The position numbers were made by a program, and so were the translations under genes. The notes under the pieces are model-generated. The model was not told the origin of the DNA. It ran no database searches and saw only the letters and a program-made list of their open reading frames with translations. From contig NZ_JAMZFY010000001.1 in the NCBI RefSeq assembly GCF_025457605.1, forward strand, positions 1,488,001 to 1,552,000: a stretch of 64,000 bases of DNA, read 5' to 3'. Below are positions 1-64,000 of this stretch, in pieces. Source of the DNA: Haloarcula laminariae (GTDB taxonomy: Archaea; Halobacteriota; Halobacteria; Halobacteriales; Haloarculaceae). How positions within the stretch are numbered: position 1 is the first letter of the stretch; every line of letters begins with the position of its first letter.

Positions 1-459
1 ATACCAGACGCCGGAGAACACGGCCGCAAGGTACGCGCTCGTCGTGTACACGACGGTGTGGGCGCTCTGGACGATTCCCCGCGACCCCCGTGCCAGCACC
101 AGGCCAGCGTGAAAGGTCAGTAACGTGACCGCCGCTGCGACCGTGATATACAGCGAGTTCAGGACGAAGGCCGTGAGTAACTGCCAGCTCGCGGTGGGGG
201 CCACCCCGTACCGAGCGGCCGCGGTAGCGTACCCCGCCGGCGGTTGTCCCGATTGCTGGACGCCGATACCGGCCAAGGTCAGCGGAATGGCATACGCCAT
301 CAGATTGACCAAGTACACGCCGAAAAGCGAGCCGGCCTGGCGGACGACTTCACCTCGCGTCGACGCGTACGTGCTCGTCTGGAACTCGACGAACCGGTGG
401 GGACGGAAGAGCGCGTCGAACACACTCCGGACGACAGAGTCCAACCCCTTGGTGGCCAT
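1..459 (-). CDS. Multi-pass membrane protein, C-terminus cut by the window edge
   Basis: Open reading frame of at least 153 codons starting at the ATG at 459 and running off the left edge. The soluble N-terminus (MATKGLDSVVRSVFDALFRP) is followed by at least three hydrophobic segments around residues 47-70, 98-128 and 140-153. The soluble head with a conserved-looking FRPHRF motif before membrane helices resembles haloarchaeal Yip1-like membrane proteins, but that is an impression and not a domain match. Function unknown. Codon use is high in G/C at third positions, which supports real coding. A second ATG at 464 is in another frame. Confidence 0.65.
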   Translation of the reverse strand, partial: MATKGLDSVVRSVFDALFRPHRFVEFQTSTYASTRGEVVRQAGSLFGVYLVNLMAYAIPLTLAGIGVQQSGQPPAGYATAAARYGVAPTASWQLLTAFVLNSLYITVAAAVTLLTFHAGLVLARGSRGIVQSAHTVVYTTSAYLAAVFSGVWY

Positions 460-650
460 ACCATTTACTTATCTAATGCTGTGTTATAGATTATGATTCC
501 TACAGTCAATGGTCTCATCCATAACAGTAGTTGAAAACATAATTTCTATATTCAGAATTTCCTCTGAACCTGACTGAGTTGAATCGGTAACTAGGACAGC
601 GTACTGACTACGACTGGGGACCGCTGTGGGTTTGGGACGAGAGTCGCGTG

Positions 651-1121
651 TCAATTACCGAGACGGCTGCTCCATACTCCACCAACAATGAGCGCTATTC
701 CAGCGGCCCCTCCGAGAACTCCAGTCCCCATCGACAACGGACTCATCGCAACTACGGTGTGTACCAGATAAACTGATTCATTGTGGCTAACAAAATAACT
801 GTTCACAATGTCGTTTCGGTACTCGAAGTTGCTTCCGCTATCGGACGCCCCACGATCTGTATACGTCAATTGTGGTGATTGGCTGGCACGTGTGACGGCT
901 GTCTGTTCTGCTGACGAGAGTGTCGAAAAAGGGACTGTATCAATGTCAGACGCAGAGTACGATTCCAAAGTGGATGCCATCGCTTCTTCGCTTGGTTCTT
1001 GTTCAATTATTGAAGTCGTGTGTGCTGGAAAGCCGAGATACAGTAATCCAACACCCGCCACCAGACTGAGGATACCGATGCTGAGAACAATCTGGGACCG
1101 CTCCAGCCGTGCTATGCCCAT
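651..1121 (-). CDS. Haloarchaeal membrane-anchored protein, unknown function
   Basis: About 156 residues when started at MGIARLERSQ. A longer frame opens at 1229, but its first 36 codons look non-coding (Cys- and His-rich). Two hydrophobic helices, about residues 10-31 and 130-150, flank a polar Ser/Asp-rich region with an HNESVYLVHT motif, so a small external domain held by N- and C-terminal anchors is likely. I do not recognise the family with certainty; the central region loosely recalls haloarchaeal proteins of the DUF7979 type. Base composition is lower in GC than the downstream iron genes. Confidence 0.6.
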   Translation of the reverse strand: MGIARLERSQIVLSIGILSLVAGVGLLYLGFPAHTTSIIEQEPSEEAMASTLESYSASDIDTVPFSTLSSAEQTAVTRASQSPQLTYTDRGASDSGSNFEYRNDIVNSYFVSHNESVYLVHTVVAMSPLSMGTGVLGGAAGIALIVGGVWSSRLGN

Positions 1122-1442
1122 AACGTAATTGTGGAATATGTGTCTACTCTGTTCACATTTGTGTTTCACGTTTCGGTCACTGCTCGCACTGAACGATGTG
1201 TGCTTCACCACATGTGGCAGCTGTCTCACTCACTACGCTGAGACCGTATTTTCACCCACTAATAACCAAGACAGGAAGTTCACCCCCAATATACTGCTCG
1301 CTGGTCTCAAGATAGGTACGAGACTGGTTGCGGGCCGGTTGCCATTCGCAGGTCTAGTACTCCTGTTGTACTGGAGACAGACGCCGTCGCGGGCATCTGC
1401 AACCTCTAGTCTGTATCGCGGTACTACCGAATTGGAAAGTGA

Positions 1443-1458
1443 TTTAGGCTGGCCTAAA
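1443..1458. promoter_or_regulatory. Iron-box-like palindrome (DtxR/SirR/Idr type) before the HTH regulator
   Basis: TTTAGGCTGGCCTAAA is a perfect inverted repeat with 7-base arms and a TG centre; flanking A and T extend each arm to eight. It ends 13 bases before the start at 1472, so it covers the promoter. DtxR/IdeR-family iron regulators bind TTAGG...CCTAA boxes and haloarchaea encode SirR/Idr members of that family. The same arms recur at 2427-2442. Iron-dependent repression is inferred. The roughly 320 bases between 1122 and 1442 hold no other credible feature. Confidence 0.75.
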
Positions 1459-1471
1459 TAACTACTGTCCC

Positions 1472-2338
1472 ATGACGGCCAAAGGCTCAGGGAAGCAGAT
1501 GACGGGGGAAGGGAACGACGGGCTGGCCGGGAACGCCGTCGAATCCGTGGCGTTCCTCGCCCGTTCGGAGCACCGGCTTCACGTGCTCGATTTGTTGGCT
1601 GACGGCGACCGCTCCCGTGAGAAGTTGCGCGAGCGGACGGACGCGACTCGAGTGACACTGAGCCGCGTCCTCGGCGACCTCGAAGCCCGGGGGTTCATCC
1701 AACGACGAAACGTCGATGGGAACTACGAACTGTCCACCTTCGGTGAACTGGTTCATCGAGATTTCGCTCGGTTACTGGGCACGGTGTCAGTCGGGCAGAG
1801 CTATCCGGACCTGATATCACGACTCCCGACCGACTGGTTCGACTTTGACCTTCAGTGCCTCGTTGACGGCGAACAGGTCCACGGAGAGAGCGCAGACCCG
1901 CTCGCGGGCGCCCGGACTGTTGCGAACGCCATCAGGGAGGGGTCTTCGTGTGCATCGCTCGTCGGGACGTTTACCTCGCTTCCGATGCACGCACACGAGA
2001 CGGATATCCGCGTCGGGGGCGACACGGATGTGCGCGTCGTTTTCGACTCGACCGTCACCGAAGCCATGCTCGAAGACCAATCACTACGGGCCAAGTGGCG
2101 GGGCATCGAGGACGCCACAGACTCGACAGTCTATTACAGCCTCGACCAGCGTGTCCCCTGCACTATCGACCTTATCGACGACGAGAGGGTGTTCCTGACC
2201 GTCGACCGAGAACAGGAGACCGGCTTCGATATCATCTCGTGTTCGCACCCCGACGTGGTGGCGTGGGCCGACCGAGTAATCTGCGAGTACCGTGACAGCG
2301 CGGTACCGCTCAACCAGCTGTCAGCCAGCGCGGACTGA
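1472..2338 (+). CDS. HTH transcriptional regulator with FilR1-like C-terminal domain
   Basis: 288 residues. Residues about 20-90 form a winged helix (repeat of the type SREKLRERTDATRVTLSRVL, then a wing ending YELSTFGELV). The rest resembles the FilR1/MTH1 middle domain of archaeal regulators, with the stretch VRVVFDSTVTEAML and a DHPDVVAWAD-like end (here SHPDVVAWAD). Such regulators often sit beside transport genes in haloarchaea. It lies upstream of and in the same direction as an iron-siderophore ABC system, and both promoters carry the same iron-box palindrome, so it is probably iron-regulated itself. Whether it controls the ABC genes is inference. An internal ATG at 1499 is an alternative start. 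Confidence 0.8.
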   Translation: MTAKGSGKQMTGEGNDGLAGNAVESVAFLARSEHRLHVLDLLADGDRSREKLRERTDATRVTLSRVLGDLEARGFIQRRNVDGNYELSTFGELVHRDFARLLGTVSVGQSYPDLISRLPTDWFDFDLQCLVDGEQVHGESADPLAGARTVANAIREGSSCASLVGTFTSLPMHAHETDIRVGGDTDVRVVFDSTVTEAMLEDQSLRAKWRGIEDATDSTVYYSLDQRVPCTIDLIDDERVFLTVDREQETGFDIISCSHPDVVAWADRVICEYRDSAVPLNQLSASAD

Positions 2339-2426
2339 CAGGAACTACACACGGTGTGTTCGCTGTAATACGCCGTGAACATCCTTCGCGCCACGTCAAT
2401 CCGAACAGCGGGAATCAATAAGCCGT

Positions 2427-2442
2427 TTTAGGCCTGCCTAAA
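2427..2442. promoter_or_regulatory. Second iron-box-like palindrome, before the ABC operon
   Basis: TTTAGGCCTGCCTAAA has the same 7-base arms as the box at 1443-1458 with a CT centre. It ends only three bases before the ATG of the substrate-binding protein at 2446. A bound regulator would cover the transcription start of a leaderless message. The adenine/thymine-rich CAATAAG at 2415-2421 fits the TATA position. Repression by an iron-loaded DtxR-family protein is inferred. Confidence 0.75.
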
Positions 2443-2445
2443 TAT

Positions 2446-3588
2446 ATGGCACGTAGACGCCGAGTACTTGCAAGCAGCGCTAGTCTCATCGCCGCCGGTC
2501 TCGCCGGTTGCGGTGGAAACTCCGGCAGTGAGTCGGGCAGTACGAACTCGCCGAGTACTGAACCATATACAGTCCAAATAGACCCCAACGACCCCTATAC
2601 GTTTGAGGAGGTGCCCGAGACGTACGGCGTGGGCACAAGCCCCTTCTTGGACATGGGCATGGCGCTCGGGATTCAGCCGAGTGCGACCACCGGTCTCGAA
2701 CGCGCCCCGTTGAAGTTCTACGACCTCCTCGAGCTGGGGTTCGACGAGAGCCAGGTCACCAAACTCGCCAGCGATGCCGAGTCCGGCTATGACAGGGAGA
2801 ACTTCTACGCCGCCGACGCCGATGTCTGGCTCATCTCCCGCACCAATATCGGTCGCTATGTCAACTGGGACGACTCTGATTTCGAGGAAGTCGAGTCCCA
2901 GACCGGTCCCTTCCTCGGCACCACGCTTCGCTTTGCTCCCCAGTCCGCCGTCCAAGCGGAACCGAACCCGTACACGATGTACGAGGCCTTCGAGAAGGTC
3001 GCAAAGGTTTTCCAGCGCCAACAGCGGTTCGAGGCCTGGCAGTCACTCCACGACGACCTCATGAGCACCATTGAAGAAGGGCTGCCGCCGGAAGACGAAC
3101 GCCCCACGGTCGCGGCCATCTGGCGCGGCGTCAGCCCCGACTCCGGCCAGTTCCGCATCGCGCCCCTGCACCGTCTCGGGAACAACACCAAGTCCTACAA
3201 TCGCGTCGGCATGCAGGACGCCTTCGAAGGCCAGTATCCGGACGGCCCAATCGGCTACGAGGAACTACTCCGTGCTGACCCTGACTACATCGGCGCCGTC
3301 GGCGCGCTCACGTCCCAGACCCACGAGGAGTTCGTGAACACCACCGTCGAGCCGTTCGAGAGCAACGAGAACGGCCAGCAGCTCAGCGCCGTCCGGAACG
3401 GCAACGTCATCCGAAGCGGCGGCCAGTACATGGGCCCTATCGTCGATATGTTCTCCACGGAAGCCGTCGCAAAACAGGTCTATCCCGACGAGTTCGGCGA
3501 ATGGCCCGGCTCCGTCGGTGCCGTTCCGGAGGGAGAGCAGCTCTTCGACCGCCAGCGCCTCCGCGATATCGTCAACGGCGACCTATAG
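2446..3588 (+). CDS. Iron(III)-siderophore ABC transporter substrate-binding lipoprotein
   Basis: 380 residues. The N-terminus MARRRRVLASSASLIAAG with lipobox LAGC (Cys22) is a Tat lipoprotein signal, so the protein is exported folded and anchored to the outer face of the membrane. A Ser/Gly/Thr-rich linker follows, then a periplasmic-binding domain of the FepB/BtuF helical-backbone class. The family recognises ferric siderophores or related chelates. It is the first gene of a three-gene unit with a FecCD permease (5 bases later) and an ATPase, and has an iron-box palindrome directly upstream. The exact ligand cannot be read from sequence; cobalamin is the main alternative, but the iron boxes argue for iron. 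Confidence 0.85.
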   Translation: MARRRRVLASSASLIAAGLAGCGGNSGSESGSTNSPSTEPYTVQIDPNDPYTFEEVPETYGVGTSPFLDMGMALGIQPSATTGLERAPLKFYDLLELGFDESQVTKLASDAESGYDRENFYAADADVWLISRTNIGRYVNWDDSDFEEVESQTGPFLGTTLRFAPQSAVQAEPNPYTMYEAFEKVAKVFQRQQRFEAWQSLHDDLMSTIEEGLPPEDERPTVAAIWRGVSPDSGQFRIAPLHRLGNNTKSYNRVGMQDAFEGQYPDGPIGYEELLRADPDYIGAVGALTSQTHEEFVNTTVEPFESNENGQQLSAVRNGNVIRSGGQYMGPIVDMFSTEAVAKQVYPDEFGEWPGSVGAVPEGEQLFDRQRLRDIVNGDL

Positions 3589-3593
3589 AGTCG

Positions 3594-4706
3594 ATGTTGG
3601 GAATTTTCGAACGTATCAGACGGCGCCAGTCGGCGGCTGGCCGCTGGTACGCCGACTCGGCACTCGCCGGCGTCGCGCTCGGGAGCATCGCGGTGTTGGT
3701 CGGCGCGACCCTCCTGCAGGTGAGCTTCGGCGCGTTCCCGCTGACGCTCGGCGAAGCCTGGGGGGCAGTCTTTGACCCCGAAGTCCTGTTCAGCGTCGAA
3801 GCGTGGCAGGCGTTCCTGCTCGGGAGTGACATCCCCGAGTGGTTCACTCCCCAGCAGCACATCGTCTGGAACATCCGGCTGCCGCGCATCTTCGTCGGCG
3901 TGCTCGTCGGCGCAAACCTCGCCGTCTCCGGTGCCATCTTCCAGATTATCACGCGGAACGAACTCGCCAGCCCGTACATCCTCGGCGTCAGCGACGGCGC
4001 CGGTCTCGTCGTGCTGGTCGTCCTGACAGCGTTCTCCGAGCTGCTCCCGTTCGTGCCCGTGCTGGCGGCGCTGGGAGGCGGCATGGCGTTCCTGCTGGTG
4101 TATGTCATCGCGTGGAAGAACGGCACCAGCCCGGTCAGACTCGTGTTGGCGGGCGTCATCGTCGGCACCGTCTTCGGGTCGGTACAGCGCGCGCTGTTCT
4201 TCTTTATCGACGACCTCAGCACCGTGATGTCTGCGCAGGCCTGGCTCTCGGGGACGTTGCTGAACACCGACTGGGGCGAGGTCCGCATTGCACTCCCGTT
4301 CACGGTGCTCGCGCTCGCGCTCGCGTTCACGGTGACCAAGGAGCTGGACGTGCTCGCGCTCGGGGAGGAGACCGCGGATTCCCTCGGCATGCCCGTCGAG
4401 AAGATGCGGTTCGCAGTCGCCGGCATCGCCGTGTTGTCGACGGCGGCTGCTATCGCGGTTGCGGGCCTCATCGGTTTCGTCGGGCTCATCGTCCCGCACA
4501 TGGTCCGGAACGTGGTTGGCAGCGACTCGCAGCGGCTCCTGCTGGGTTGTCTGTTCCTCGGGCCAGCGCTGTTGGTCGGTGCGGATGTCGGCGCTCGCCT
4601 CGCGCTTAACCCCATCCAACTCCCGGTCGGTATCATTACAGGACTGGTCGGTGGCCCGTACTTCCTCTACCTGATGCGGAAGACGGAAAATCTGGGTGAA
4701 GTCTGA
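3594..4706 (+). CDS. FecCD-family ABC transporter permease
   Basis: 370 residues from the ATG at 3594, five bases after the previous stop; a longer in-frame ORF from 3501 would overlap the lipoprotein and is rejected. Repeated hydrophobic segments give about ten membrane helices, typical of FecCD/BtuC permeases. Family landmarks seen are LPRIFVGVLVGANLAVSGAI, ASPYILGVSDGAGL and, near the C-terminus, GLIVPHMVR(N) with the ATPase-coupling loop LALGEETADSLG. It forms the membrane channel for substrate handed over by the lipoprotein. Its TGA overlaps the ATG of the ATPase gene, which implies coupled translation. Confidence 0.9.
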   Translation: MLGIFERIRRRQSAAGRWYADSALAGVALGSIAVLVGATLLQVSFGAFPLTLGEAWGAVFDPEVLFSVEAWQAFLLGSDIPEWFTPQQHIVWNIRLPRIFVGVLVGANLAVSGAIFQIITRNELASPYILGVSDGAGLVVLVVLTAFSELLPFVPVLAALGGGMAFLLVYVIAWKNGTSPVRLVLAGVIVGTVFGSVQRALFFFIDDLSTVMSAQAWLSGTLLNTDWGEVRIALPFTVLALALAFTVTKELDVLALGEETADSLGMPVEKMRFAVAGIAVLSTAAAIAVAGLIGFVGLIVPHMVRNVVGSDSQRLLLGCLFLGPALLVGADVGARLALNPIQLPVGIITGLVGGPYFLYLMRKTENLGEV

Positions 4707-5584
4707 TGCGGGGAGAGGAGATGTCACGTGAGCGTGGAAACAGCCATAATTCCTCGGGTAACGGCACGGACGAGCCGCCGTCACAGACCGCACTCGATGC
4801 CGATGAACTCGTCGTCGGTTATCCAAGCGCGGACGAACCAGTCATCGACGGGCAAACGCTCGCGGTGCCTGAAGGCGAGGTAACGGCGCTCATCGGGCCC
4901 AACGGCAGCGGGAAGTCAACGCTGCTGAAGGGGCTTGCGAACCGGCTGGAGCCCGAGGACGGACGCGTACTGCTGGACGGTCGGCGCGTCGATTCGTTCG
5001 GCCCCAAGGAACTCGCCCGGCGACTCGGGCGCCTCTCCCAACAGAACACCGCGCCGGACACCATCAGCGTCGAGGAGCTCGTCGAACGCGGCCGCTACCC
5101 CCACCAGGGGTTCTTCGAGTCCCAGACGGAGAAGGATGCGGACGCTGTCGATGACGCCATCGCAATGGCGGGGGTCGAGCACCTCCGCGACCGCGAGGTC
5201 GGGACGCTCAGCGGCGGGCAGACCCAGCTCATCTGGATCGCGATGGCACTCGCCCAGGACACCGACGTATTGCTGCTGGACGAGCCGACAACGTTCCTCG
5301 ATCCCCGACACCAGCTAGAGGTGATGCGCGTCGTGGAGACGCTTCGTGACGAAAGCGAGACGACAGTCGTCCTCGTACTCCACGATATCTCACAGGCGGC
5401 ACGCTACGCCGACAACGTGGTCGCGCTCAGAGACGGCTCGATCCACGCCAGTGGTTCGCCTGAGGCGGTCGTAACAGGCGAACTTCTCGCAGACGTGTTC
5501 GATATCAACTCGAAGGTTATCGAGACCGAACACGGCCCCGTGGTTGTCCCTCTGGATCCGATTGAGGAGGACCATCCGGACTAA
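4706..5584 (+). CDS. Iron-siderophore ABC transporter ATP-binding protein (FepC/BtuD-like)
   Basis: 292 residues. Walker A GPNGSGKST at residues 64-72, Q-loop LSQQN, ABC signature LSGGQ, Walker B VLLLDEPTTFLD and an H-loop LVLHD are all present, so the ATPase is intact. The first 30 residues are a Ser/Asn-rich haloarchaeal extension; a second ATG at 4721 is possible. The start overlaps the permease stop by one base (TGATG). It powers import of the ferric chelate. The C-terminus after the H-loop has the usual DNVVALRDGSI and EAVVTGELLADVF elements of FecE/FepC proteins. Confidence 0.92.
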   Translation: MRGEEMSRERGNSHNSSGNGTDEPPSQTALDADELVVGYPSADEPVIDGQTLAVPEGEVTALIGPNGSGKSTLLKGLANRLEPEDGRVLLDGRRVDSFGPKELARRLGRLSQQNTAPDTISVEELVERGRYPHQGFFESQTEKDADAVDDAIAMAGVEHLRDREVGTLSGGQTQLIWIAMALAQDTDVLLLDEPTTFLDPRHQLEVMRVVETLRDESETTVVLVLHDISQAARYADNVVALRDGSIHASGSPEAVVTGELLADVFDINSKVIETEHGPVVVPLDPIEEDHPD

Positions 5585-6254
5585 CAGAGTGGGCCGGAGG
5601 CACTGCAGTGAGACAGCGGCCGCCGGAACGAGAGGAGGAAAGCCACGAGAAACTGGGATTTACGACGCAATCGAAGACGGGTTCGTGACCGTGTTCTTTG
5701 AACAGGCGGCGAAGAAGTTGAGAACGCCATTGTAGTGGCCGCAGTCTCACCCGAGGACGGTCGCCACGCGGATGCAGTCTCTCCGTCTCTGTGGACAGTA
5801 CGGTCGTCGAGTGGAACTACGAGCCCCAGGCCAACCGAGGCCGGAAAGAAGCTGCTCAGGACTGTTTTAACCGGCTATACTGGGATGACATGTCCATCGT
5901 TCTCTCTTGCTCCAGCAAGAGAATCCCGCCCTTGCCGTGAGTGACGAGTGTTCCGACGCACTGTCGGAACTGAGGAACGAACAGGGCGGGAGTGAATCAC
6001 GTAAGCTCTGTGTGACCCGCTGTAGGTGGAAGCCAGGCTGTGTGTAGTCTGCGTGGTTGTTGCCTTCGGGGCGAACCAGCGCTACCGGGACACTGACTGT
6101 GGCGTAATGAAGACGATCCGTTCCTCTTCAGACTTCGCTAACGTCTCTGATAGCCACATCGAGTACTGGGTGATGCGAAGGTGAGGTCCCTATGACGAGT
6201 CTCCACAAAACAACGTTGAAAGCTGCCCCCAGAACTGGTATCTGATTATCCGGC
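5585..6254. other. Gene-free region with two hairpins; possible IS200/IS605 relic
   Basis: No frame here has haloarchaeal codon use. Two strong hairpins stand out: TCTCTTGC/GCAAGAGA (5903-5922, 4-base loop) and GTTCCGAC/GTCGGAAC (5950-5970). They are bracketed by TCCCGCCC (5924-5931) and GGGCGGGA (about 5986-5993), which can pair around the second hairpin. Such right-end hairpins are common where haloarchaeal IS1341/TnpB elements have decayed, but no tnpB reading frame survives. The first hairpin could also terminate transcripts coming from the ABC operon. Confidence 0.35.
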
Positions 6255-6854
6255 TCACGGAACCTCTTCCACACAGTCCCGAAGTTCTATTTCACTCTCC
6301 CACTCGCAACACCGGTCACCAGTCAATAGGAGTTCGACATGCGAAGCAGCCATGCCGTTATCGAACCGGGTCCGCTCCACGTCCTCGTCTGTATAGCGAC
6401 GTTTCAGTATCCATGTTTTCTCCCGATATGCTGGTGCAAACAGGAGGCCCAGCTCCCAGACGTACCCGCCGTCGAAGTCTTCAATCACGCCGACAATGTG
6501 TGTGGCGCGACCACAGAGGATATCGAACACGCGAATCCACAGTTCGACTTCCTCGGGTGTCAGTCCGAACTCCTCTAACTGCATCGATACTGCGTCCGGT
6601 CTGTCTGCAAGTTTCTCGTAGACGAGTTTGCGTCGGGTTGCTGCACCGGTTTGTCCACCCGCGCCGGCAATCAAGTACCGGGTGTCATGCCCTTTGATCC
6701 GCCGCATCTCCTCGCCATTTACGATATCTTTGATACGCTGGTGCTCTGCCGGCGTGAGTTGGACGCCCTCGATTCCCGTGAGGATCGCCTCCTCATCCGG
6801 AATGGCATCTCCCACATCGTCACCAACCATAGGGTCAGTATCGTCAGCATCCAT
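6255..6854 (-). CDS. DUF7509-like cytosolic protein, possibly deoxyribosyltransferase-like fold
   Basis: 199 residues, acidic, no membrane segment or signal. After an acidic N-terminal tail it has TRYLIAGAGG near residue 60, a helix-rich middle, then ATHIVGVIEDFDGGYVWELG (about 118-137). The small-residue loop after a beta strand and the later Glu in WELG followed by a hydrophobic helix resemble the layout of nucleoside 2-deoxyribosyltransferase-like domains and haloarchaeal DUF7509 proteins. That is fold-level inference only. A TATA-like ATTAAT about 27 bases upstream of 6854 supports this start with a leaderless message. No functional partner is evident nearby. Confidence 0.65.
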   Translation of the reverse strand: MDADDTDPMVGDDVGDAIPDEEAILTGIEGVQLTPAEHQRIKDIVNGEEMRRIKGHDTRYLIAGAGGQTGAATRRKLVYEKLADRPDAVSMQLEEFGLTPEEVELWIRVFDILCGRATHIVGVIEDFDGGYVWELGLLFAPAYREKTWILKRRYTDEDVERTRFDNGMAASHVELLLTGDRCCEWESEIELRDCVEEVP

Positions 6855-6991
6855 TACTAGCCTATTCGATTGTCCTACACATTAATTGTGTGTCCACCGT
6901 TAGAATATACAATAAACTATTTTTGCACTAGTTGCGCTCCAGTCTCAACTGGACACAAGTATTTATGATGCTTCGATCCCAATCTGTACAT

Positions 6992-7417
6992 ATGCATCCC
7001 CCGGCAGAAACAGTCGGACGAGGTGGCGCCACTGACGAAGAGTTCGACACGTGGCGCGCGCTACAACGTGCGACTGATAAGAAACGGGCGGACATCATAG
7101 CCGATATTGTCGGTCATCCACTGGGCGCACCGACCGTTGAGGAACTTGATTACATGAATCCGCCGCTCAGTAGCGATGCCATTCGACGACACCTCAACAC
7201 GCTCGAAGATGCTGGGGTCGTCCGGGTCCGCGAGTTCGAACCCGGAGAACGGTTGCGTGATTTCCCGTACCAGTTCTTCGAGCTCACTGACAACGCTCGA
7301 GACCTCTTCGACCAGAACGGTCTCTTCCCGGAAGACGCATGGCGACGGCAATACGAGGCTGTGGAAAAAACCACCCGTATCCGTGACGTGGAAACCATGC
7401 CCAGGCCAGATGCGTAG
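6992..7417 (+). CDS. Winged-helix transcriptional regulator (ArsR/PadR-like)
   Basis: 141 residues from the ATG at 6992. The TATA-like TATTTAT at about 6960-6966 lies 27 bases upstream, favouring this start over ATGs at 6965 and 6968. The body has the haloarchaeal pattern EEFDTWRALQRATDKKRADI, APTVEELDYMNPPLS, a recognition helix DAIRRHLNTLEDAGVV and a wing ending FFELTDNARDLFDQNGLFP. This family is frequent on haloarchaeal plasmids and islands, usually followed by a small membrane protein, as here. It probably regulates its own unit. Confidence 0.8.
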   Translation: MHPPAETVGRGGATDEEFDTWRALQRATDKKRADIIADIVGHPLGAPTVEELDYMNPPLSSDAIRRHLNTLEDAGVVRVREFEPGERLRDFPYQFFELTDNARDLFDQNGLFPEDAWRRQYEAVEKTTRIRDVETMPRPDA

Positions 7418-7438
7418 CACGCTCCAGCTCCGAACCCC

Positions 7439-7742
7439 ATGAGCAGCAACAGCGCCGGAGCCGGGTACTGGAACGGCGACGGCTCCACACGGCAACAACG
7501 TGAGTATTAAACTGGAATATGCGGCCCTCGGAGCAGTCCTTAGCGCGGTCATATTCATCGGCGTGCTATCTACTGCTCACCCGCTCAGTATCGTGTTCGT
7601 ATTTGGGGCTGGAAGCGGTATTGTCACGCTCGGTATCCTCCGCCCGGAAACCTCACCACGTCAGATGTGGACCTCAGCCGATACTCTCTCCGATTCTTGT
7701 TCATGCTTTCGCTCCTCTGGGAAACAATTTGGGCACTGGTAG
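7439..7742 (+). pseudogene. Small membrane protein, apparently split by a one-base frameshift
   Basis: A 23-codon frame starts at the ATG at 7439 and ends with TAA at 7508-7510. An overlapping frame opens at GTG 7500 and encodes 80 residues with two hydrophobic helices (YAALGAVLSAVIFIGVLSTA, then SIVFVFGAGSGIVTLGIL). Removing one T from TATTAAACTG at the junction joins them into one reading frame (…RQQREYKLEYAALG…), with soluble head plus two helices. The tail after RPETS reads like non-coding sequence, so the 3' end is probably also lost. Alternatively the two frames are separate overlapping peptides. It follows the regulator gene by 21 bases. Confidence 0.45.
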
Positions 7743-7857
7743 TCCTGTGACGTGAATATCGCCGCCGTACAAAGTGTCCAAGCGGGAACATCCCCTCCCG
7801 CTCACCGTCATAGTCTCCTCCCAGAACAGTTTCTAGTGCTGTTCTTAGTCTTGGCAT

Positions 7858-8058
7858 GATGTCGATACTCAAAGCCATTTGATATTGTGATGTACCAGTG
7901 ATCCCGGTAATTTCGAACCGGACACCGCCCTCGCTCCCCGATATCACGCGAATATCCACCCCGTGGGCGTCGGCGACTCGCTTGACGATATGAACTCTTT
8001 TCGGCGATGTATACCCGAATGTACGGGGGAGATAGTGCGGGCTGATTGAGCCACACAA
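7858..8058 (-). pseudogene. Relic of a histidine kinase C-terminus (HATPase_c end)
   Basis: On the minus strand the stretch IVKRVADAHGVDIRVI followed by GSEGGVRFEITGI matches the last part of haloarchaeal sensor kinase HATPase_c domains (GLGLxIVxxIxxAHGW…GGARFEFTGV). The preceding TFGYTS resembles the ATP-lid region, but the G2 glycines are missing. The H-box, N-box and G1 box are absent, and downstream codons to 7624 do not look coding. This is therefore a fragment, not a gene. It lies head to head with the intact kinase at 8091. Confidence 0.55.
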
Positions 8059-8090
8059 CTTTCATACGAGTTGACTGAGGGTATTCTGAT

Positions 8091-9638
8091 ATGGAGTCCG
8101 CTGCGTATCGAGACCAAATCTACGAGATATTTGCCAATCCGAACACCGAATTTGAGACTCAAATTAGGCAGGCACTCACTACGGGTACTGAATATCTCGA
8201 CCTCTCTGTGGGCTTTTTCACGCGTATTGTTGACGGTACCCAGGAAATCCTTCACGCGACTGGCGATCACCCGTTGATTCAGCCAGGGGAGAGCTGTCCA
8301 CTTGACGAAGCGTACTGTCGTCGAACCATCAAACTCGATAGCCAACTCGCCATCGAAGATGCTCGTGCGTCCCCGGAGATCGCTGACACCGCTATTGAGA
8401 CGTTTGATTTAGGCGCGTACATCGGCGCAAAAGTCATCGTCGATGGTGAGGTGTATGGGACGGCGTGCTTTGCCGATCCGGAGCCACGCGACGATCCCTT
8501 CGTTGACGCAGAACGGTTCTTCGTCGAACTGGTCGCGCGACTCGGTGGGCAAGCCATCGAACGACACCGATACGAACGAGAACTCACACAGCGCGAAGAA
8601 CGGTTGAACGAACAGCGAGAGATATACCGAGCCGTCATCGACGCCAGTTTCGACTCCGTCTTTCGCCTCGATACCGACGGAGTGTTCACGTACGCGTCTG
8701 ACGGCGTCCGGGATCTGTTAGGCTATTCGCCGGCGGAACTGATCGGTCAACCGATAACGATCGCCCATCCAGATACACAGACCAGCGAGTGGGCAATGAA
8801 AAATCGCTCACAGATACTGAACGGGGAGCTGGCCGAAGCCCGAGATCTGCCACTAAAAACGAAATCGGGTGATATTGTTTATACGGATATTCGCGGTGTC
8901 CCAGTCTACGACGGAAGCGTGCCTAAGCCGGAACGCTCAACGGACGACATCGTCGGGATACTGATACTAATCCGTGATGCAACGGAGCGTCGTCAGCGGG
9001 AAGGACTCATCAGCGTAATCAACCGAGTGCTCCGGCACAACGTACGAAACGAGATGTCTGTGATTCACGGTTGGGCCGATATGCTCGCCGAAGACATGGA
9101 CGAAGAGCAGGCTACCAAAGCGACGGTTATCAGGGCAGCTGCAACGCGGTTGCTTGACCTGACCGAGTCCGCACAGCGAATCGAAGAAAACCGCGATATT
9201 TCGCCCGAGTTGGAACCGACGGACATCATACCGCTACTCAATCGTACCGTCACTGAGTGTAAAACACGGTATTCGGATGTCTCAATAACTGTTGACGCAC
9301 CGGACAAAGCGATCGCGGAGACGCTTCCACGCATCGAAGTGGCGTTATTTGAACTTGTGGACAATGCCGCGAAGCATGGGGGGAGTCCCGCATCTATCGA
9401 AATTGATGTAGCTGTGTCTGATCGGCAGGTAATCTGTCGAATACGCGATGACGGACCGGGACTTCCGAATACAGAACGCGGTGTCATAGAGACAGGCGAA
9501 GAGACACCACTCGTCCACGGACAGGGGCTTGGACTGTGGCTGTGTTATTGGATCATCACGACGTTAGATGGGGAGATCGAAGTCACAGAATTCAACCAAG
9601 GGACCACAATCGAGGTTCATCTGCCGACACCACCATGA
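8091..9638 (+). CDS. GAF-PAS sensor histidine kinase
   Basis: 515 residues, no membrane helix, so cytosolic. Order: GAF domain (about 20-165, with the HxxxPLIQPGESCPLDEAYCR-type start seen in haloarchaea), PAS (about 180-300, YRAVIDASFDSVFRLDTDGV), an H-box VLRHNVRNEMSVIHGW near residue 316, and HATPase_c with N-box ELVDNAAKH, G1 DDGPGLP and G2 GQGLGLWL. It lacks a receiver domain and has no adjacent response regulator, which is common for haloarchaeal orphan kinases. The signal is unknown; GAF suggests a small molecule, redox or light input. Confidence 0.88.
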   Translation: MESAAYRDQIYEIFANPNTEFETQIRQALTTGTEYLDLSVGFFTRIVDGTQEILHATGDHPLIQPGESCPLDEAYCRRTIKLDSQLAIEDARASPEIADTAIETFDLGAYIGAKVIVDGEVYGTACFADPEPRDDPFVDAERFFVELVARLGGQAIERHRYERELTQREERLNEQREIYRAVIDASFDSVFRLDTDGVFTYASDGVRDLLGYSPAELIGQPITIAHPDTQTSEWAMKNRSQILNGELAEARDLPLKTKSGDIVYTDIRGVPVYDGSVPKPERSTDDIVGILILIRDATERRQREGLISVINRVLRHNVRNEMSVIHGWADMLAEDMDEEQATKATVIRAAATRLLDLTESAQRIEENRDISPELEPTDIIPLLNRTVTECKTRYSDVSITVDAPDKAIAETLPRIEVALFELVDNAAKHGGSPASIEIDVAVSDRQVICRIRDDGPGLPNTERGVIETGEETPLVHGQGLGLWLCYWIITTLDGEIEVTEFNQGTTIEVHLPTPP

Positions 9639-10081
9639 GAGTAGCGCAAACAAGAACAGCTTAGAAATCATTTAAAAATCGTCACTGAGCAATTCACATA
9701 CTATTGCATAGAGTCAAGTGAACGCTGCGGTGGATGAGCCCGACTCACCCGTCATACCATCGTTTGAACCGGGGCCTTCTGTCCGACTTTCCTGTATTCT
9801 TCGACGATTTCGGTAATAACGGGTTTACCTGAGCGTAGCGGCTGTTTCCCCCCTCTGCTGAATCAAGAACCGTCTCTTCAACTACTGATACGCTACAGCC
9901 ATCGGTGTATCTATTCGGCTTCGACAGAGAATGCTTCCCACCGCAAGATCGGCGTACGTCGTGAATTACAGTTCCCCCAACGACGTTGGGAATCCTGTGC
10001 TTCAGCGCGTGAGAGATGGCAAGCGGCAACCCTGTTGGACAGCCCTCGGGTTGAATCGGCTCCAGTTCGTACTACTGAGCG
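9639..10081. other. Intergenic stretch with no intact gene; possible decayed transposon end
   Basis: No convincing reading frame on either strand. Around 9989-10022 the run GGAATCCTGTGCTTCAGCGC followed by GTGAGAGATGGCAA recalls the right ends of haloarchaeal IS1341/TnpB elements, where a GAATCC box precedes a hairpin and a GGATGTCAA-type end. Only this end-like sequence is visible and no TnpB protein can be read, so the assignment is weak. The last part probably contains the promoter of the oxidoreductase at 10082. Confidence 0.3.
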
Positions 10082-11038
10082 ATGCGTGCAATCCGATTCC
10101 ACAACCACGGAGGACCGGACGTACTGACGCTTGAGGAGGTAGATACGCCAGAACCCGGCCCTGGTGAGGTCCGTATTGATGCCGAGGCCATTGGGGTCAA
10201 CCCCGTTGACACCTACTTCCGCGAGGGCGAGTATCCTGTTCCCGACCGGCCCTTCGTTCCGGGGTCGGACGTGGCCGGGACGGTCGCAGCCGTCGGCCAG
10301 GGCGTTACCGACCTCTCGGTCGGCGATCGAGTGTACGCCACAGGCCTTGGTAACGGTCGACCGGGGACGTACGCCGAGTCCTGTATTGCGCCCGCCGACT
10401 TCGTCGCGCCGCTCCCCGAGAGCGTCTCTGAGGTAGACGGAGCAGCGCTGTCGCTCGTCGGCATGACGGCGTGGCAGGTGTTCGTCCACCACGCCGGCGT
10501 CGAACCGGCCGAGACGGTCCTCGTCCACGGTGGGAGTGGCGGTGTTGGCCACGTCGCTGTCCAACTCGCCAAGACGATGGGCGCCCGCGTTGTGACGACC
10601 GCCAGCGAGACGTACCACGACCGCCTGGCCGACCTCGGGGCCGACGTGACCATCGACTACCATGCCGACGACCTCGAAGAACGTATCGTCGCAGCGGGGG
10701 AACCCGCGGTAATCCTCGACACATTCATCGACGAGTACCTCCAGACGAACGCGAACGTCGCTGCACAGAACGCACGGATTGTCGGTATCGGTAACCGCAC
10801 CGAGCAGGCGTCGTTCGACGCCATTGGCGCGGCGAAAGGGAAGGAACTCTCCTACCAGTTCATGACGATGTACAACACCCAGGACAAGCATGAGGTCCTG
10901 TCGCGTCTCGCGGCGCTTGCCGATCGCGGCGAGGTGCTGCCGGAAGTCCACCGGACCTACGACCTCGCCGACGCCGCAGACGCACAGCGCGCTGTGATGG
11001 ACGAGAGTTTCCTCGGAAAATTGGTTCTCGAACCCTGA
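10082..11038 (+). CDS. NADPH:quinone oxidoreductase family protein (zinc-independent MDR)
   Basis: 318 residues. N-terminal GroES-like domain (MRAIRFHNHGGPDVL, GVNPVDTYFREG, VPGSDVAGTV) and a Rossmann domain with the dinucleotide loop VHGGSGGVGHVAVQLAK near residues 155-170. The structural zinc cysteines of alcohol dehydrogenases are absent, as in quinone oxidoreductases. It would reduce quinones or enones with NADPH in the cytosol, a detoxification role. The gene is GC-rich with normal codon use although it sits among relics and accessory genes. Substrate is not predictable. Confidence 0.88.
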   Translation: MRAIRFHNHGGPDVLTLEEVDTPEPGPGEVRIDAEAIGVNPVDTYFREGEYPVPDRPFVPGSDVAGTVAAVGQGVTDLSVGDRVYATGLGNGRPGTYAESCIAPADFVAPLPESVSEVDGAALSLVGMTAWQVFVHHAGVEPAETVLVHGGSGGVGHVAVQLAKTMGARVVTTASETYHDRLADLGADVTIDYHADDLEERIVAAGEPAVILDTFIDEYLQTNANVAAQNARIVGIGNRTEQASFDAIGAAKGKELSYQFMTMYNTQDKHEVLSRLAALADRGEVLPEVHRTYDLADAADAQRAVMDESFLGKLVLEP

Positions 11039-11288
11039 CAAGCTGATTGAGGTGCCGGCATCCATCACGAACGTATAGTATTGTCGGCGTCGAAAGCCGA
11101 ACCATGTCAGGCGAAAACTATTCCTCTTGCCAGACGATTCGAGAGCCAGCGGTTTGATTGGGGCAGCCTGAAGTGTGGGTTTACGCACCCGGATAACCGA
11201 GAAGGCGAGTCGTTCACGATACAGGGCTCGTGTCTTGCACGGAGCGCAGTTCAGAACTGTGTTATCGGAATCGCTTGGTGAAAATCTC

Positions 11289-11768
11289 CTACATGGGATG
11301 ATTCCGTCGTTCTGCGGGATCACTTTCCAAGTGGCGCCGAGCGTACATCAGCGGGAGTGCGGTGAGGACACCCGCTATTGCAACGATTCCGATGACGAAG
11401 CCGATGAGGAATGCAACCACGGGAACCTCTGCCATCTCGATCCCCCAGATCAGTATAAACTGACCTGTCCAGAGAACACCTGTGAACAGGGCCGTGACGA
11501 GTCCGAAGACGCTCCCGAGGACGTACGTATACGAGCCCCGTCGCTCAATGAGTGTCCACCAGACGACTGCTCCGATGGCAAACGTTGGACTCGCTAATAT
11601 CACCATCCAGTACTCTGATGGGAGCCCAATCACGTCTGCCAATAGCCCCAGTATATCTGAGAGCAAGACCGTCACGACGGTTCCACAAATGAACATATAG
11701 AGACCGGCGGATAGTGACCAGCTCCTCGGCGAATCGACGGTGGATCTGAATGTATCAGCCGGGTCCAT
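11289..11768 (-). CDS. Four-helix membrane protein, unknown function
   Basis: 159 residues with four hydrophobic segments (about 20-45, 55-72, 82-105 and 115-142), short loops and a basic tail YARRHLESDPAERRNHPM, typical of a small inner-membrane protein. I do not recognise a named domain. It lies alone; about 250 bases separate it from the oxidoreductase end and 355 bases from the kinase end at 12124. Codon use is mildly lower in GC than the core genes. Confidence 0.65.
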   Translation of the reverse strand: MDPADTFRSTVDSPRSWSLSAGLYMFICGTVVTVLLSDILGLLADVIGLPSEYWMVILASPTFAIGAVVWWTLIERRGSYTYVLGSVFGLVTALFTGVLWTGQFILIWGIEMAEVPVVAFLIGFVIGIVAIAGVLTALPLMYARRHLESDPAERRNHPM

Positions 11769-12123
11769 AATCTAATATCTCTCGAAGACAGTAAAAAGAT
11801 GCTCTACGGTCAAACAACGGTTTGACTAACGCTCTGTCGCACTGTTGAGCTTCAGTTCTACGGATAAATTTGCAAATACTTCCCTGGACACACAACCAGT
11901 GACTGGCTGGTTCACCGGTAACGATATGGAGCCCAACGGTGGTGGGTGCTGCCTATCCGTGCGGACTGACCGCCAAGAGTATTCCCAAATTGTGCATGTT
12001 TTCTGGAAGTCGTACAAGATGCAGGGACCGTATCGGTCAAACTAATGATAATAAATTGATTTGTCAGGCATCGATATCCATGTGCCGCCATCGGGTTCAA
12101 CAGAGTATGTCGGTCTACTGTGG
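11769..12123. other. Intergenic region without recognisable genes
   Basis: Short frames on both strands lack haloarchaeal codon bias. The last bases of this stretch lie just beyond the stop of the minus-strand 7TM kinase and the first bases carry the promoter of the minus-strand membrane gene ending at 11289. I see no hairpin, repeat or RNA gene that I would defend. Confidence 0.4.
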
Positions 12124-13833
12124 CTACCCTGGAATGGCGCCGCTGGTACGCCGCAGCGTCATCTCGACGCGGGTCCCGTTGCCCGTGTTCGTTACCGCTA
12201 GCTCCCCGCCGGAGCGCTGCACGTACCAGTTCATGACCCACAGCCCGACGCCCGAACTGTGGCTGAGGACCGTCTCCGTGCCGTTGGTGAGGAAGGCGGT
12301 CTCGTTTGGGGGAATCCCGTCGCCGTCGTCATCGATGATTAGCGATACAGTCCCCTCGCCGACAACAGAGTGGATCCGGATATGCGGCGGCGGGTCGTTG
12401 TGCTCGGCGGCGTTCTCGACCGCGTTGACGATAGCGGTCTGAAACCCTTCGATGACCGCCACTTGTACCTCGTCAACGTCGACATGGATATTGGTCGGCT
12501 CCTGCCGGAAGGTCTCAAGCGCCTCGGAAACAAGCCCCTGAAGCGACTTGACGGTCTGTTCCGATTTCTCGTCGACAATCCGCTCGATCTCTCTGGTCTT
12601 TTCGGCGTGGCCCATCAGCCTCTCCGTCGCAGCGATCGCAGTTTCGAGTCGCTCCCGTGTCGTCTCGTCTTCGGCCCGGTCGCTGACCACATCCATGTGC
12701 CCCAACGCGACGGTAAGTTCGTTTCGGATGTTGTGCCGAAAAACCCTGGAAAATACCTGTTTGAGCATCCGCATCTCCTGCTCGCGCTGTTCGAGTTCTC
12801 GCTCGCGTCGCTTTGCTTGTGTGATATCCCGGAGGACGATGACTGACTCGGATCGCCCCTCTCGGATCCGTTCACAAGTGACAGAGAACTGGCGGCGACG
12901 GCCGTCCCGGGTAACTTTGAACTCCGCGTCTTTCGTCCCGGCGTGGTAATACTCGATGATCTCCGGGTATTCGGCGAACAGCTCTTCGATTGAATTGCCG
13001 GCGACAGTACCGGTCATTCCGAAGAGCTGTTTTCCCGCTGGGTTGACATCAACGACGCGGCCGTTCCGGTCGACGGCGATGACGGGGTCAGAAATCGTCT
13101 CGACCACCGTCCGGCGACTGACGGGGATCATGGCGAACAGCTGGTACCGGAACAGCGCCAGTCCCCACAGCCCAGCCGTGGCAACGAACGAAACCGGCGT
13201 CAGATCTACGTACAGCGGGATCGCGTCGATAAGCCGGAAGAGGTGGGTCTGGAGCGCGCCGGGAAAGCCGATTGCCCACCCGGTGAGCAACAACATCAGC
13301 TGCTTCCGATGGGGGCCGTGTGCCGTCCGGAACCGTCGGACGAGCGATCCGACGGGGAACATCACCATTACGACTGCGAACCCGATGTGGACGAGATACC
13401 ACGGCCCGAGGACGAACTCGCTGATGCCAGTCGGATTAACCGGTGTCTCGGCGGACAAGACAAGGTGATGCAGCGGGTTCGTCACTGTGAGGATGATGGT
13501 TAGCGCTGGGATCACTGCGAGCGCTGCCACGTACGGCCACGGGAGAACGAGTCGCTCCCGGTTGACGTACTCCCAAGCGAACAGCGGCCACCCGAAGATG
13601 ACCAAGATCTGGAAGAAGTGACGGATCGTAGTGTTGAGATACAGCGGGAGCACTTGCGTCGGCCACGTGACCAACGCGAGCTGTACCGACCACCCGGCCA
13701 TCCCGACGAGACAGAGCAACAGCCCGTTCGCTGCCGGCCGATCGCGGTGGCTGTAGGTGTAGGCAGCAAGCCAGACGAGTGGGACGGCACAGATCAGCAT
13801 AAAAAACGACATCGACTGTGCCGCGCTACTCAT
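12124..13833 (-). CDS. 7TM-PAS sensor histidine kinase
   Basis: 569 residues. Seven hydrophobic helices in about residues 7-225 form a HisKA_7TM-type sensor, followed by a PAS domain (about 240-345, VIAVDRNGRVVDVNPAGKQLFG), a coiled linker, an H-box RVFRHNIRNELTVALGHMD with His near 367, and HATPase_c with N-box NAVENAAEH, G1 DDDGDGIP and G2 GVGLWVM. The protein therefore senses at or in the membrane and autophosphorylates inside the cell. There is no partner regulator next to it. All motifs needed for kinase activity look present. Confidence 0.88.
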   Translation of the reverse strand: MSSAAQSMSFFMLICAVPLVWLAAYTYSHRDRPAANGLLLCLVGMAGWSVQLALVTWPTQVLPLYLNTTIRHFFQILVIFGWPLFAWEYVNRERLVLPWPYVAALAVIPALTIILTVTNPLHHLVLSAETPVNPTGISEFVLGPWYLVHIGFAVVMVMFPVGSLVRRFRTAHGPHRKQLMLLLTGWAIGFPGALQTHLFRLIDAIPLYVDLTPVSFVATAGLWGLALFRYQLFAMIPVSRRTVVETISDPVIAVDRNGRVVDVNPAGKQLFGMTGTVAGNSIEELFAEYPEIIEYYHAGTKDAEFKVTRDGRRRQFSVTCERIREGRSESVIVLRDITQAKRRERELEQREQEMRMLKQVFSRVFRHNIRNELTVALGHMDVVSDRAEDETTRERLETAIAATERLMGHAEKTREIERIVDEKSEQTVKSLQGLVSEALETFRQEPTNIHVDVDEVQVAVIEGFQTAIVNAVENAAEHNDPPPHIRIHSVVGEGTVSLIIDDDGDGIPPNETAFLTNGTETVLSHSSGVGLWVMNWYVQRSGGELAVTNTGNGTRVEMTLRRTSGAIPG

Positions 13834-14040
13834 GCTACCTGTTAATTGGTAATAAGAGTCATAAAGTTAATGCGGTGCCATATTAATAAGATTAGATACA
13901 TTACTTCATCCCCAAAACATAGTGGCCGATTCAGATGAGTGGAATAACAGAAGAAGTAGCAATACAGTTGAATTTTATCAAGTTCGCTGTCTGAATACAA
14001 AGCACCAAATATTGAAGAAGGTCTCGCCTAAACCATCGTT

Positions 14041-14541
14041 GTGATAAACTTCGGAACAATCAGTATAGCAGGATGGCTGCTTGTAATTGCTAGCTATCCT
14101 CTCGTATTCTTAACAAGCGGTAGGTTAGTCGTCGGTTCGGGATCTTATATAAAAGGTAACGAAGGGGACGAAGTAGAAGCACAACATGGTAGAGCGGGTA
14201 AAATAATAGGCAAATGTGAGAATTTCCTAATTTTGACATTAGTATTTCTCGGCGAATACACTGGCTTGGCTGTTATATTCGCGGCACAAGGAATTGTCTC
14301 TCTAGAATACCAAGATGATTATTATCCTGATTATTTCCTCACAGGGACTATGGTTAATTTCTCATATAGTATAGCGGTTAGTTTGATGATTATATTTACT
14401 ATAAAAATCATTCCGGCTGAACTTCACTGGTATATTTCACTCCTCATTTGGCTGGCGAATGTGATATTATTTCTTATTTATGTGAGTGTTAAAAATCAGC
14501 CATTATCGCCATTTAGGAGAATATTTTTGAATTTGGAATAA
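14041..14541 (+). CDS. AT-rich membrane protein with a DUF3307-like helix motif
   Basis: 166 residues from a GTG start. Four hydrophobic stretches alternate with short loops. The segment GRAGKIIGKCENFLILTLVF then LGEYTGLAVIFAAQGI resembles the Gly-Arg-x-Ile-Gly…Glu-Arg/Asn-hydrophobic…Gly-Gln-x-x-Ala motif seen in the membrane part of DUF3307-type proteins, where E-x-L and an AAKSI-like end recur; here the equivalents are CENFLIL and AAQGI. Third codon positions are rich in A/T, unlike flanking genes, so recent acquisition is likely. Function unknown. Confidence 0.6.
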   Translation: MINFGTISIAGWLLVIASYPLVFLTSGRLVVGSGSYIKGNEGDEVEAQHGRAGKIIGKCENFLILTLVFLGEYTGLAVIFAAQGIVSLEYQDDYYPDYFLTGTMVNFSYSIAVSLMIIFTIKIIPAELHWYISLLIWLANVILFLIYVSVKNQPLSPFRRIFLNLE

Positions 14542-14574
14542 CGGGATAGGTTTCGCAGCAGTCAATGTACATGC

Positions 14575-15144
14575 TTATTGAGCATTACGGCCAAGTCGAT
14601 AGAACGGGTAGGATAGCACGGCCGTGTAAGTGATGAGAGTAACAGTAAGGACGAGATTTATATACATAGACCATCCCGAAGTGGTTACTCCTCGAATGAG
14701 GGGCTCGCTAATGAGAGGTGCCAGTGAGAGGCATATAAGGGCTGCTCCAAGACGTTTTCTTGATCCGGTGGTTGCAGCGCCGCGAACGCTTGCAAATCCG
14801 GGAGCGGCTCCGGCTGGACCGACCTGAGCCGCCAGTGCAGCTGGAACTTGTACAAATATAATAACTGCCAGAACACCAAAACCAACACCGAGCAGACAGC
14901 TTGTAAGGAAGATATTCGTTGGTGGCTCATCAATTTCAGAAAGTACCATCCCTGCTCCGCCGACACACATCGCAGTGGCACCGACAGCCACCGGATATCC
15001 ACCACGGGTGGGGGGACCGAGTTGATGTACAGGATCGAGGGCCGCCGTTACGCCGATATTTGTCAGCGTGTTCCAGTATAGTGGAGTCCACAGAAGAAAC
15101 ACTCCAATACTGAAGATAGTTACCCCAACTCGACGAGAATCCAT
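14575..15144 (-). CDS. Five- to six-helix membrane protein, unknown function
   Basis: 189 residues, with hydrophobic segments near 8-25, 50-68, 78-102, 135-150 and 160-182 and short polar loops. The loop at 105-130 is Gly/Ala-rich and ends in SRKRLG, a cytosolic-side basic patch. No family recognised. It is convergent with the AT-rich gene at 14041, with 33 bases between the stops. Codon bias is weak, as elsewhere in this accessory stretch. Confidence 0.6.
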   Translation of the reverse strand: MDSRRVGVTIFSIGVFLLWTPLYWNTLTNIGVTAALDPVHQLGPPTRGGYPVAVGATAMCVGGAGMVLSEIDEPPTNIFLTSCLLGVGFGVLAVIIFVQVPAALAAQVGPAGAAPGFASVRGAATTGSRKRLGAALICLSLAPLISEPLIRGVTTSGWSMYINLVLTVTLITYTAVLSYPFYRLGRNAQ

Positions 15145-15233
15145 GCTCGCTTAATTTCTGTTATACTGCAAGTGTTTTGTGCATACTCTGTATTGACCAC
15201 GGCAGCGACTAATCGAACATGCCGTTGCTGGTC

Positions 15234-15776
15234 TCATTCTTCGACGCGAAACCCCTGTGCGGGCCCGGTAGGATATTCCGGGCCGATGATTGCGTCACAG
15301 CCGTTTACGGCGATGGTTGCTTGGAGCCTGTCGGAACCGTCTCGACGGAGTTGAACATACCCGTCCCGAGACCCCCGCGGGGCTTCATCAACCGAGGCGC
15401 AACTGGCTGTAAACCACATCAGCGGTGTCAGTTCGGTACCGTCTATCGATAGTTCAACCTTGTACTCCGTCTCCCATGCACCGATATCCTTGAACTCAAT
15501 ACCGCGTTCAGATGGGAGTTCGTACTGGCCCTCGACGACGGCGTTCAAGTTCTCATCGAGGATATGAACGGTTGCGATTTCTTTCGTGGTGGTGTAGTTT
15601 ACGATATAGAGGTCGTGTGGTTGCTCCGGCGTCTGTGACGGTGTAGGGGATTCTGTCTCGGAGTCGAGGGATGGCGTTGGAAGGTTATTTTCGTTGTCAT
15701 CAACAAAACTCACCTCCATACAACCGGAGAGAGACAGGGAAAGGGCTGAGATTGAAAGAAATTGTCGGCGATTCAT
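15234..15776 (-). CDS. Secreted lipoprotein, unknown function
   Basis: 180 residues. MNRRQFLSISALSLSLSGC carries a twin-arginine motif and a lipobox ending at Cys19, so it is a Tat lipoprotein on the outside of the membrane. A Ser/Thr/Pro-rich linker (about 30-52, likely glycosylated or flexible) is followed by a beta-rich domain with three cysteines, two of which (Cys in TASCASVDEAP and VNGCDAI) could form a disulfide. No enzymatic motif seen. Such Tat lipoproteins are common in haloarchaeal accessory regions. Confidence 0.75.
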   Translation of the reverse strand: MNRRQFLSISALSLSLSGCMEVSFVDDNENNLPTPSLDSETESPTPSQTPEQPHDLYIVNYTTTKEIATVHILDENLNAVVEGQYELPSERGIEFKDIGAWETEYKVELSIDGTELTPLMWFTASCASVDEAPRGSRDGYVQLRRDGSDRLQATIAVNGCDAIIGPEYPTGPAQGFRVEE

Positions 15777-15819
15777 ACTACTAAATTAAAATGAGTGTGT
15801 AAATATTTTGTGAGGAGTA

Positions 15820-16082
15820 TATGAGCTGTACCTCTCATCTAACGTGGACTGCTTCAGCTGAATGTCCTTGCTGTGTTGTTCGATGCAGTCTTCGATCCTG
15901 TACTTGATGTCTTTCGGGTCGTCGGTGTTTCGAACGTTGAACGGAGCGACTGGCACAACCCCTGCGGCCAACAGGTGGTCGTGGCAGTTGGGCGTGTCAT
16001 AGGGGCTATCACCGACCATCCAGATCGGCTTGGCGACGCCGCGCTTGCCATGACGGAAAACTGTCATCACCAGCGTATGAAG
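15820..16082 (-). pseudogene. Fragment of an ISH-type DDE transposase
   Basis: In a 116-codon minus-strand frame (15786-16136), about 84 residues from LHTLVMTVFRHGKRG to LKQSTLDERYS match the middle of a haloarchaeal DDE transposase. The VGDSPYD box holds what would be the second catalytic Asp, and NTDDPKDIKYRIEDCI is characteristic of the family. The N-terminus with the first Asp and the C-terminus with the final Glu and Arg region (normally VERTN) are missing, so it is inactive. No inverted repeats remain. It marks an old insertion beside the ATPase gene. Confidence 0.7.
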
Positions 16083-16146
16083 AGGGGGATGACGTTGAGC
16101 CCGGAGGAAGATATAAGTCATTATCGCAGTAATCATTACTCAGAGT

Positions 16147-17541
16147 ATGACCTTTTACGATCGGGCGGACGAGCTCGACGCCCTCGACACGGCGTTCGAG
16201 TCACCGGGTCACGACTTCCACGTCGTCTACGGCCGACGCCGCGTCGGGAAAACCGAACTCCTCAAGGAATTCTGTGATGATCGACCGCACATCTACTTCC
16301 TGGCGGCCCAGGAAGCCGAAGACCGACAGCGCGAGAAGTTCGTCGAGAAGGTCGCTGACTACTTCGACGACCGCGTCCCCCGCATCGACGGCTGGGACGA
16401 GGCCCTTGACTACCTCGGCGACAAACTCGCTACTGAACGCCTCGTTGTCGTCATCGACGAGTTCCCCTACCTCGTCGATGAGAACGACTCGCTTCCGTCC
16501 TACCTCCAGTCCTTCGTCGATGAGCAACTCCAAGATACGGACTCGATGCTGGTACTGTGTGGCTCCAGCGTGAGTACGATGGAGTCAGAGGTACTCGGCC
16601 ACGAGAGCCCATTGTATGGTCGTCGAACGCGGCAGATCGACGTGCAGCCCTTCTCATTCCAGCAAGCCCGAGACGTAATCGCATACGATATCGAGGACGC
16701 GATCCGGTCGTTCGCGGTCACTGGTGGAACGCCGATGTACCTCACACTCTTCGACTACGACCGATCCCTCGACGAGAACATCAGAACACAGATCCTCTCG
16801 CCGACAGCCGTACTCTACAACGAACCCGAGTTCCTGCTCCGGACTGAGCTGCGCAAGCCCGCCCGATATATGAGCATCCTCGAGGCTGTCGCCACCGGGC
16901 ATACGACCCCCAACGAGATCGCCGGTACTACGGGAATCGATTCCGGTCCCTTATCGAAGTACCTCCAAACGCTCCGCCGTCTGCGTCTCATCGACCGCGA
17001 CGTTCCAGTAACGGCTTCGGCAAAGCAGTCGAAGCGATCGCGGTACCGGGTTGCCGACGAGTTCCTTCGCTTCTGGTTTCGTTTCGTCGAGCCGAATCGC
17101 TCCAGTATCGAAGAGGCCCCAGAAATCGTCTACGACGGGACAATCGAACCCAATCTCCCCGATCACGTTGCAACGACATTTGAGGATATTTGTCTAGAAG
17201 GCGTGTGGGAAGCGATTCGGCGTAGCGAACTTGGACCGTACGCTGAGGTTGGGCGGTGGTGGTACGGAGAAGACGAAATCGACATTGTCGGCCTCGCTCC
17301 AGACGATGATCGTATTCTGCTCGCCGAGTGCAAATGGACGACTGAACCGGTGGGCCACTCACTCGTTAGCTCGCTGCGTGACAAAGCGGACCGCGTCCGG
17401 TGGGGATCGCCTACTCGGGACGAAGAGTTCGCCCTCTTCTCGAGGAGTGGCTTCGTCGAGGGGCTTGCCGATGATCTCAACGACAACTGGTCTCTGTTCA
17501 GTCCTGAGGACCTGAAGAACTTATTCGCGGCCGAGAAGTGA
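16147..17541 (+). CDS. Archaeal ATPase with DUF234-type nuclease-like C-terminus
   Basis: 464 residues. N-terminal archaeal ATPase (Arch_ATPase) with FYDRADELDALD, Walker A GRRRVGKTELL (29-39), Walker B VVVIDEFPYL (about 98-108) and sensor VLCGSSVSTM. A winged helix near 250-285 (NEIAGTTGIDSGPLSKYLQT) precedes a DUF234 domain whose E…DEIDIVGL…LLAECKW order is that of a PD-(D/E)XK nuclease fold. These orphan ATPases occur in mobile and defence-rich regions, but their role is undetermined. It stands alone, next to a transposase relic and a toxin-antitoxin pair. Confidence 0.85.
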   Translation: MTFYDRADELDALDTAFESPGHDFHVVYGRRRVGKTELLKEFCDDRPHIYFLAAQEAEDRQREKFVEKVADYFDDRVPRIDGWDEALDYLGDKLATERLVVVIDEFPYLVDENDSLPSYLQSFVDEQLQDTDSMLVLCGSSVSTMESEVLGHESPLYGRRTRQIDVQPFSFQQARDVIAYDIEDAIRSFAVTGGTPMYLTLFDYDRSLDENIRTQILSPTAVLYNEPEFLLRTELRKPARYMSILEAVATGHTTPNEIAGTTGIDSGPLSKYLQTLRRLRLIDRDVPVTASAKQSKRSRYRVADEFLRFWFRFVEPNRSSIEEAPEIVYDGTIEPNLPDHVATTFEDICLEGVWEAIRRSELGPYAEVGRWWYGEDEIDIVGLAPDDDRILLAECKWTTEPVGHSLVSSLRDKADRVRWGSPTRDEEFALFSRSGFVEGLADDLNDNWSLFSPEDLKNLFAAEK

Positions 17542-17857
17542 ACTCTCTCAGGGTCAAGCCCCGAGGCACTCGGCCTGCTCTGCTTGTAGACCCGGTAGAA
17601 CAAAATGACTCTGTCCGAACGACTGCTTGTGGCTGAAGCGCAACAGCAGTTGATACATTGGGACAAAGTATTCAATTGAGGCTTTGTTGAAAGCCTTTTC
17701 TTCAAATACAGTATCGCCTGAAACAGCCGGTCGATGGGACTGGGAACTGACAGTGTAAAGAGCGAGTGATATGCTTGAAGCTCTCCGAGGAGAGGCACTC
17801 CCTTCGCTCCATGCCCCGTTACATCTATTACGTAACGTATCGTACTATATTGTAACG
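17542..17857. promoter_or_regulatory. Intergenic: terminator-like hairpin and candidate antitoxin operator
   Basis: AGGCTTT/AAAGCCT (17679-17696, 4-base loop) followed by TTTTC could end the ATPase transcript. Close to the antitoxin start, CGTTACA (17817-17823) and TGTAACG (17851-17857) are inverted, with TTACGTAA (17828-17835) between them; the half-site GTAACG recurs with a 20-base spacing, two helical turns. Such arrays are typical operators for ribbon-helix-helix-like antitoxins. The rest of the stretch holds no gene I can defend. Confidence 0.45.
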
Positions 17858-18151
17858 ATGAAAACCGTCACGACTCGAATACCCGAAGACGATGAAGAGG
17901 CTTTGTCCGCACTTGAAGAAGAGCTCACCGCAGACCGCTCGGAGGTGCTGCGCCGGCTCATCCGACAAGGCCTCACAGACTGGCGCCAGGAGAAGGCACT
18001 TGAACAGCTGCGAGAGCATACCATCACCCTCCGTCGGGCGGCCGAGATTGCCGACGTGACGTACGTCGAAATGCTCTCTCTTGCCGCTGAGGAAGGTATC
18101 GATACCGGATACACGACTGACGAACTTGAACGAGATCTTGGGCGGATTTGA
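17858..18151 (+). CDS. UPF0175-family antitoxin
   Basis: 97 residues from the ATG at 17858; the in-frame ORF back to 17771 crosses the promoter. N-terminal RHH-like DNA-binding part (MKTVTTRIPEDDEEALSALE, DRSEVLRRLIRQGL) and a UPF0175 helix-turn-helix-like part (TLRRAAEIADVTYVEMLSLA, ERDLGRI). UPF0175 proteins pair with DUF3368/PIN-like toxins. The TGA overlaps the ATG of the toxin gene by one base, giving coupled translation. Inverted and direct GTAACG repeats upstream are the likely autoregulatory site. Confidence 0.88.
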   Translation: MKTVTTRIPEDDEEALSALEEELTADRSEVLRRLIRQGLTDWRQEKALEQLREHTITLRRAAEIADVTYVEMLSLAAEEGIDTGYTTDELERDLGRI

Positions 18152-18642
18152 TGGCTGTCGTTGATTCGTCCGCACTGATCCCACTCGCACGGATTGGTCG
18201 TCTTGACCTCATCTCGGCAATCTTCGATGAACTACGGACAACCCATCAAGTTCGAGATGAGGTCCTCGCCGAGGGGAAGCGAGGGACTGCTGCACTGGCT
18301 ACCTTTTTTGATGATGTGTCGATCTGTGAGATGCCAACCGACACTGAAACCGTCGCATCGTTGGAGGGGATAGCTGTGGCCGACGCATCGGTAATTTTGC
18401 TTGCCGACGAAGGAGAAGAAGTGCTCCTCGCCAACGACAAAGGACTCATCGAAGTCGCCCGGAGTCACGGTGTCGAGTGTTGGTGGGTGACAACGCTACT
18501 GCTTAAGTGTACGAAAGAAGGGGTATTGACTGCCACAGAAGCGACCGATGTGTTGTATGACCTCGTGGATGCAGGGATGAATCTTTCCCCACAGGTGTAT
18601 ACGCAGGTACAACGGAAACTTCGAGAACTCGGCGAATCATAG
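18151..18642 (+). CDS. DUF3368 PIN-like toxin
   Basis: 163 residues from the ATG at 18151 (a TTG at 18148 is also in frame). PIN-like layout: VVDSSALIPLARIG with the first Asp, HQVRDEVLAEG with an acidic residue, VADASVILLADE, and LANDKGLIEVAR with the last Asp. DUF3368 proteins are predicted ribonuclease toxins neutralised by UPF0175 antitoxins, and the overlap with that gene (TGATG) makes the pairing firm. RNA target unknown. Confidence 0.88.
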   Translation: MAVVDSSALIPLARIGRLDLISAIFDELRTTHQVRDEVLAEGKRGTAALATFFDDVSICEMPTDTETVASLEGIAVADASVILLADEGEEVLLANDKGLIEVARSHGVECWWVTTLLLKCTKEGVLTATEATDVLYDLVDAGMNLSPQVYTQVQRKLRELGES

Positions 18643-18658
18643 GGTGCCTCCTCACTGG

Positions 18659-18922
18659 TCACTGCACTGCTTGTATTGACAGAGACGCCCGGCCCTTCTT
18701 GCCGTCGTCAAGGCGGTTGGTCGCGTAGGCGACGACCAGCGCACCAAGGCCGATGATGAACGCTAGAGAGATAGCCGTCCCGCCAGAGGACCACACTGAA
18801 TCCGAGAGGGCGATGTTTCCAGGCTGGAGCTTGCCGCCGGTGTAGACTCCAGTCGTTGCGAGCGAGGCGAGGGTGAAAATCCCGCCAGTGATTGTGTCTA
18901 CCGTGTCGATTTTTCCGAACAT
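18659..18922 (-). CDS. Small two-helix membrane protein
   Basis: 87 residues: [20 protein letters not shown] opens a first hydrophobic helix, and [20 protein letters not shown] forms a second, followed by a basic-polar tail. I have the impression of a family recurring in haloarchaeal genomes and proviruses, but cannot name it. It is transcribed divergently from the gene at 19041 with a 118-base shared promoter region, and its stop lies 16 bases past the toxin stop, convergent. Confidence 0.6.
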
Positions 18923-19012
18923 AGTTGCTCAGGCCGTCCGTACGGCCATGCCCGCCGGTCTCGGGTGGTTCGGTAAAAGTGAGGTAGTGACTCGGTGCTA
19001 TACCCGTCCGAC

Positions 19013-19025
19013 TTATATTAATATA
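19013..19025 (+). promoter_or_regulatory. TATA box for the leaderless gene at 19041
   Basis: TTATATTAATATA is centred 22-27 bases before the GTG at 19041 and is by far the best TATA element nearby. Its position decides the start: an in-frame ORF reaches back to 18873, but those codons run through this promoter and through the divergent gene on the other strand. Confidence 0.65.
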
Positions 19026-19040
19026 CGAAAACAGTTTACT

Positions 19041-19541
19041 GTGAGCCGAGATCGGCCTAATCTTGCTGATGAGTTCTTCTCTAAAACACCAGAACGTGGT
19101 GTAGGATTTGAAATCACTTTGGCAGCCTTGTTAGCTACTGCTCTATTGGCTTACTCACTCCCAAACCACCCGCTAATCAGCCAGTTAATCGGTTTTAGCC
19201 TTTTGGGGGCCACTCTTTTGCGCAGGATAGCTCAAGCCAGTCCCTTCGCTCCGGAGGAGAAAATAATGGATAGAACAGTACCTATTCTCACTTCTCTCAC
19301 CTCCGCTGGTATCATTTCCTTACTCGCCAGTTTCAGTATGCACTCTGGATTAACATGGATTCCACCAATTCGGCTATTTGCACTGACCGGAATTATCCTG
19401 TTTGCAATCCTGTTTCTTTTGCAGGAATTACTATTCCGGGACTATCTCATCTGGTGGTTCGCAAAGTTCAAAGAAAAATCCCAGAATAATGACTTCCCTG
19501 AGGAACTTTGGGAACAGATGGCTATCGTCATTCGTCTTTAG
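19041..19541 (+). CDS. Four-helix membrane protein, 3' end replaced by the ISH8-like end
   Basis: 166 residues from GTG. Polar head, then hydrophobic segments near 25-45, 48-62, 85-105 and 110-135, then a cytosolic tail FRDYLIWWFAKFKEKSQNND. The final codons (ATT CGT CTT TAG) come from the terminal inverted repeat of the insertion sequence starting at 19529, so the natural C-terminus was cut off. No family recognised. Codon bias is weak and GC lower than in core genes. Confidence 0.6.
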   Translation: MSRDRPNLADEFFSKTPERGVGFEITLAALLATALLAYSLPNHPLISQLIGFSLLGATLLRRIAQASPFAPEEKIMDRTVPILTSLTSAGIISLLASFSMHSGLTWIPPIRLFALTGIILFAILFLLQELLFRDYLIWWFAKFKEKSQNNDFPEELWEQMAIVIRL

Positions 19542-20931
19542 CTAAGACTCACACCTCGGTTGCGTAGCGGTAGCGAGCGTATCCTGTAAGATCGGTCGTT
19601 GCTGGTGTATTTTCTGTGCGTCTTCGAACAGCCGCTCCAACAGCGGCGGTGGCGAGTAACCGAGATACTCACCGAGTTCGTGGAGGATGAGCTGGGCGTG
19701 CGACCGGAAGGTCGCCGCCCAGCGTTCCGGCGGAAACACGATCTCATTGTCGGCTTGCTCAGTGACCAGATCCAACAGGTCACGGCTCACCAACAGCGAC
19801 AGCAACGCCGCGTACAGCAGAATTTCCACGACAGCCGGGTTGCTCGTGTCGAACTCATCTAGTTCGTACTGCGTCTTCAGCTCACGGAACAACGTCTCTA
19901 CCTCCCACCGACACCGATACAGCGTTGCTAGATCCGACGGGAGAAACTCTTCTCTCGGCAGATTCGTGATGTACAGATGGTAGTCGTCGGCGTCCGAATC
20001 GCGGACGCCGACGACGCGGAATCGCTTCGTGTCCAGCGAGCGTGTTCCCTCGTACTGCCCTCGCTTAAACTCCGCTTCGACCTCCACGTCGATGTACTTC
20101 CGCGAGAGGTCATCGACCACATCCTGGATCTGCTCGCCTGCCAAGGGAATGGCGCGCCCGCGCCATTCCCGTAATTCCTCTGTTATCACCGGATTCGCGT
20201 TCTGCTTCAGCCGGCTGACGAAGTAGCCGTCGTTCTCGTCGATCAACGCGAAGCGGCGGTACTTGAAGTACGCTAAGTCGAACAGAACGAGCCGTCCGTG
20301 TAGCCACGAACCCGTCTTGAACAGCGTGCTGTCGTGTGTTTTCTCGTCAGTCACGTCGAAACGTTCAATCGTCCGGTCGGTGGCGTTGTGGAGCAGGTGG
20401 AGCTTCGCTCCAGCCTGCTCCTCGTGGCGTGCTTGGAACTCATCAGAGAGGAACTCGTGCAACCGCAGGACGGTTCCATCAGCGATCATTACGTCCCTGA
20501 ATCGGCCGATATCAGCGTCAACAGCGTCGGGAACAGCGACCTCGTCGAGACCGTACTCGACGAGGTCGCGGAGATACTCGGCGAGTAACGGCGTTAACCG
20601 GTGGTAGAAGCCGCCGGGAGAGATCGGTTCGTCGGCTGTCGAATTATAGCTGCGTCTGAAGCCAGCAAGTGTTCGGCTTTCGCCTGCGGCGAAGCCGAAC
20701 ACGAGCGCCCACACGAGGGCTGGAATCTGCAACTTACCCTCTCGCTCGACCACGCCGAGTTGCTCGGCGTGCTCTTCGAGGAACTCGGAGGGAAACAGTG
20801 TAGTGAGACGACGCATAATTCGGGATGAGGAGGCGTCTTGGTGCACACTTGCCGCCTCCTCGTTCCTCTCGAAAAGTAGCCTCGATAAGCCGCCGCTGTC
20901 ACGTGGTTCTTCTCTTAGCTAAAGACGGATG
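19529..20931. mobile_element. Complete ISH8-like insertion sequence (IS4 family), 1403 bp
   Basis: Left end CATTCGTCTTTAGCTAAGA (19529-19547) and right end, read inverted, CATCCGTCTTTAGCTAAGA (20913-20931) match at 18 of 19 positions. The 1403-bp length fits the ISH8 class (about 1.4 kb). One intact transposase fills the element on the minus strand. Expected 10-11-bp target duplications are absent: TGGCTATCGT precedes and AGTAAACACC follows. This suggests recombination or adjacent deletion after insertion. The left end truncates the membrane protein gene at 19041. Confidence 0.85.
19542..20846 (-). CDS. IS4-family (ISH8-type) transposase
   Basis: 434 residues, or 424 from the second Met (MRRLTTLFPSEF, 20816), which is the more usual family start. 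DDE features: Asp in VMIADGTVLRLHEF, Asp in RLVLFDLAYFKYRRF, and the YREK-type box YRCRWEVETLFRELKTQY carrying the catalytic Glu. No frameshift or stop, so the enzyme should be active. The last codons overlap the left inverted repeat region. Confidence 0.92.
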   Translation of the reverse strand: MHQDASSSRIMRRLTTLFPSEFLEEHAEQLGVVEREGKLQIPALVWALVFGFAAGESRTLAGFRRSYNSTADEPISPGGFYHRLTPLLAEYLRDLVEYGLDEVAVPDAVDADIGRFRDVMIADGTVLRLHEFLSDEFQARHEEQAGAKLHLLHNATDRTIERFDVTDEKTHDSTLFKTGSWLHGRLVLFDLAYFKYRRFALIDENDGYFVSRLKQNANPVITEELREWRGRAIPLAGEQIQDVVDDLSRKYIDVEVEAEFKRGQYEGTRSLDTKRFRVVGVRDSDADDYHLYITNLPREEFLPSDLATLYRCRWEVETLFRELKTQYELDEFDTSNPAVVEILLYAALLSLLVSRDLLDLVTEQADNEIVFPPERWAATFRSHAQLILHELGEYLGYSPPPLLERLFEDAQKIHQQRPILQDTLATATQPRCES

Positions 20932-21053
20932 AGTAAACACCCATTCCCCAATATCTCCTACCGAACATTTAGACTACGAACACTGTAGTCATCATGTAAA
21001 GTAAAATAAGGCGGATAAACATAGAAGCAGAAACGGAATAAAACACCCAGCAT

Positions 21054-22187
21054 ATGCACTCAACTGACATAGACAACGTACTTATAGTCTACGAGAAGTT
21101 TGCTACGGCCAAATCAGGCGGTGCCCGTGAATCTCTGTTGACCCTCCTCAATGGTTTAGCCCGTAATAGGGATATCTCTGTAACCGTATACCAAACCCCG
21201 CCAATCGACGCGTGGCCGACGACCGAATACGAGTATGAGGTCAATTCGATTCAAATCAGATCAGTCCCGAAATTCACGTGGATGAATCAGGTGTACGCCC
21301 GTCACCAGTGGAGGCGGGAACTGCGGTCTGTCGTCGATGACACCTACGACCTGATACTCACACAGAACCGGGTCGCGCCAGCAGCTATCTCCGTTGCGAA
21401 TCAGGCCGGGATTCCGTCGTTGTTTTTTGTACGAAGTATGGCGTTGACTGGGTACGAGAAATATAATCCCGAAAAAGGGACTATCGCAAATCTTCGGCAG
21501 ACGGACCTCGGTGGACGCGTTCAGTATCCGTTCCTCCGACGAAATTTTCGACAGTATCGAGAGGCAGCACAGCTCTCGTCGCACACTATTGCTAACAGTG
21601 AATTCACGCGTTCCCGGCTCGCGGAACTGTTCGATATCGACGCACGCGTTATTTATCCACCAATTCAGTTGGAGCAATACCGTGTCGAGTACAACACGAG
21701 CGGCTCCATTGTGATGGTCAATCCTCGGGCCGAATACAAGGGGCCTGATATCTTCCTGAAGATCGCGAAAGAGATGTCCGAAGAGTCGTTCATCCTCGCT
21801 GGGCCGTTGCCCTCACAGGAGATGGAGGAACAGACCGAGCAAATGGATAACGTGTCATACATCGAGTGGTGTGAGGACATACGAACGGTGTACCGAGACG
21901 CGAAGGTGGTGGTCGTTCCATCACGGTGGGAAGAACCGTTCGGCCGGGTACCAGCGGAAGCGATGGTCAGCGGTATCCCGTGTGTCGTGAGTGACCGCGG
22001 CGGGCTGCCCGAGGTAGTCGGAGAGACTGGAGAAATCGTTAGAGATATCGAATTGACGGAGGCATGGACTGCCGCCATTGAGAGGGCACTGGATAACCAC
22101 GATCCCGATGCCCAGCGTGACCGCGTCTCCCGGTTCTCCGCCGAGACACAGATACATTGCCTGGAGGAACTACTCGACGAACTGTGA
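21054..22187 (+). CDS. GT4-family glycosyltransferase
   Basis: 377 residues, cytosolic GT-B fold. N-terminal domain with a Gly-rich loop (KFATAKSGGARESLLTLLNG) and C-terminal domain with VMVNPRAEYKGPDIFLKI, a donor-site region ILAGPLPS, and the E-x7-E motif EPFGRVPAEAMVSGIPCVVS. Retaining GT4 enzymes transfer a sugar from a nucleotide sugar. No other sugar gene is adjacent; it sits between the insertion sequence and the TrmB regulator. GC content is lower than in core genes, so it may be part of the island. Acceptor unknown. Confidence 0.85.
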   Translation: MHSTDIDNVLIVYEKFATAKSGGARESLLTLLNGLARNRDISVTVYQTPPIDAWPTTEYEYEVNSIQIRSVPKFTWMNQVYARHQWRRELRSVVDDTYDLILTQNRVAPAAISVANQAGIPSLFFVRSMALTGYEKYNPEKGTIANLRQTDLGGRVQYPFLRRNFRQYREAAQLSSHTIANSEFTRSRLAELFDIDARVIYPPIQLEQYRVEYNTSGSIVMVNPRAEYKGPDIFLKIAKEMSEESFILAGPLPSQEMEEQTEQMDNVSYIEWCEDIRTVYRDAKVVVVPSRWEEPFGRVPAEAMVSGIPCVVSDRGGLPEVVGETGEIVRDIELTEAWTAAIERALDNHDPDAQRDRVSRFSAETQIHCLEELLDEL

Positions 22188-22279
22188 GCGCTTCTCTGAG
22201 AGCGATACTGACTCTATCGAGTCAGTTCTGCCAGCAGTTCCGAAATCTCGTCACCTTGGTTTTTAGGCGTCATCGATTC

Positions 22280-23131
22280 CTATCTTCGGGAGTCCATAGA
22301 AGATGCACTTTCGTACTCCCACACCAAATCGAAGTACCGCTTCATACCGGCGACGAACGACCCGTTCTCCGTCAGGGCCGCCTGGCGCATGTGGTTTGGC
22401 ACGTCTGGTTCCTCGACCAGGAGAATCGCCTCGCCGCCGTCGTAGTCCATGCTCGGGTCGACGAGCGTCCCCCGCCACGGCAGTTTCTCCGTGCTGAATC
22501 GAATGCCGACGTCCGGCAGCTCCGACGCCAGCCGCTCGACCATCTCAGCCTGGACCGCCGCCTTCTCCGCCGGTAACGCGTCGGGATGGAGAAAGAGCAC
22601 CGACACGTCCACGCCGCGCTCGACGGCCCCCTCCAGCGCCCCGATAACGCTGTCCAGATACGCGAAACTGTTCGTGATGATGCCGAGCGTCTCCTCGGCG
22701 TCGCCGTAGAGCCGGCGAGTCTCGCGCTCGCTCGGTTCGCCCACGTCGACGACGTGGAACAGCTCGGCTGTCGGGGAGATGTTCTCGCTGGCGCGCTCGA
22801 ACTGCGGGCCGTATTCCGACAGGAAGGCGTCCCGGCCGGCCTCGATGTCGGCCGCGAAGGCCTCGTAGGACTGGCGGCTGTTCTCGATGGCGCGGTCGAG
22901 TATCTCGTCGGGGGCCTTGGGCTGGTACTCCTTGGGGCGGCCGGGTATCACCTTGATGAACCCCCGGTCTGCGAGGGACTCCAGGACGCCGTAGATGCGG
23001 GCCTTGGGGATGCCCGTGGCTTCGGCGAGATTCGGCGCCGTGGTCCGGCCCAGCGTCAGCAGCTGCTCTATAGCCGTCGTCTCGTACTCGGTCAGCCCAA
23101 CGCGGTCGAACACGTCGGACGCTTCGGTCAT
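22280..23131 (-). CDS. TrmB-family transcriptional regulator
   Basis: 283 residues. N-terminal TrmB winged helix (VGLTEYETTAIEQLLTLGRT, NLAEATGIPKARIYGVLESL), a Lys/Pro loop KVIPGRPKEYQPKAP typical of the family, a coiled coil, then the PLD-like C-terminal part (ETRRLYGDAEETLGIITNSF). TrmB proteins sense sugars or related effectors. The divergent small gene at 23217 and this gene share an 85-base promoter region. Effector and regulon cannot be read. Confidence 0.85.
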   Translation of the reverse strand: MTEASDVFDRVGLTEYETTAIEQLLTLGRTTAPNLAEATGIPKARIYGVLESLADRGFIKVIPGRPKEYQPKAPDEILDRAIENSRQSYEAFAADIEAGRDAFLSEYGPQFERASENISPTAELFHVVDVGEPSERETRRLYGDAEETLGIITNSFAYLDSVIGALEGAVERGVDVSVLFLHPDALPAEKAAVQAEMVERLASELPDVGIRFSTEKLPWRGTLVDPSMDYDGGEAILLVEEPDVPNHMRQAALTENGSFVAGMKRYFDLVWEYESASSMDSRR

Positions 23132-23216
23132 ACTCTCCCCTCTGTGGCCTGGTAGGTAAAACGCGCGGGAAACGCCGGAAAGTATTTATCCGCCGCTCAA
23201 GTTAGTTACTCGCAAC

Positions 23217-23333
23217 GTGAGTAACCAGCAATCCGAAGCCCGCGAGCGCGACGACGCACACCTGCAGGACGTCGACGACGGCTGTGGCTGTGTCGAAGTG
23301 TGGGAACACATGAGCGAGGACCGCGACGACTGA
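23217..23333 (+). CDS. 38-residue conserved-type haloarchaeal small protein (CGC motif)
   Basis: GTG start, 38 residues: acidic head, then DDGCGCVEVWEHMSEDRDD. The closely spaced CGC pair and the VEVWEHMSE tail recall a small haloarchaeal family whose members carry xGCxExWEHLSE. TATTTATC at 23182-23189 lies about 30 bases upstream, as expected for a leaderless message. Third positions are almost all G/C. Function unknown; two cysteines could bind metal or act in redox. It is too short for most gene finders. Confidence 0.6.
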   Translation: MSNQQSEARERDDAHLQDVDDGCGCVEVWEHMSEDRDD

Positions 23334-23449
23334 CCCCGGAACGTTCGGAGCGCTTTCTCTGCCCCCAGCGGCTGCGATGAATCGGACCCTGAGAGCTTTC
23401 GACTGCTCGCTAGGAATCGACGTAGTCTCAGTTTGCACTGCGATTACTT

Positions 23450-23772
23450 ACCGCCCGAAAGCCCTCGACTGCTCGCGGGCGCTGTGACGGATACCTCGCT
23501 TTGCTCGGTAGTGCCGACACAGCGCCCGCGACCAGCCTCGCCCTTTCAGTCCGCCAGGGACGACCCCGATAGCCTGCCTTTCCCCGGGTCGTGCGACGGC
23601 ACGCACTCCCGGCCACGAAGCCGTTTCATCGGCTGAGTCGGGGGAGGGAAGGCCAGCTCTGCCTGGCGGACTGGAAGGGCGAACGCGGTCGGCGCGGCTG
23701 CGCGGGCCCTATCCGAGCGCCGCGAGGATATCCCGCACAGCCGCGTCGAGCGGGTGAGGGCTTCCGGGGCTG
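23450..23772. repeat. Nested inverted-repeat element with cloverleaf-like layout
   Basis: Four nested pairings are visible. Outer: GCCCGAAAGCCCTC (23453-23466) with GAGGGCTTCCGGGGC (23756-23770). Left hairpin: CGCGGGCGCTGTG/CACAGCGCCCGCG (23474-23486/23518-23530), perfect. Central: CGCCCTTTCAGTCCGCCAGG (23539-23558) with its complement at 23662-23681, 19 of 20. Right hairpin: CGCGGCTGCGCGGG (23693-23706) with CCCGCACAGCCGCG (23732-23745), 13 of 14. No coding frame. Similar GAAAGCCC/CGACTGCTCGCGGGCG runs recur in haloarchaeal intergenic DNA as I recall it. It could be a mobile miniature element or a structured RNA. Confidence 0.7.
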
Positions 23773-23881
23773 AAGAGTGGCGGTGCGGTTACAGACTGTC
23801 GCTAGCGGGGTCGAGTAGTCGACGCTGAGTACACACCCTGGGACCCGCATTTATTTGAGTGCGCGTGGCAGACGTTCGACA

Positions 23882-24877
23882 ATGGCCGACCGAGACGACG
23901 TTTGCGTGTTGCTCCCAGCCTACAACGAGGCTGCGACCATCGAGTCTGTCGTCGAGGGGTTTCGCGGCGCGGGGTTCGAGAACGTCCTCGTCGTCGACGG
24001 CGGCAGCGCGGACGACACCTACGAACTCGCCGAGGCCGCCGGCGCACGCGTCGTCGAGCAGTCGGGCGAGGGGAAGGGACAGGCCGTCCGCGAGGCCGTT
24101 CGCCGGTATATCGAGGCGCCTTACGTGCTGATGGCCGACGCCGACGAGACCTACCGGGCCGAGGAGGCCGACCGGATGCTGGAACCGCTGTTCGACGGGC
24201 GGGCCGAACACGTCATCGGCGACCGCTTTGCCGACATGAAACCCGGCGCGATGACGCGGCTCAACCGGGTCGGCAACCGCATCATCAACGGCGCGTTCTC
24301 ACTCATCCACGGCCACGACTACGCCGACATACTCAGCGGCTATCGCGCGTTCACCCGCGAGTCGTTCCAGCGGCTCTCGCTGTCGTCCGAGGGGTTCGGC
24401 ATCGAGACGGAGATGGCCGTCGAGTGCGTCAAACACGGCGTCCGAACCGTCGTCGTTCCGATAACGTACCTGCCACGGCCCGACGAGTCCGAGACGAACC
24501 TCCGGCCGGTCCGGGACGGCGGACTGATACTCGTGACGCTGTACCGGATGGCCAAGACGAACAACCCCCTCTTTTACTTCGGTAGCGTCGGCATGTCGAC
24601 CATCGCCGTGGGGGCGGTGCTGGGTGTCTACGTCATCTACGACTGGTTCGTCAGGGGCGTCTCCCATGAGGTCATCGCCACGGTCGGCGGTATCGCCGTC
24701 GTGTTGGGAATTCAGTTGCTGATGTTCGGCGTCCTCTCCGACATGATCGTGACGGTGAGCCGGGAGCAGACACAGCAGCTCGAAAGCATCGCCAATCGTC
24801 TGAGCGAGGAGCGCCGGGCCGCCCGGAGCTCGGACGACGAGACGGACGCGCCGGCCCCGGAGAACCGGCAGAACTGA
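23882..24877 (+). CDS. aglJ: AglJ-like dolichyl-phosphate hexosyltransferase
   Basis: 331 residues from the ATG at 23882 (the frame back to 23855 adds nine unlikely codons). GT2 fold: VCVLLPAYNEAATIESVVEG, VVDGGSADDTYELA, the metal site ADADETYRAEEAD, GAMTRLNRVGNRIINGAF, DILSGYRAFTRESFQRL and ETEMAVECVKHG. Two C-terminal helices anchor it in the membrane. These signatures match AglJ, which adds the first hexose to dolichyl phosphate in haloarchaeal S-layer N-glycosylation. aglF lies about 21 kb away and no oligosaccharyltransferase is present here. Confidence 0.88.
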   Translation: MADRDDVCVLLPAYNEAATIESVVEGFRGAGFENVLVVDGGSADDTYELAEAAGARVVEQSGEGKGQAVREAVRRYIEAPYVLMADADETYRAEEADRMLEPLFDGRAEHVIGDRFADMKPGAMTRLNRVGNRIINGAFSLIHGHDYADILSGYRAFTRESFQRLSLSSEGFGIETEMAVECVKHGVRTVVVPITYLPRPDESETNLRPVRDGGLILVTLYRMAKTNNPLFYFGSVGMSTIAVGAVLGVYVIYDWFVRGVSHEVIATVGGIAVVLGIQLLMFGVLSDMIVTVSREQTQQLESIANRLSEERRAARSSDDETDAPAPENRQN

Positions 24878-24917
24878 GACGGGCGGAGGTCAATCGCCGC
24901 CCACGCGTCGGGCCGGC

Positions 24918-25244
24918 TCAGAACGGGACCAGGGCCCGAAGCTGTGTCAACAGGCTGTTGGAGGTCGCCTCCCGCTTTCGCTCGAACGGGGGATGGAGCG
25001 CGTTGAACAGCTCCTGCTCGGAGTCGAAGCGGGTCTCTGTCGCCATTTCGAGGGCCTCCCCGACGGTCATGCTGTGGCCGGCGGAGTCGAAGGGCACCTC
25101 GATGTGGCCCGCCTGCTCGCGCACTTCGCGGGCGGTGGCGGGGTAGTCGATGGTCTCCTCGCCGAGCTTGGCGTCGAGCGCCGCGATGCCGAACTCGATA
25201 GCGGTCGGCTCCTCGGTGTCGTCGGTCGGTGGCTGTACTCCCAT
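24918..25244 (-). CDS. DUF5789-family haloarchaeal protein
   Basis: 108 residues, acidic and soluble. The pattern IEFGIAALDAKLGEETIDYP, a central GHIEVPFDSAGHSMTVGEAL and RFDSEQELFNALHPPFER matches the haloarchaeal DUF5789 family, whose function is not known. It lies alone between aglJ and the HxlR regulator, on the opposite strand to aglJ. High G/C at third codon positions supports coding. Confidence 0.75.
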   Translation of the reverse strand: MGVQPPTDDTEEPTAIEFGIAALDAKLGEETIDYPATAREVREQAGHIEVPFDSAGHSMTVGEALEMATETRFDSEQELFNALHPPFERKREATSNSLLTQLRALVPF

Positions 25245-25308
25245 TGTCCGGAGTGAGGGGCTTCGGGATGGAAAAGGCTGTGTTCGACGCGGTCTCGGCG
25301 AGCGTGGG

Positions 25309-25686
25309 TCAATCGTCGGCGCTGTTGGGGGATTTCGCCGCCCCCTCGCAGGAGGAGAGCCACTCCTCAGCCCACGCCGTTATCTCGTCGAACACCGGAC
25401 AGAGCGACTCGCCTTTGGGTGTGAGCCGGTAGTAGGTCGCAACCGGCGCGTCCTCCTCCAGCCGGCGCTCGACGAAGCCGGTCTCCTGGAGGTCGTCGAG
25501 GACGCGCGAGAGCGTGCGGGAGCTGGCGTCCGTGGCCCGCTTGAGTTCGTTGAACCGCCGCTCGCCGTTCTGGAGTTCGTGGAGGACGACCAGCCGCCAC
25601 TTCGACCCGACCTGCTCGATGGACTCGACGACGGGACAGGCGCCGTCGTTCGTCTCGGCCTCGTCTGCGAAGAGTTCTGATGACAT
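25309..25686 (-). CDS. HxlR-family transcriptional regulator
   Basis: 125 residues from the ATG at 25686; the frame extends to 25845 but that part overlaps the promoter. HxlR winged helix: CPVVESIEQVGSKWRLVVLH, FNELKRATDASSRTLSRVLD and wing RLEEDAPVATYYRLTPKGES, with the usual single Cys near the N-terminus and a Cys in LCPVFDEI. HxlR proteins respond to redox, quinone or aldehyde stress. It is divergent from the DoxX gene at 25823, which is the likely target. Confidence 0.87.
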   Translation of the reverse strand: MSSELFADEAETNDGACPVVESIEQVGSKWRLVVLHELQNGERRFNELKRATDASSRTLSRVLDDLQETGFVERRLEEDAPVATYYRLTPKGESLCPVFDEITAWAEEWLSSCEGAAKSPNSADD

Positions 25687-25822
25687 CGGTGTGACCTGGT
25701 ATCTTCTATGTCCGGGAAGCGATATATAGGTTCGCATCCGAACCAAGTAACGTAATGAAACCACACTTCGCGCTGCAGACTGATAGCCATACGACAACCC
25801 GCGGCCATGAGGTGTCGGCCTG

Positions 25823-26242
25823 ATGGTGTTCGAGACGGCCGGCACGGCCGAACTCTTCCTCCTCGCGCGGGTCCTCTTCGGTGGGGTACTGGCCTTTACC
25901 GGCCTGAACCACTTTACAGGCGCCGAAGGGATGATACCCTACGCCGAGGCGAAGGGAATCCCGTTCCCGGCGGCGTCGGTCTACGGGAGCGGGGGACTGC
26001 TGGTGTTCAGCGGCCTCCTGCTTGTCCTCGGCGCCTACCCGGTCGTGGCGGCGGGCGCGCTCGCGGTCTTCCTGATCGCCTCGGCCGTCGCGATGCACGA
26101 CTTCTGGGCCGTTCCCGAAGACCAACAGCAAGACGAGATGACCCAATTCCTCAAGAACGTCGCGATGGCGGGCGGCGCCATCGCCCTGCTTTCGGTCGCC
26201 GGGACGGCCTGGCCGTACAGCCTGGGCGTGGGCGTCTTCTAG
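25823..26242 (+). CDS. DoxX-family membrane protein
   Basis: 139 residues with four hydrophobic helices. The DoxX pattern is seen: LLARVLFGGVLAFTGLNHFT, MIPYAEAKGIPFPAASVYGS and LLVLGAYPVVAAGALAVFL, then the HDFWAVPEDQQQDEMTQFLK loop. Haloarchaeal DoxX proteins are membrane proteins of the quinone/thiosulfate-oxidation-related superfamily, often next to HxlR regulators as here. Activity unknown. Confidence 0.85.
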   Translation: MVFETAGTAELFLLARVLFGGVLAFTGLNHFTGAEGMIPYAEAKGIPFPAASVYGSGGLLVFSGLLLVLGAYPVVAAGALAVFLIASAVAMHDFWAVPEDQQQDEMTQFLKNVAMAGGAIALLSVAGTAWPYSLGVGVF

Positions 26243-26302
26243 ATTACCGACGGCGTCGGCGGTCGCCAATTTCAAACCCTCCCGGCGTCGATGTCTGCCT
26301 GA

Positions 26303-27934
26303 ATGTTACAGTCGCCGGCCGCAGTCCTCTCCGCCGTGCCGGTCCGACCGCTGGTCGTCGTCTTCGCCGTCCTCGCGACGTGGGTCGCCGTCCGGCGGCT
26401 GATAGGCGTTGGACCCGTTTCGGCGCTTCGCCGCCGCCTCCTCCTGGGGGTGCCGTGGGGGACGCTGCTGACGATAGCCGGCGTGCTCGCGGTGTATCTC
26501 TTCGTTCAGGGGGCGTACTGGCACGCGGACCTGCTCGTGACGCCGTTCCGGACGTGGTCGTACTTCTACCCGCTGGGGATGCTGGCGGGCCCGTTCACAC
26601 ACGGGAGCCTCGGTCACGTCACGGGGAACCTGCTGGGGACGCTCGTCTACGGGACGGTCGTCGAGTACGCCTGGAGCCACTACCCGCAACAGCGGGGCGC
26701 GTCCTCGTTTGGCTCGCTCCGGACGAACCCGCTGGCCCGGACACTGGTCGTCCCGGTCGTGATGGTCGCCGTCGGCGTCTTCACCGGCGTGTTCGCCCTG
26801 GGCCCCATCGTCGGCTTCTCCGGCGTGGTGTTCGCCCTGGCCGGCTTCGCGCTGGTGACCCGGCCCTACCTCTTCCTGGGGGCGCTCTTGGGGAGCCGCG
26901 TCATCGACCTCGTGTACACGGCGCTCCGGTCGCCGGAGCCGACCGTCGGCGGGAGCGTCCAGTACGTGACACCGGGGTGGGCGAACATCGCCATCCAGGG
27001 ACACGCCATCGGGCTGCTGGCCGGCGTCTTCCTGGGAACGGCGCTGCTGTGGGCGCGCTCGGAGCGGCCCGGGCCGGACCGGGTCTTCTTCGCGACCCTG
27101 GTATTCGCCGTGGTTCAGGGTCTCTGGGCGGTGTATATCCCGGTCGGCGGCGGTCGATTCACCCTGTTTCGCTGGCTCGGAACCGCCCTGGTCCTCCTGC
27201 TTGCGGTGCTGGTCTCGGCCGCGACGCTGTACACCGACCGGCGGGCGTTCCCGGACTTCGACGGCGGGTGGCCGTCGGCGGCGGGCTTCGCGCTCGTGGT
27301 CGCGCTCGCGGCGCTCTGTCTCGCGTCGGTGCCCGCAAACGGCGCGGCACTCGACCCCGGCGACCTCCCGGAGGACGGACTCGAAGTGCGCGACTACGTC
27401 GTCACCTACCAGGAGGACGTCCCCAACGCCTACGTCGACAGTATGCCACTGCCGCCGACGGCCCGGGGGAACATCACGGAGAGCGGCGTCGTCGTCGCCA
27501 GCGCCGACCGGGAAATCTGGACCGTCGCGGTCTCCCGCTCGCGGCTGGACCTCCAGGGGGACGCGACCGTGGTCGTCGGCGGTCTGGGCTGGCGCGAGAC
27601 GGTAGCTGTCGACCGACGGAGCTGGTCGGTCCCGGGCAACGACAGCGTCTACAGCGTGTCGCTGGCAGGCGAGGGCGGACAGGCCCGGACGGTCTACACC
27701 TCCGAGCCGTCGACGATGGACGGCCGCGTTGCGGGGCGGAACCTCACGCTTCGGCCGGTCGGGAACGGCTTCGAGATAGCCGTCGGGCGGAACGGGTCTA
27801 CGCTCGACCGCGGCCCGGTGCCCGCGAACCTGTCGAGTCGGAAGATAGGCGGCCTCACGTTCGAGCGAAACCGGTCACGGCTGTACGCCGCCGGCAACGG
27901 TACCCGAGTCGTGGTGGCCCGGGCGGGGAATTAG
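26303..27934 (+). CDS. Rhomboid intramembrane serine protease with long extracytoplasmic tail
   Basis: 543 residues. Rhomboid core with THGSLGHVTGN (His105, Asn109), the nucleophile motif GFSGVVF (Ser173) and catalytic His234 in QGHAIGLLAG, spread over six helices. Two more helices (about 262-315) and a final one near 325-345 precede a roughly 200-residue soluble tail rich in beta segments. All catalytic residues are present. The tail is not part of the typical rhomboid and is probably exposed outside. Its stop overlaps the stop of the convergent methyltransferase gene by four bases. Confidence 0.87.
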   Translation: MLQSPAAVLSAVPVRPLVVVFAVLATWVAVRRLIGVGPVSALRRRLLLGVPWGTLLTIAGVLAVYLFVQGAYWHADLLVTPFRTWSYFYPLGMLAGPFTHGSLGHVTGNLLGTLVYGTVVEYAWSHYPQQRGASSFGSLRTNPLARTLVVPVVMVAVGVFTGVFALGPIVGFSGVVFALAGFALVTRPYLFLGALLGSRVIDLVYTALRSPEPTVGGSVQYVTPGWANIAIQGHAIGLLAGVFLGTALLWARSERPGPDRVFFATLVFAVVQGLWAVYIPVGGGRFTLFRWLGTALVLLLAVLVSAATLYTDRRAFPDFDGGWPSAAGFALVVALAALCLASVPANGAALDPGDLPEDGLEVRDYVVTYQEDVPNAYVDSMPLPPTARGNITESGVVVASADREIWTVAVSRSRLDLQGDATVVVGGLGWRETVAVDRRSWSVPGNDSVYSVSLAGEGGQARTVYTSEPSTMDGRVAGRNLTLRPVGNGFEIAVGRNGSTLDRGPVPANLSSRKIGGLTFERNRSRLYAAGNGTRVVVARAGN

Positions 27935-28557
27935 TGCCACTCGATGCGGTAGAGCTCGGCGTCGATGCTCCGGGAGGCCTCGTCGTGGAAGTCGAACTGG
28001 TGGGGGACCTCGAACTCGGCGGCGAAGGCGTGGGTGACCTCGCCGCCGTTGTCGGCCGCGAAGGACTCCACGAACGCCTCGCTGCCGGCGTTGTGCAGCG
28101 AGTAGGAGACGCTCGACAGCTCGGCGGCGGTCGCCAGAAACGCCCGGTCGGCGTGTTCGTTGCCCGACTGCGCGCCGAAGGGCGGGTTCATCACGACCGT
28201 CGTCTCGGCGACCGGCGGGCGGAGCGGGGCCCGCGTCGCGTCGGCCCGGACCCACGACACGGACGTCGTCGAGCCGACCTTCCGCTCGTTCTTCCGGGCC
28301 GTCGACAGCGGGTCGGGGTCGATGTCCACGCCCACGACGGTGTCGGGGCCCCGGAGCGCCGCGGCGAGCGCGAGCATCCCCGTCCCACACCCCAGGTCCA
28401 GGACCGTCCGGTCCTGGATGTCCCCCTCCAGGTCGGCCCTGTGGACCAGATGGGCCGCGAGTTCCGGCGGGGTCCGGTACTGTTCGAGGTCGGCCCGGGG
28501 GTCGTCGAACCCGGCGACAACACCGAGTTGCTGGGCGAGAGCGCGCTTTGTCGGCAT
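27931..28557 (-). CDS. METTL5-like N6-adenine RNA methyltransferase
   Basis: 208 residues from MPTKRALAQQLG at 28557 (a longer frame starts at 28596). SAM-binding loop VLDLGCGTG (52-60), acidic loop GVDIDPDPL and the amino-methyltransferase motif NPPFGAQ (124-130). This matches COG2263/METTL5 proteins, whose eukaryotic member methylates 18S rRNA adenine N6. Target RNA in haloarchaea is not established here. It is convergent with the rhomboid gene. Confidence 0.85.
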   Translation of the reverse strand: MPTKRALAQQLGVVAGFDDPRADLEQYRTPPELAAHLVHRADLEGDIQDRTVLDLGCGTGMLALAAALRGPDTVVGVDIDPDPLSTARKNERKVGSTTSVSWVRADATRAPLRPPVAETTVVMNPPFGAQSGNEHADRAFLATAAELSSVSYSLHNAGSEAFVESFAADNGGEVTHAFAAEFEVPHQFDFHDEASRSIDAELYRIEWH

Positions 28558-28607
28558 CAGTGACAATACGCCAGAATCATGGAAAAAAGTTTGCACATGC
28601 TCAGCGG

Positions 28608-29687
28608 TTATTCTGTCCGCGGCAGCTCCACGTGGAACGCCGCGCCGCCGTCGTCGCTCTCCTCGATCCAGATGTTCCCCCCGTAGCTCTCGACCATCGA
28701 GTCGACGAAGTAGAGCCCGAACCCGGTCCCCGAGGAGCCGGACCCCTTCTGGCCGCGGTCGAACACCTGGCGGCGGCGGGCGGGCGGAATGCCCGGCCCG
28801 TCGTCGGCGATGACGACCGTCACGAACACGTCTCCGACGGTCGCGGTCACGTCGATGGTCACGTCCTCACCGCCGTGTTCGACGGCGTTGAGAAGGAGGT
28901 TCCCGAAGACGTCCTCGAGGAGTTTCCCCGCTGCGACCTCGATATCCGTCACGTGGTTGTTCACCGTCGCCGCCGGGCTCTTCGAGCGGGCGCGGTCGGC
29001 CGCGGCGTCGAGCACCACACCGAGATCCCGCTGTTGCATCTCGCTCATCCCGTCTTCGGAGAGCGTCTTCAGCACGGAGCGGACCTTCTCCGTGAGGTCG
29101 ATGATGTCGTCGCTCCAGTCGACTATCGTCTCGGCGTACTCCCTGTCGTCTCCGTCGAGGGTGTCCGCCAGGAGTTCGCCGCGGGCACGGATGACGTTCA
29201 TCCCATTGAGCATGTCGTGCTGGAGGATGCTGTTGAAAAACTCCATCTGGTCGCGCCGGCGCTGGAGGGTGCGCTGCTGGCGGCTCCGGACGACGGCGTA
29301 TCGGAGCGCCCGGACGAGCCGGTCCCCGTCGAGGCCCGACTTCGGGAGGTAGTCCTGTGCGCCGCGCTCGATGGCCTCCATCGACTTCCGGCGGTCCTGC
29401 ATCCCGGTCAGGACGATGATGGGCAGTTCCGAGACCATATCGGTCGCCCGGTCGAGGGTCTCCAGGCCGGTCGATTCGGGGAGCCCGAGGTCCAGCAACA
29501 GCGCGTCGTATCCCTCGGTTTCCACGTCCTTGATGGCGCCGAGCGATTCCAGCTTCGTGAGAGAGACGTCGTCGACGACGTGTGTGGCGCCGGCGCGGTC
29601 GAGATGGTGGTCGACGAGCTTCGCGTCGCCGGGGTTGTCCTCGACGAGTAACACGTCCAGGCGGGATGTGGCGTCGGACATACTCAT
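28608..29687 (-). CDS. Receiver-histidine kinase hybrid (REC-HATPase)
   Basis: 359 residues. Receiver domain 10-125 with acidic pocket EDNPGD and phospho-acceptor Asp66 (LLLDLGLPE), then an H-box [12 protein letters not shown] near 157 and HATPase_c with [15 protein letters not shown] and GTGFGLYFV. The order (REC before kinase) is typical of haloarchaeal response-kinases. It is the last gene of a three-gene unit; its ATG overlaps the previous stop (ATGA at 29684-29687). The initial ATG at 29687 and a second at 29681 are both possible. Confidence 0.88.
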
Positions 29688-30130
29688 CTCGGTGGTCGCT
29701 TGACGACGGAGAGCCAGAACTCCTCGATGGAGCCGACGATGTCGACGAACCCGTCGAAGTCGACCGGCTTCGTCAGGTAGGCGTTGGCGTGGTGGTCGTA
29801 CGACTCGACGATGTCCTCCTCCGCCGCGGAGCTGGTCAGGACGACCACCGGAATGCGTCGCAGGTCCTCGTCGGACTTCATCTCGGCTAACACCTCCTGT
29901 CCGTCCATCCGGGGCATGTTCAAATCGAGCAGGAGCAGGTCCGGCCGGGGCGCCGAGTCGTACTCCCCCTCCTGTCTGAGAAACGCCATCGCCTCGACGC
30001 CGTCGTTGACGACGTGGAGGTTGTTGAGCACGTTCCCCTTCTCCAGTGCCTTCTCGGTCAGCTTGACGTCGCCGGGGTTGTCCTCGGCCAGCAGGATTTC
30101 GACCGCCCGGCTCGTCTCGGTCTCACTCAT
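29684..30130 (-). CDS. Single-domain response regulator
   Basis: 148 residues from 30130 (the longer frame to 30319 runs through the neighbouring kinase). EDNPGDVKL, phospho-acceptor Asp69 in [13 protein letters not shown] and Lys in YLTKPVDF near 119 are present, with no output domain. It belongs to the short CheY-like/Rcp1-type class. It overlaps the genes on both sides (8 bases with the kinase stop, 4 bases with the next start), so it is surely translated with them. Confidence 0.9.
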
Positions 30131-32042
30131 CCGTCTCCCCCTCCGGGGCGGCGGGGAGCGTAAAGCGAAACGTCGCGCCCGTCTCGTCGGATTCGGCCCA
30201 GATTCGCCCGTCGTGTCGCTGGACGATTCGCTGACAGACGGCCAGTCCGATACCGGTGCCGTCCGCGTCGTGCGCCCCGCCCCGCTTGAATATCTCGAAG
30301 ATGTCTTCGGCCTTGCCATCGGGAATGCCCGGCCCGTTGTCCGAGACGCGGAACTCGACCATGCCGTCGGCTTCGGTCGCGTCGATATCGATGCGGGGCT
30401 CGACGCCCGCCTCGTCCGCGTACTGGATAGCGTTTTCGAGCAGGTTCTGGAGCACCTGTCCGAGCTGGTTGGGGTCGGCTCTGACTGCCGGAAACGACCC
30501 CGCCGAGACGGTGGCCCCGACCTCGTCGAGCCGCATCCGCAGGGCGTCCAGCGTTTCGGACACTACCGCTCCCGGGTCCGTCGGCTCGAACTCCCGCGCC
30601 TGCGTTTCGACGCGGGAGTACCTGAGCAGGGCGTCGACCATCTCCTGCATGCGGTTCGCGCCGTCGACGGCGTAGGCCATGTACTCCGCGGCCTCCTCGT
30701 CGAGTTCGTCCCCGTACTCGCTGTCGAGCAGGTCCACGTAGCTCGATACCATCCGAAGGGGCTCCTGCAGGTCGTGGGAGGCGATGTAGGCGAACTGCTG
30801 GAGCGCCTCGTTGGAGCGCTCTAGCTCGGCTTGCTTCGCCTTGAGCTTCGTCTCCCGCTCGACGCGGTCCAGCGCGGCGGCCGCCGTGCTCGCGAGAATT
30901 TCGAGCAGGAACCGCTCGTCGCTGTCGAACGGCGCTATCGCCGTGGAGCCGATACACAGCATCCCGTGTTCGTCCAATGGGAGACAGAGCAGCGTCCGGA
31001 GCTGTGTCTCCGTCGCCGACGGGTTCGCGAGCTCCTGGTAGTCCTCGACGACGGTCGGGTCGCCCGAGTGGAATATCCGGTGCTCGTCGGTCCCGGGACC
31101 TATCGGGGACAGCCCGGCCGGCCCGTCCGCGTCGGTCGCCGGACCAGCGGCGCCGATGGGATAGAGGGTGTCCTCGCTCCCGTCGTAGGACCACATCGCG
31201 GCCAGTGGCCGGTCGAGAATGCGCTGTGCGATTCCCGTGACGGTCTCGGCGACGGCCTCCTCCGAGCGGCTGTACAGCAGTTCGTTCGTCGCGTCGCTGA
31301 GCGCTTCGACGCGCTCCTCGCGGCGCTTGAGGTCCGTGATGTCCCGGGAGACGCCGACGACCTGGGAGAGTTCCCCGTCGTCGAACAGTGGTCGGTACCA
31401 CGTCTCGAACACCAGCTCGCCGACCTCCTGGGTGACCCGTACCTCATCGCCGTTCAGGGCCGTCTCGGCCGCGTCGACGATGTGTGGGTAGTCGGCGTAC
31501 GCCTCGAACACCGGGACCCCTTCGAGCTCGCCCGGTTCGAGTCCCAGACTCTCCAGCCCCTTCCCCGCCGAGTGGGTGAACACGCCGTCGGGGTCGATAG
31601 TGAACACGACGACGGGGAGGTTATCGATCAGCGTGGTGAGCTGTTCGTTGCGCTCCAGACGCGCTTGCTCCCGGTCTTTCCGGTCGGTGATCTCGTGGAA
31701 GAACGCGACGACGCGAGTCCGGTCGTCTATCTCCGCCCGCTTCAGGGTCACTTCGACCCACCGCTTGTCCCCATCCGCATCCCGGATCGCCCACTCGACC
31801 GTTTTCGAGCCCGACGAAACTGCCGCCCGGATGAGTTCGTTCGCGTCTTCGGTCGTGTATCCGGGCGGACTGAACGCGCCGACGTGTGTCCCGACCAGTT
31901 CCGCTCGGTCGAACCCGAGTAGCTCTGCGGCCGCCGGGTTCGAGTTGACGACCGCCCCGGTATCGGCGTCGTGAACGACTATCGGGTCCGGGGCTACTTC
32001 GAAGATATCCCGGTAGAGGGGAGACTCCCCTGTCGAAGCCAT
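30123..32042 (-). CDS. PAS-PAS-GAF sensor histidine kinase
   Basis: 639 residues, cytosolic. Two PAS domains (about 8-125 and 130-245), a GAF domain (about 260-400), HisKA with phospho-His near 423 in [15 protein letters not shown], and HATPase_c with N-box [10 protein letters not shown]1 DNGPGIP and G2 GTGIGLAVC. The [14 protein letters not shown]-box is that of phytochrome-like light/redox kinases whose partner is usually a single-domain Rcp1-type regulator, which is exactly the next gene. Signal unknown. Confidence 0.9.
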
Positions 32043-32104
32043 ACGGTAACAGAACGGGCGACCTACAAATGCGTACGGCCCCAGTTCTCAACGGCGAGAA
32101 CGGG

Positions 32105-33151
32105 CTACCAGGTGCCGTGGAACGTGTCGAACTCCAGTTCGTCGAGTTCCTTCTCGCCGACGGCAATCTCGTACTCCCCGGGAGTGAGCATCGGCTTCTT
32201 GAACTGCGGGCCGTCGTCGGTGGTGATGCGCGGACAGCCGGTGTTGACGTAGGCGTCCATCCCGAAGTTCGTCAGCCGGTCCGGGGTGACCTCGTCCATC
32301 GTGATGAGGTAGGCGTCGTCGTTGTTCTCGACGATTTCCTGGGCCTGGTCCCACCGGCCCTGGCCGATTTTCGTACAGAAGATGACGCCCCAGCTCTCGG
32401 CGTCCATCGCACGGTGGACGGCGCCGTAGCGCTGTTTCATGAACTTCTCGGTGTCGGCGATGGTGACGGCGTTGTTGACCGGGTCGGCGATGATGACGTT
32501 CTTCTCGGGGTGTTCCATCGCGAGCCCGAGCGGGTGGAACTTCCCGCCGCCGACGTAGAGAATCTGGTCGGCGTCGACGTCGGCGCTGGCGTAGTTACAG
32601 CCCAGCACCTGTCCCTCGTTGGTGAGTCGCTCGTCGCCCCGTTGGGTGTGGACCGTGTAGCCCCGGGCTTCGAGCCACTCGCGCATCTCGCCGAACTTGT
32701 TCATGTGCTGGGCCGTCGTCACGAGGCCGACGTCCGGGTCCTCGTCGGGGTCGCTGAGTTCCTCCTCGAAGGCCTGCTCCATGATGGGCGTGACCTCGAC
32801 GTTGGAGAACAGCGGGACGTAGATTATCTTGTCAGACTCCTTCATCGGGGAGTGGCCGAAGTGGACGAACACGTCTGTCCGTCGCATCATGTAGGTGTCG
32901 AGGTCACAGGCGCCGTAGCAGGGCTGGCCCGACATCATCACCTGTACGTCGTCCGGAAGCTCCTGGCGGAGGTCGTCGGTCACCGCGGGACCGCGGCGCT
33001 TGAGTCCCTCGGGGAACTGGAGGCCGACGGTCTCGGCGTCGCGCTCCTCGACGGCATCGACGATGCGGTCGAGTTCGTAGTCCCACTCGCGGTCGTGTTT
33101 CAGCGAGAGGCCCGTGTTCCGCAGGTCCCCCTCGGTTCGCTCTTGGCTCAT
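32105..33151 (-). CDS. dph2: Diphthamide biosynthesis enzyme Dph2
   Basis: 348 residues. The noncanonical radical-SAM enzyme transfers a 3-amino-3-carboxypropyl group to the conserved His of elongation factor 2. Three cysteines that would hold its 4Fe-4S cluster are seen at about 82 (CYGACD), 185 (GCNYAS) and 306 (NTGCPR). Other family marks are GLQFPEGLKRRG and VHFGHSPM. Length equals the archaeal norm. An expected housekeeping gene with high-GC codon use. Confidence 0.92.
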   Translation of the reverse strand: MSQERTEGDLRNTGLSLKHDREWDYELDRIVDAVEERDAETVGLQFPEGLKRRGPAVTDDLRQELPDDVQVMMSGQPCYGACDLDTYMMRRTDVFVHFGHSPMKESDKIIYVPLFSNVEVTPIMEQAFEEELSDPDEDPDVGLVTTAQHMNKFGEMREWLEARGYTVHTQRGDERLTNEGQVLGCNYASADVDADQILYVGGGKFHPLGLAMEHPEKNVIIADPVNNAVTIADTEKFMKQRYGAVHRAMDAESWGVIFCTKIGQGRWDQAQEIVENNDDAYLITMDEVTPDRLTNFGMDAYVNTGCPRITTDDGPQFKKPMLTPGEYEIAVGEKELDELEFDTFHGTW

Positions 33152-33202
33152 TGGACCCGTATATCCGTTCGAGGGGGATAACCTCCGCGCTTCCGACCGG
33201 AT

Positions 33203-33733
33203 TCACAGCCACACGAGCAGTGCGACCGCCGTCGCCGCCGTGGTGACGACGCCGACGAAGGCCAGCCACTGGGCGAACACGCCCCGTTTCGACGCGCCCG
33301 CCGGCCACGTGCTGGACAGTCGGTGGGCGCCGTAGGCCACCAGCGTGGTCACGCCGGTGAAGACGACCGGTATCACGACCAGGCCGGGGGTGACCTCGCC
33401 GGCCCCGGGGAACAGCCCAACCTGGATAAGCGGGTCGAGTAACACAACGACCGCGAGCCCGTAGCTGACGCCGAAGACGACGGACAGGAGGAGGTATCGC
33501 GGTCTGAGGACCACTCGCCAGGTCGGCGTCGCCTCGTCGGGTCGCCCGCCCGAGGCCCGCACCAGAAACTGCCGGACGTCGGGCAGGACGTACAGCAGCG
33601 GCACCGAGAGGACGCCCCCGGCGAGTCCGAGGAGGCCGGTCATCGCCGCGATGATACCCGCCGACAGCATCAACAGGAGGAGGAAATAGATGAGGAGGCC
33701 GACGACGAAGAGAAGCCCGTCGAGCAGTTCCAT
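33203..33733 (-). CDS. Five-helix membrane protein, unknown function
   Basis: 176 residues from MELLDGLL at 33733; the frame to 33796 is rejected because it crosses the promoter. Helices near 5-30, 25-45, 70-92, 108-130 and 150-176. A basic cluster WPAGASKRG separates the last two. Family not recognised. It is divergent from the YlbF-like gene at 33825, with 91 bases between starts. Confidence 0.7.
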   Translation of the reverse strand: MELLDGLLFVVGLLIYFLLLLMLSAGIIAAMTGLLGLAGGVLSVPLLYVLPDVRQFLVRASGGRPDEATPTWRVVLRPRYLLLSVVFGVSYGLAVVVLLDPLIQVGLFPGAGEVTPGLVVIPVVFTGVTTLVAYGAHRLSSTWPAGASKRGVFAQWLAFVGVVTTAATAVALLVWL

Positions 33734-33824
33734 GGGCTGCCATCGTCGGCGGTTCGTAAATAACCCGAGCCGCTGTCTGCCCCCTTCGGCACACATTTAC
33801 CGCACGAGTCCCAACGCGGTTGTA

Positions 33825-34223
33825 ATGAGCATCGAGACCGAGACTGTCACCGAAATCGATGACGACCACGTCGACCAGCTCGCGACCGAACTCGGCGAGA
33901 GCATCGCCCAGCTACCGGTGTACCAGGAGTACCGCCAGGCCAAGGCGAAAGTCGAGAACGACGCCGACGCCCAGCGAGCTATCGAGGAGTTCGAACAGCT
34001 CCGCGAGGAGTTCCAGATGGCGCGTCAGACCGGCCAGGCCACCCAGGAGGACCTCCGCAAGGTCCAGGAGGCCCAGGAGGAGCTCCACGACATCCCCTCG
34101 ATGAGCGAGTACCTGGAGCTCCAGAACGAACTTGAACTCCGCCTCCAGGAGATAAACGAGCTCGTCTCCGCCCAGCTCGACGTGGACTTCGGCGAGACGG
34201 CCGGCGGCTGCTGTCAGGACTGA
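33825..34223 (+). CDS. YlbF/YmcA-family helical protein
   Basis: 132 residues from the ATG at 33825 (ORF opens earlier at 33690, inside the neighbour's promoter). The helical YlbF domain appears as LATELGESIAQLPVYQEYRQ and EQLREEFQMARQTGQATQED, then a Cys-pair tail GGCCQD. In Bacillus the YlbF-YmcA-YaaT complex carries FeS clusters and modulates RNase Y; haloarchaea have stand-alone copies of unknown role. The CC tail is worth noting, as it could bind a metal or cluster. Confidence 0.8.
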   Translation: MSIETETVTEIDDDHVDQLATELGESIAQLPVYQEYRQAKAKVENDADAQRAIEEFEQLREEFQMARQTGQATQEDLRKVQEAQEELHDIPSMSEYLELQNELELRLQEINELVSAQLDVDFGETAGGCCQD

Positions 34224-34385
34224 ACCGCGACCCTTCTGCCGTTCTTTCGCACGGTCCGGAGCGACGGGAACCTGTCTGTCGCGCCGATAGCACCGCCTCG
34301 CCGGTAGCGACCGCTCGGTAGCGCCGACGGAGACTGGGATAAAGTGATGTATGTTCGTATATTACTGGCGAGTAGGTGGGAAAGT

Positions 34386-34802
34386 ATGGTGGGGACGAAT
34401 CCGGTCAGGGACACCACGACGTTCGTGAGTCTGTATCTGCTCCTGTCGCTGCCCCCGTTTCTCTATCTGAACCGCGGGCTGTCGGCAGTCGTGACGAACC
34501 TCGCGCTGGTGGCGACCGCCGGCACGGTGGCGCTGGTTCTCACGGCCGGGCTGTTTTTCCTCAGCGACGGGGTCGGGCGGTACACCGAGTTCTTCTTCGC
34601 CGTGACCGACGTGTACTCCGTCGTGGTCGACCTGGCGTTCGTCCTCGCGGCGGTCTCGTGGTGGGTCGTCCCCGAACTCGCCGCCCGATTCCAGTGGGCC
34701 GAACTGCGGTACGTCCTCACGGCGGTTATCGTCTGTCACGTCCCGATGGTCCTGTTTCTCTCCCTGCTGACAGTCATGGGTCGCGCTCGGACGGCCGCGT
34801 GA
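34386..34802 (+). CDS. Four-helix membrane protein, unknown function
   Basis: 138 residues from the ATG at 34386. Hydrophobic segments near 12-30, 38-60, 68-95 and 112-135. TATA-like TATATTAC at 34353-34360 is about 27-30 bases before this start, supporting it over 34344. No family recognised. The next gene starts 59 bases later on the same strand. Confidence 0.65.
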   Translation: MVGTNPVRDTTTFVSLYLLLSLPPFLYLNRGLSAVVTNLALVATAGTVALVLTAGLFFLSDGVGRYTEFFFAVTDVYSVVVDLAFVLAAVSWWVVPELAARFQWAELRYVLTAVIVCHVPMVLFLSLLTVMGRARTAA

Positions 34803-34860
34803 GATTCGCGAGCGGTCACCGGTCGTAAGGCCTTAGCCACCGCCCCGCGCAGTCCCGCCC

Positions 34861-35691
34861 ATGACAGTCGAATCCGACTGGGGCGATTGGCTCCTGCGCG
34901 CGGTCGAGGACGCCGACCCCGACGGACTGGCGGTCTGGTATCTGGGCTGTAACGGTTTCATCGTCAAGACGAGCGGCGGCGTGACGGTCTTTATCGACCC
35001 GTATCTGGGCATCGGCGACCCGCCCCGGACCGTCCGGATGGTGCCGGTGCCGTTCGAGCCCTCGGACGTGACGGAGGCCGACGCCGTCCTCGGGACCCAC
35101 GAACACACCGACCACGTCCACGGCCCGTCCCAGGCCCCCATCCTCGCGGCCACCGGCGCGACCTACTACACGACCGACAGCGGCCACGAAGTCATTCAGG
35201 AGGAGGACTGGACGGGGAACTGGTCGGTGACCGACGACCAGCTCGAAGAGATAGCGGAGGGCGACACGCTCGAACTGGGCGACCTGACGGTCCACGTCGA
35301 GCCGGCCAACGACCCCGACGCTGACCACCCCGTCTCCTTCGTCTTCGAGCACGAGTCGGGCACCTTCTTCCACGGCGGCGACGCGCGACCGGGCGCGTTC
35401 GAACCGGTCGGCGAGGCCTACGACATCGACCTCGGCGTGCTGGCCTTCGGCGCGGTCGGCATGATTCCGGACTCCGAGACCGGCGAGCCCGAGCGCACGC
35501 AGTGGTACAGCGACGAGAACATGATAATCGAGGCGGCCAACGAACTCCAGCTCGATAGGCTGCTCCCGACCCACTGGGACATGTGGAAGGGGATGACGGC
35601 GGAGCCGACGGTGCTACACAACCACGCCAGGAGCTTCGACTACCCGGAGAGCCTGGAAATCGTTGAAATCGGCGACCGCGTCGACCTCTGA
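34861..35691 (+). CDS. MBL-fold metallo-hydrolase (UlaG-like)
   Basis: 276 residues. Metal motif HEHTDH (about residues 80-85), further ligands His in SGHE and Asp in HGGDARPG, and His in LPTHWD near 238. The YLGCNGFIVKTSGGVTVFID start is that of UlaG-like lactonases, which include L-ascorbate-6-phosphate lactonase. Substrate is unknown in archaea; the metal site looks complete. No sugar genes adjoin. Confidence 0.87.
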   Translation: MTVESDWGDWLLRAVEDADPDGLAVWYLGCNGFIVKTSGGVTVFIDPYLGIGDPPRTVRMVPVPFEPSDVTEADAVLGTHEHTDHVHGPSQAPILAATGATYYTTDSGHEVIQEEDWTGNWSVTDDQLEEIAEGDTLELGDLTVHVEPANDPDADHPVSFVFEHESGTFFHGGDARPGAFEPVGEAYDIDLGVLAFGAVGMIPDSETGEPERTQWYSDENMIIEAANELQLDRLLPTHWDMWKGMTAEPTVLHNHARSFDYPESLEIVEIGDRVDL

Positions 35692-35807
35692 TTCGGCGCC
35701 GGCCCGAGCTCCACCACTCGCACAGTTCGGTCGTCAATTGTGTGAAATAATCCCAAACTGACGGCGGCGGAGTACCTTTATTATCCGAGGAGTATGGAGT
35801 ACCATAC

Positions 35808-36962
35808 ATGAGTGATTCGCAAGCGTATGAGGCGATTACCGTCGCCTCGGATGGGGTCACCGTCACCAAGCGATTCGAAGCCGACGAGTTCCCCGTTCCC
35901 GCTATCGCGTTCAACGTCGAGTCCCGACGCTCCGAGCCAGTCACGCTCCGGCTCGTCGACACCGTCCCGGACGACGTGGCCGTCGAGGACCTGGGCTTTC
36001 ACCCCGAGTACGGCTCGGAGTTCTGGGACATCAACGACGACCGGATAACGTTCAAGAAGGAGATCGAGGCCGAAAGCGAATACACGACGGTGTACGGTAT
36101 CCGGGCGACGGGGACCGACGACGTCGAGAAGTTCCTCACGTCGCCGACCATAGAGAGCATCGTCCCGCCGCTCGACGAGGACGAGACGGACCTCGTCGGC
36201 GGCGACAACGACGCTGTCAAGGACGTTATCTCGGGCGAGTCCGACAGCGTCCCCGGCCTCGAAGACGAGGACGACGAGGACATCGAGACGCTGAACCTGA
36301 AAGACCCCAACAACGAGGGAACCGCGGCGGCCGAAAGCGCGGACGGCGACGGGGAGACCGACGGCGAGAGTGAGAGCGAGTCCGAGTCGTCGACCGGCAA
36401 GGTGGTCGCGGCGATGGCCGACGAGATACGTCAGAACAACGTCTCCGCACAGGACGTGAAACTCCTCAAGCGGGCCCTCGACGCCGTCTCCGAGGACAGC
36501 GACCAGGCCGACGGCGTGAACACGGCCCGAATCAACCGCATCCAGAACGACATCGCCGACCTCCGCGCGTACACGGACGCGCTGGAGACGTTCCTGGAGG
36601 AGAACGGCACCGGCGACGAGGTAATCGGGGAGTTCGACGACCGACTCGACGCCTTCGAGTCGGAGCTCGACCGCTTCGAGGAGGAAATCAGCAGCACGAA
36701 GTCGGCCGCGGAAGCCGCCACTGACGAGATAAACTCCCTGGGCAACGAGGTCGACTCGCTGGAGGACGGCCTCGAAGACGTCGAGGGAACCGTCGACACC
36801 ATCGAGGGCGAACTCGACGACCTGGAGGGGGAAATCGAGAGCGTCCGGGAGGAGATGGGAGAGGGAGAGCTGGCCGACCGCGTCTCCGAGCTGGAAGAGG
36901 AGATAGTCCAGCTCAAGGAGTGGCGCGAGCAGCTCTCGTCGGTCATCGGCGGCAGCAACTGA
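35808..36962 (+). CDS. Coiled-coil protein with a beta-rich head
   Basis: 384 residues, very acidic. A roughly 110-residue beta-rich head (EAITVASDGVTVTKRFEADE, RLVDTVPDDVAVEDLGFHPE) is followed by an Asp/Glu/Ser linker and a long coiled coil (about 230-370) with heptads such as DEINSLGNEVDSLEDGLEDV. No ATPase or membrane segment. TTTATTATCC near 35776 fits the TATA box and a leaderless start. The head-plus-coiled-coil layout suggests a scaffold or cell-surface/division factor, but that is speculation. Confidence 0.75.
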   Translation: MSDSQAYEAITVASDGVTVTKRFEADEFPVPAIAFNVESRRSEPVTLRLVDTVPDDVAVEDLGFHPEYGSEFWDINDDRITFKKEIEAESEYTTVYGIRATGTDDVEKFLTSPTIESIVPPLDEDETDLVGGDNDAVKDVISGESDSVPGLEDEDDEDIETLNLKDPNNEGTAAAESADGDGETDGESESESESSTGKVVAAMADEIRQNNVSAQDVKLLKRALDAVSEDSDQADGVNTARINRIQNDIADLRAYTDALETFLEENGTGDEVIGEFDDRLDAFESELDRFEEEISSTKSAAEAATDEINSLGNEVDSLEDGLEDVEGTVDTIEGELDDLEGEIESVREEMGEGELADRVSELEEEIVQLKEWREQLSSVIGGSN

Positions 36963-37069
36963 CACCGGCTCGTCCAGGTCGAGCGGTGTCGCCGCCCCTG
37001 CGAGGACTGTTCCCGACGGCTGTGGCATAACCGAACCCGTTTTATCCGCGCCAGCGATTGAGTAGGACA

Positions 37070-37966
37070 ATGACGACGACCAGAGTGGCCGTCCCCCGCA
37101 AAGGTCGCCCCCTCGAAGCCGTGCTGGAACGGCTCGCCGCCAGAACCGGGACGACGGAACTGGCCGACGAGATTATCTCGACGCTCCGGTACGAGAAGGA
37201 CCTGACCAAGGGGAACCAGGCCGCCGACGACCACGTCTACGATAGACTCGCCGACTACTCCGAGCTGTCCGACCCGACCCGACCCGAGTTCACGCTCCTG
37301 CGGGACGACCGCGACGGGATGCCACGGCGGGTCGTCTTCGACAGCGTCACCGTCCCGACCGACCGCGGTGACGTCCAGCTCATCGGCCGGGAGGAGCCGT
37401 TCCGGGCGTTGCGGACCCACGAGTTCGCCCTGGGCTTTGACAGCGCCGACCTCGTCCTGGAGGAGGTCGTCCAGCTACAGGACGACCCGCTGCGGACTAT
37501 CGACGAGATAAACGACCGCATCGACCCGCTCGACACCGACGTTCGGGTGGTGACCGGCCTCGGCGATACGGTGTACCACACGCTGCTGGCGACGCCGGCC
37601 GTCGCCGACAGCCAGGACCGGCCGCTCGACCGCGAGTTCGTCCGGCACTACGCGGGCGAGCTCTGTATCTCGCCCCGCTACGAGCGGCTCATCGAGGCCA
37701 TCCTCGGGACGGCCGTCCTGGACGACATCTCGTTTACCTACCCCGAGAACGGTCAGGAGGAGGAAGCGGCTATCGCCGACACCGGGCTCGGCGTCTACCT
37801 GACGGTCACCGGCTCGACCGCGCGGGACCACGACCTCGTACTGGGCGACCGGCTCTTCCCCAGCGAGACCGTCCTGCTGGAGAACAGCTCCGAGCGGACC
37901 CCGGCGACCGAGGGCGTCGCGGAGCTGTTCGACGAACCCGAGCTGTCGACGCTCCAGTCGCCCTGA
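37070..37966 (+). CDS. HisG-like (ATP phosphoribosyltransferase-fold) protein outside a his cluster
   Basis: 298 residues from the ATG at 37070, with a TATA-like TTTATCC about 27 bases before. The N-terminus TTTRVAVPRKGRPLEAVLER resembles HisG (RIAVPNKGRL), and a C-terminal stretch IADTGLGVYLTVTGSTARDH followed by VLGDRLFPSETVLLEN parallels the HisG region with its strand-loop-GTT motif. The middle is divergent and 298 residues is near the length of long HisG. The canonical phosphate-binding GTT is VTGST here. It is not near other histidine genes, so a new substrate or a regulator is as likely as HisG activity. Confidence 0.55.
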   Translation: MTTTRVAVPRKGRPLEAVLERLAARTGTTELADEIISTLRYEKDLTKGNQAADDHVYDRLADYSELSDPTRPEFTLLRDDRDGMPRRVVFDSVTVPTDRGDVQLIGREEPFRALRTHEFALGFDSADLVLEEVVQLQDDPLRTIDEINDRIDPLDTDVRVVTGLGDTVYHTLLATPAVADSQDRPLDREFVRHYAGELCISPRYERLIEAILGTAVLDDISFTYPENGQEEEAAIADTGLGVYLTVTGSTARDHDLVLGDRLFPSETVLLENSSERTPATEGVAELFDEPELSTLQSP

Positions 37967-38271
37967 CACTGCGGCTGTTCAGTCTGCATGGACTGGTAAG
38001 TGGCCCCTGTCGTGCAGTAATGGCGCCGGCCGTTCCGTCGTGGCCGAGCGGCGCTTGAATCCAGTCGTCGGCCGGGGCCAGAACGCTCGGCGGGCCACCG
38101 ATGTCCGTCGGGTCGAATACACCCGTTTTTGACACTCTGCCCCGCCAGTAATTCCTGCCGTCTGTCGGGTAACGACGCTGTAACAAATGGGTATCCGGCG
38201 CTCGGTTTGTCCGTAGCGCGGTCATCAACGGCCGAGGAACCGCTCGACTAGTAACCACAGCGGCGTATGCG
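37967..38271. other. Intergenic region without recognised features
   Basis: Short frames on both strands are Arg/Ser/Pro-rich shadows. The region holds the promoter of the DUF7344 gene; GACGCTGTAACAAATGGG lies some 100 bases upstream, with no convincing TATA at the expected place. No RNA gene or repeat was seen. Confidence 0.3.
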
Positions 38272-38796
38272 ATGGATCAAAACAACACCGAACTCACACG
38301 CGATCGCATCTTCGACATACTCAGTAGCCCCCGGAGACGGTACGTGCTCTATTTCCTGCGGACGGAACCGAACCCGATCCAGCTGACCGACCTGGCGGAG
38401 CACGTCGCTGCCTGGGAGAACGATACGACCGTCGAGGAGCTGTCGACCCAGCAGCGCAAGCGCGTCTACGTCTCGCTGTATCAGACGCATCTCCCGAAAC
38501 TCGCAGACTCGGGGCTCGTCAACTACGACGAGGAGTCGGGGGACGTCTCTATCGCCGCGAAAGCGAGCGAGATAGACCCGCTGCTGGGCGAGCAGGGGTC
38601 AGAGCCGGCCTGGTATCTCTACTACTTCGGGCTGGCGGTGGTGAGTTCGCTGCTGGTCGTGGCGTCGGTCGCCGGCCTGGCAATCCCGCAGATAGCCCTC
38701 GCAATCGGAATCATCGGGGCGTTCGTGGTCCTGACGACGGTCCACGTGGTGTACGAGTGGCGCCAGCAATCACCCCCGTCGGAGTTCCGCGAGTGA
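38272..38796 (+). CDS. DUF7344-domain HTH protein with two membrane helices
   Basis: 174 residues. The DUF7344 winged-helix domain is clear: FDILSSPRRRYVLYFLRTEP, LAEHVAAWENDTTVEELSTQ, KRVYVSLYQTHLPKLADSGL and an open wing. Two helices near 118-165 anchor it to the membrane. The domain is a haloarchaeal family and its members are likely transcription-related. Two more copies occur in this window at 41276 and 50435. Confidence 0.82.
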   Translation: MDQNNTELTRDRIFDILSSPRRRYVLYFLRTEPNPIQLTDLAEHVAAWENDTTVEELSTQQRKRVYVSLYQTHLPKLADSGLVNYDEESGDVSIAAKASEIDPLLGEQGSEPAWYLYYFGLAVVSSLLVVASVAGLAIPQIALAIGIIGAFVVLTTVHVVYEWRQQSPPSEFRE

Positions 38797-38869
38797 CGCT
38801 CCCAGCTACGGCGGTTCCGGCCGCTTCGGCGTCCGGGGTATCGAACAGTTCACACTTGAGCCGACCGTG

Positions 38870-38977
38870 TCAGTCGTCGTCCTCGGGCAACAGTTGCTCG
38901 GGCGTCCGCAGATACGTCGGCGTGTTCGCAAACTCCGTCATCCGCTCGAGCTCGCTCTCAGTGATGTGTTCTGGCAT
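38870..38977 (-). CDS. 35-residue haloarchaeal small protein
   Basis: ATG start, 35 residues: MPEHITESELERMTEFANTP, then TYLRTPEQLLPEDDD. The helix-turn-acidic-tail layout (xELERMTEFAxTPxYxRTPEQLLP) looks like a conserved haloarchaeal micro-protein and the third codon positions are mostly G/C. No cysteines, no membrane segment. It is convergent with the DUF7344 gene (73 bases between stops). Function unknown. Confidence 0.45.
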   Translation of the reverse strand: MPEHITESELERMTEFANTPTYLRTPEQLLPEDDD

Positions 38978-39489
38978 CACAGAAACGCTCACCGTGAGAG
39001 TGGTTAGTAATTGAGTTCATAGTCGCGGGAATGTCCATTATACCGCGGCGGCGACCGTCGCCTCCGGGGAAACCGTCTACCGCCCGATAGACGGCCGTAG
39101 CTCCGTGGAGCGGACAGTATACGGAGGATAACGGCCACCGAGGAGGGCCACTCCCACTCGACCCGGCGGACAGTGTCGTCGGTGCGACCGGTGCTTTGGC
39201 TGCCCAGTCGGACCCCCGATTTTGCTGCGAGCGCGACCGGCGCCGGACGGCTCGTCGGTGGTTCGAGACTGCGTGTGTCCTCTGTCATGTTGAACTTGTT
39301 ACAGTCGTGGGTCGACCGGTAACTGGGGTCAGCTACCGCGTGACGTGCGGTGCCGACGGTTTGCTGCCAACGTGGGGCCGTTTGCCGGTCTCGAAAGCTC
39401 TGTACGAGGCGTCCCGTGGCGGGGAGTCGGTCGGTCCGAAACAGCGGAAAGCTTATATCCGGGTAAATTTATGTTCACGGTAATACAAG
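38978..39489. other. Gene-poor gap; promoter of HalOD1 gene at its right end
   Basis: A 94-codon minus frame (39004-39288) is Arg-rich and non-acidic and looks like a shadow. TTATAT at 39453-39458 is a probable TATA box for the gene at 39490, giving a short leader. No repeat or RNA gene recognised. Confidence 0.35.
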
Positions 39490-39825
39490 ATGGGTGGGTT
39501 AGACCCGAGAGACACGTTCGCCGGTGACCGCTTCGACGGGCGCGCGTGTGTAACCGACGACGGGCCGACGTACAACCCGAACACGGACACGTACGTCGGG
39601 ACGTTCGAGGTGGCATCAGCCAGCCTCGCGGTGACGGAAGCGCTGGCGACCATCCGACACTGCGAGCCGACGGAGCTCGAACCGCTGTACCACTCGGTCG
39701 ACCCCGACGCGCTGGACCGGCTCGTCAAGTCCGGGACGGACCAGCTCCGCGTGACGATGCAGCTCGACGGGTTCGAGGTCGTCGTCACCGGGGACCGCCG
39801 CGTCGAGATTACGCCGCCGGAGTGA
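39490..39825 (+). CDS. HalOD1 output-domain protein
   Basis: 111 residues. The C-terminal part matches HalOD1: ALATIRHCEPTELEPLYHSV, DPDALDRLVKSG and VTMQLDGFEVVVTGDRRVEI. HalOD1 is a haloarchaeal output domain usually attached to or encoded near two-component proteins; here it stands alone after a short N-terminal region with DDGPTYNPNTDTYVG. No helix-turn-helix is seen. Its likely role is signalling or regulation. Confidence 0.82.
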   Translation: MGGLDPRDTFAGDRFDGRACVTDDGPTYNPNTDTYVGTFEVASASLAVTEALATIRHCEPTELEPLYHSVDPDALDRLVKSGTDQLRVTMQLDGFEVVVTGDRRVEITPPE

Positions 39826-39909
39826 CCGGCTGCCCCGGTAGCGGGCACACCGACGTGATTCCGTGTTATCCACTCGTTTACCAATACCACGCCCGGCCTC
39901 CGGCCTGGT

Positions 39910-40266
39910 GTGTCACGGACGTTCAGCGAGGACGCAGTGTACGTCGCCGACTCGTCGCTCCGGTGTGACCACCTGCTCTGGAGCCTCGTGCTCGCGGCGG
40001 CCGCCGGCGACGTGCTGTTGACCCTCACCGGGCTATCGCTGTGTTTCACCGAGGCGAACCCCGTGGCCAGGGCCTTCCTCGATGTCGCCGGGGGCGCCGG
40101 ACTCGTCGCACTGAAACTGGCCGCGCTGGCCGTACTGGTCGGCGTCTATCGGGTGGTACGGCCGCTGTTCCGTCGGGCGGCGCTGGTGGCCTTTTTCACC
40201 CCACAGCTGCTTGCGGTCTGGCACAACGGGATACTCATCGCGCGACACGCCGGCGGCTGTGGGTGA
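39910..40266 (+). CDS. DUF5658-like membrane protein
   Basis: 118 residues from GTG. Three to four helices with the pattern DVLLTLTGLSLCFTEANPVA (conserved FTEANPVARAFL) and GLVALKLAALAVLVGVYR, as in DUF5658 membrane proteins. Ends with RHAGGCG. The start codon is uncertain; no other start lies nearer with a good promoter. Function unknown. Confidence 0.72.
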   Translation: MSRTFSEDAVYVADSSLRCDHLLWSLVLAAAAGDVLLTLTGLSLCFTEANPVARAFLDVAGGAGLVALKLAALAVLVGVYRVVRPLFRRAALVAFFTPQLLAVWHNGILIARHAGGCG

Positions 40267-40343
40267 CGCCGCCGAGCTCTACAGGACGCCGAGCCCGGCT
40301 TCACCAGTCGGTGACACGTCGTCTCCCGCAGTCGGAAGCGCAT

Positions 40344-40874
40344 TCAGGCCGATTCGTCGACCATGGCCGGCCCCGCGGCGGCCGTTCGCTGCCCTCGCAG
40401 GTGCGCGACCAGGTCTTCGGGCGTGTACGCGGTACCGTCGACGAGACAGGGGAAGACGGCCGCCAGCTCGGACCCCTCGTAGACCGCGACGGCCCTGGAC
40501 GGGGGGACGATTCGCTCGAACGCTTCGTCCCCGTACGCCGTCGTCACCGTCGAGACGCTGAAAAACGGCGCTATCGAGAGGTCACTGTCGGCCGTGAGGT
40601 CGTAAAACTCGGTGACCGCATCGAGGATACGACGCCCGCTGCCGAGGTCGGTGAGCGGGCTGCTCGGACAGATGCTGCTCCCCCAGACGAGCAGGTCTAC
40701 GTCGTCGAGTACGTCGCGGTCGGCGAGCGACCTGAGCGCCGCCACGAGCCGGTCCTGTGACGGCTTGTTCGGGGCGGGCCCGACCGAGTGGACGAAAACG
40801 GTCACCCGGAGGTCGCTGTCTGTCGGGGGCACCACTGCGTCGAGCGTCGGGTCGGTAGCGTCGTCTGTGTGCAT
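40344..40874 (-). CDS. Haloarchaeal protein with C-terminal HTH-less region, unknown function
   Basis: 176 residues, soluble and acidic. Seen: VTVFVHSVGPAPNKPSQDRL, then VDLLVWGSSICPSSPLTDLG and RRILDAVTEFYDLTADSDLS. This layout (a YVRS/VHSV strand, a WGxxI motif, an Asp-rich helix) recalls a family present in many haloarchaea, but no named domain comes to mind. Convergent with the gene at 39910, with 77 bases between. A TATA-like TAAATTG lies upstream near 40955. Confidence 0.6.
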   Translation of the reverse strand: MHTDDATDPTLDAVVPPTDSDLRVTVFVHSVGPAPNKPSQDRLVAALRSLADRDVLDDVDLLVWGSSICPSSPLTDLGSGRRILDAVTEFYDLTADSDLSIAPFFSVSTVTTAYGDEAFERIVPPSRAVAVYEGSELAAVFPCLVDGTAYTPEDLVAHLRGQRTAAAGPAMVDESA

Positions 40875-41275
40875 CGGTATAGCGAAGGCTCGACAGCAGT
40901 GATAAACGGGACAGGTCGTTCTCGCCGAATAGAGGCATTACCCGAATAAACGGTAAATTGGGGGAGAGCGCCAACGCAGACCGGACGACGACGGCCGCCG
41001 TCGTGTGTGGCCTCGGTGGGGGTGGGGTGGGTGAGTTGGCAAGGGATGGACCGGTGGCCAGTACGTGCGGATGGTTGCTCTCCCCGCGAATCGACCAACA
41101 GACCCAGGTCTCATTGTTACTCCGTGGTTAGCTCCGGTAAGCCCTTCGACACTGCTTTGGGGCCCCACTGAGCGGTGCCTGCTGACTGTGCAGCTACCCG
41201 AAAGGCCAGCATAACTATCGGTGTCTCCCTGGAGCATCCCGGTAATGCTTGCCCCCACCACTCGGACTGTGTGTT
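40875..41275. other. Intergenic region; perfect GC-rich palindrome
   Basis: ACGACGGC, one base, GCCGTCGT at 40988-41004 is a perfect inverted repeat. It lies between divergent genes and could be a regulator site or part of a stem. Flanking sequence is G-rich (GGTGGGGGTGGGGTGGG). No gene found; the right end holds the promoter of the DUF7344 gene at 41276. Confidence 0.35.
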
Positions 41276-41602
41276 ATGGTAGCTAACGACGAAAACTCCG
41301 AGGCCGAGGTGTCGCTGACCGAACGGCTAGAGCTACTGGCCTCGAAACGCAGGCGGACGGTGCTCGAACTGCTCGCTGCGTCCGGCACGGCCGTCCACTC
41401 GCTGGAGTCGCTTGCGACCGCGGTCACACAGGCCGAACAGGGAGCCGACGCTCAGCCCGCCCGCAGCGTCCGTCTGTGTCTCCATCACGTCCACCTGCCG
41501 AAACTCGATGCCGCCGGTCTCGTGGCGTACGACCCCGGCTGTCACGTCGTCGAGTACACGGGGTCCAGAGCGGTCGAACAGCTGCTGGAGACGGTCGAGT
41601 AG
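41276..41602 (+). CDS. DUF7344-domain HTH protein
   Basis: 108 residues from the ATG at 41276 (the ORF opens at 41249). It has LTERLELLASKRRRTVLELL, a helix ATAVTQAEQGADAQ and SVRLCLHHVHLPKLDAAGLV, then the wing and VEYTGSRAVEQLLETVE. No membrane helix, unlike the copy at 38272. Cytosolic DNA-binding role is inferred. Confidence 0.75.
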   Translation: MVANDENSEAEVSLTERLELLASKRRRTVLELLAASGTAVHSLESLATAVTQAEQGADAQPARSVRLCLHHVHLPKLDAAGLVAYDPGCHVVEYTGSRAVEQLLETVE

Positions 41603-41695
41603 CTGTCGTCCCCGACGAGACGACGTGCCAGCACCGGAAACAGCTCTTGCCGGCGACGTGGTCCCGTCCGTGTGCCCGCAGCGTACCTGCGACGC

Positions 41696-42187
41696 TCAGA
41701 GCGTTCGGACGACCAGCACCACGGCCCCGGCGAGGAGAACCAGCGCCATCATCGTCGCGCCGCTCTCCCTGGTCGAGTCGCTCCCCAACTCCGTGCTGTT
41801 CGAGCTGTCGTCACCGCCGTCGCTCGGGGTCGCCGACTCGGATGCACCGGAGGCGTCCGACGGTTCCGCCGTCGGGGTGGCTGTCGGCGTTGTCGTCTGC
41901 GCTGGTGGCGTCGTTGTCGTGGCGGTTGTGGGTGTCGGCGTTGACGTCGGCGTCGGTGTCGACGTCGGCGTGGATGTCGACGTTGGCGTCGATGTCGGGG
42001 AAGCTGTGGATGTCGGTGTCGACGGCGTGGTCGGCGTGTTCCCGGCGCCGGTCTGACTCGACATCCCGGGAGCGATGGCGGCCGGATGCGGCTCCCCGGC
42101 CCCCAACCCAACCGGCGTCCACAACAGCCCATAGGCGATCAGTGCGACGAGGGTCGTGCTCGCGAGTTTGCGTGTCGTAGCGTCCAT
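41696..42187 (-). CDS. Thr/Ser/Pro-rich surface protein with C-terminal anchor
   Basis: 163 residues. Signal-like first helix (TTLVALIAYGLLWTPVGLGA), a very Thr/Ser/Pro-rich tract with a PTSTPT repeat unit (about 50-105), an acidic spacer and a C-terminal helix MMALVLLAGAVVLVVRTL. No PGF motif at the end, so it is not a typical archaeosortase substrate. The tract is encoded by a degenerate GGTGTCGGCGTC-type tandem repeat near 41880-42020. A likely O-glycosylated stalk; strand slippage could vary its length. Confidence 0.65.
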   Translation of the reverse strand: MDATTRKLASTTLVALIAYGLLWTPVGLGAGEPHPAAIAPGMSSQTGAGNTPTTPSTPTSTASPTSTPTSTSTPTSTPTPTSTPTPTTATTTTPPAQTTTPTATPTAEPSDASGASESATPSDGGDDSSNSTELGSDSTRESGATMMALVLLAGAVVLVVRTL

Positions 42188-42279
42188 AGGTGTGTGTCGG
42201 ACTGGCGCCCGACTCGGTACTGACTGGCTTCAGAAGAGCGTGGTATTGTTATATCCGCTCAACGACGGTAGCCGCCCGC

Positions 42280-43371
42280 TTACGCGCTGTCCGTCTGCAG
42301 CGGGACCGTCTGTTCGTCGGGGACCGCCCTCGAACTCGCACGGATGGCCTCGATGATACGCAGCGTCCACGTCCCCTCGTCGACCGGTACCGCCGGCGGC
42401 TCGTCCCGCTGTATCGCGCGTGCCTCCTCGGCGAACTGGTGGCGGTGAGGGGCCGGGGCGGCCTGGTCGTCGTCTCGGTCGGGGTCAGCGTCCGCGGTGA
42501 GGCTCCCGGCTGCCCCCCGTATCTGATTCAGAACGTGGCCGACCGTGTCCAGCGCGCGGGTCTTCGTCGCCTGCTCGTCGCGGCCGCGGACTGTCACCGA
42601 CTGGGAATCGACGTCGATTTCGATGCTTCCCCGGTCGCCGTGGACCTGGATGACCCTATGGGAGACATCACTCGCCACCACCGTTCCGCTACAGAGCACA
42701 CCGTCGTCGGTGGTGTACTGGAACTGGGCGCTGTCGTACCCGAACACCTGGTCGCCGTCCAGGAGCGACGCGCTCGACTGTATCGAGTCGGGGTGAGACG
42801 GGAAGCCACCGAGGTTCAAGACCGTGTAAATCGGGTGCGCGAGCCCCGCCTCGAACTCGCCGCCGGGGAGCTCGAAGGCGCCCGCCCCGCGGTCAGCGCC
42901 GTCGGGCCACGTCTCGCAGGCGTACAGCAGGTCGACGGAACGCACTTCGCCGACAGCACCGTCTTCGATGTGGTCCCGGGCGCTCCGAACGGCCGGCGTG
43001 AAGTTCCGGTCGTGGGCGACCGACACGGTGGCGTCGTACTCCGCCACGAGCCGTTCCAGCTCCGCCGCATTGGCGACGGTATCGGTTACCGGGGCCGCTA
43101 TCAGAACGGGGATGCCGTCCTCGATGGCCATCCGGGCCAGTTCGAGGTGTGTGCCGACCGGCGTACAGAGGTGTATCCACTCCGGTGACTCGCGGGCCAA
43201 CAGCCCCTCGAAGTCGGCGTAGGCGTTGGCGTCGTACTCGGTTGCCTTCTCTCTGGCTCGTGCCTCGTCCCCGTCACAGACGGCGACGAGTTCCGTAGCC
43301 GGGCACTCTTGGACCCCTGCGAGATGGGAGTCGGCCCCCACGCTGCCGACGACCGCGGTTTCCAGTGTCAT
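42280..43371 (-). CDS. Gfo/Idh/MocA-family protein lacking the catalytic Lys motif
   Basis: 363 residues. N-terminal Rossmann domain (AVVGSVGADSH, VAVCDGDEARA) and C-terminal alpha/beta domain of the family. At the place where active members have the EKP motif, this protein has PVLIAAPVTD, so the usual catalytic Lys is absent; the GxGxxG motif is also degenerate (VGSVGA). A dehydrogenase role is therefore doubtful, and a sugar-binding or regulatory role is possible. Genes around it (AglF-like, polysaccharide deacetylase, acyltransferase) suggest surface sugar metabolism. Confidence 0.78.
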   Translation of the reverse strand: MTLETAVVGSVGADSHLAGVQECPATELVAVCDGDEARAREKATEYDANAYADFEGLLARESPEWIHLCTPVGTHLELARMAIEDGIPVLIAAPVTDTVANAAELERLVAEYDATVSVAHDRNFTPAVRSARDHIEDGAVGEVRSVDLLYACETWPDGADRGAGAFELPGGEFEAGLAHPIYTVLNLGGFPSHPDSIQSSASLLDGDQVFGYDSAQFQYTTDDGVLCSGTVVASDVSHRVIQVHGDRGSIEIDVDSQSVTVRGRDEQATKTRALDTVGHVLNQIRGAAGSLTADADPDRDDDQAAPAPHRHQFAEEARAIQRDEPPAVPVDEGTWTLRIIEAIRASSRAVPDEQTVPLQTDSA

Positions 43372-43706
43372 CGTCCCATCACCCCGTGTCTGAATATATT
43401 GTTATACCCGCGCTACGTCGGCGGTAAGGCGCTGTTATCGAACGGCTGTGACGTTCGAATGCCGGCCGAAAACGGCCTGTGGGCGACCGTTCCCCGGTGA
43501 AAAAATGACAGTGTAAGATACACTAGTCCGAGTGGACATTTTATCCGCCTCCCCCGTCCAGCGTTAAATTTTCGCCGGAACCCATCTATAGAATGTGTGG
43601 TTGGTACGTAGCTGGTGTCCGATACCGGAGTAACTCCCAATTACTAGGTACTCCTTACTGACAAGGTGGTCAGAACTCCTTTTCCGGTAGGAATATCCTG
43701 ACCGGT
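43372..43706. other. Divergent promoter region
   Basis: Between the divergent genes at 43371 and 43707. GTTATAC (43399-43405) fits the TATA box of the minus-strand gene. The sequence CTTTTCCGGTAGGAATATCC at 43679-43698 lies just before the plus-strand start. No inverted repeat longer than six bases or reading frame was seen in the middle. Confidence 0.35.
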
Positions 43707-44399
43707 ATGGCAGACAATTACCGGAACGCGACGGGCGGGAAAGCACAGCATACCAGCCGGCGGCGATTCATGCGAACTGTCAGCGTCACCGGCACGATGG
43801 TTGCGGTCGGAACGGCGTCGACCGGCGGCGCGCTCGGCGCCGAGAACACCGTCGACCTCGGGGCCGAAGGCCTCAGCGACGGCGACCTGATCGGGCCGTA
43901 CCTCGAGGAGTTCTTCGCCGACGGGACGACGGTGTACGTTCCGGCCGGCGAGTACGACTTCAGTGGCGACGGGCTGGGCGGCGAGTACGCCGACGCGGCG
44001 CTCGTCGGCGCCCCCGACGGCGTCACGCTCAACCGCCCAACGGACCCCGAATCCGGAGCCAGCCTGCCGCTGGTGGCGACCACGGGGACGGTCCGCATCG
44101 AGAACATCGCCATCCGCGGCGGGGCCACCGACAGCCCGTCGCGTCCGAACCGTATCGAGATAGACGGCACCGGCAGCGAGGCGGGCGCCGACTACGAGTT
44201 CGCGGTCGGCGGCGACCTCACGCTCGACGAGGGCCACACCGTCGTCGGGAGCGACGAGCCGCTGTGGCTGTCCGGCGACATCGGCGAGGGACACGTCAGC
44301 GGCCACGTCCGCGACGGCGTGGACTCCTTTTTCTACAGCGGCGACCTGGAGCGCATCGAAATCGACGGCGACGCGGATATCACCGTGGCACAGGGCTAA
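43707..44399 (+). CDS. Tat-exported protein, beta-helix-like
   Basis: 230 residues. N-terminal Tat signal SRRRFMRTVSVTGTMVAVGT with an AxA-like cleavage region (ALGAENT), so it is exported folded without a lipobox. The mature part is glycine/aspartate rich, with repeated strands VYVPAGEYDFSGDG and FYSGDLERIEIDGDADITV that look like a right-handed beta-helix; no catalytic motif visible. The next small gene starts two bases after the stop. Confidence 0.75.
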   Translation: MADNYRNATGGKAQHTSRRRFMRTVSVTGTMVAVGTASTGGALGAENTVDLGAEGLSDGDLIGPYLEEFFADGTTVYVPAGEYDFSGDGLGGEYADAALVGAPDGVTLNRPTDPESGASLPLVATTGTVRIENIAIRGGATDSPSRPNRIEIDGTGSEAGADYEFAVGGDLTLDEGHTVVGSDEPLWLSGDIGEGHVSGHVRDGVDSFFYSGDLERIEIDGDADITVAQG

Positions 44400-44401
44400 C
44401 G

Positions 44402-44602
44402 ATGGTCACGAAAACAGAGTGGGAGGAGGTCCCCGAGGACCCGGACCCACACGAGAACCTCGGCTACGAACTGGAGGAGCTGACTGTCATCCAGTCGGAG
44501 ACGAAAGACCAGTTCGTCTTTCTGCCGGCAGAGGAGTCCCACCTGCTGGAGGAGGCCTTTATCGTCGCGACCGAGGACTCGCTCGTCGATTTGACGCAGT
44601 AA
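44402..44602 (+). CDS. 66-residue haloarchaeal small protein
   Basis: ATG at 44402, two bases after the previous stop. Sequence has DPDPHENLGYELEELTVIQS and QFVFLPAEESHLLEEAFIV, a pattern I associate with a small haloarchaeal family (DLGYEL…FLP…EAFIV). Very acidic, no membrane helix. Co-transcribed with the Tat protein. Function unknown. Confidence 0.65.
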   Translation: MVTKTEWEEVPEDPDPHENLGYELEELTVIQSETKDQFVFLPAEESHLLEEAFIVATEDSLVDLTQ

Positions 44603-44659
44603 GCCGACGATAACTAACCCCGCGACCCGCCTCTGCTCAGGCCACGCGTCGGCCCCCAG

Positions 44660-45532
44660 ATGACCTACAGCGAGTACATGCGCGGCGACGAGGTAACGCT
44701 CGGCGTCGCTCCGACCGGCTATCGACACTCGACGGACGTGAACGACGCCCTCCCGGTCGAACCCGAGTCCGTCGCGACACAGGTGTACGAGTCGGTGGCG
44801 CTCGGGGCGACCGTCGCCCACCTCCACGGACGCGACGGCGACGGGGCCCCCGACCCGGCGCGGCTGCCCGCGTTCGGGCGCGCGGTCAGGGAGCTGTGTG
44901 GGCACGACGTGCTGCTCGAATACGCGGCGGGGCCGGACGCGCCGCTGGGCGACTTCCTCGACGCGCTGGACGCGGCGCCGGCCCCCGACCTCGTCACCGT
45001 CCGGCTGGGGCCGACGCAGTCGGGCTATCGGTCGGTCGCGGAGACGAGCCGCCGCGACACGGAGCGGCTCGTCGAGGCGGCGCTCGACCGCGGCATCACC
45101 CCGAACCTGCTGGTGACTGGCGGCGCCGACTCCCACGAACTCGCCCGTCTGTGCCAGGAGTCGTTGCTGCCCGACCCGCCCGTGGTCACGCTCCAGCTGG
45201 GCGCCCCCTCGGGGGCTGTCGGGTCGCCCCTGAGTCTGCTCGCGCTCCTCGATTCGGTGCCCGAGTCGGCCCACTGCTTCGTCCGCGCGACCGGCCCCAA
45301 CCAGTACCCGCTGACGGCGATGGCCTTCTTCATGGGCGCCCACCCGATGGTCGGCATGGCGGACAACCTCTTTTTCGACCCGGACACCCCGGTCGAGCGC
45401 AACGCCCAGCTCGTCCGGACGATGGCACAGCTGGCACAGCGTTCGCTCCGTTCGCTGGCGTCCGTCGAGAGCGCTCGCCGTCGGCTCGCCGTCCCGGCGG
45501 CGCTCACCGAGGACACCGACGTCGAGGCGTAG
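44660..45532 (+). CDS. BKACE-family beta-keto acid cleavage-type enzyme
   Basis: 290 residues. TIM-barrel BKACE features: an early strand VTLGVAPTGYRHST and a metal motif HLHGRDGDG, then LLEYAAGPDAPLGD, ITPNLLVTGG and a late strand FVRATGPNQYPLTAMA. The family cleaves beta-keto acids with acetyl-CoA (first member: 3-keto-5-aminohexanoate cleavage enzyme). Metal ligands His-x-His and others are present. Substrate cannot be predicted; no lysine-fermentation genes adjoin. Confidence 0.8.
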   Translation: MTYSEYMRGDEVTLGVAPTGYRHSTDVNDALPVEPESVATQVYESVALGATVAHLHGRDGDGAPDPARLPAFGRAVRELCGHDVLLEYAAGPDAPLGDFLDALDAAPAPDLVTVRLGPTQSGYRSVAETSRRDTERLVEAALDRGITPNLLVTGGADSHELARLCQESLLPDPPVVTLQLGAPSGAVGSPLSLLALLDSVPESAHCFVRATGPNQYPLTAMAFFMGAHPMVGMADNLFFDPDTPVERNAQLVRTMAQLAQRSLRSLASVESARRRLAVPAALTEDTDVEA

Positions 45533-45594
45533 ACGCCCCGTAGCCGGCGAAGGCTGTGTATACCTTTGCCTGCGGGGGTTGCCCTCCGGATACG

Positions 45595-46386
45595 ATGGAC
45601 GCAGTAATACTCGCGGCCGGACAGGGGACTCGACTCCGCCCACTCACCGACGACAAGCCGAAAGGGATGGTCGAAGTGGACGGGAAACCGATACTCACAC
45701 ACTGTTTCGACCAGCTCATCGAGCTGGGCGCCGACGAGCTGTACGTCGTCGTGGGGTACAAGAAACAGAACATCATCAACTACTACGAGGACGAGTACCG
45801 GGGCGTGCCGATAACCTACACCCACCAGCGCGAGCAGAAGGGGCTGGCCCACGCCCTGCTGACCGTCGAGGAGCACATCGACGACGACTTCATGCTGATG
45901 CTGGGGGACAACATCTTCCAGGCGAACCTCCCCGACGTGGTCAACCGCCAGCGGGAGGAACGCGCCGACGCCGCCTTCCTCGTCGAGGAAGTGCCGTGGG
46001 AGGAAGCGTCCCGCTACGGCGTTTGTGACACGAACAAGTACGGCGAGATAACGGAGGTCATCGAGAAGCCCGAGGACCCGCCCTCGAACCTCGTGATGAC
46101 CGGCTTCTACACGTTCACTCCTGCCATTTTCCACGCCTGCCAGCTCGTCCAGCCCTCCAACCGCGACGAGTACGAGATCAGCGACGCCATCGACCTCCTG
46201 TTGCACTCGGGCCGGACCATCGACGCCATCCGCATGGACGGCTGGCGCAACGACATCGGCTACCCCGAGGACCGCGACGAGGCCGAACAGCGGCTCCGGG
46301 ACGAGGCCGACGAGGCCCAGGTCGAGGCCGGCGAGCAGTCGAACGACGCCGAGGAAGACGTCGCGTCCGTCCCGTCCTCGGAGTAA
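45595..46386 (+). CDS. aglF: AglF-like sugar-1-phosphate nucleotidyltransferase
   Basis: 263 residues from the ATG at 45595 (the frame back to 45556 is not needed). MDAVILAAGQGTRLRPLTDD is the nucleotide loop, with KPKGMVEVDGKPILTHCFDQ, MLMLGDNIFQANLPDVVNRQ, EVPWEEASRYGVCDTNKYGE, and IEKPEDPPSNLVMTGFYTFT. This agrees closely with haloarchaeal AglF, a UTP-glucose-1-phosphate uridylyltransferase in S-layer N-glycosylation. An acidic tail ends the protein. Confidence 0.87.
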   Translation: MDAVILAAGQGTRLRPLTDDKPKGMVEVDGKPILTHCFDQLIELGADELYVVVGYKKQNIINYYEDEYRGVPITYTHQREQKGLAHALLTVEEHIDDDFMLMLGDNIFQANLPDVVNRQREERADAAFLVEEVPWEEASRYGVCDTNKYGEITEVIEKPEDPPSNLVMTGFYTFTPAIFHACQLVQPSNRDEYEISDAIDLLLHSGRTIDAIRMDGWRNDIGYPEDRDEAEQRLRDEADEAQVEAGEQSNDAEEDVASVPSSE

Positions 46387-46414
46387 CCGCGTCTCTTCTC
46401 GCCCGCGGCTCCGC

Positions 46415-47353
46415 TCACGCCGCGGTGGCGTCCGGTACGGCCACGCGGTCCGCCACCGACCGCATCGTCTCCACGGTGAGGTCCGTCTCTGCCCGCACGC
46501 TGTCGATGTGGGCACAGACGGTCCGGAACCGGGCGAGGTCGGCCTCGGTCGTGAGCTCGCTCGGGCGAAGCCAGAGGTGACAGAGCCCCTCCCCCGCAGC
46601 GGCCGCGTCGACGCCGAGTTTGGCCCGCTTGACGGTCGGGTCGCCGACCGTCGCGGCGAGGAGCCGCTGGGTCGGCCCCGTCGAGCCGAACAGGGACAGC
46701 GAAGGGGGGACGTTCACGAGGCCGTACTCGTCTCTCTCCGGCTCGACGAGCGGCGGCGGGTCCCGAACCACCGTCGCCCGGGCGAGCCTGCGGAGCGGCG
46801 CCGGGTACGGGCTGTCCGCGGTGGCCTCGGGCCGGGCCCCCCGGTAGCAGCGAAAGCCCGCCTCGGCGAGTATCTCCCGGTGCCCCACCCGGTTGTGGGG
46901 GAAGACAAAGGAGGCCACGTCGACGCCGGCCGCCTCGGCGGCCTCGATAGCGCGGTCACACTCCGCGCGCGCGAGGGCTTCGGTCGCGTCGTCGTCGAAC
47001 GCCGCGTGCGAGTAGCTGTGTATCCCGATGTCGTGGTCGAGGTCGCTCCCGACCAGGTCGTCGAGTAGCCCCGGCGCGTACCGGTACTGTTCGTCCATCG
47101 GCTCCTCGCCGCGCTCGTGGGCGAACCACCCCGGCGGCGAGGGGTGGCCGACGTGAGCGCCGGCACAGTCCGTTTCGAATAGGTGGCCCACGACCGCCCA
47201 CGTCGCCGGGATGTCGTACGACTCGAGTGTCTCGGCCATCTGTTCCCACCCCCACCGGGAGCGGGCGATGCGTTCGGTCGGCCGCTGTGGGGCGGGGTTC
47301 TCGTGAAACCGCCAGCCGAGCGCCGCGTCGATAGAGATGACGACTGCTCCCAT
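46415..47353 (-). CDS. Polysaccharide deacetylase-family protein
   Basis: 312 residues. NodB-like fold: VVISIDAALGWRFHENPAPQ, with the catalytic Asp, and HDIGIHSYSHAAF with the metal-binding His-x3-His pair, then SFVFPHNRVGHREILAEAGF. These match deacetylases acting on N-acetyl sugars of surface polymers. The stop is 28 bases from the AglF stop (convergent). Probably intracellular or membrane-associated since no signal is seen. Confidence 0.82.
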   Translation of the reverse strand: MGAVVISIDAALGWRFHENPAPQRPTERIARSRWGWEQMAETLESYDIPATWAVVGHLFETDCAGAHVGHPSPPGWFAHERGEEPMDEQYRYAPGLLDDLVGSDLDHDIGIHSYSHAAFDDDATEALARAECDRAIEAAEAAGVDVASFVFPHNRVGHREILAEAGFRCYRGARPEATADSPYPAPLRRLARATVVRDPPPLVEPERDEYGLVNVPPSLSLFGSTGPTQRLLAATVGDPTVKRAKLGVDAAAAGEGLCHLWLRPSELTTEADLARFRTVCAHIDSVRAETDLTVETMRSVADRVAVPDATAA

Positions 47354-47577
47354 TTGTTCCCGACTGACCCCGCCCCGTCTAAGTTATGCCGCGGGGTGGA
47401 ATCCCGACCGCCGGGGTAGCACCCCGCTACGACGCCGCCGTCCGGTCCCGCTGACGACAGGAACAGTATAACAAAGCCCTGAACTGGTAGAAATCTCGGA
47501 CTGAGTCCAGATGACCGGTACGAATCAGAGCCAGAGCGGGTCAGTGACGGTGAACACGCGGCGAGGGGGGCCTACCG
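47354..47577. other. Intergenic; small ORF and ribosome-binding-like site upstream of the acyltransferase
   Basis: A 24-codon frame (47511-47585) ends inside the next start region. GAGGGGGG at 47563-47570 lies seven bases before the ATG at 47578 and would be a good Shine-Dalgarno sequence for it. ACAGTATAACAA near 47465-47475 may be the TATA element. No other feature seen. Confidence 0.4.
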
Positions 47578-47697
47578 ATGAGTAAGTGACAACTTGGTGA
47601 CGGCTGTCGAATCGCGGAGTCGGCCGACATCCTCCCGCCCGAGAGCGGCCAGTCGCCAGTCAGAATCGGCGCCGACTCGGTAGTCCGGGCGGGGTCG

Positions 47698-48159
47698 GTG
47701 ATCTATCCCGACGTCGTCGCCGGGAACCGGCTGCAGACCGGCCACCACGCCGTCCTCAGACCGCAGACGACCGTCGGCCACGACTGCGCCGTCGGCGCCC
47801 AGGTCGTCGTCGACGGACGGAGCGACCTCGGTGACGAGGTGGACCTACAGACCGGGGCGTACGTCCCGTCGGAGACGACCATCGGCGACCGGGTGTTCGT
47901 CGGGCCCCGGGCCGTCCTGACGAACGACCCGTACCCGCTCCGCCAGGGGGTCGACCCCGCGGGGCCGACACTCGAAGACGACGCCACCGTCGGTGCGAAC
48001 GCCACCGTGTTGCCGGGCGTGACCGTCGGTGAACGCGCCTTCGTCGCCGCGGGGGCGGTCGTCACCGAGGACGTACCACCGTCGACACTCGCGGTGGGAG
48101 CGCCGGCGAAACACCGGCCGCTACCGGAGCACCTGACCGCCGGCAACGTCCCTCGGTGA
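47698..48159 (+). CDS. Hexapeptide-repeat acyltransferase, N-terminus uncertain
   Basis: 153 residues from the GTG at 47698. Left-handed beta-helix repeats are clear: IYPDVVAGNRLQTG, TTVGHDCAVGAQVV, TIGDRVFVGPRAVLTNDPYP, ATVGANATVLPGVTVGERAF, with a His (GHHAVL) near the active site. The family makes acetyl or acyl sugar intermediates. In-frame codons from 47590 upstream look homologous and lie after an in-frame TGA following ATG 47578, so the natural start may be at 47578 (see finding). Neighbouring genes are sugar-related. Confidence 0.75.
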   Translation: MIYPDVVAGNRLQTGHHAVLRPQTTVGHDCAVGAQVVVDGRSDLGDEVDLQTGAYVPSETTIGDRVFVGPRAVLTNDPYPLRQGVDPAGPTLEDDATVGANATVLPGVTVGERAFVAAGAVVTEDVPPSTLAVGAPAKHRPLPEHLTAGNVPR

Positions 48160-48328
48160 GGTGACCCCGGAGCCGAGGGTCGGGACCGGTTATCAGGGGT
48201 GACGGGGGCCCGCTTGCGGCGGCCCGGCCGCGATACCGGGGAAGGCCCGATACCGACCCCATCGACGGGGCGGCGGCCACCCCGACAGGCGCTCTATAAC
48301 TACCGGGGCCGTTCGGGAAACGGTGACC

Positions 48329-49192
48329 ATGCCGTCGGTCGCATTCCTGGGGAGCCATCCTCTCGGCGAGCGCTGTCTGGACCAACTGACCAGCCACGAC
48401 GCCTTCTCCGTCGAGTTGGTCGTGACGTACGGGCCCGGCGAGGACACCTGGTGGGACGGCTGCCTGTACGACCGCGCCGAGCGGATGGGCCACCGGGTCG
48501 TCACACGGGACTCGGTGCGGGCGGTGCTCGACTACGACGTGGACTACCTCGTCAGCGTCTACTATCCCGACGTTCTCGACGCCGAGTTGCTGGCCCACCC
48601 GAACGTCGCCCCGCTGAACCTCCACCAGGCCGAACTGCCCCGGTATCGAGGGCAGTACGCTTTCTCGCATGCAATCATGAACGCCCGGGCGGACGACCAC
48701 TGGCGGTACGGGACCACGCTGCACGTGATGGCGCCGGAGGTCGAGACCGGCGACATCGTCGCCCGCAGGTTCGTCCCCATCGCGGAGTCCGACACGGCGC
48801 GGACGCTGTACGACCGCGTCTGTGACGCCTCCGTGGAGCTGTTCCGCGAACAGCTCACGACGCTCCGCGACGGAGCGGTCCGCCGGGTCGCGACCCCCCA
48901 GTCGGCGTACAACGGCGAGCGCTACGGCGACACCGGGGAGCGTCTCGACGTGTCCAAGGCGATTCCGGTCGAGCGGCTGGCCGACGACGACGAGGCGACG
49001 CAGCTGGCGGTGTACGATAAGATACGCGCGCTCGACTTCCCGCCGTTCGAACCGGCCTACACGGAACTGGGCGGGCGGCGGGTGTATCTCACCGCGACGA
49101 ACTACGGCGATATCTTCGGACGGACCGCGGTGGGGGACATCGACGACGAGACGGGCCGGATAGCGGTCCCACAGCCCGATGGTCGCCACTGA
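48329..49192 (+). CDS. Formyltransferase-family protein (methionyl-tRNA formyltransferase-like fold)
   Basis: 287 residues from the ATG at 48329 (a GTG at 48323 gives two more). Formyltransferase core: VAFLGSHPLGERCLDQLTSH, VSVYYPDVLDAELLAHPNVA, the catalytic NLHQAELPRYRG with Asn and His, and ETGDIV with the catalytic Asp, then the C-terminal domain. Archaea do not need Met-tRNA formylation, so a sugar-amine or amine N-formyltransferase is more likely. The acyltransferase upstream fits a modified-sugar pathway. Confidence 0.83.
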   Translation: MPSVAFLGSHPLGERCLDQLTSHDAFSVELVVTYGPGEDTWWDGCLYDRAERMGHRVVTRDSVRAVLDYDVDYLVSVYYPDVLDAELLAHPNVAPLNLHQAELPRYRGQYAFSHAIMNARADDHWRYGTTLHVMAPEVETGDIVARRFVPIAESDTARTLYDRVCDASVELFREQLTTLRDGAVRRVATPQSAYNGERYGDTGERLDVSKAIPVERLADDDEATQLAVYDKIRALDFPPFEPAYTELGGRRVYLTATNYGDIFGRTAVGDIDDETGRIAVPQPDGRH

Positions 49193-49279
49193 AAAGGGTT
49201 CCACAGCGGTCTGAAAACAGCGTCGCGAGCGGCGCGGCCGTCAGTCGGACGACCGAACGAGGAACCCACCGAGCAGCGG

Positions 49280-49561
49280 CTACAGCATGTTCTCGGCCTC
49301 GATTGTCTCCCACACTTCGAGGCCCTCGTCGGTGATGCCGTACACCCGGCCCTTGCGTCGGTTCTCCGAGACGAGCAGCGTCACGAGGTCCGTGTCGCGA
49401 AGCTCCTGGAGCGCCCGCGAGACGTGGGCGATGCTGAGCTCCGTCTCGTCCGCGATGAGCGACGGCGTCGCCGGGCCGTCCGAGAGGCGCCGGAGCGTCG
49501 CGATTCGGTACCGCGAGCTGATGACGTAGCTGATGTCGTCCCACGGGTCGGGCTCGCTCAT
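49280..49561 (-). CDS. ArsR-like winged-helix regulator
   Basis: 93 residues. Winged helix: SRYRIATLRRLSDGPATPSL, IADETELSIAHVSRALQELR and wing TLLVSENRRKGRVYGITDEG. No metal-binding cysteines, so a metal sensor is unlikely. It is convergent with the formyltransferase gene (87 bases between). Confidence 0.82.
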   Translation of the reverse strand: MSEPDPWDDISYVISSRYRIATLRRLSDGPATPSLIADETELSIAHVSRALQELRDTDLVTLLVSENRRKGRVYGITDEGLEVWETIEAENML

Positions 49562-50434
49562 CGTCGTCTCCCCTCCGTGGACGGGGCGCGTTCACAGTCG
49601 TGTTCGATGCCGCCGCTTGGTCGGGCGCGGTTGTCTGTAACCATATGGGTTCGGTGGGGCCTCGGTGCGCCGCTCGGTCGGCCGAGCCGCCGTCGGCGCG
49701 CGCGTGTCATCGTCTGGTACTCCGGCGTCGCTCGGCGACGCACTCTCGGTACAGTGTCACACGGACCCGTCCACGGCAGTCCGGGTCCGTCCGGACACCA
49801 GCCTCCGCGGCGGCCGACTGCTCGCTGACGGACTCGCCCGTGCTCTGTGCCGTGCGTTTCTCCATGCGGTTGCGGATGTCCCCGTCTCGAAGCCACTGTT
49901 GGGGGACACACACGTGGCCCCACCTTTGTTACGTATCACATATACCGGATACAGAGTGGGTATCTCCGGTGAGACGAATCGGGACCCAGCTGGGGTGAAA
50001 CTGAGCCGTTAGCGCCCGCATCCGACGAAACACGCCCTTTCTCTCTGCAAGCGATATATAATCCTCCCAACGCTTTATCTCCCGACAGGCCGTGGGCGAT
50101 GTTCGAGCGGTCCCGACCCGACACACCGTGACGGCGTTCCCGCACCGGTAAAGCGTCGTCGGGGCTCCGGGTTATCTTCCGCTACCGACCGACGGCGTCG
50201 GGAAGCGTAACCGAGATACACCGCGTCTGTTCCCGACCGTACTGGATGCTAGTTGGCCAGTACACATAAGATATATGTCAAAACAAAGTATTAAGTGTGG
50301 GACGATTGACTGTTCTGTCAGACGCTTGGGGTTCGGACAGCCCACAGATCTTGCAAGATATCGGGGGTGCAAGGAGCCAAACCCGTTGCGAGGACTACGT
50401 ACCGTCCGGATTCCGAGCTACGGAGGACCATACA
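49562..50434. other. Long gap with one weak small ORF and the leader of the next gene
   Basis: About 870 bases. A 52-codon frame on the minus strand (49707-49865, MEKRTAQSTGESVSEQSAAA…) has moderately G/C-rich third positions but no recognisable homology, and I would not call it a gene. AT-rich GATATATAATCC at 50050-50061 could be a promoter. Further right, GTATTAAG at 50288-50295 may be the TATA box of a leadered transcript for the gene at 50435, whose ribosome site GGAGG is at 50421-50425. Confidence 0.35.
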
Positions 50435-51061
50435 ATGAGTACCCAGGACCAATCCGCACACTCCAATGCCGACCAACCGACTCGAACCGACAGCCAGAAC
50501 GAGGGACCCGATGGTACAGCGCAACAGGGCGAGGAGGTCACTGAGCCCGAGCCGGAGCCGCTTTCCTTGGACCTCGTCTTCGAGATACTCAAGAACAGCC
50601 GGCGGCGCGAGGTAATTCACTATCTGAGGGACCGGGAGGCAGAAGAGCGGGTCTCGCTCGGCGAACTGGCCGAGCACGTCGCCGCCATCGAGAACGACAC
50701 GACGACCGAGCAGCTCACGTCCAGCCAGCGAAAACGGGTCTACGTCGGTCTCTACCAGTGCCACCTCCCGAAGATGGACGACATGGGGGTCGTCGACTTC
50801 AACCAGGACCGCGGCCACGTAGCGCTGGCCCCGCAGGCGGACTGTCTGACCGAGTATCTTGACCGCCCGACCGAAGACGAGAGCGTGCAGTGGCATCGGT
50901 ACTACGGCGCTATCTCGGCTGTCGGCGTCGCAATCGTCGGGCTCTCCTTTGGGGTCGGTCTCACCTCGGGGCTCGCGGCGGGGCTGCTCGGGCTCGTCAT
51001 CGCGACGTTCGCGTTTTGCTCGGCGTGTCACTGGGTCACTGAAACCCGCGAGGAAGACTGA
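50435..51061 (+). CDS. DUF7344-domain HTH protein with two C-terminal helices
   Basis: 208 residues from the ATG at 50435. GGAGG at 50421-50425 sits nine bases before it. That gives a leadered, Shine-Dalgarno-driven start, which is less common in haloarchaea. Acidic linker of about 40 residues (TEPEPEPLSLDLV), then the DUF7344 domain (FEILKNSRRREVIHYLRDRE, LAEHVAAIENDTTTEQLTSS, KRVYVGLYQCHLPKMDDMG) and two helices near 155-200. Same family and layout as the copy at 38272. Confidence 0.82.
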   Translation: MSTQDQSAHSNADQPTRTDSQNEGPDGTAQQGEEVTEPEPEPLSLDLVFEILKNSRRREVIHYLRDREAEERVSLGELAEHVAAIENDTTTEQLTSSQRKRVYVGLYQCHLPKMDDMGVVDFNQDRGHVALAPQADCLTEYLDRPTEDESVQWHRYYGAISAVGVAIVGLSFGVGLTSGLAAGLLGLVIATFAFCSACHWVTETREED

Positions 51062-51653
51062 CTCGGCGAGCGCGCCGGTCTGTCCGAAACGACGAGAGCG
51101 AAAGGGGGTGGGTCGGAGCGGTGGCCCGCCGTCGGCCGCGAGTCGGACGGGTAGGCGCGACGACCGGCCAACTGCGCCCCGCTGTGTCGGACACGCGTGG
51201 ATGGTGAACCGTTCCGGGTTGGGATGGCCGACAGCCGCCGTCACCGGCGCGCGTCGGCAACTGAAGAGAGGGACGACATCTGTATTGTAACCCTGTTCCT
51301 ACGCTTTAGACCACCCAGACAGCCCTAATTGGCCGCAGCTAAACGGGCGTATACGGACTTCCTGCGGGCCTGTCTGTAGCGTATCGGGACCACGACGCCG
51401 CCTGGGCCACGGCAGGCCGGCGTGCTCGACTCCAGGGTCGGCCTCCGGTGGTCCGGAGCGTCGTCGACAGAAGGGAAGGTGTCGGTTGTCGCGACAGGGG
51501 CCGAGGGACGCAGGACCAGGAGATGCCTCGGGTCGCGACAGTCACACGTCACGGGCCGCTCTCTATGACTATAAACGGCTTATTCGCGCTGTCCCGTCGG
51601 TAGCTCCTGCCCAGGCCCACACGTATACCAGCGTCCCTACTCTACCGGGTAGT
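51062..51653. other. Intergenic region without recognised features
   Basis: The frames here are Arg-rich and non-acidic. ACTATAAACGGC near 51566-51577 could be a promoter for the adenylyltransferase at 51654, about 80 bases on, and no nearer TATA is convincing. No repeat or RNA gene was found. Confidence 0.3.
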
Positions 51654-52175
51654 ATGTCAGCACGTATCGCCATCCTCGGTGGCACGTTCACCCCGATTCA
51701 CAACGGTCATCGCGCGTTGCTCCACAGCGCGTTCCAGACCGCGAGTCACGACGGTCAGGGGGACGGACACGTCATAGTCGGTCTGACGGCCGAATCACTG
51801 GCCCGCGAGACGCGAAGCGACCCCTCACACGCGGACCAGCTGGGCTCGTACACGGACCGAGCGGAGACGCTCGGAAACACGCTGGAGCGTATCTCCGACG
51901 CTTACCCAGCGACGTGGGAGATAGTCAAGATAACGGACACGTTCGGCCCTGCCGCCACGCGGGAGGACGCTGACGCCCTCGTCGTCGCGCCGGAGGGGAA
52001 AGCCCAGCAACGCGCCCACGAGCTGAACGACGAGCGCCTCCAGCGCGGGTACCAACCGCTCGAGATACACACCTCGCCGTTCGTGGTCGCCGAGGACGGA
52101 CTCCGCATAAGTAGCACTCGCATCCGAAACGGTGAGATAAACGCCCAGGGCCGACTACTCGAGACCGACGACTGA
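51654..52175 (+). CDS. coaD: Archaeal phosphopantetheine adenylyltransferase
   Basis: 173 residues from the ATG at 51654. The nucleotidyltransferase signature GGTFTPIHNGH has the HxGH pair (HNGH), and ISSTRIRNGEI near the C-terminus is the ISSTxIR motif. Together these define cytidylyltransferase-like enzymes of the PPAT type, here the archaeal kind (COG1019) that makes dephospho-CoA from phosphopantetheine. Length fits. The gene symbol follows the bacterial name; archaeal annotation varies. An upstream frame to 51486 is rejected. Confidence 0.85.
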   Translation: MSARIAILGGTFTPIHNGHRALLHSAFQTASHDGQGDGHVIVGLTAESLARETRSDPSHADQLGSYTDRAETLGNTLERISDAYPATWEIVKITDTFGPAATREDADALVVAPEGKAQQRAHELNDERLQRGYQPLEIHTSPFVVAEDGLRISSTRIRNGEINAQGRLLETDD

Positions 52176-52226
52176 AACGAACAGCAGTAGCGACCGTGGT
52201 GGAAAAAGTCATCGGCGGGACAGCTT

Positions 52227-52251
52227 CCTCCTGCACCGCTGCGGCAGGAGG
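52227..52251. terminator. Hairpin after the adenylyltransferase gene
   Basis: CCTCCTGC/GCAGGAGG with a nine-base loop, about 50 bases after the stop at 52175 and before the stop of the convergent small gene ending at 52276. It could end transcripts from either side. There is no T-run after it, so a role in RNA stability is equally possible. Confidence 0.4.
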
Positions 52252-52275
52252 CTCCCCCGGCGCGGACTCAGCCGG

Positions 52276-52512
52276 TCACTCGTGTGTGCTCTCGCCGCTC
52301 GGCTCGGCGAGCGTCTCCGAGAGCCCGTCGTCCTGTACCATCGTCGAGACGTACTCGGCCGTGGAGGCCTCGGCCGGGGCCACGTCCCGACCCGATTCGG
52401 TGTCTTGCTCCTGTGTCTCGACGCAGACGTCGGTGCCGGTCACCGCCAGGAAGATGTCCTGTAAGTGCTCGTGTGACGATTTGTCGCTGTCGGCTGGTAC
52501 GTCGCTGCTCAT
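52276..52512 (-). CDS. Small acidic haloarchaeal protein
   Basis: 78 residues from the ATG at 52512 (82 from the ATG at 52524). Pattern HLQDIFLAVTGTDVCVETQE, an Asp/Glu/Ala middle and VSTMVQDDGLSETLAEP resembles a small conserved haloarchaeal family (DLFVDVTG…DGLEETL). Very acidic, soluble. Function unknown. It is convergent with the adenylyltransferase gene. Confidence 0.6.
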   Translation of the reverse strand: MSSDVPADSDKSSHEHLQDIFLAVTGTDVCVETQEQDTESGRDVAPAEASTAEYVSTMVQDDGLSETLAEPSGESTHE

Positions 52513-52524
52513 CGGTCGCCCCAC

Positions 52525-52885
52525 CTACGTGTTGCAGTTCGCCGGGTCCACCGGCTGTGTACGGTTTGATCAACCATGACATGACGCCCAAGAAGCGGGG
52601 GAACATAACTATACAGCGACAAACCCGGAGTATACCCTGACTAGAGATTCTACACTCGTTGTTTACCCGGGGCTAACCGTTGTTTCGCACTGACCAGCAC
52701 CGCACGGCGAAGCATCCGCAGAAATCGGGCCGTTAGCGAGTCAGCGGTGGGTACAACCGAACTCCTGTGTTGTGAGTTCGCAACTCGGACCCTGAGTTAG
52801 CGTACTCGATGCCGCCAGTTCTGTATAGCAGTATGTGGTTTATGCGTTCACTCTCAGCCGCGAGAAATGTCTATAGAAACGTACT
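52525..52885. other. Gene-free region before the recombinase stop
   Basis: No frame with haloarchaeal codon use. The AT-rich AACATAACTATACAGC at 52603-52618 and TATAGCAGTATGTGG near 52826 are the only noticeable tracts. Both lie beyond the stop of the minus-strand recombinase and the start of the minus-strand small gene. Confidence 0.3.
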
Positions 52886-53923
52886 TCACAGCAGTGAATA
52901 AATGTGATTCTCGTAACTCTCCCGGACTCTGCTGCCCCACTCGTGGGTGTACGTGTCGATGACGTCCTGTGCCACGTCGCCCCGCAGATACTTGACGACC
53001 CCGCGGTCGCCCGTTCGGTCCCGGAGGTGGGTCGTGAAGAAGTGCCGGAAGTAGTGGGGCGTGACGTTCTCCTCGGTCCCGCCGCCGTCGCGGTACCAGC
53101 CGTGGTCGCGTGCGTGTCCCTCGACGAGGTGGTGGACCATGTCGGGCGTGAGTCGCTGTCCCCAGTCACCGCTCGTGGAGACGAACAGCGGCTCCGCGTC
53201 GGAACGGACGTCCGGCCGAATCGCCAGCCAGCGCCGCAGCGTCCGGGCGAGTTCGGCATCGACCGGAATCGTCGTGTCCCGTTTCCGCTTGTTCGAGGCG
53301 GTGCGTTTCTCGCCGTTAGTCACCGCACCGCGGCTCGGTTCAGCAGCGACGTACAGCGAGTCCGGCCGCCCGTCGAGGGCGGCGCGAACAGGCACCTCGG
53401 GGCTCGGTCCCGGTTCGGCCAGATTCAGGTCTCTGAGGTCCAGATTGCAGAGCTCGCCCGCTCGCATCCCCGTCTTCAGTAGCGTCAGAATCACTGCTCG
53501 GGTCAAGGGGTGACCGATGTCCCCGACGAACGCCCGCATCCCCTCGATGCCGATCTCACGCCGCGTCGGGTCCGTGTTGATTGACTCGTCCATCTCCTCC
53601 ATCACCAGGGTCATCGGGTTGGAGTCGAACGTCCCGACCTGCGTCATGTAGGCGAAAAACCGGTGGAGGTAGGAGGCGTACGTCGCCACGGTGCTCTCGC
53701 TGTGGTCGCCTCTGAGGCCGTGTACGTAGGCCATACAGTCCCGGTGTGAGGCCGCTGCGACCGGAACCGAACGGTCGCTCTCGGCCAGAAACGCTTCGAA
53801 GCCCCGCAACACCCGCTCGTAGAACTCCCGCGTCCGCTCGCTTTTCCCGTGGTAGGTGACGTCGTCGAGAAAGTAGCCGATGGGGTCGTCTTCGGGTTCG
53901 GGGGCCGTGGTCTCGGAACTCAT
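52886..53923 (-). CDS. Tyrosine recombinase (XerC/D-like)
   Basis: 345 residues. N-terminal SAM-like core-binding part (30-115, HSESTVATYASYLHRFFAYM) and catalytic domain 125-345 with Arg154 (TGMRAGELCNLDL), the box His290-x2-Arg293 in PHYFRHFFTT, a GD turn near 315 and nucleophile Tyr325 in VIDTYTH. The order R…HxxR…Y is complete, so it should be active. The gene follows the DUF5805 gene with a four-base overlap. Such pairs are frequent in haloarchaea and probably act on chromosome dimers or integration; no att site is visible here. Confidence 0.88.
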   Translation of the reverse strand: MSSETTAPEPEDDPIGYFLDDVTYHGKSERTREFYERVLRGFEAFLAESDRSVPVAAASHRDCMAYVHGLRGDHSESTVATYASYLHRFFAYMTQVGTFDSNPMTLVMEEMDESINTDPTRREIGIEGMRAFVGDIGHPLTRAVILTLLKTGMRAGELCNLDLRDLNLAEPGPSPEVPVRAALDGRPDSLYVAAEPSRGAVTNGEKRTASNKRKRDTTIPVDAELARTLRRWLAIRPDVRSDAEPLFVSTSGDWGQRLTPDMVHHLVEGHARDHGWYRDGGGTEENVTPHYFRHFFTTHLRDRTGDRGVVKYLRGDVAQDVIDTYTHEWGSRVRESYENHIYSLL

Positions 53924-54321
53924 TCGTCGAGCACGTACCCCCCGTGGCGACCGCTGTATCTCACCCGACCGTCCGACTGCAACTCCTGAAGCGTCTCGTC
54001 GAGGCGTTGCTCGATGTCGTCGGTGAGGGCCGCGACCAGCTCGTCCCAGTCGTAATGGTCCCCATCGGAGAGGGCCTCGACGACACGTGTTTCGAGCTCG
54101 TTACCCCCAGGGTCAGCGTCCGGAGAACGGGGTTCCTCAGCTTCGGCGTTCGCCGAATTCGGATCGTCGGGTTCGAATCCGCTCCGGCCGGCCTGAACCA
54201 TCGTCCGGACGAACTCGCTCTGGCTCATATCGAGCCTTTCGGCGTGGGACTGCCACCGTTCCTTCTGGTATCTCGGAACGTAGGTCCGCACCGAGGTGCG
54301 CTCGTCACTGTCATCTCCCAT
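53920..54321 (-). CDS. DUF5805-domain protein paired with the recombinase
   Basis: 133 residues from the ATG at 54321 (longer frames to 54429 are rejected). N-terminal ribbon-helix-helix-like part RTSVRTYVPRYQKERWQSHA, then MSQSEFVRTMVQAGRSGF; a linker, and a C-terminal winged-helix-like part with ETRVVEALSDGDHYDWDELV. The TGA overlaps the recombinase ATG (53920-53923). The overlap implies a functional pair in which this protein could bind the recombination or promoter DNA. The sequence GGGTTCGAATCC at 54169 lies inside this gene and is not a tRNA. Confidence 0.8.
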   Translation of the reverse strand: MGDDSDERTSVRTYVPRYQKERWQSHAERLDMSQSEFVRTMVQAGRSGFEPDDPNSANAEAEEPRSPDADPGGNELETRVVEALSDGDHYDWDELVAALTDDIEQRLDETLQELQSDGRVRYSGRHGGYVLDE

Positions 54322-55869
54322 GGGCTGGCTTCTCCCCGGGGCTACTTCAATCTGGTTCCATACAACCGCATAAAGACACTTATCTGTGCAAGCACGGCTA
54401 CAGTGGCGGTGGATAGTTAATACCATCACAAATACAAACCCAGAATTTTTGCTGCCACTCTCTCTGAGTATAGATACACAGATATATTATGTCCTTACAG
54501 GTGCAGCTTATCTTTCTTCACGAGGGCTATCGACAGTCACCTACAGAGGCTACAGCTACGGTGTTCCTCCCCGCCTTGAGGTGTTGGGGAGAAGTATGGG
54601 ATTTTCTACTACTGTGGACCGACTGCTTCCTGCGAGCCCAGAGTCACTGGCCCCAGCGTTACCGAATGCACTCCGGGAGTCTCGATTGAATGGGCCAGCT
54701 GTCACGACCGCTGATTCGCGGTGAGGTCGGTCGGAATTGCGGCCCTGGTGCCTTTGATCTCTCGTCGTCCTAGAGGAGCCGACCGGTGAGTGCCTCGCGT
54801 AACTGAATCAGATACATCATCGTGTGGCTCGACGGTGGCCTGTAACCGACCTTGTCCTCGGGTGGAGAGTACGCTGATTCGACAGTCACACGGGGTGTGC
54901 ATCGTCACAGGCGGAAAGCAGGCCAGTGAACAAGCGGGCGTATGCAGGCCTGATAGGCTACTGGAGGCGCACATATCGTCCGCTGCTGGTACCTTCGACT
55001 GCAGGCATGCCGGGGTCAATCACTGGACTACCGATACTGCGACCGACGTTTGTCGGTATAATCCGCTGTATCCCGTCACGGCGTATTCGAGGCCGCACAG
55101 CCTGCCGTCCGTTCGCACGTGCTCAGCTGATTGGTCACACCTGGTCGTACGGTTGATATCTGTACTGCCCCACTATCTCGATATTTCCCGTCGGGAGGCA
55201 GGCTGAGGTTTTACGGCCAGGTATACGCGCTGTACGTCACGTGGGTCGTTGTTATCTGGCTCCGGAAAGATGGCCTTCTCATTCGAATGAGTCAGCGTCG
55301 CATGCTCGTAGATGACGGCCATGCTCTCGTGGCTCGTGCAATCGACGTTGAGGCCAGATTCATGGGGTAATTGTCATTAATTCGATTGGTCCCCTGTCCG
55401 ACTGACGACTCGTAAATCATATATCGCTATATCGAAGATGGCCGGATGATGTACGATATCGGTGCGGTTCGGACCCGTGAGCGACGTGGCTAGATTTGTA
55501 CCCGCAGGGTGACGATGACAGGCCATAGCCGGCCTGGTAACCTTCAACGAGACCATGCTCTGACTCTCACCGCCGGGCAAGAAGCTCCCGAACTCCCCTA
55601 TCGGCCGGAAGGTCGCAGGTGGACTCCGACGCTACGGGTTTCGGTCGATACCGTCCAGGACGACTCGCCCGAGCGGTGACAGGGGACGTGCTACCTCGAA
55701 CGGGGGCATCACACGTGGAACCGATATCGTCGTGGAAGCGATACCATATATGACCGCACACGCGAGCGACACCGCGGCAACGGGACGACGGAGAGGCTGT
55801 CCCGTTAGTCGAGACGGTCCACTGGGGTGTCTGATAAGCTTCTTATCCCCTGGCTCGGTACGGGGGAGT
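54322..55869. other. 1.5-kb gene-free stretch beyond the recombinase pair
   Basis: The longest frames (54386-54724, 54790-55206, 54926-55156) have random codon use with many rare third positions. The first 100 bases carry the minus-strand promoter of the recombinase unit; CATAAAG at 54369-54375 is a plausible TATA element read in reverse. AACGGGAC/GTCCCGTT (55779-55786/55799-55806) forms a hairpin near the right end, in front of pyk. I found no tRNA, att repeat or origin-like array. Confidence 0.45.
55833..55847. promoter_or_regulatory. pyk promoter: palindrome covering the TATA box
   Basis: GATAAGCTTCTTATC is a perfect inverted repeat (6-base arms, CTT centre). Its right half CTTATC is the likely TATA element, centred 26 bases before the ATG at 55870. 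Placement over TATA suits a repressor site, but no known motif is matched. Confidence 0.5.
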
Positions 55870-55926
55870 ATGACTCAACTACCGACGTTTCACTTGACTT
55901 CTGTAGGGGGAACCGTCGATGCGTAG
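55870..55926 (+). CDS. 18-codon leader ORF overlapping the start of pyk
   Basis: ATG at 55870 to TAG at 55924-55926: MTQLPTFHLTSVGGTVDA. It lies 26 bases after the TATA element, the place of a leaderless start, and its stop overlaps the pyk ATG at 55919 in another frame. A GGGGG tract (55906-55910) inside it is positioned as a ribosome site for pyk. Translation of the leader could couple to or restrain pyk. Expression is not proven. Confidence 0.4.
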   Translation: MTQLPTFHLTSVGGTVDA

Positions 55927-57673
55927 CGCGAAAATCGTCTGTACGCTCGGTCCCGCCAGTGAGTCCGTCGAACAGATAGAGTCGCTAGCACGGGCGGGGA
56001 TGTCCGTCGCCCGGCTCAACGCGAGCCACGGGTCGGCCGAGCACCGGCGGACGATGATAGACCGCATCAAGGAAGTCGACGAACGGGTCGACACGCCGGT
56101 CGCCTCGATGCTCGACATGCCCGGGCCAGAGGTCCGGACCGCTCCCATCGAGGAACCAATCGAGCTGACCGCCGGTTCGACGGTCCGCTTTGTCGTCGGG
56201 ACGGACGCGACCCCGGAGGAAGTCGGTCTCTCACAGTCCATCAGCAGTGCGAAGCCGGGCGACCGCGTGTTGCTCGACGACGGCCGTATCGAGACTACCG
56301 TCGAGAGCGTCGACGGCGAGACGGTCGTCGCCCACGTCGAGAACGGCGGCGAGCTCGCGTCCAGGAAAGGCGTCAACGTCCCCGGTGTCGACCTCGACCT
56401 GTCGACCATCACCGAAAACGACCGGCGGGAAATCGAGGTCGCCGCAGAGAAAGAGCCCGATTTCGTCGCCGCCTCGTTCGTCCGTGACGGCGACGCTATC
56501 TACGAGATAAACGAGGCTCTGGAGGAGAAGGGTGTCGACATCCCTATCATCGCGAAGATAGAGCGCGCGGGCGCCGTCGAGAACATCGATTCGATTATCG
56601 ACGCCGCCTACGGCATCATGGTCGCTCGGGGCGACCTCGGCGTCGAGATGCCACTCGAAGACGTGCCGATAATCCAGAAGCGCGTCATCCGGAAGTGCCA
56701 CCAGGCCGGCGTCCCGGTCATCACGGCGACGGAGATGCTCGACTCGATGGTTCACTCCCGTCGACCCACGCGCGCGGAGGCCTCCGACGTGGCCAACGCC
56801 GTGCTGGACGGTACCGACGCCGTGATGCTGTCGGGCGAGACGGCTATCGGTGACCACCCCACCCGCGTCGTCGAGACGATGGACCGCATCGTCCGCGACG
56901 TCGAGAGCAGCGAGGAGTACGCCGAGTCGCGGGAACAGCGCATTCCCAAGGCCGGAAACACACGGACCGACGCGCTGGCCCGCTCGGCGCGGTTCCTCGC
57001 GCGCGACATCGAGGCCGACGCCGTCGTCGCCGCCTCGGAGTCGGGGTACACGGCGCTGAAGGCCGCGAAGTACCGCCCGTCGATACCTATCGTCGCCTCG
57101 ACGCCCAGCGAGCGGGTCCGTCGCAAGCTCGCGCTCTCCTGGGGCATCATCCCCGTCACGACCGAGTACACGAACGACGGCGCGGACGCCGTTATTCAAA
57201 GCGCTGTCCAGGCCGCCCTCGATACCGACGCCGCGGACGGCGGCGACACCGTCGTCGTCCTCTCGGGGATGATGACCGAACTGGAGGGGATGAACACCGC
57301 GAACATGCTGAAGGTCCACGTCGCCGCCGAGACGGTCGCCAGCGGGCGGTCCGTCGTCGAGGGGCTCGTGACCGGCCCAGTCTATCACGTCGGGGACGGC
57401 GACATTACCGACGCGCCGGACGGCGCACTGCTCGTCGTGCCCGAGGGGTTCGACGGTGAGTTCTCCGGCGACACCGAGCGTATCGGCGGCATCGTGGATG
57501 CCCACGAGGGTATCACGAGCTACGCCGCAATCGTGGCCCGCGAGCTGTCGATACCGATGATCTCCGACGCGGCGCTGCCGGACGCCGAGGACGACGACAT
57601 CCTCACCCTCGATGCCGAGCGCGGCGTCGTCTACGAGGAATCCACGACCCGCGAACAGCTCCCGGACCGATAA
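55919..57673 (+). CDS. pyk: Pyruvate kinase with C-terminal PEP-utilizer-like domain
   Basis: 584 residues. Converts phosphoenolpyruvate and ADP to pyruvate and ATP. Barrel motifs are intact: KIVCTLGPAS, ARLNASHG, IIAKIERAGAVENID (catalytic Lys), ARGDLGVEMPLE, ITATEMLDSMVHS and DAVMLSGETAIGD. After the C-domain an extra PEP-utilizer domain (about 480-575) carries HEGITSYAAIVAREL where phosphotransferases have GxTSHAA; the His is Tyr535 here, so this domain is not a phosphohistidine acceptor. Similar extra domains occur in other prokaryotic pyruvate kinases. It precedes a ROK kinase by 50 bases. Confidence 0.93.
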   Translation: MRSAKIVCTLGPASESVEQIESLARAGMSVARLNASHGSAEHRRTMIDRIKEVDERVDTPVASMLDMPGPEVRTAPIEEPIELTAGSTVRFVVGTDATPEEVGLSQSISSAKPGDRVLLDDGRIETTVESVDGETVVAHVENGGELASRKGVNVPGVDLDLSTITENDRREIEVAAEKEPDFVAASFVRDGDAIYEINEALEEKGVDIPIIAKIERAGAVENIDSIIDAAYGIMVARGDLGVEMPLEDVPIIQKRVIRKCHQAGVPVITATEMLDSMVHSRRPTRAEASDVANAVLDGTDAVMLSGETAIGDHPTRVVETMDRIVRDVESSEEYAESREQRIPKAGNTRTDALARSARFLARDIEADAVVAASESGYTALKAAKYRPSIPIVASTPSERVRRKLALSWGIIPVTTEYTNDGADAVIQSAVQAALDTDAADGGDTVVVLSGMMTELEGMNTANMLKVHVAAETVASGRSVVEGLVTGPVYHVGDGDITDAPDGALLVVPEGFDGEFSGDTERIGGIVDAHEGITSYAAIVARELSIPMISDAALPDAEDDDILTLDAERGVVYEESTTREQLPDR

Positions 57674-57723
57674 TTACCACGAATCTGTGCAGTTAAGTAC
57701 TCAAAGGGCCACCGTCTGACCAA

Positions 57724-58695
57724 ATGGGCGCATACGCTGGGGTCGACCTCGGTGCGACGCATATCAGGGCTGTCATCGGCGACGCTGACGGGTCAATCGT
57801 CGCTTCCCACAAGCGCGATACCCCGCGCGGGCCGACAGGTATCGACGTGACCGAAGCCGTCCTCGACGCCCTCAGGGGCGCGTGCGAGGCCGCCGGCGTC
57901 GCGCCGTCGGAGGTCGTCGCGTCCGGCATCGCTTCTTTCGGCCCGCTTGACCTGGCCGGCGGGGCCGTCGAGAACCCCGCGAACCTCCCCGACTCTATCG
58001 ACCGCATCCCGCTCGTCGGGCCCGTCGAGAACCTTTTCGACACGGAGCGGGTCTACCTCCACAACGACGCCAACGCCGGGGTCATCGGCGAGCGCTACTA
58101 CGCCGACCGGAACCCCGACGACATGGCGTATCTCACCATCTCCTCGGGTATCGGCGCCGGCGTCGCCGTCGACGGGAAGGTCTTACGCGGCTGGGACGGC
58201 AACGCAGGCGAGGTCGGGCATCTCACGATCGACCCACATGGCTTCATGACCTGTGGCTGTGGCCACGACGGCCACTGGGAGGCGTACTGTTCGGGCGAAA
58301 ACATCCCACACTACGCGACACAGCTCCACCGCGAGGACCCCGTCGAAACCGCCCTCCCTATCGACACGGAGGGCTTTACCGCGGCGGACGTCTTCGAGTA
58401 CGCCGGCGAGGACGAGTTCGCGACCCACGTCCTGGACCAGATTTCCCACTGGAACGCTATCGGCGTCGCCAACATCGTCCACGCCTACGCGCCGCTTGTC
58501 ATCTCCATCGGCGGCGCCGTCGCCATCAACAACCCCGACCAGATCATGGACCCGATTCGGGAGCGCCTCGACGACATGGTGATGTCGAACATCCCGGACA
58601 TCCAGTTGACGAAACACGGTGACGACGTCGTGGTTCGCGGGGCGCTGGCTTCGGCGCTGACCGGCGGGACCGGCGACAAGTCGGCGGCCCGCTAG
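57724..58695 (+). CDS. ROK-family sugar kinase, probable glucokinase
   Basis: 323 residues. Phosphate loop VDLGATHIRAVIGD, NDANAGVIGE, ISSGIGAGVAVDGKVLRG, then GNAGEVGHLTID and the ROK metal motif region CGCGHDGHWEAYCSG. The third zinc ligand, normally Cys in GCxE, is His here (GHWE), a variant I would note rather than overread. Leaderless: TATA-like TTAAGTAC lies about 27 bases before the ATG. Next to pyk it fits glucose phosphorylation, although haloarchaea use the semi-phosphorylating Entner-Doudoroff route and kinase specificity needs testing. Confidence 0.85.
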   Translation: MGAYAGVDLGATHIRAVIGDADGSIVASHKRDTPRGPTGIDVTEAVLDALRGACEAAGVAPSEVVASGIASFGPLDLAGGAVENPANLPDSIDRIPLVGPVENLFDTERVYLHNDANAGVIGERYYADRNPDDMAYLTISSGIGAGVAVDGKVLRGWDGNAGEVGHLTIDPHGFMTCGCGHDGHWEAYCSGENIPHYATQLHREDPVETALPIDTEGFTAADVFEYAGEDEFATHVLDQISHWNAIGVANIVHAYAPLVISIGGAVAINNPDQIMDPIRERLDDMVMSNIPDIQLTKHGDDVVVRGALASALTGGTGDKSAAR

Positions 58696-59864
58696 CCGAG
58701 GTCGTAGAGCCGCCGGAACACCGTCGGCGGGAATCTCGGCTCGACGCGGCTGGGCGGTCTACCCTGCCCGCCCTGTGTCGTCGCCTGCACGCGCTCGACG
58801 ACCCCTGCCTCGGCCATCTCGTACAGGAACCGCTTGACGGTGCCCGGCGACAGGTCGACGTTCTCTGCGCCCCCGATCGCGGCGGTAGTCGCCGTGACGG
58901 AGGACCGGTCCTCCGCTTCGAGGTCGACGAGTTCCCGCAGGACCGCCTGCCTGTTCGCGGGCAACGCGAGGACGATGCCGAGCGACACGCAGGGTCTCGG
59001 TATCTCCTTGAACGCCGCCGCGATGTCCTCGCCGGTGAGCGAGGACTTACCGGCGTGCTCGGCGTAGTGGGTCGCGATGAACAGCGCGGCCAGGGCGTCG
59101 TGTGCGTTCCCGTCGGCCCACGCGGCGATGTCGTTGGCGAGGTCGTGGTCTATCGCCTGCTGGGAGAGGCCGATGGAGGCCCGCGTCATCAACACGTCGA
59201 CGAGCATCTGCTGTTTGTACGGATCGACGCGGATGGACTCGGCGGTGTATTCGGACAGCTCGGTCTCGGAGGGTCGTCCCCGGCCGATGGCCAGCCAGCT
59301 CACGTTGCTCGGCAGGCCGGCAAACAGGTCGACGAGGTCGCTATCGGAGGCGCTCCGGGGTTCGTTGACGTGGTCGACGGCGACGACGACGCCGGTGCGG
59401 GACCCGTCCAGTTCCTCGTGGAGACGCGCCCGCAGCGTGTCCGTCCCGATGCCGTGTTCGGGGACCGTCTCCTTGACGAGCGCGTCGAGGACCGCGTGAT
59501 AGAAGGCGAACTCGCTCGTGGTCTGTCTGGTGTCCAGATAGACGAACGAGGGCGAGGCCAGCGACTGTGCACGCGTCGTCGTGTGGATTATCGTCCGCGT
59601 CTCGGTCGGGAGCTGGTCGAGCTGTCTGAAAAGCGCCGTAACCACGGCGCTCTTCCCGACCCCGCTGGGCCCGTACAGATACGCGTTGGCTGGCAGCTTC
59701 CCGTCGAAAACCGGGTCCAGATGGTCGAGCAACCGCTCGAGCAGCGGACCCCTGTCGGCCGGCTCGTCGATGTGTGTCACCGGCGACAGCGGCTCGTAGT
59801 CCTGAACCAAGCGCGGCTCGCCGTCGTGTTGCTGGCGTCGCTTGATTCTGTCTTCTATGTCCAT
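58692..59864 (-). CDS. Cdc6/Orc1-like AAA+ ATPase with altered Walker B
   Basis: 390 residues from the ATG at 59864. Walker A YGPSGVGKSAVV, an AAA core with a QTTSEF insertion, and at the Walker B place VVVAVDHVNEP, where Cdc6 has DE; here Asp-His, with no Glu. C-terminal winged helix (AAIGGAENVDLSPGTVKRFL, VEPRFPPTVFRRLYDLG). The stop overlaps the end of the ROK gene by four bases (convergent). Close to glycerol genes it may be a regulator rather than an initiator; no origin-like repeats lie beside it. Confidence 0.8.
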   Translation of the reverse strand: MDIEDRIKRRQQHDGEPRLVQDYEPLSPVTHIDEPADRGPLLERLLDHLDPVFDGKLPANAYLYGPSGVGKSAVVTALFRQLDQLPTETRTIIHTTTRAQSLASPSFVYLDTRQTTSEFAFYHAVLDALVKETVPEHGIGTDTLRARLHEELDGSRTGVVVAVDHVNEPRSASDSDLVDLFAGLPSNVSWLAIGRGRPSETELSEYTAESIRVDPYKQQMLVDVLMTRASIGLSQQAIDHDLANDIAAWADGNAHDALAALFIATHYAEHAGKSSLTGEDIAAAFKEIPRPCVSLGIVLALPANRQAVLRELVDLEAEDRSSVTATTAAIGGAENVDLSPGTVKRFLYEMAEAGVVERVQATTQGGQGRPPSRVEPRFPPTVFRRLYDLG

Positions 59865-59925
59865 TGTGCTACAGAGCTTTCGGGCTACGGGGTTCGTACA
59901 AAAATGAAAGTTCGATGGGTCCCGT

Positions 59926-60996
59926 TTAGAAGGGGACGAACAGCGCTCGTTGCGTGACACCGGCGAGGGCCAGGATGCCGATGATGAGCGTACAGACGAA
60001 GATTGCGAACGCCGGCGGGTCGACGTGGGTGTCACCGTGTGCGTAGAACACACGCTGGCCGGCCTCACCGACAAGGGCACCGAGGACACCGAAGACGCCG
60101 CCCATGACGAGCGCGACGAGCTGGGCCGACCCGGTCGGGTCAGCCACGAACGCGGCCGCACCGGCGCTGCCGGGCAGGGTCATGTGGTGGGTGACCGGAA
60201 TCTTCTCGACGCCGAGGTTGAGGAACGTCAGCGTCGCCGCGGAGATACCGAACCCGAGGAACATGCTCCCGGTCGTGATGACCAGGAAGCCACCGAGCAG
60301 ACCGGCGACGAGGCCGATCATAGCGACGTGGGCCCACTTGTACTGGTGGGGGAGCCACGGCTCGACGGCCGGGCGCATGACTTCCTCGCCGCCGTCGGCG
60401 GCGACCTCTTCGCCGTTCTCGAACGGCGTCATGTCGAAGTAGCCGCTGCCGCCGGGCGAACCGAACAGCGAGTAGCCAAAGACCACTCGGTGAACGAGCG
60501 CCGAGAAGAACACCGTAAAGGCGATCGTGTCGAAGCCGACCGGCGAGAACGTCGCGAGGACGTTGTTACAGAGCGCGCCGAAGATACCGAAGGCACCACC
60601 GACGGCGAGGACGTCCGGGCGCGTACCGAGCGCGTAGGCGATGTCCTTCCCGGGGTGGTATTCGCCGTCACCCTGTGGGTACATGGCGCCTTCCTTCTTC
60701 GCGGCGTAGGCGGCCGCGGCCGCACCGCCGGCGAAGGCGATGTGCGGACCGAAGACCGGACCGAAGCCGACGAGGTTGGTCAGCCCGGACGAGCCGAGTT
60801 CGGCCGCTGAGCCTTCGCTGACGACACTGACGAGGTTGGCCGCTTCACCGGCGATGACTGCGAAGCCGGTGAAACAGAACGCCGGCAGCGCGCCGACAGC
60901 CGCACCGAACGCGCCGCCTGCGAAGGCCGCGATCAGCCAGTAGACGAGAGCTACCGGCGTTTCGAAGCCGAGTTGGAGTGCAACTGGGTCGACCAT
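59926..60996 (-). CDS. DUF7973-type membrane protein, GlpX-like glycerol facilitator candidate
   Basis: 356 residues with about ten hydrophobic segments rich in Gly/Ala (FAGGAFGAAVGALPAFCFTG, FGPHIAFAGGAAAAAYAAKK, FLGFGISAATLTFLNLGVEK). Small-residue packing fits a transporter or channel. The start lies three bases after the GlpK stop, so it is surely in that operon. Haloferax glpK has a following membrane gene (glpX) proposed as glycerol facilitator; the position here agrees. No MIP/NPA motifs, so it is not a classic GlpF. Confidence 0.75.
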   Translation of the reverse strand: MVDPVALQLGFETPVALVYWLIAAFAGGAFGAAVGALPAFCFTGFAVIAGEAANLVSVVSEGSAAELGSSGLTNLVGFGPVFGPHIAFAGGAAAAAYAAKKEGAMYPQGDGEYHPGKDIAYALGTRPDVLAVGGAFGIFGALCNNVLATFSPVGFDTIAFTVFFSALVHRVVFGYSLFGSPGGSGYFDMTPFENGEEVAADGGEEVMRPAVEPWLPHQYKWAHVAMIGLVAGLLGGFLVITTGSMFLGFGISAATLTFLNLGVEKIPVTHHMTLPGSAGAAAFVADPTGSAQLVALVMGGVFGVLGALVGEAGQRVFYAHGDTHVDPPAFAIFVCTLIIGILALAGVTQRALFVPF

Positions 60997-60999
60997 ACG

Positions 61000-62532
61000 T
61001 TATTCCTCCTGTGCCCAGTCGAGCGAGCGCTCGACGGCGTCGTCCCAGCGGCTGTAGAGCTTGTCGGCCTCGCTCGGGTCCATCTCGGGGCTGAACTCGC
61101 GGTCGATCTGCCAGTTGTCGCGCAGCTCGTCGACGGTGTCCCAGTAGCCGACGGCCAGGCCGGCCGCGTAGGCCGAACCGAGCGCCGTCGTCTCGTCGAC
61201 TTCCGGTCGCGCGATGTCCGTCTGGATGATGTCGGACTGGAGCTGACAGAGGAAGTTGTTCTTGACCGCACCACCGTCGACACGGAGGCTGGTCGTCTCG
61301 ACGCCCGAGTCCTCTTCCATCGCCTCACCGATGTCGCGGGTCTGGTAGGCGATGGATTCCAGCGTCGCACGCACGATGTGCTCTTTCCGGGTACCACGGG
61401 TCATCCCGACGATGGTCCCGCGGGCTCGGCCGTCCCAGTGTGGGGCGCCCAGGCCCGTGAAGGCCGGCACCATGTAGACGCCGTCGGTCGAGTCGACCGA
61501 GCGGGCCAGTTCCGCAGTCTGGGCGGCGTTGTTGATCAGGTCCACGTCTTCGAGCCACTCGATTGCGGCGCCCGTGACGAAGATGGAGCCCTCCAGCGCG
61601 TACTGGACCGGCTCGCCGGACATCTGGAAGCCGATGGTCGTCAGGAGGCCGTTCTCGGACGCGACGGCGTCGGTCCCGGTGTTCATCAGGTAGAACGAAC
61701 CAGTACCGTAGGTGTTCTTGGCGTCACCCTCGTCGAAACAGGTCTGGCCGAACAGCGCGGCCTGCTGGTCGCCCAGCGCGCCCGCGACGGGCACTTCGGC
61801 GCCCAGGAAGCCGTCCGGGTCCGTCGAGCCGTAGGTGTTCTCGTCGGAGGACGGGCGGACTTCGGGCACCATCTCCTTGGGTACGTTGAACTCGTCGAGG
61901 AGCTCGTCGTCCCATTCGAGGTCGCGGATGTTGTACAGCATCGTCCGCGAGGCGTTGGACACGTCAGTGATGTGGTTGCCGGTGAGGTTGTAGATAACCC
62001 ACGTGTCGATGGTCCCCATGAGGAGCTCGCCGTTCTCCGCGCGGTCGCGAACGTCCTCGCCGCGGGAGGCTTCCATCTTCAGGGGCTCGGCGTTGTCGAG
62101 AATCCACTCGGTCTTGGTCGCCGAGAAGTACGCGTCACATTCCAGGCCGGTCTTCTCGCGGATCCACTCGACCTTGTCCTCTTCCTGGATCTCCTCGACG
62201 CGGTCCGTCGTTCGACGGTCCTGCCAGACGAGCGCGTTGTGGACCGGCTTGCCTGTCTCTTTGTCCCATACGATCGTCGTCTCACGCTGGTTCGTAATCC
62301 CGAGCGCTTCGAGCTGTTCGGGGTCGAGGTCGGCCTCGTCGAGACCGGTGGTGACGACGTCCTTGGTGTTCTCCCATATCTCCATCGGGTCGTGTTCGAC
62401 CCAGCCGGGTTCCGGGTAAATCTGTTCGTGCTTCTCGTACGCGTTCGCGACGACCTGGCCGCTGTGGTCGAATACCATGAAGCGGGTTCCGGTCGTCCCC
62501 TGGTCGATCGCACCGACGTATGTATCTGCCAT
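61000..62532 (-). CDS. glpK: Glycerol kinase
   Basis: 510 residues, full length. FGGY kinase motifs: AIDQGTTGTRFMVFDHSGQV, AITNQRETTIVWDKETGKP, DRRTTDRVEEIQEEDK, ALGDQQAALFGQTCFDEG and AAGLAVGYWDTVDELR at the end. Converts glycerol to sn-glycerol 3-phosphate. TATA-like GGATAAACAA (on the minus strand) about 27 bases upstream of 62532 supports a nearly leaderless start. Cotranscribed with the membrane gene after it. Confidence 0.95.
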   Translation of the reverse strand: MADTYVGAIDQGTTGTRFMVFDHSGQVVANAYEKHEQIYPEPGWVEHDPMEIWENTKDVVTTGLDEADLDPEQLEALGITNQRETTIVWDKETGKPVHNALVWQDRRTTDRVEEIQEEDKVEWIREKTGLECDAYFSATKTEWILDNAEPLKMEASRGEDVRDRAENGELLMGTIDTWVIYNLTGNHITDVSNASRTMLYNIRDLEWDDELLDEFNVPKEMVPEVRPSSDENTYGSTDPDGFLGAEVPVAGALGDQQAALFGQTCFDEGDAKNTYGTGSFYLMNTGTDAVASENGLLTTIGFQMSGEPVQYALEGSIFVTGAAIEWLEDVDLINNAAQTAELARSVDSTDGVYMVPAFTGLGAPHWDGRARGTIVGMTRGTRKEHIVRATLESIAYQTRDIGEAMEEDSGVETTSLRVDGGAVKNNFLCQLQSDIIQTDIARPEVDETTALGSAYAAGLAVGYWDTVDELRDNWQIDREFSPEMDPSEADKLYSRWDDAVERSLDWAQEE

Positions 62533-63466
62533 TGTGTGTGTTCTCCGTTGGGCGGACCTTGTTTATCCAAGACCCCGCCTTGAGAGTAAACAATATAGTG
62601 AATCATTATAAAGATTACTGCTGGCCTCGGAGAGGTAGTAAAAAATACCGAGAGTGATGTGAGAGGCGCTAAAACGGGTCAATTCGGCATCTTTGAGCCG
62701 TTGTAACTGATGTCATTACGCTATCCTGTGTTTCAATTGATGTTTAATTCTGCGCATGACTGACGGCCAGACGCGGTTGCGACCGCTGTAGGGGCGAATA
62801 TTGCAACAAGATTCACGGCCCGCGCCCCGGTTCGAAACAGAGTCAGTAAAATATATGATAAATCATGCCTGTCGGGTGTTCGTCGCCGATTCCAGGGTAA
62901 TCGCCGCTGGAGTAGCCAGTTCGTACAGTTACCTGGCGTATTATCCAACGCCAGTGTCGGCTTCGTGTCGGAGATTGCGGCGGTCAAGGTTGGCCCGCAC
63001 ATTCGGGCGCACCCTGCCCGGCGGCGCGAGGGCGAAGTGGCCAGTCCGTCACTCCGACCACGACACCGACGCGCGTTGGAGCCGGTGTCCCGCTGGCCGG
63101 CCGCACGAAGATGTCCCGGCGCCGGTTCGGTTCCCTGTCCAAAGTTGACAGGTCGTCGGCCGGAGACGGTGGTCGCGAGTGAGAGAACCGGGTGTGACTC
63201 GCGCGTGCGCGCTAAGATAGTATTAATCTCGGAACCATCTGGCGCCCTTATAGATATCAGGCGGTCTGTACCCCTACAGTAATTTGCTGGCGTTCGTAAG
63301 TGTGTACATGGCCACTTGACTAGCGTCGCTTGCGGGCCAGTTGCTCCCTACATCCGGCCCGTAGCCGCGGCTGGAGAAACATCCATGATTACTAATAAAA
63401 TTTACTGGCGGACCCCTGTTTAGCGGTAAAATAAAGTGTATGCGAGCCAAAGCCGAGGTATAACAG
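62533..63466. promoter_or_regulatory. 930-bp divergent glpK/glpA intergenic region
   Basis: No credible gene: the frames at 62801-63148 and 62965-63282 are basic and lack codon bias. The left end carries the glpK TATA (GGATAAACAA in reverse at about 62559-62568); the right end carries AAAATAAAG (63428-63436), the likely TATA box for the glpA start at 63467. Long AT-rich patches lie at 62585-62670 and 62845-62870. Such a long gap between two coregulated units suggests regulatory sites, but no clear palindrome of known GlpR type was found. Confidence 0.5.
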
Positions 63467-64000
63467 ATGGCACAGACACCACACATCGCCGTCATCGGCG
63501 GCGGTTCGACCGGTATCGGCATCGCCCGCGACCTGGCTATGCGGGGGCTCGATGTCACGCTGGTCGAACAGGGTAACCTGACACACGGAACGACCGGCCG
63601 GATGCACGGCCTGCTCCACAGCGGGGGTCGCTACGCCGTGGCGGACCAGGCCAGCGCGACGGAGTGTATCGAGGAGAACCGGGTCCTGCGGGACATCGCG
63701 AGCCACTGCGTCGAGATGACCGGCGGCCTGTTCGTCAAGCGCCCAGAGGACTCGGAGGAGTACTTCCAGGAGAAACTCGAAGGCTGCAAGGAGTGTGGCA
63801 TCCCCGCGGAGGTCATCTCCGGGGAGGAGGCCCGCGCGATGGAGCCCCATCTCGCGAAGGACGTGGAGAAAGCGATTACCGTTCCCGACGGCGCCATCGA
63901 CCCGTTCCGGCTGGTCGTGGCGAACGCGGCCAGCGCCGAGGAACACGGCGCCCGCATCGAGACCCACTCGAAGGTCACCGACCTCATCATCGAGGACGGC
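63467..64000 (+). CDS. glpA: Anaerobic-type glycerol-3-phosphate dehydrogenase subunit A, 5' part
   Basis: 178 residues visible, cut at the right edge. FAD-binding Rossmann start [40 protein letters not shown] with the FAD loop, [20 protein letters not shown], and [12 protein letters not shown]-like stretch (here [13 protein letters not shown]). It oxidises sn-glycerol 3-phosphate to dihydroxyacetone phosphate and passes electrons to GlpBC/quinone. Divergent from glpK across 934 bases. Confidence 0.92.

Follow-up and report, generated by a model that had tools for sequence, protein, structure and literature searches.

A strand-biased, covarying hairpin module, most likely an RNA, upstream of aglJ and on mobile elements of haloarchaea

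Dispersed repeats that lack a transposase and carry palindromes are known in haloarchaea from the PATEs and SMR-A of Haloquadratum walsbyi, the latter measuring about 110 bp, with inverted ends but without duplication of the target (PMC3119063). In the accessible text of that paper, PATEs are defined by being related to IS605-type ends, and SMR-A by their having inserted into the palindromes of IS605 or PATE elements (PMC3119063). The module described here is likewise transposase-free, palindromic and dispersed in haloarchaea. However, neither kinship to IS605 ends nor insertion into IS605/PATE sequences was seen here, and the same accessible text reports no structural covariation for them (PMC3119063). 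Our search of the open literature returned no matching family, and this account of Haloquadratum mobile elements was the sole relevant paper.

IS6-family MITEs are a further likeness, as in Halovenus- and Halonotius-type genomes the module lies in elements of 206-390 bp with IS6-matching ends and 8-bp duplications. Here, however, the interior is a strongly covarying, strand-biased fold that is also found outside such elements, and the IS6 ends are missing from the copy upstream of aglJ. Bacterial REP units are about 35-40 nt long and have a conserved stem sequence. The haloarchaeal units resemble REP/BIME elements as dispersed intergenic hairpins, single or in inverted pairs, but they measure about 105-230 nt and their stems vary freely whereas their loops are fixed, which places them outside that class. 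Finally, a long form on plasmids recalls the large ornate bacterial RNAs GOLLD, ROOL and OLE in being a large, conserved, structured non-coding locus of mobile replicons, but it is archaeal, has no Rfam match and is a candidate RNA. The module probably represents an undescribed, partly mobile haloarchaeal RNA family, since its shape is kept while its letters change.

A double hairpin upstream of aglJ

The window, i.e., the whole stretch of 64,000 nucleotides (64 kb) from Haloarcula laminariae that was analysed, contains an imperfect palindrome of 315 bp at 23454-23768 that folds far beyond chance expectation. The initial annotation had claimed four nested pairings at this place, and all of them are present:

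Outer pairing: CCCGAAAGCCCTC (23454-23466) with GAGGGCTTCCGGG (23756-23768), 12 of 13 paired
Left hairpin: GCGGGCGCTGTG (23475-23486) with CACAGCGCCCGC (23518-23529), 12 of 12 paired
Central pairing: 23538-23559 with 23661-23682, 20 of 22 paired
Right hairpin: GCGCGGCTGCGCGGG (23692-23706) with CCCGCACAGCCGCG (23732-23745)

That they lie far above chance was borne out as well. The plus strand of 23440-23790 has a minimum free energy (MFE) of -219.5 kcal/mol (z = -9.7; 0/100 shuffles equally low), and the element itself (-210.8) beats all 160 segments of 319 nt that were sampled from the 64 kb, which average -127 (sd 22) and reach -181 at the lowest. The minus-strand fold of 23454-23654 has a z of -4.1.

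The element is composed of two diverged copies of one hairpin module of about 105 nt around a common central domain. It shares 68% identity with its own reverse complement, and it is an imperfect palindrome because one unit recurs in all four arms, its orientation alternating from arm to arm. The term cloverleaf used by the initial annotation suits the whole plus strand; in evolution, however, it is the half and not a four-way junction that forms the unit. The features of the locus are as follows:

23454-23559, sense on the minus strand: left hairpin module, type I, 5'-CCTGGCGGACTGAAAGGGCGAG...CGAGGGCTTTCGGG-3' (module alignment, covariation, strand bias, minus-strand fold)
23662-23765, sense on the plus strand: right hairpin module, type I, 5'-CCTGGCGGACTGGAAGGGCGA...GAGGGCTTCC-3' (alignment, covariation, fold)
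23572-23653, no strand: shared central (5') domain (folds of both strands, comparison with five other species)
23397-23476, no strand: left tail, a degenerate tandem copy of the module end with a 66-bp period
23766-23816, no strand: right tail (alignment with the second copy and relatives)
22280-23131, minus strand: TrmB-type transcriptional regulator, left flank (PF01978, E=1.3e-17)
23882-24877, plus strand: aglJ, S-layer glycoprotein N-glycosyltransferase, right flank (TIGR04182, E=1e-135)
23217-23333, plus strand: small ORF of 38 aa containing Cys, upstream of the element (read from sequence)

In the sense direction one unit reads 5'-CCTGGYGGACTGAAAGGGCGAG-(long hairpin)-CGAGGGCTTTC-3'. The central domain forms a helix between GCCTGCCTTTCCCC (23572-23585) and GGGGGAGGGAAGGC (23640-23653), inside which hairpins lie near 23587-23606 and 23618-23634 (loop TTTCAT). 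It is nearly self-complementary and therefore usable by both divergent modules. A second partial copy, noted earlier near 23396-23413, proved real: 23372-23410 and 23438-23476 form a 66-bp direct repeat with 72% identity, and GACTGCTCGC occurs twice in the left tail (23401-23410 and 23467-23476). The right tail ends in CTAGCGGGGTCGAG, which repeats the 3' stem strand of the module in degenerate form, and in relatives 2-4 tandem copies of the module end, each of 60-66 bp, flank the element. A CRISPR-like reading of these flanking units was rejected, as the units duplicate the stem strand of the module itself and are identical in part; slippage explains them better.

The element is non-coding, with no ORF of at least 80 aa within it, and too short for a transposase. 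Palindromes lie near both its ends, no duplication was seen and the element itself is an inverted repeat. No T-rich tracts of the kind found in archaeal terminators were present in the sequence, and the Rfam 15 covariance models gave nothing credible for the element at gathering and relaxed thresholds. A tRNA or tmRNA reading was discarded since the sole tRNA call in the window falls elsewhere.

Copies in the genus, on IS6-type elements and on plasmids

Searching the genome and its relatives for copies, as had been recommended, was productive. In the source genome (G000), the window element belongs to the aglJ locus of contig C1, which also holds a partial copy, and a second full copy lies on contig C2 (314597-314995, L002). 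Five further species of the genus carry the element. In three of them (G002, G008 and G010) it occupies two loci, one at aglJ and one with ThuA-like/MBL-fold neighbours; G025 has it at the latter and G007, whose genome is incomplete, at the former. Upstream of aglJ the element is retained in the sampled species of one clade. Most species of the genus lack it at the corresponding sites, and orthologous sites with the same gene neighbours are empty (L190, L196, L197, L198, L200 and L202; L221, L222, L226 and L227). These empty sites are too diverged for a base-exact comparison with the window copy. We infer that insertion, rather than loss, lies behind them; both full copies in the genus are old residents of two loci at which other species have none.

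Within each genome with two copies (G000, G002, G008, G010), the unlinked copies share genome-specific insertions. The copies of G010 have in common an inserted hairpin of roughly 63 bp, those of G008 another centre and those of G000 GACGACCCCGATA. Most branches are weakly supported in trees of these 9-10 sequences, so homogenisation is argued from the shared insertions and not from tree support. The insertions point to gene conversion or a recent common source, and the homogenising process was probably gene conversion. The second copy in G008 (L057/L216; G008:C3 near 434100-434250) contains an N and a poly-C run inside the hairpin, likely an assembly failure at a strong fold, and draft genomes may contain damaged versions of such elements. 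A hairpin GGCCGGGAGCGCG-CTCCGT-CGCGCGACCCGGGGAAGGGCAGGC, which is like half of the element's centre, stands alone in many species of the genus (L042-L053), where it adjoins an apparent RNase P RNA gene.

More widely, the unit-start pattern was matched in 126 of the 391 sampled Halobacteria, with a maximum of 144 matches in one genome, and Halosimplex pelagicum R2 and Halovenus salina are among the high-copy species; the reversed pattern, used as control, gave near 0 matches in the same set. Beyond Halobacteria there were isolated two-mismatch matches alone, and the family is thus essentially confined to this class. Among 120 stretches examined from named genomes (Halosimplex, Halorussus, Halonotius, Halovenus, Haloparvum and others), the units were nearly always intergenic, in agreement with the initial annotation, which had linked the start of one arm to recurrent haloarchaeal intergenic DNA. 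Their orientation relative to genes is unbiased, which spoke against a 3'-UTR or terminator. The repeated part extends from about -200 to +35 around the module; similarity ends there and there is no ORF, which disposed of the idea that the repeat has an autonomous form containing a gene. Searches of viral contigs and phages gave no match to the module, and Rfam searches with the relatives and the plasmid form gave sub-threshold chance matches to miRNAs or none.

In Halovenus/Halonotius-type genomes, the elements that enclose the module have GGYRGTGTTCAGATAAG ends, and IS6-matching terminal repeats were found on copies in G407, G408, G409 and others. Perfect 8-bp target duplications flank the copies L246 (GCCTCCAG), L247 (CTCATCAA), L075 (GGTTATGC), L171 (CGGCCAGG) and L259. 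G407 also harbors an autonomous IS of 697 bp with the same ends and a TGTCACAC duplication, whose transposase belongs to the IS6 family (NF033587, E=4.9e-57). The leader of this IS (L252:1501-2197), GATTGAAAGGCGAGGCGGAGCG, resembles the start of the hairpin unit, GACTGAAAGGGCGAGGCG, a likeness that may be due to chance or to common origin. The IS6 end GTTCAGATAA is absent from 23300-23900 of the window and no target duplication was recognisable at the window copy. Therefore, lacking these ends, this copy is not readily classed as an IS6 MITE. Halosimplex copies have a different 5' domain and likewise no IS6-type ends; the module thus occurs in more than one kind of carrier. Target-site duplications, which had been suggested as a check, were accordingly found in other genera and not at the window copy. 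Of the two natures originally offered, a miniature mobile element or a structured RNA, both apply to the family, given the covariation described below and the IS6-type ends and duplications in other genera; for the window copy, mobility is indicated by the empty orthologous sites. An association with TnpB and omega-RNA was discarded, as by eye the single TnpB locus of the genome lacks the module and the TnpB genes near plasmid copies are not next to the fold and lie on the opposite strand.

The type II unit matches 75 haloarchaeal plasmid records, mostly with one copy per plasmid, and most of the rows listed have no feature annotated at the match. One such copy lies near 72006-72119 of plasmid PHS2 of Halobacterium salinarum R1. 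The long form, of about 300-560 nt, is present in 159 of 292 Halobacteria, including a 120-kb contig of the source genome. Many plasmids show a conserved order, in which a gene with a weak match to an Ssb-like OB fold or a TFIIB gene is followed by a structured intergenic region of about 560 nt, terminated by the unit, and then by an operon of small genes. The plasmid 5' domain alone has few compensatory changes and no sense bias, and the firm claim is therefore restricted to the 3' unit. In some plasmids cargo genes separate the 5' domain from the 3' unit and remnants overlap, an arrangement that resembles a recombination hot spot; the cargo includes an ATPase, a nucleotidyltransferase/DUF86 (MNT-HEPN-like) pair, TnpB and small ORFs (L272, L282, L283, L321, L322, L323). 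A separate small hairpin touches the start codon of the OB-fold gene (L274:4564-4582 and equivalents); it shows clear compensatory changes between plasmids, and its loop has Shine-Dalgarno-like letters on the strand of the gene.

Covariation, strand bias and their explanation

The initial annotation had predicted that mismatches in the arms would covary if the element were an RNA, and among related copies covariation is indeed very strong and strand-biased. In the alignment of 44 type I units, 96.1% of cells are paired and 22 of 30 pairs have double compensatory changes; for 38 type II units the values are 95.9% and 20 of 28 pairs. The covariation score is 0.297 for type I, compared with 0.103 in shuffled and at most 0.053 in slid alignments, and 0.424 for type II (0.156 and at most 0.075, respectively); no shuffle in 500 reached the observed value for either type. 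Compensatory base changes thus exceed the controls, as in a structured non-coding RNA. At the base of the hairpin, GGCGA faces GAGGG in a fixed loop that is not Watson-Crick paired and includes tandem G.A; its non-complementary columns are almost invariant over genera and the stem letters vary. In the ungapped 12-bp outer stem of 114 modules, the sense strand has 51 G-U against 13 A-C pairs, and it folds better by 6.1 kcal/mol on average and in 106 of the 114 modules. At pairs predicted on both strands, the ratio of G-U to A-C is 32:16 for type I, 44:14 for type II and 31:3 for the plasmid copies. Since the stems covary, the loops are fixed and the G-U excess is one-stranded, selection acts on a single-stranded form. 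A DNA cruciform is disfavoured, because it would give no excess on one strand.

The selected single-stranded form is most likely RNA, which is the simplest such form, although the strand bias also fits single-stranded DNA. A strand-specific DNA hairpin, serving as a transfer origin, a single-strand origin or an attC-like transposon-end or recombination site and recognised in trans by a relaxase, an HUH enzyme or a tyrosine recombinase, is the strongest rival, even if we consider it unlikely. Folded single-stranded sites would account for strand bias and for structure without sequence conservation; the usual single copy per plasmid, the typing of many of these plasmids as MPF_T, the frequent proximity of the Ssb-like gene and the cargo genes described above point in the same direction. 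However, G.T wobbles in DNA are less favourable than G.U in RNA, several carrier plasmids have no MPF typing and no cognate recombinase or relaxase was found. Moreover, the best-documented spread is IS6-type transposition of double-stranded DNA, for which no internal hairpin is required.

Selection would be unnecessary if the element were an ordinary palindromic MITE whose stems are kept complementary by mutation processes such as template switching at quasi-palindromes or gene conversion within the palindrome. Its palindromic, non-coding nature, the IS6 ends and duplications in some genera and the terminal 60-66 bp tandem repeats, which fit replication slippage, are in keeping with this. Yet such processes would erase the non-complementary internal loops and would yield no G-U excess on one strand, and in many genera the plasmid locus keeps both its place and its sequence; we regard this explanation as improbable. 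Improbable too, in our view, is a cis-acting element of transcription or RNA processing, i.e., a terminator or insulator that shields aglJ, for example, and is hosted because it buffers read-through. The intergenic position, the folding of both strands and the retention upstream of aglJ in one clade would suit such a role, but convergent, tandem or divergent gene pairs are not preferred (35/28/24/19), the T-rich tracts of archaeal terminators are lacking and most species of the genus have no element at the same sites.

Overall, the explanation towards which we lean as the best is a module of structured RNA carried along by plasmids and IS6 MITEs, with a divergent twin in the window. The window would then hold two divergent copies of the module with one 5' domain common to both. 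In each, CCUGGYGGACU would precede a long hairpin whose internal loops are fixed (tandem G.A, and GG/GG at the base), and selection on the folded single strand of one orientation would maintain the module, most likely as a non-coding RNA. Its spread would be passive: in some genera it would travel inside miniature elements mobilised by IS6, and in many it would ride on large plasmids as a near-single-copy locus. In the genus, the composite would have been inserted upstream of aglJ and between the ThuA-like and MBL-fold genes and would then have become resident, its two copies being homogenised per genome, probably by gene conversion. Transcription might occur by read-through or from a promoter in the carrier, and the putative sense RNA would end near GAGGGCUUUC; no consistent TATA box was found beside the modules. 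The 5' domains differ among genera, so a claim of one RNA of fixed length would go too far. It is tempting to guess that it is a selfish RNA tolerated by the host, or a plasmid-maintenance RNA, acting via a bound host protein. More tentatively, and with some doubt, it can be proposed that this is a hitherto undescribed family of large structured plasmid RNAs (about 300-560 nt, in over half of the sampled Halobacteria) whose 3' domain escaped to chromosomes as a selfish RNA module. There, IS6-type MITEs would have multiplied it beyond 100 copies per genome, and it would form self-complementary divergent twins such as the window element.

If the selected form is RNA, an abundant structured haloarchaeal RNA family on large plasmids and transposable elements is missing from Rfam. 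Transposon cargo under selection for its RNA fold would be something rare, and the family would be the archaeal counterpart of the large ornate RNAs of bacterial mobile replicons. Even as single-stranded DNA, it would be a strand-specific site common to plasmids of many haloarchaeal genera, in which transfer and recombination are poorly understood. In addition, the homogenised pair of loci in one clade offers a natural assay of gene conversion.

Neighbouring features of the window

The 38-aa ORF bears a DGCGCVEVWEHMSE motif and is conserved both in members of the genus that have the element and in members that lack it; in L190, L197 and L200 it adjoins aglJ with no element in between. ARAGORN called a tRNA-Cys of 97 nt with anticodon aca at 10484-10580 (minus strand); length and anticodon are unusual, and the call is possibly an intron-containing tRNA or false. 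Near the element, an ORF of 434 aa (19542-20846, minus strand) appears transposase-like, as judged by its sequence.
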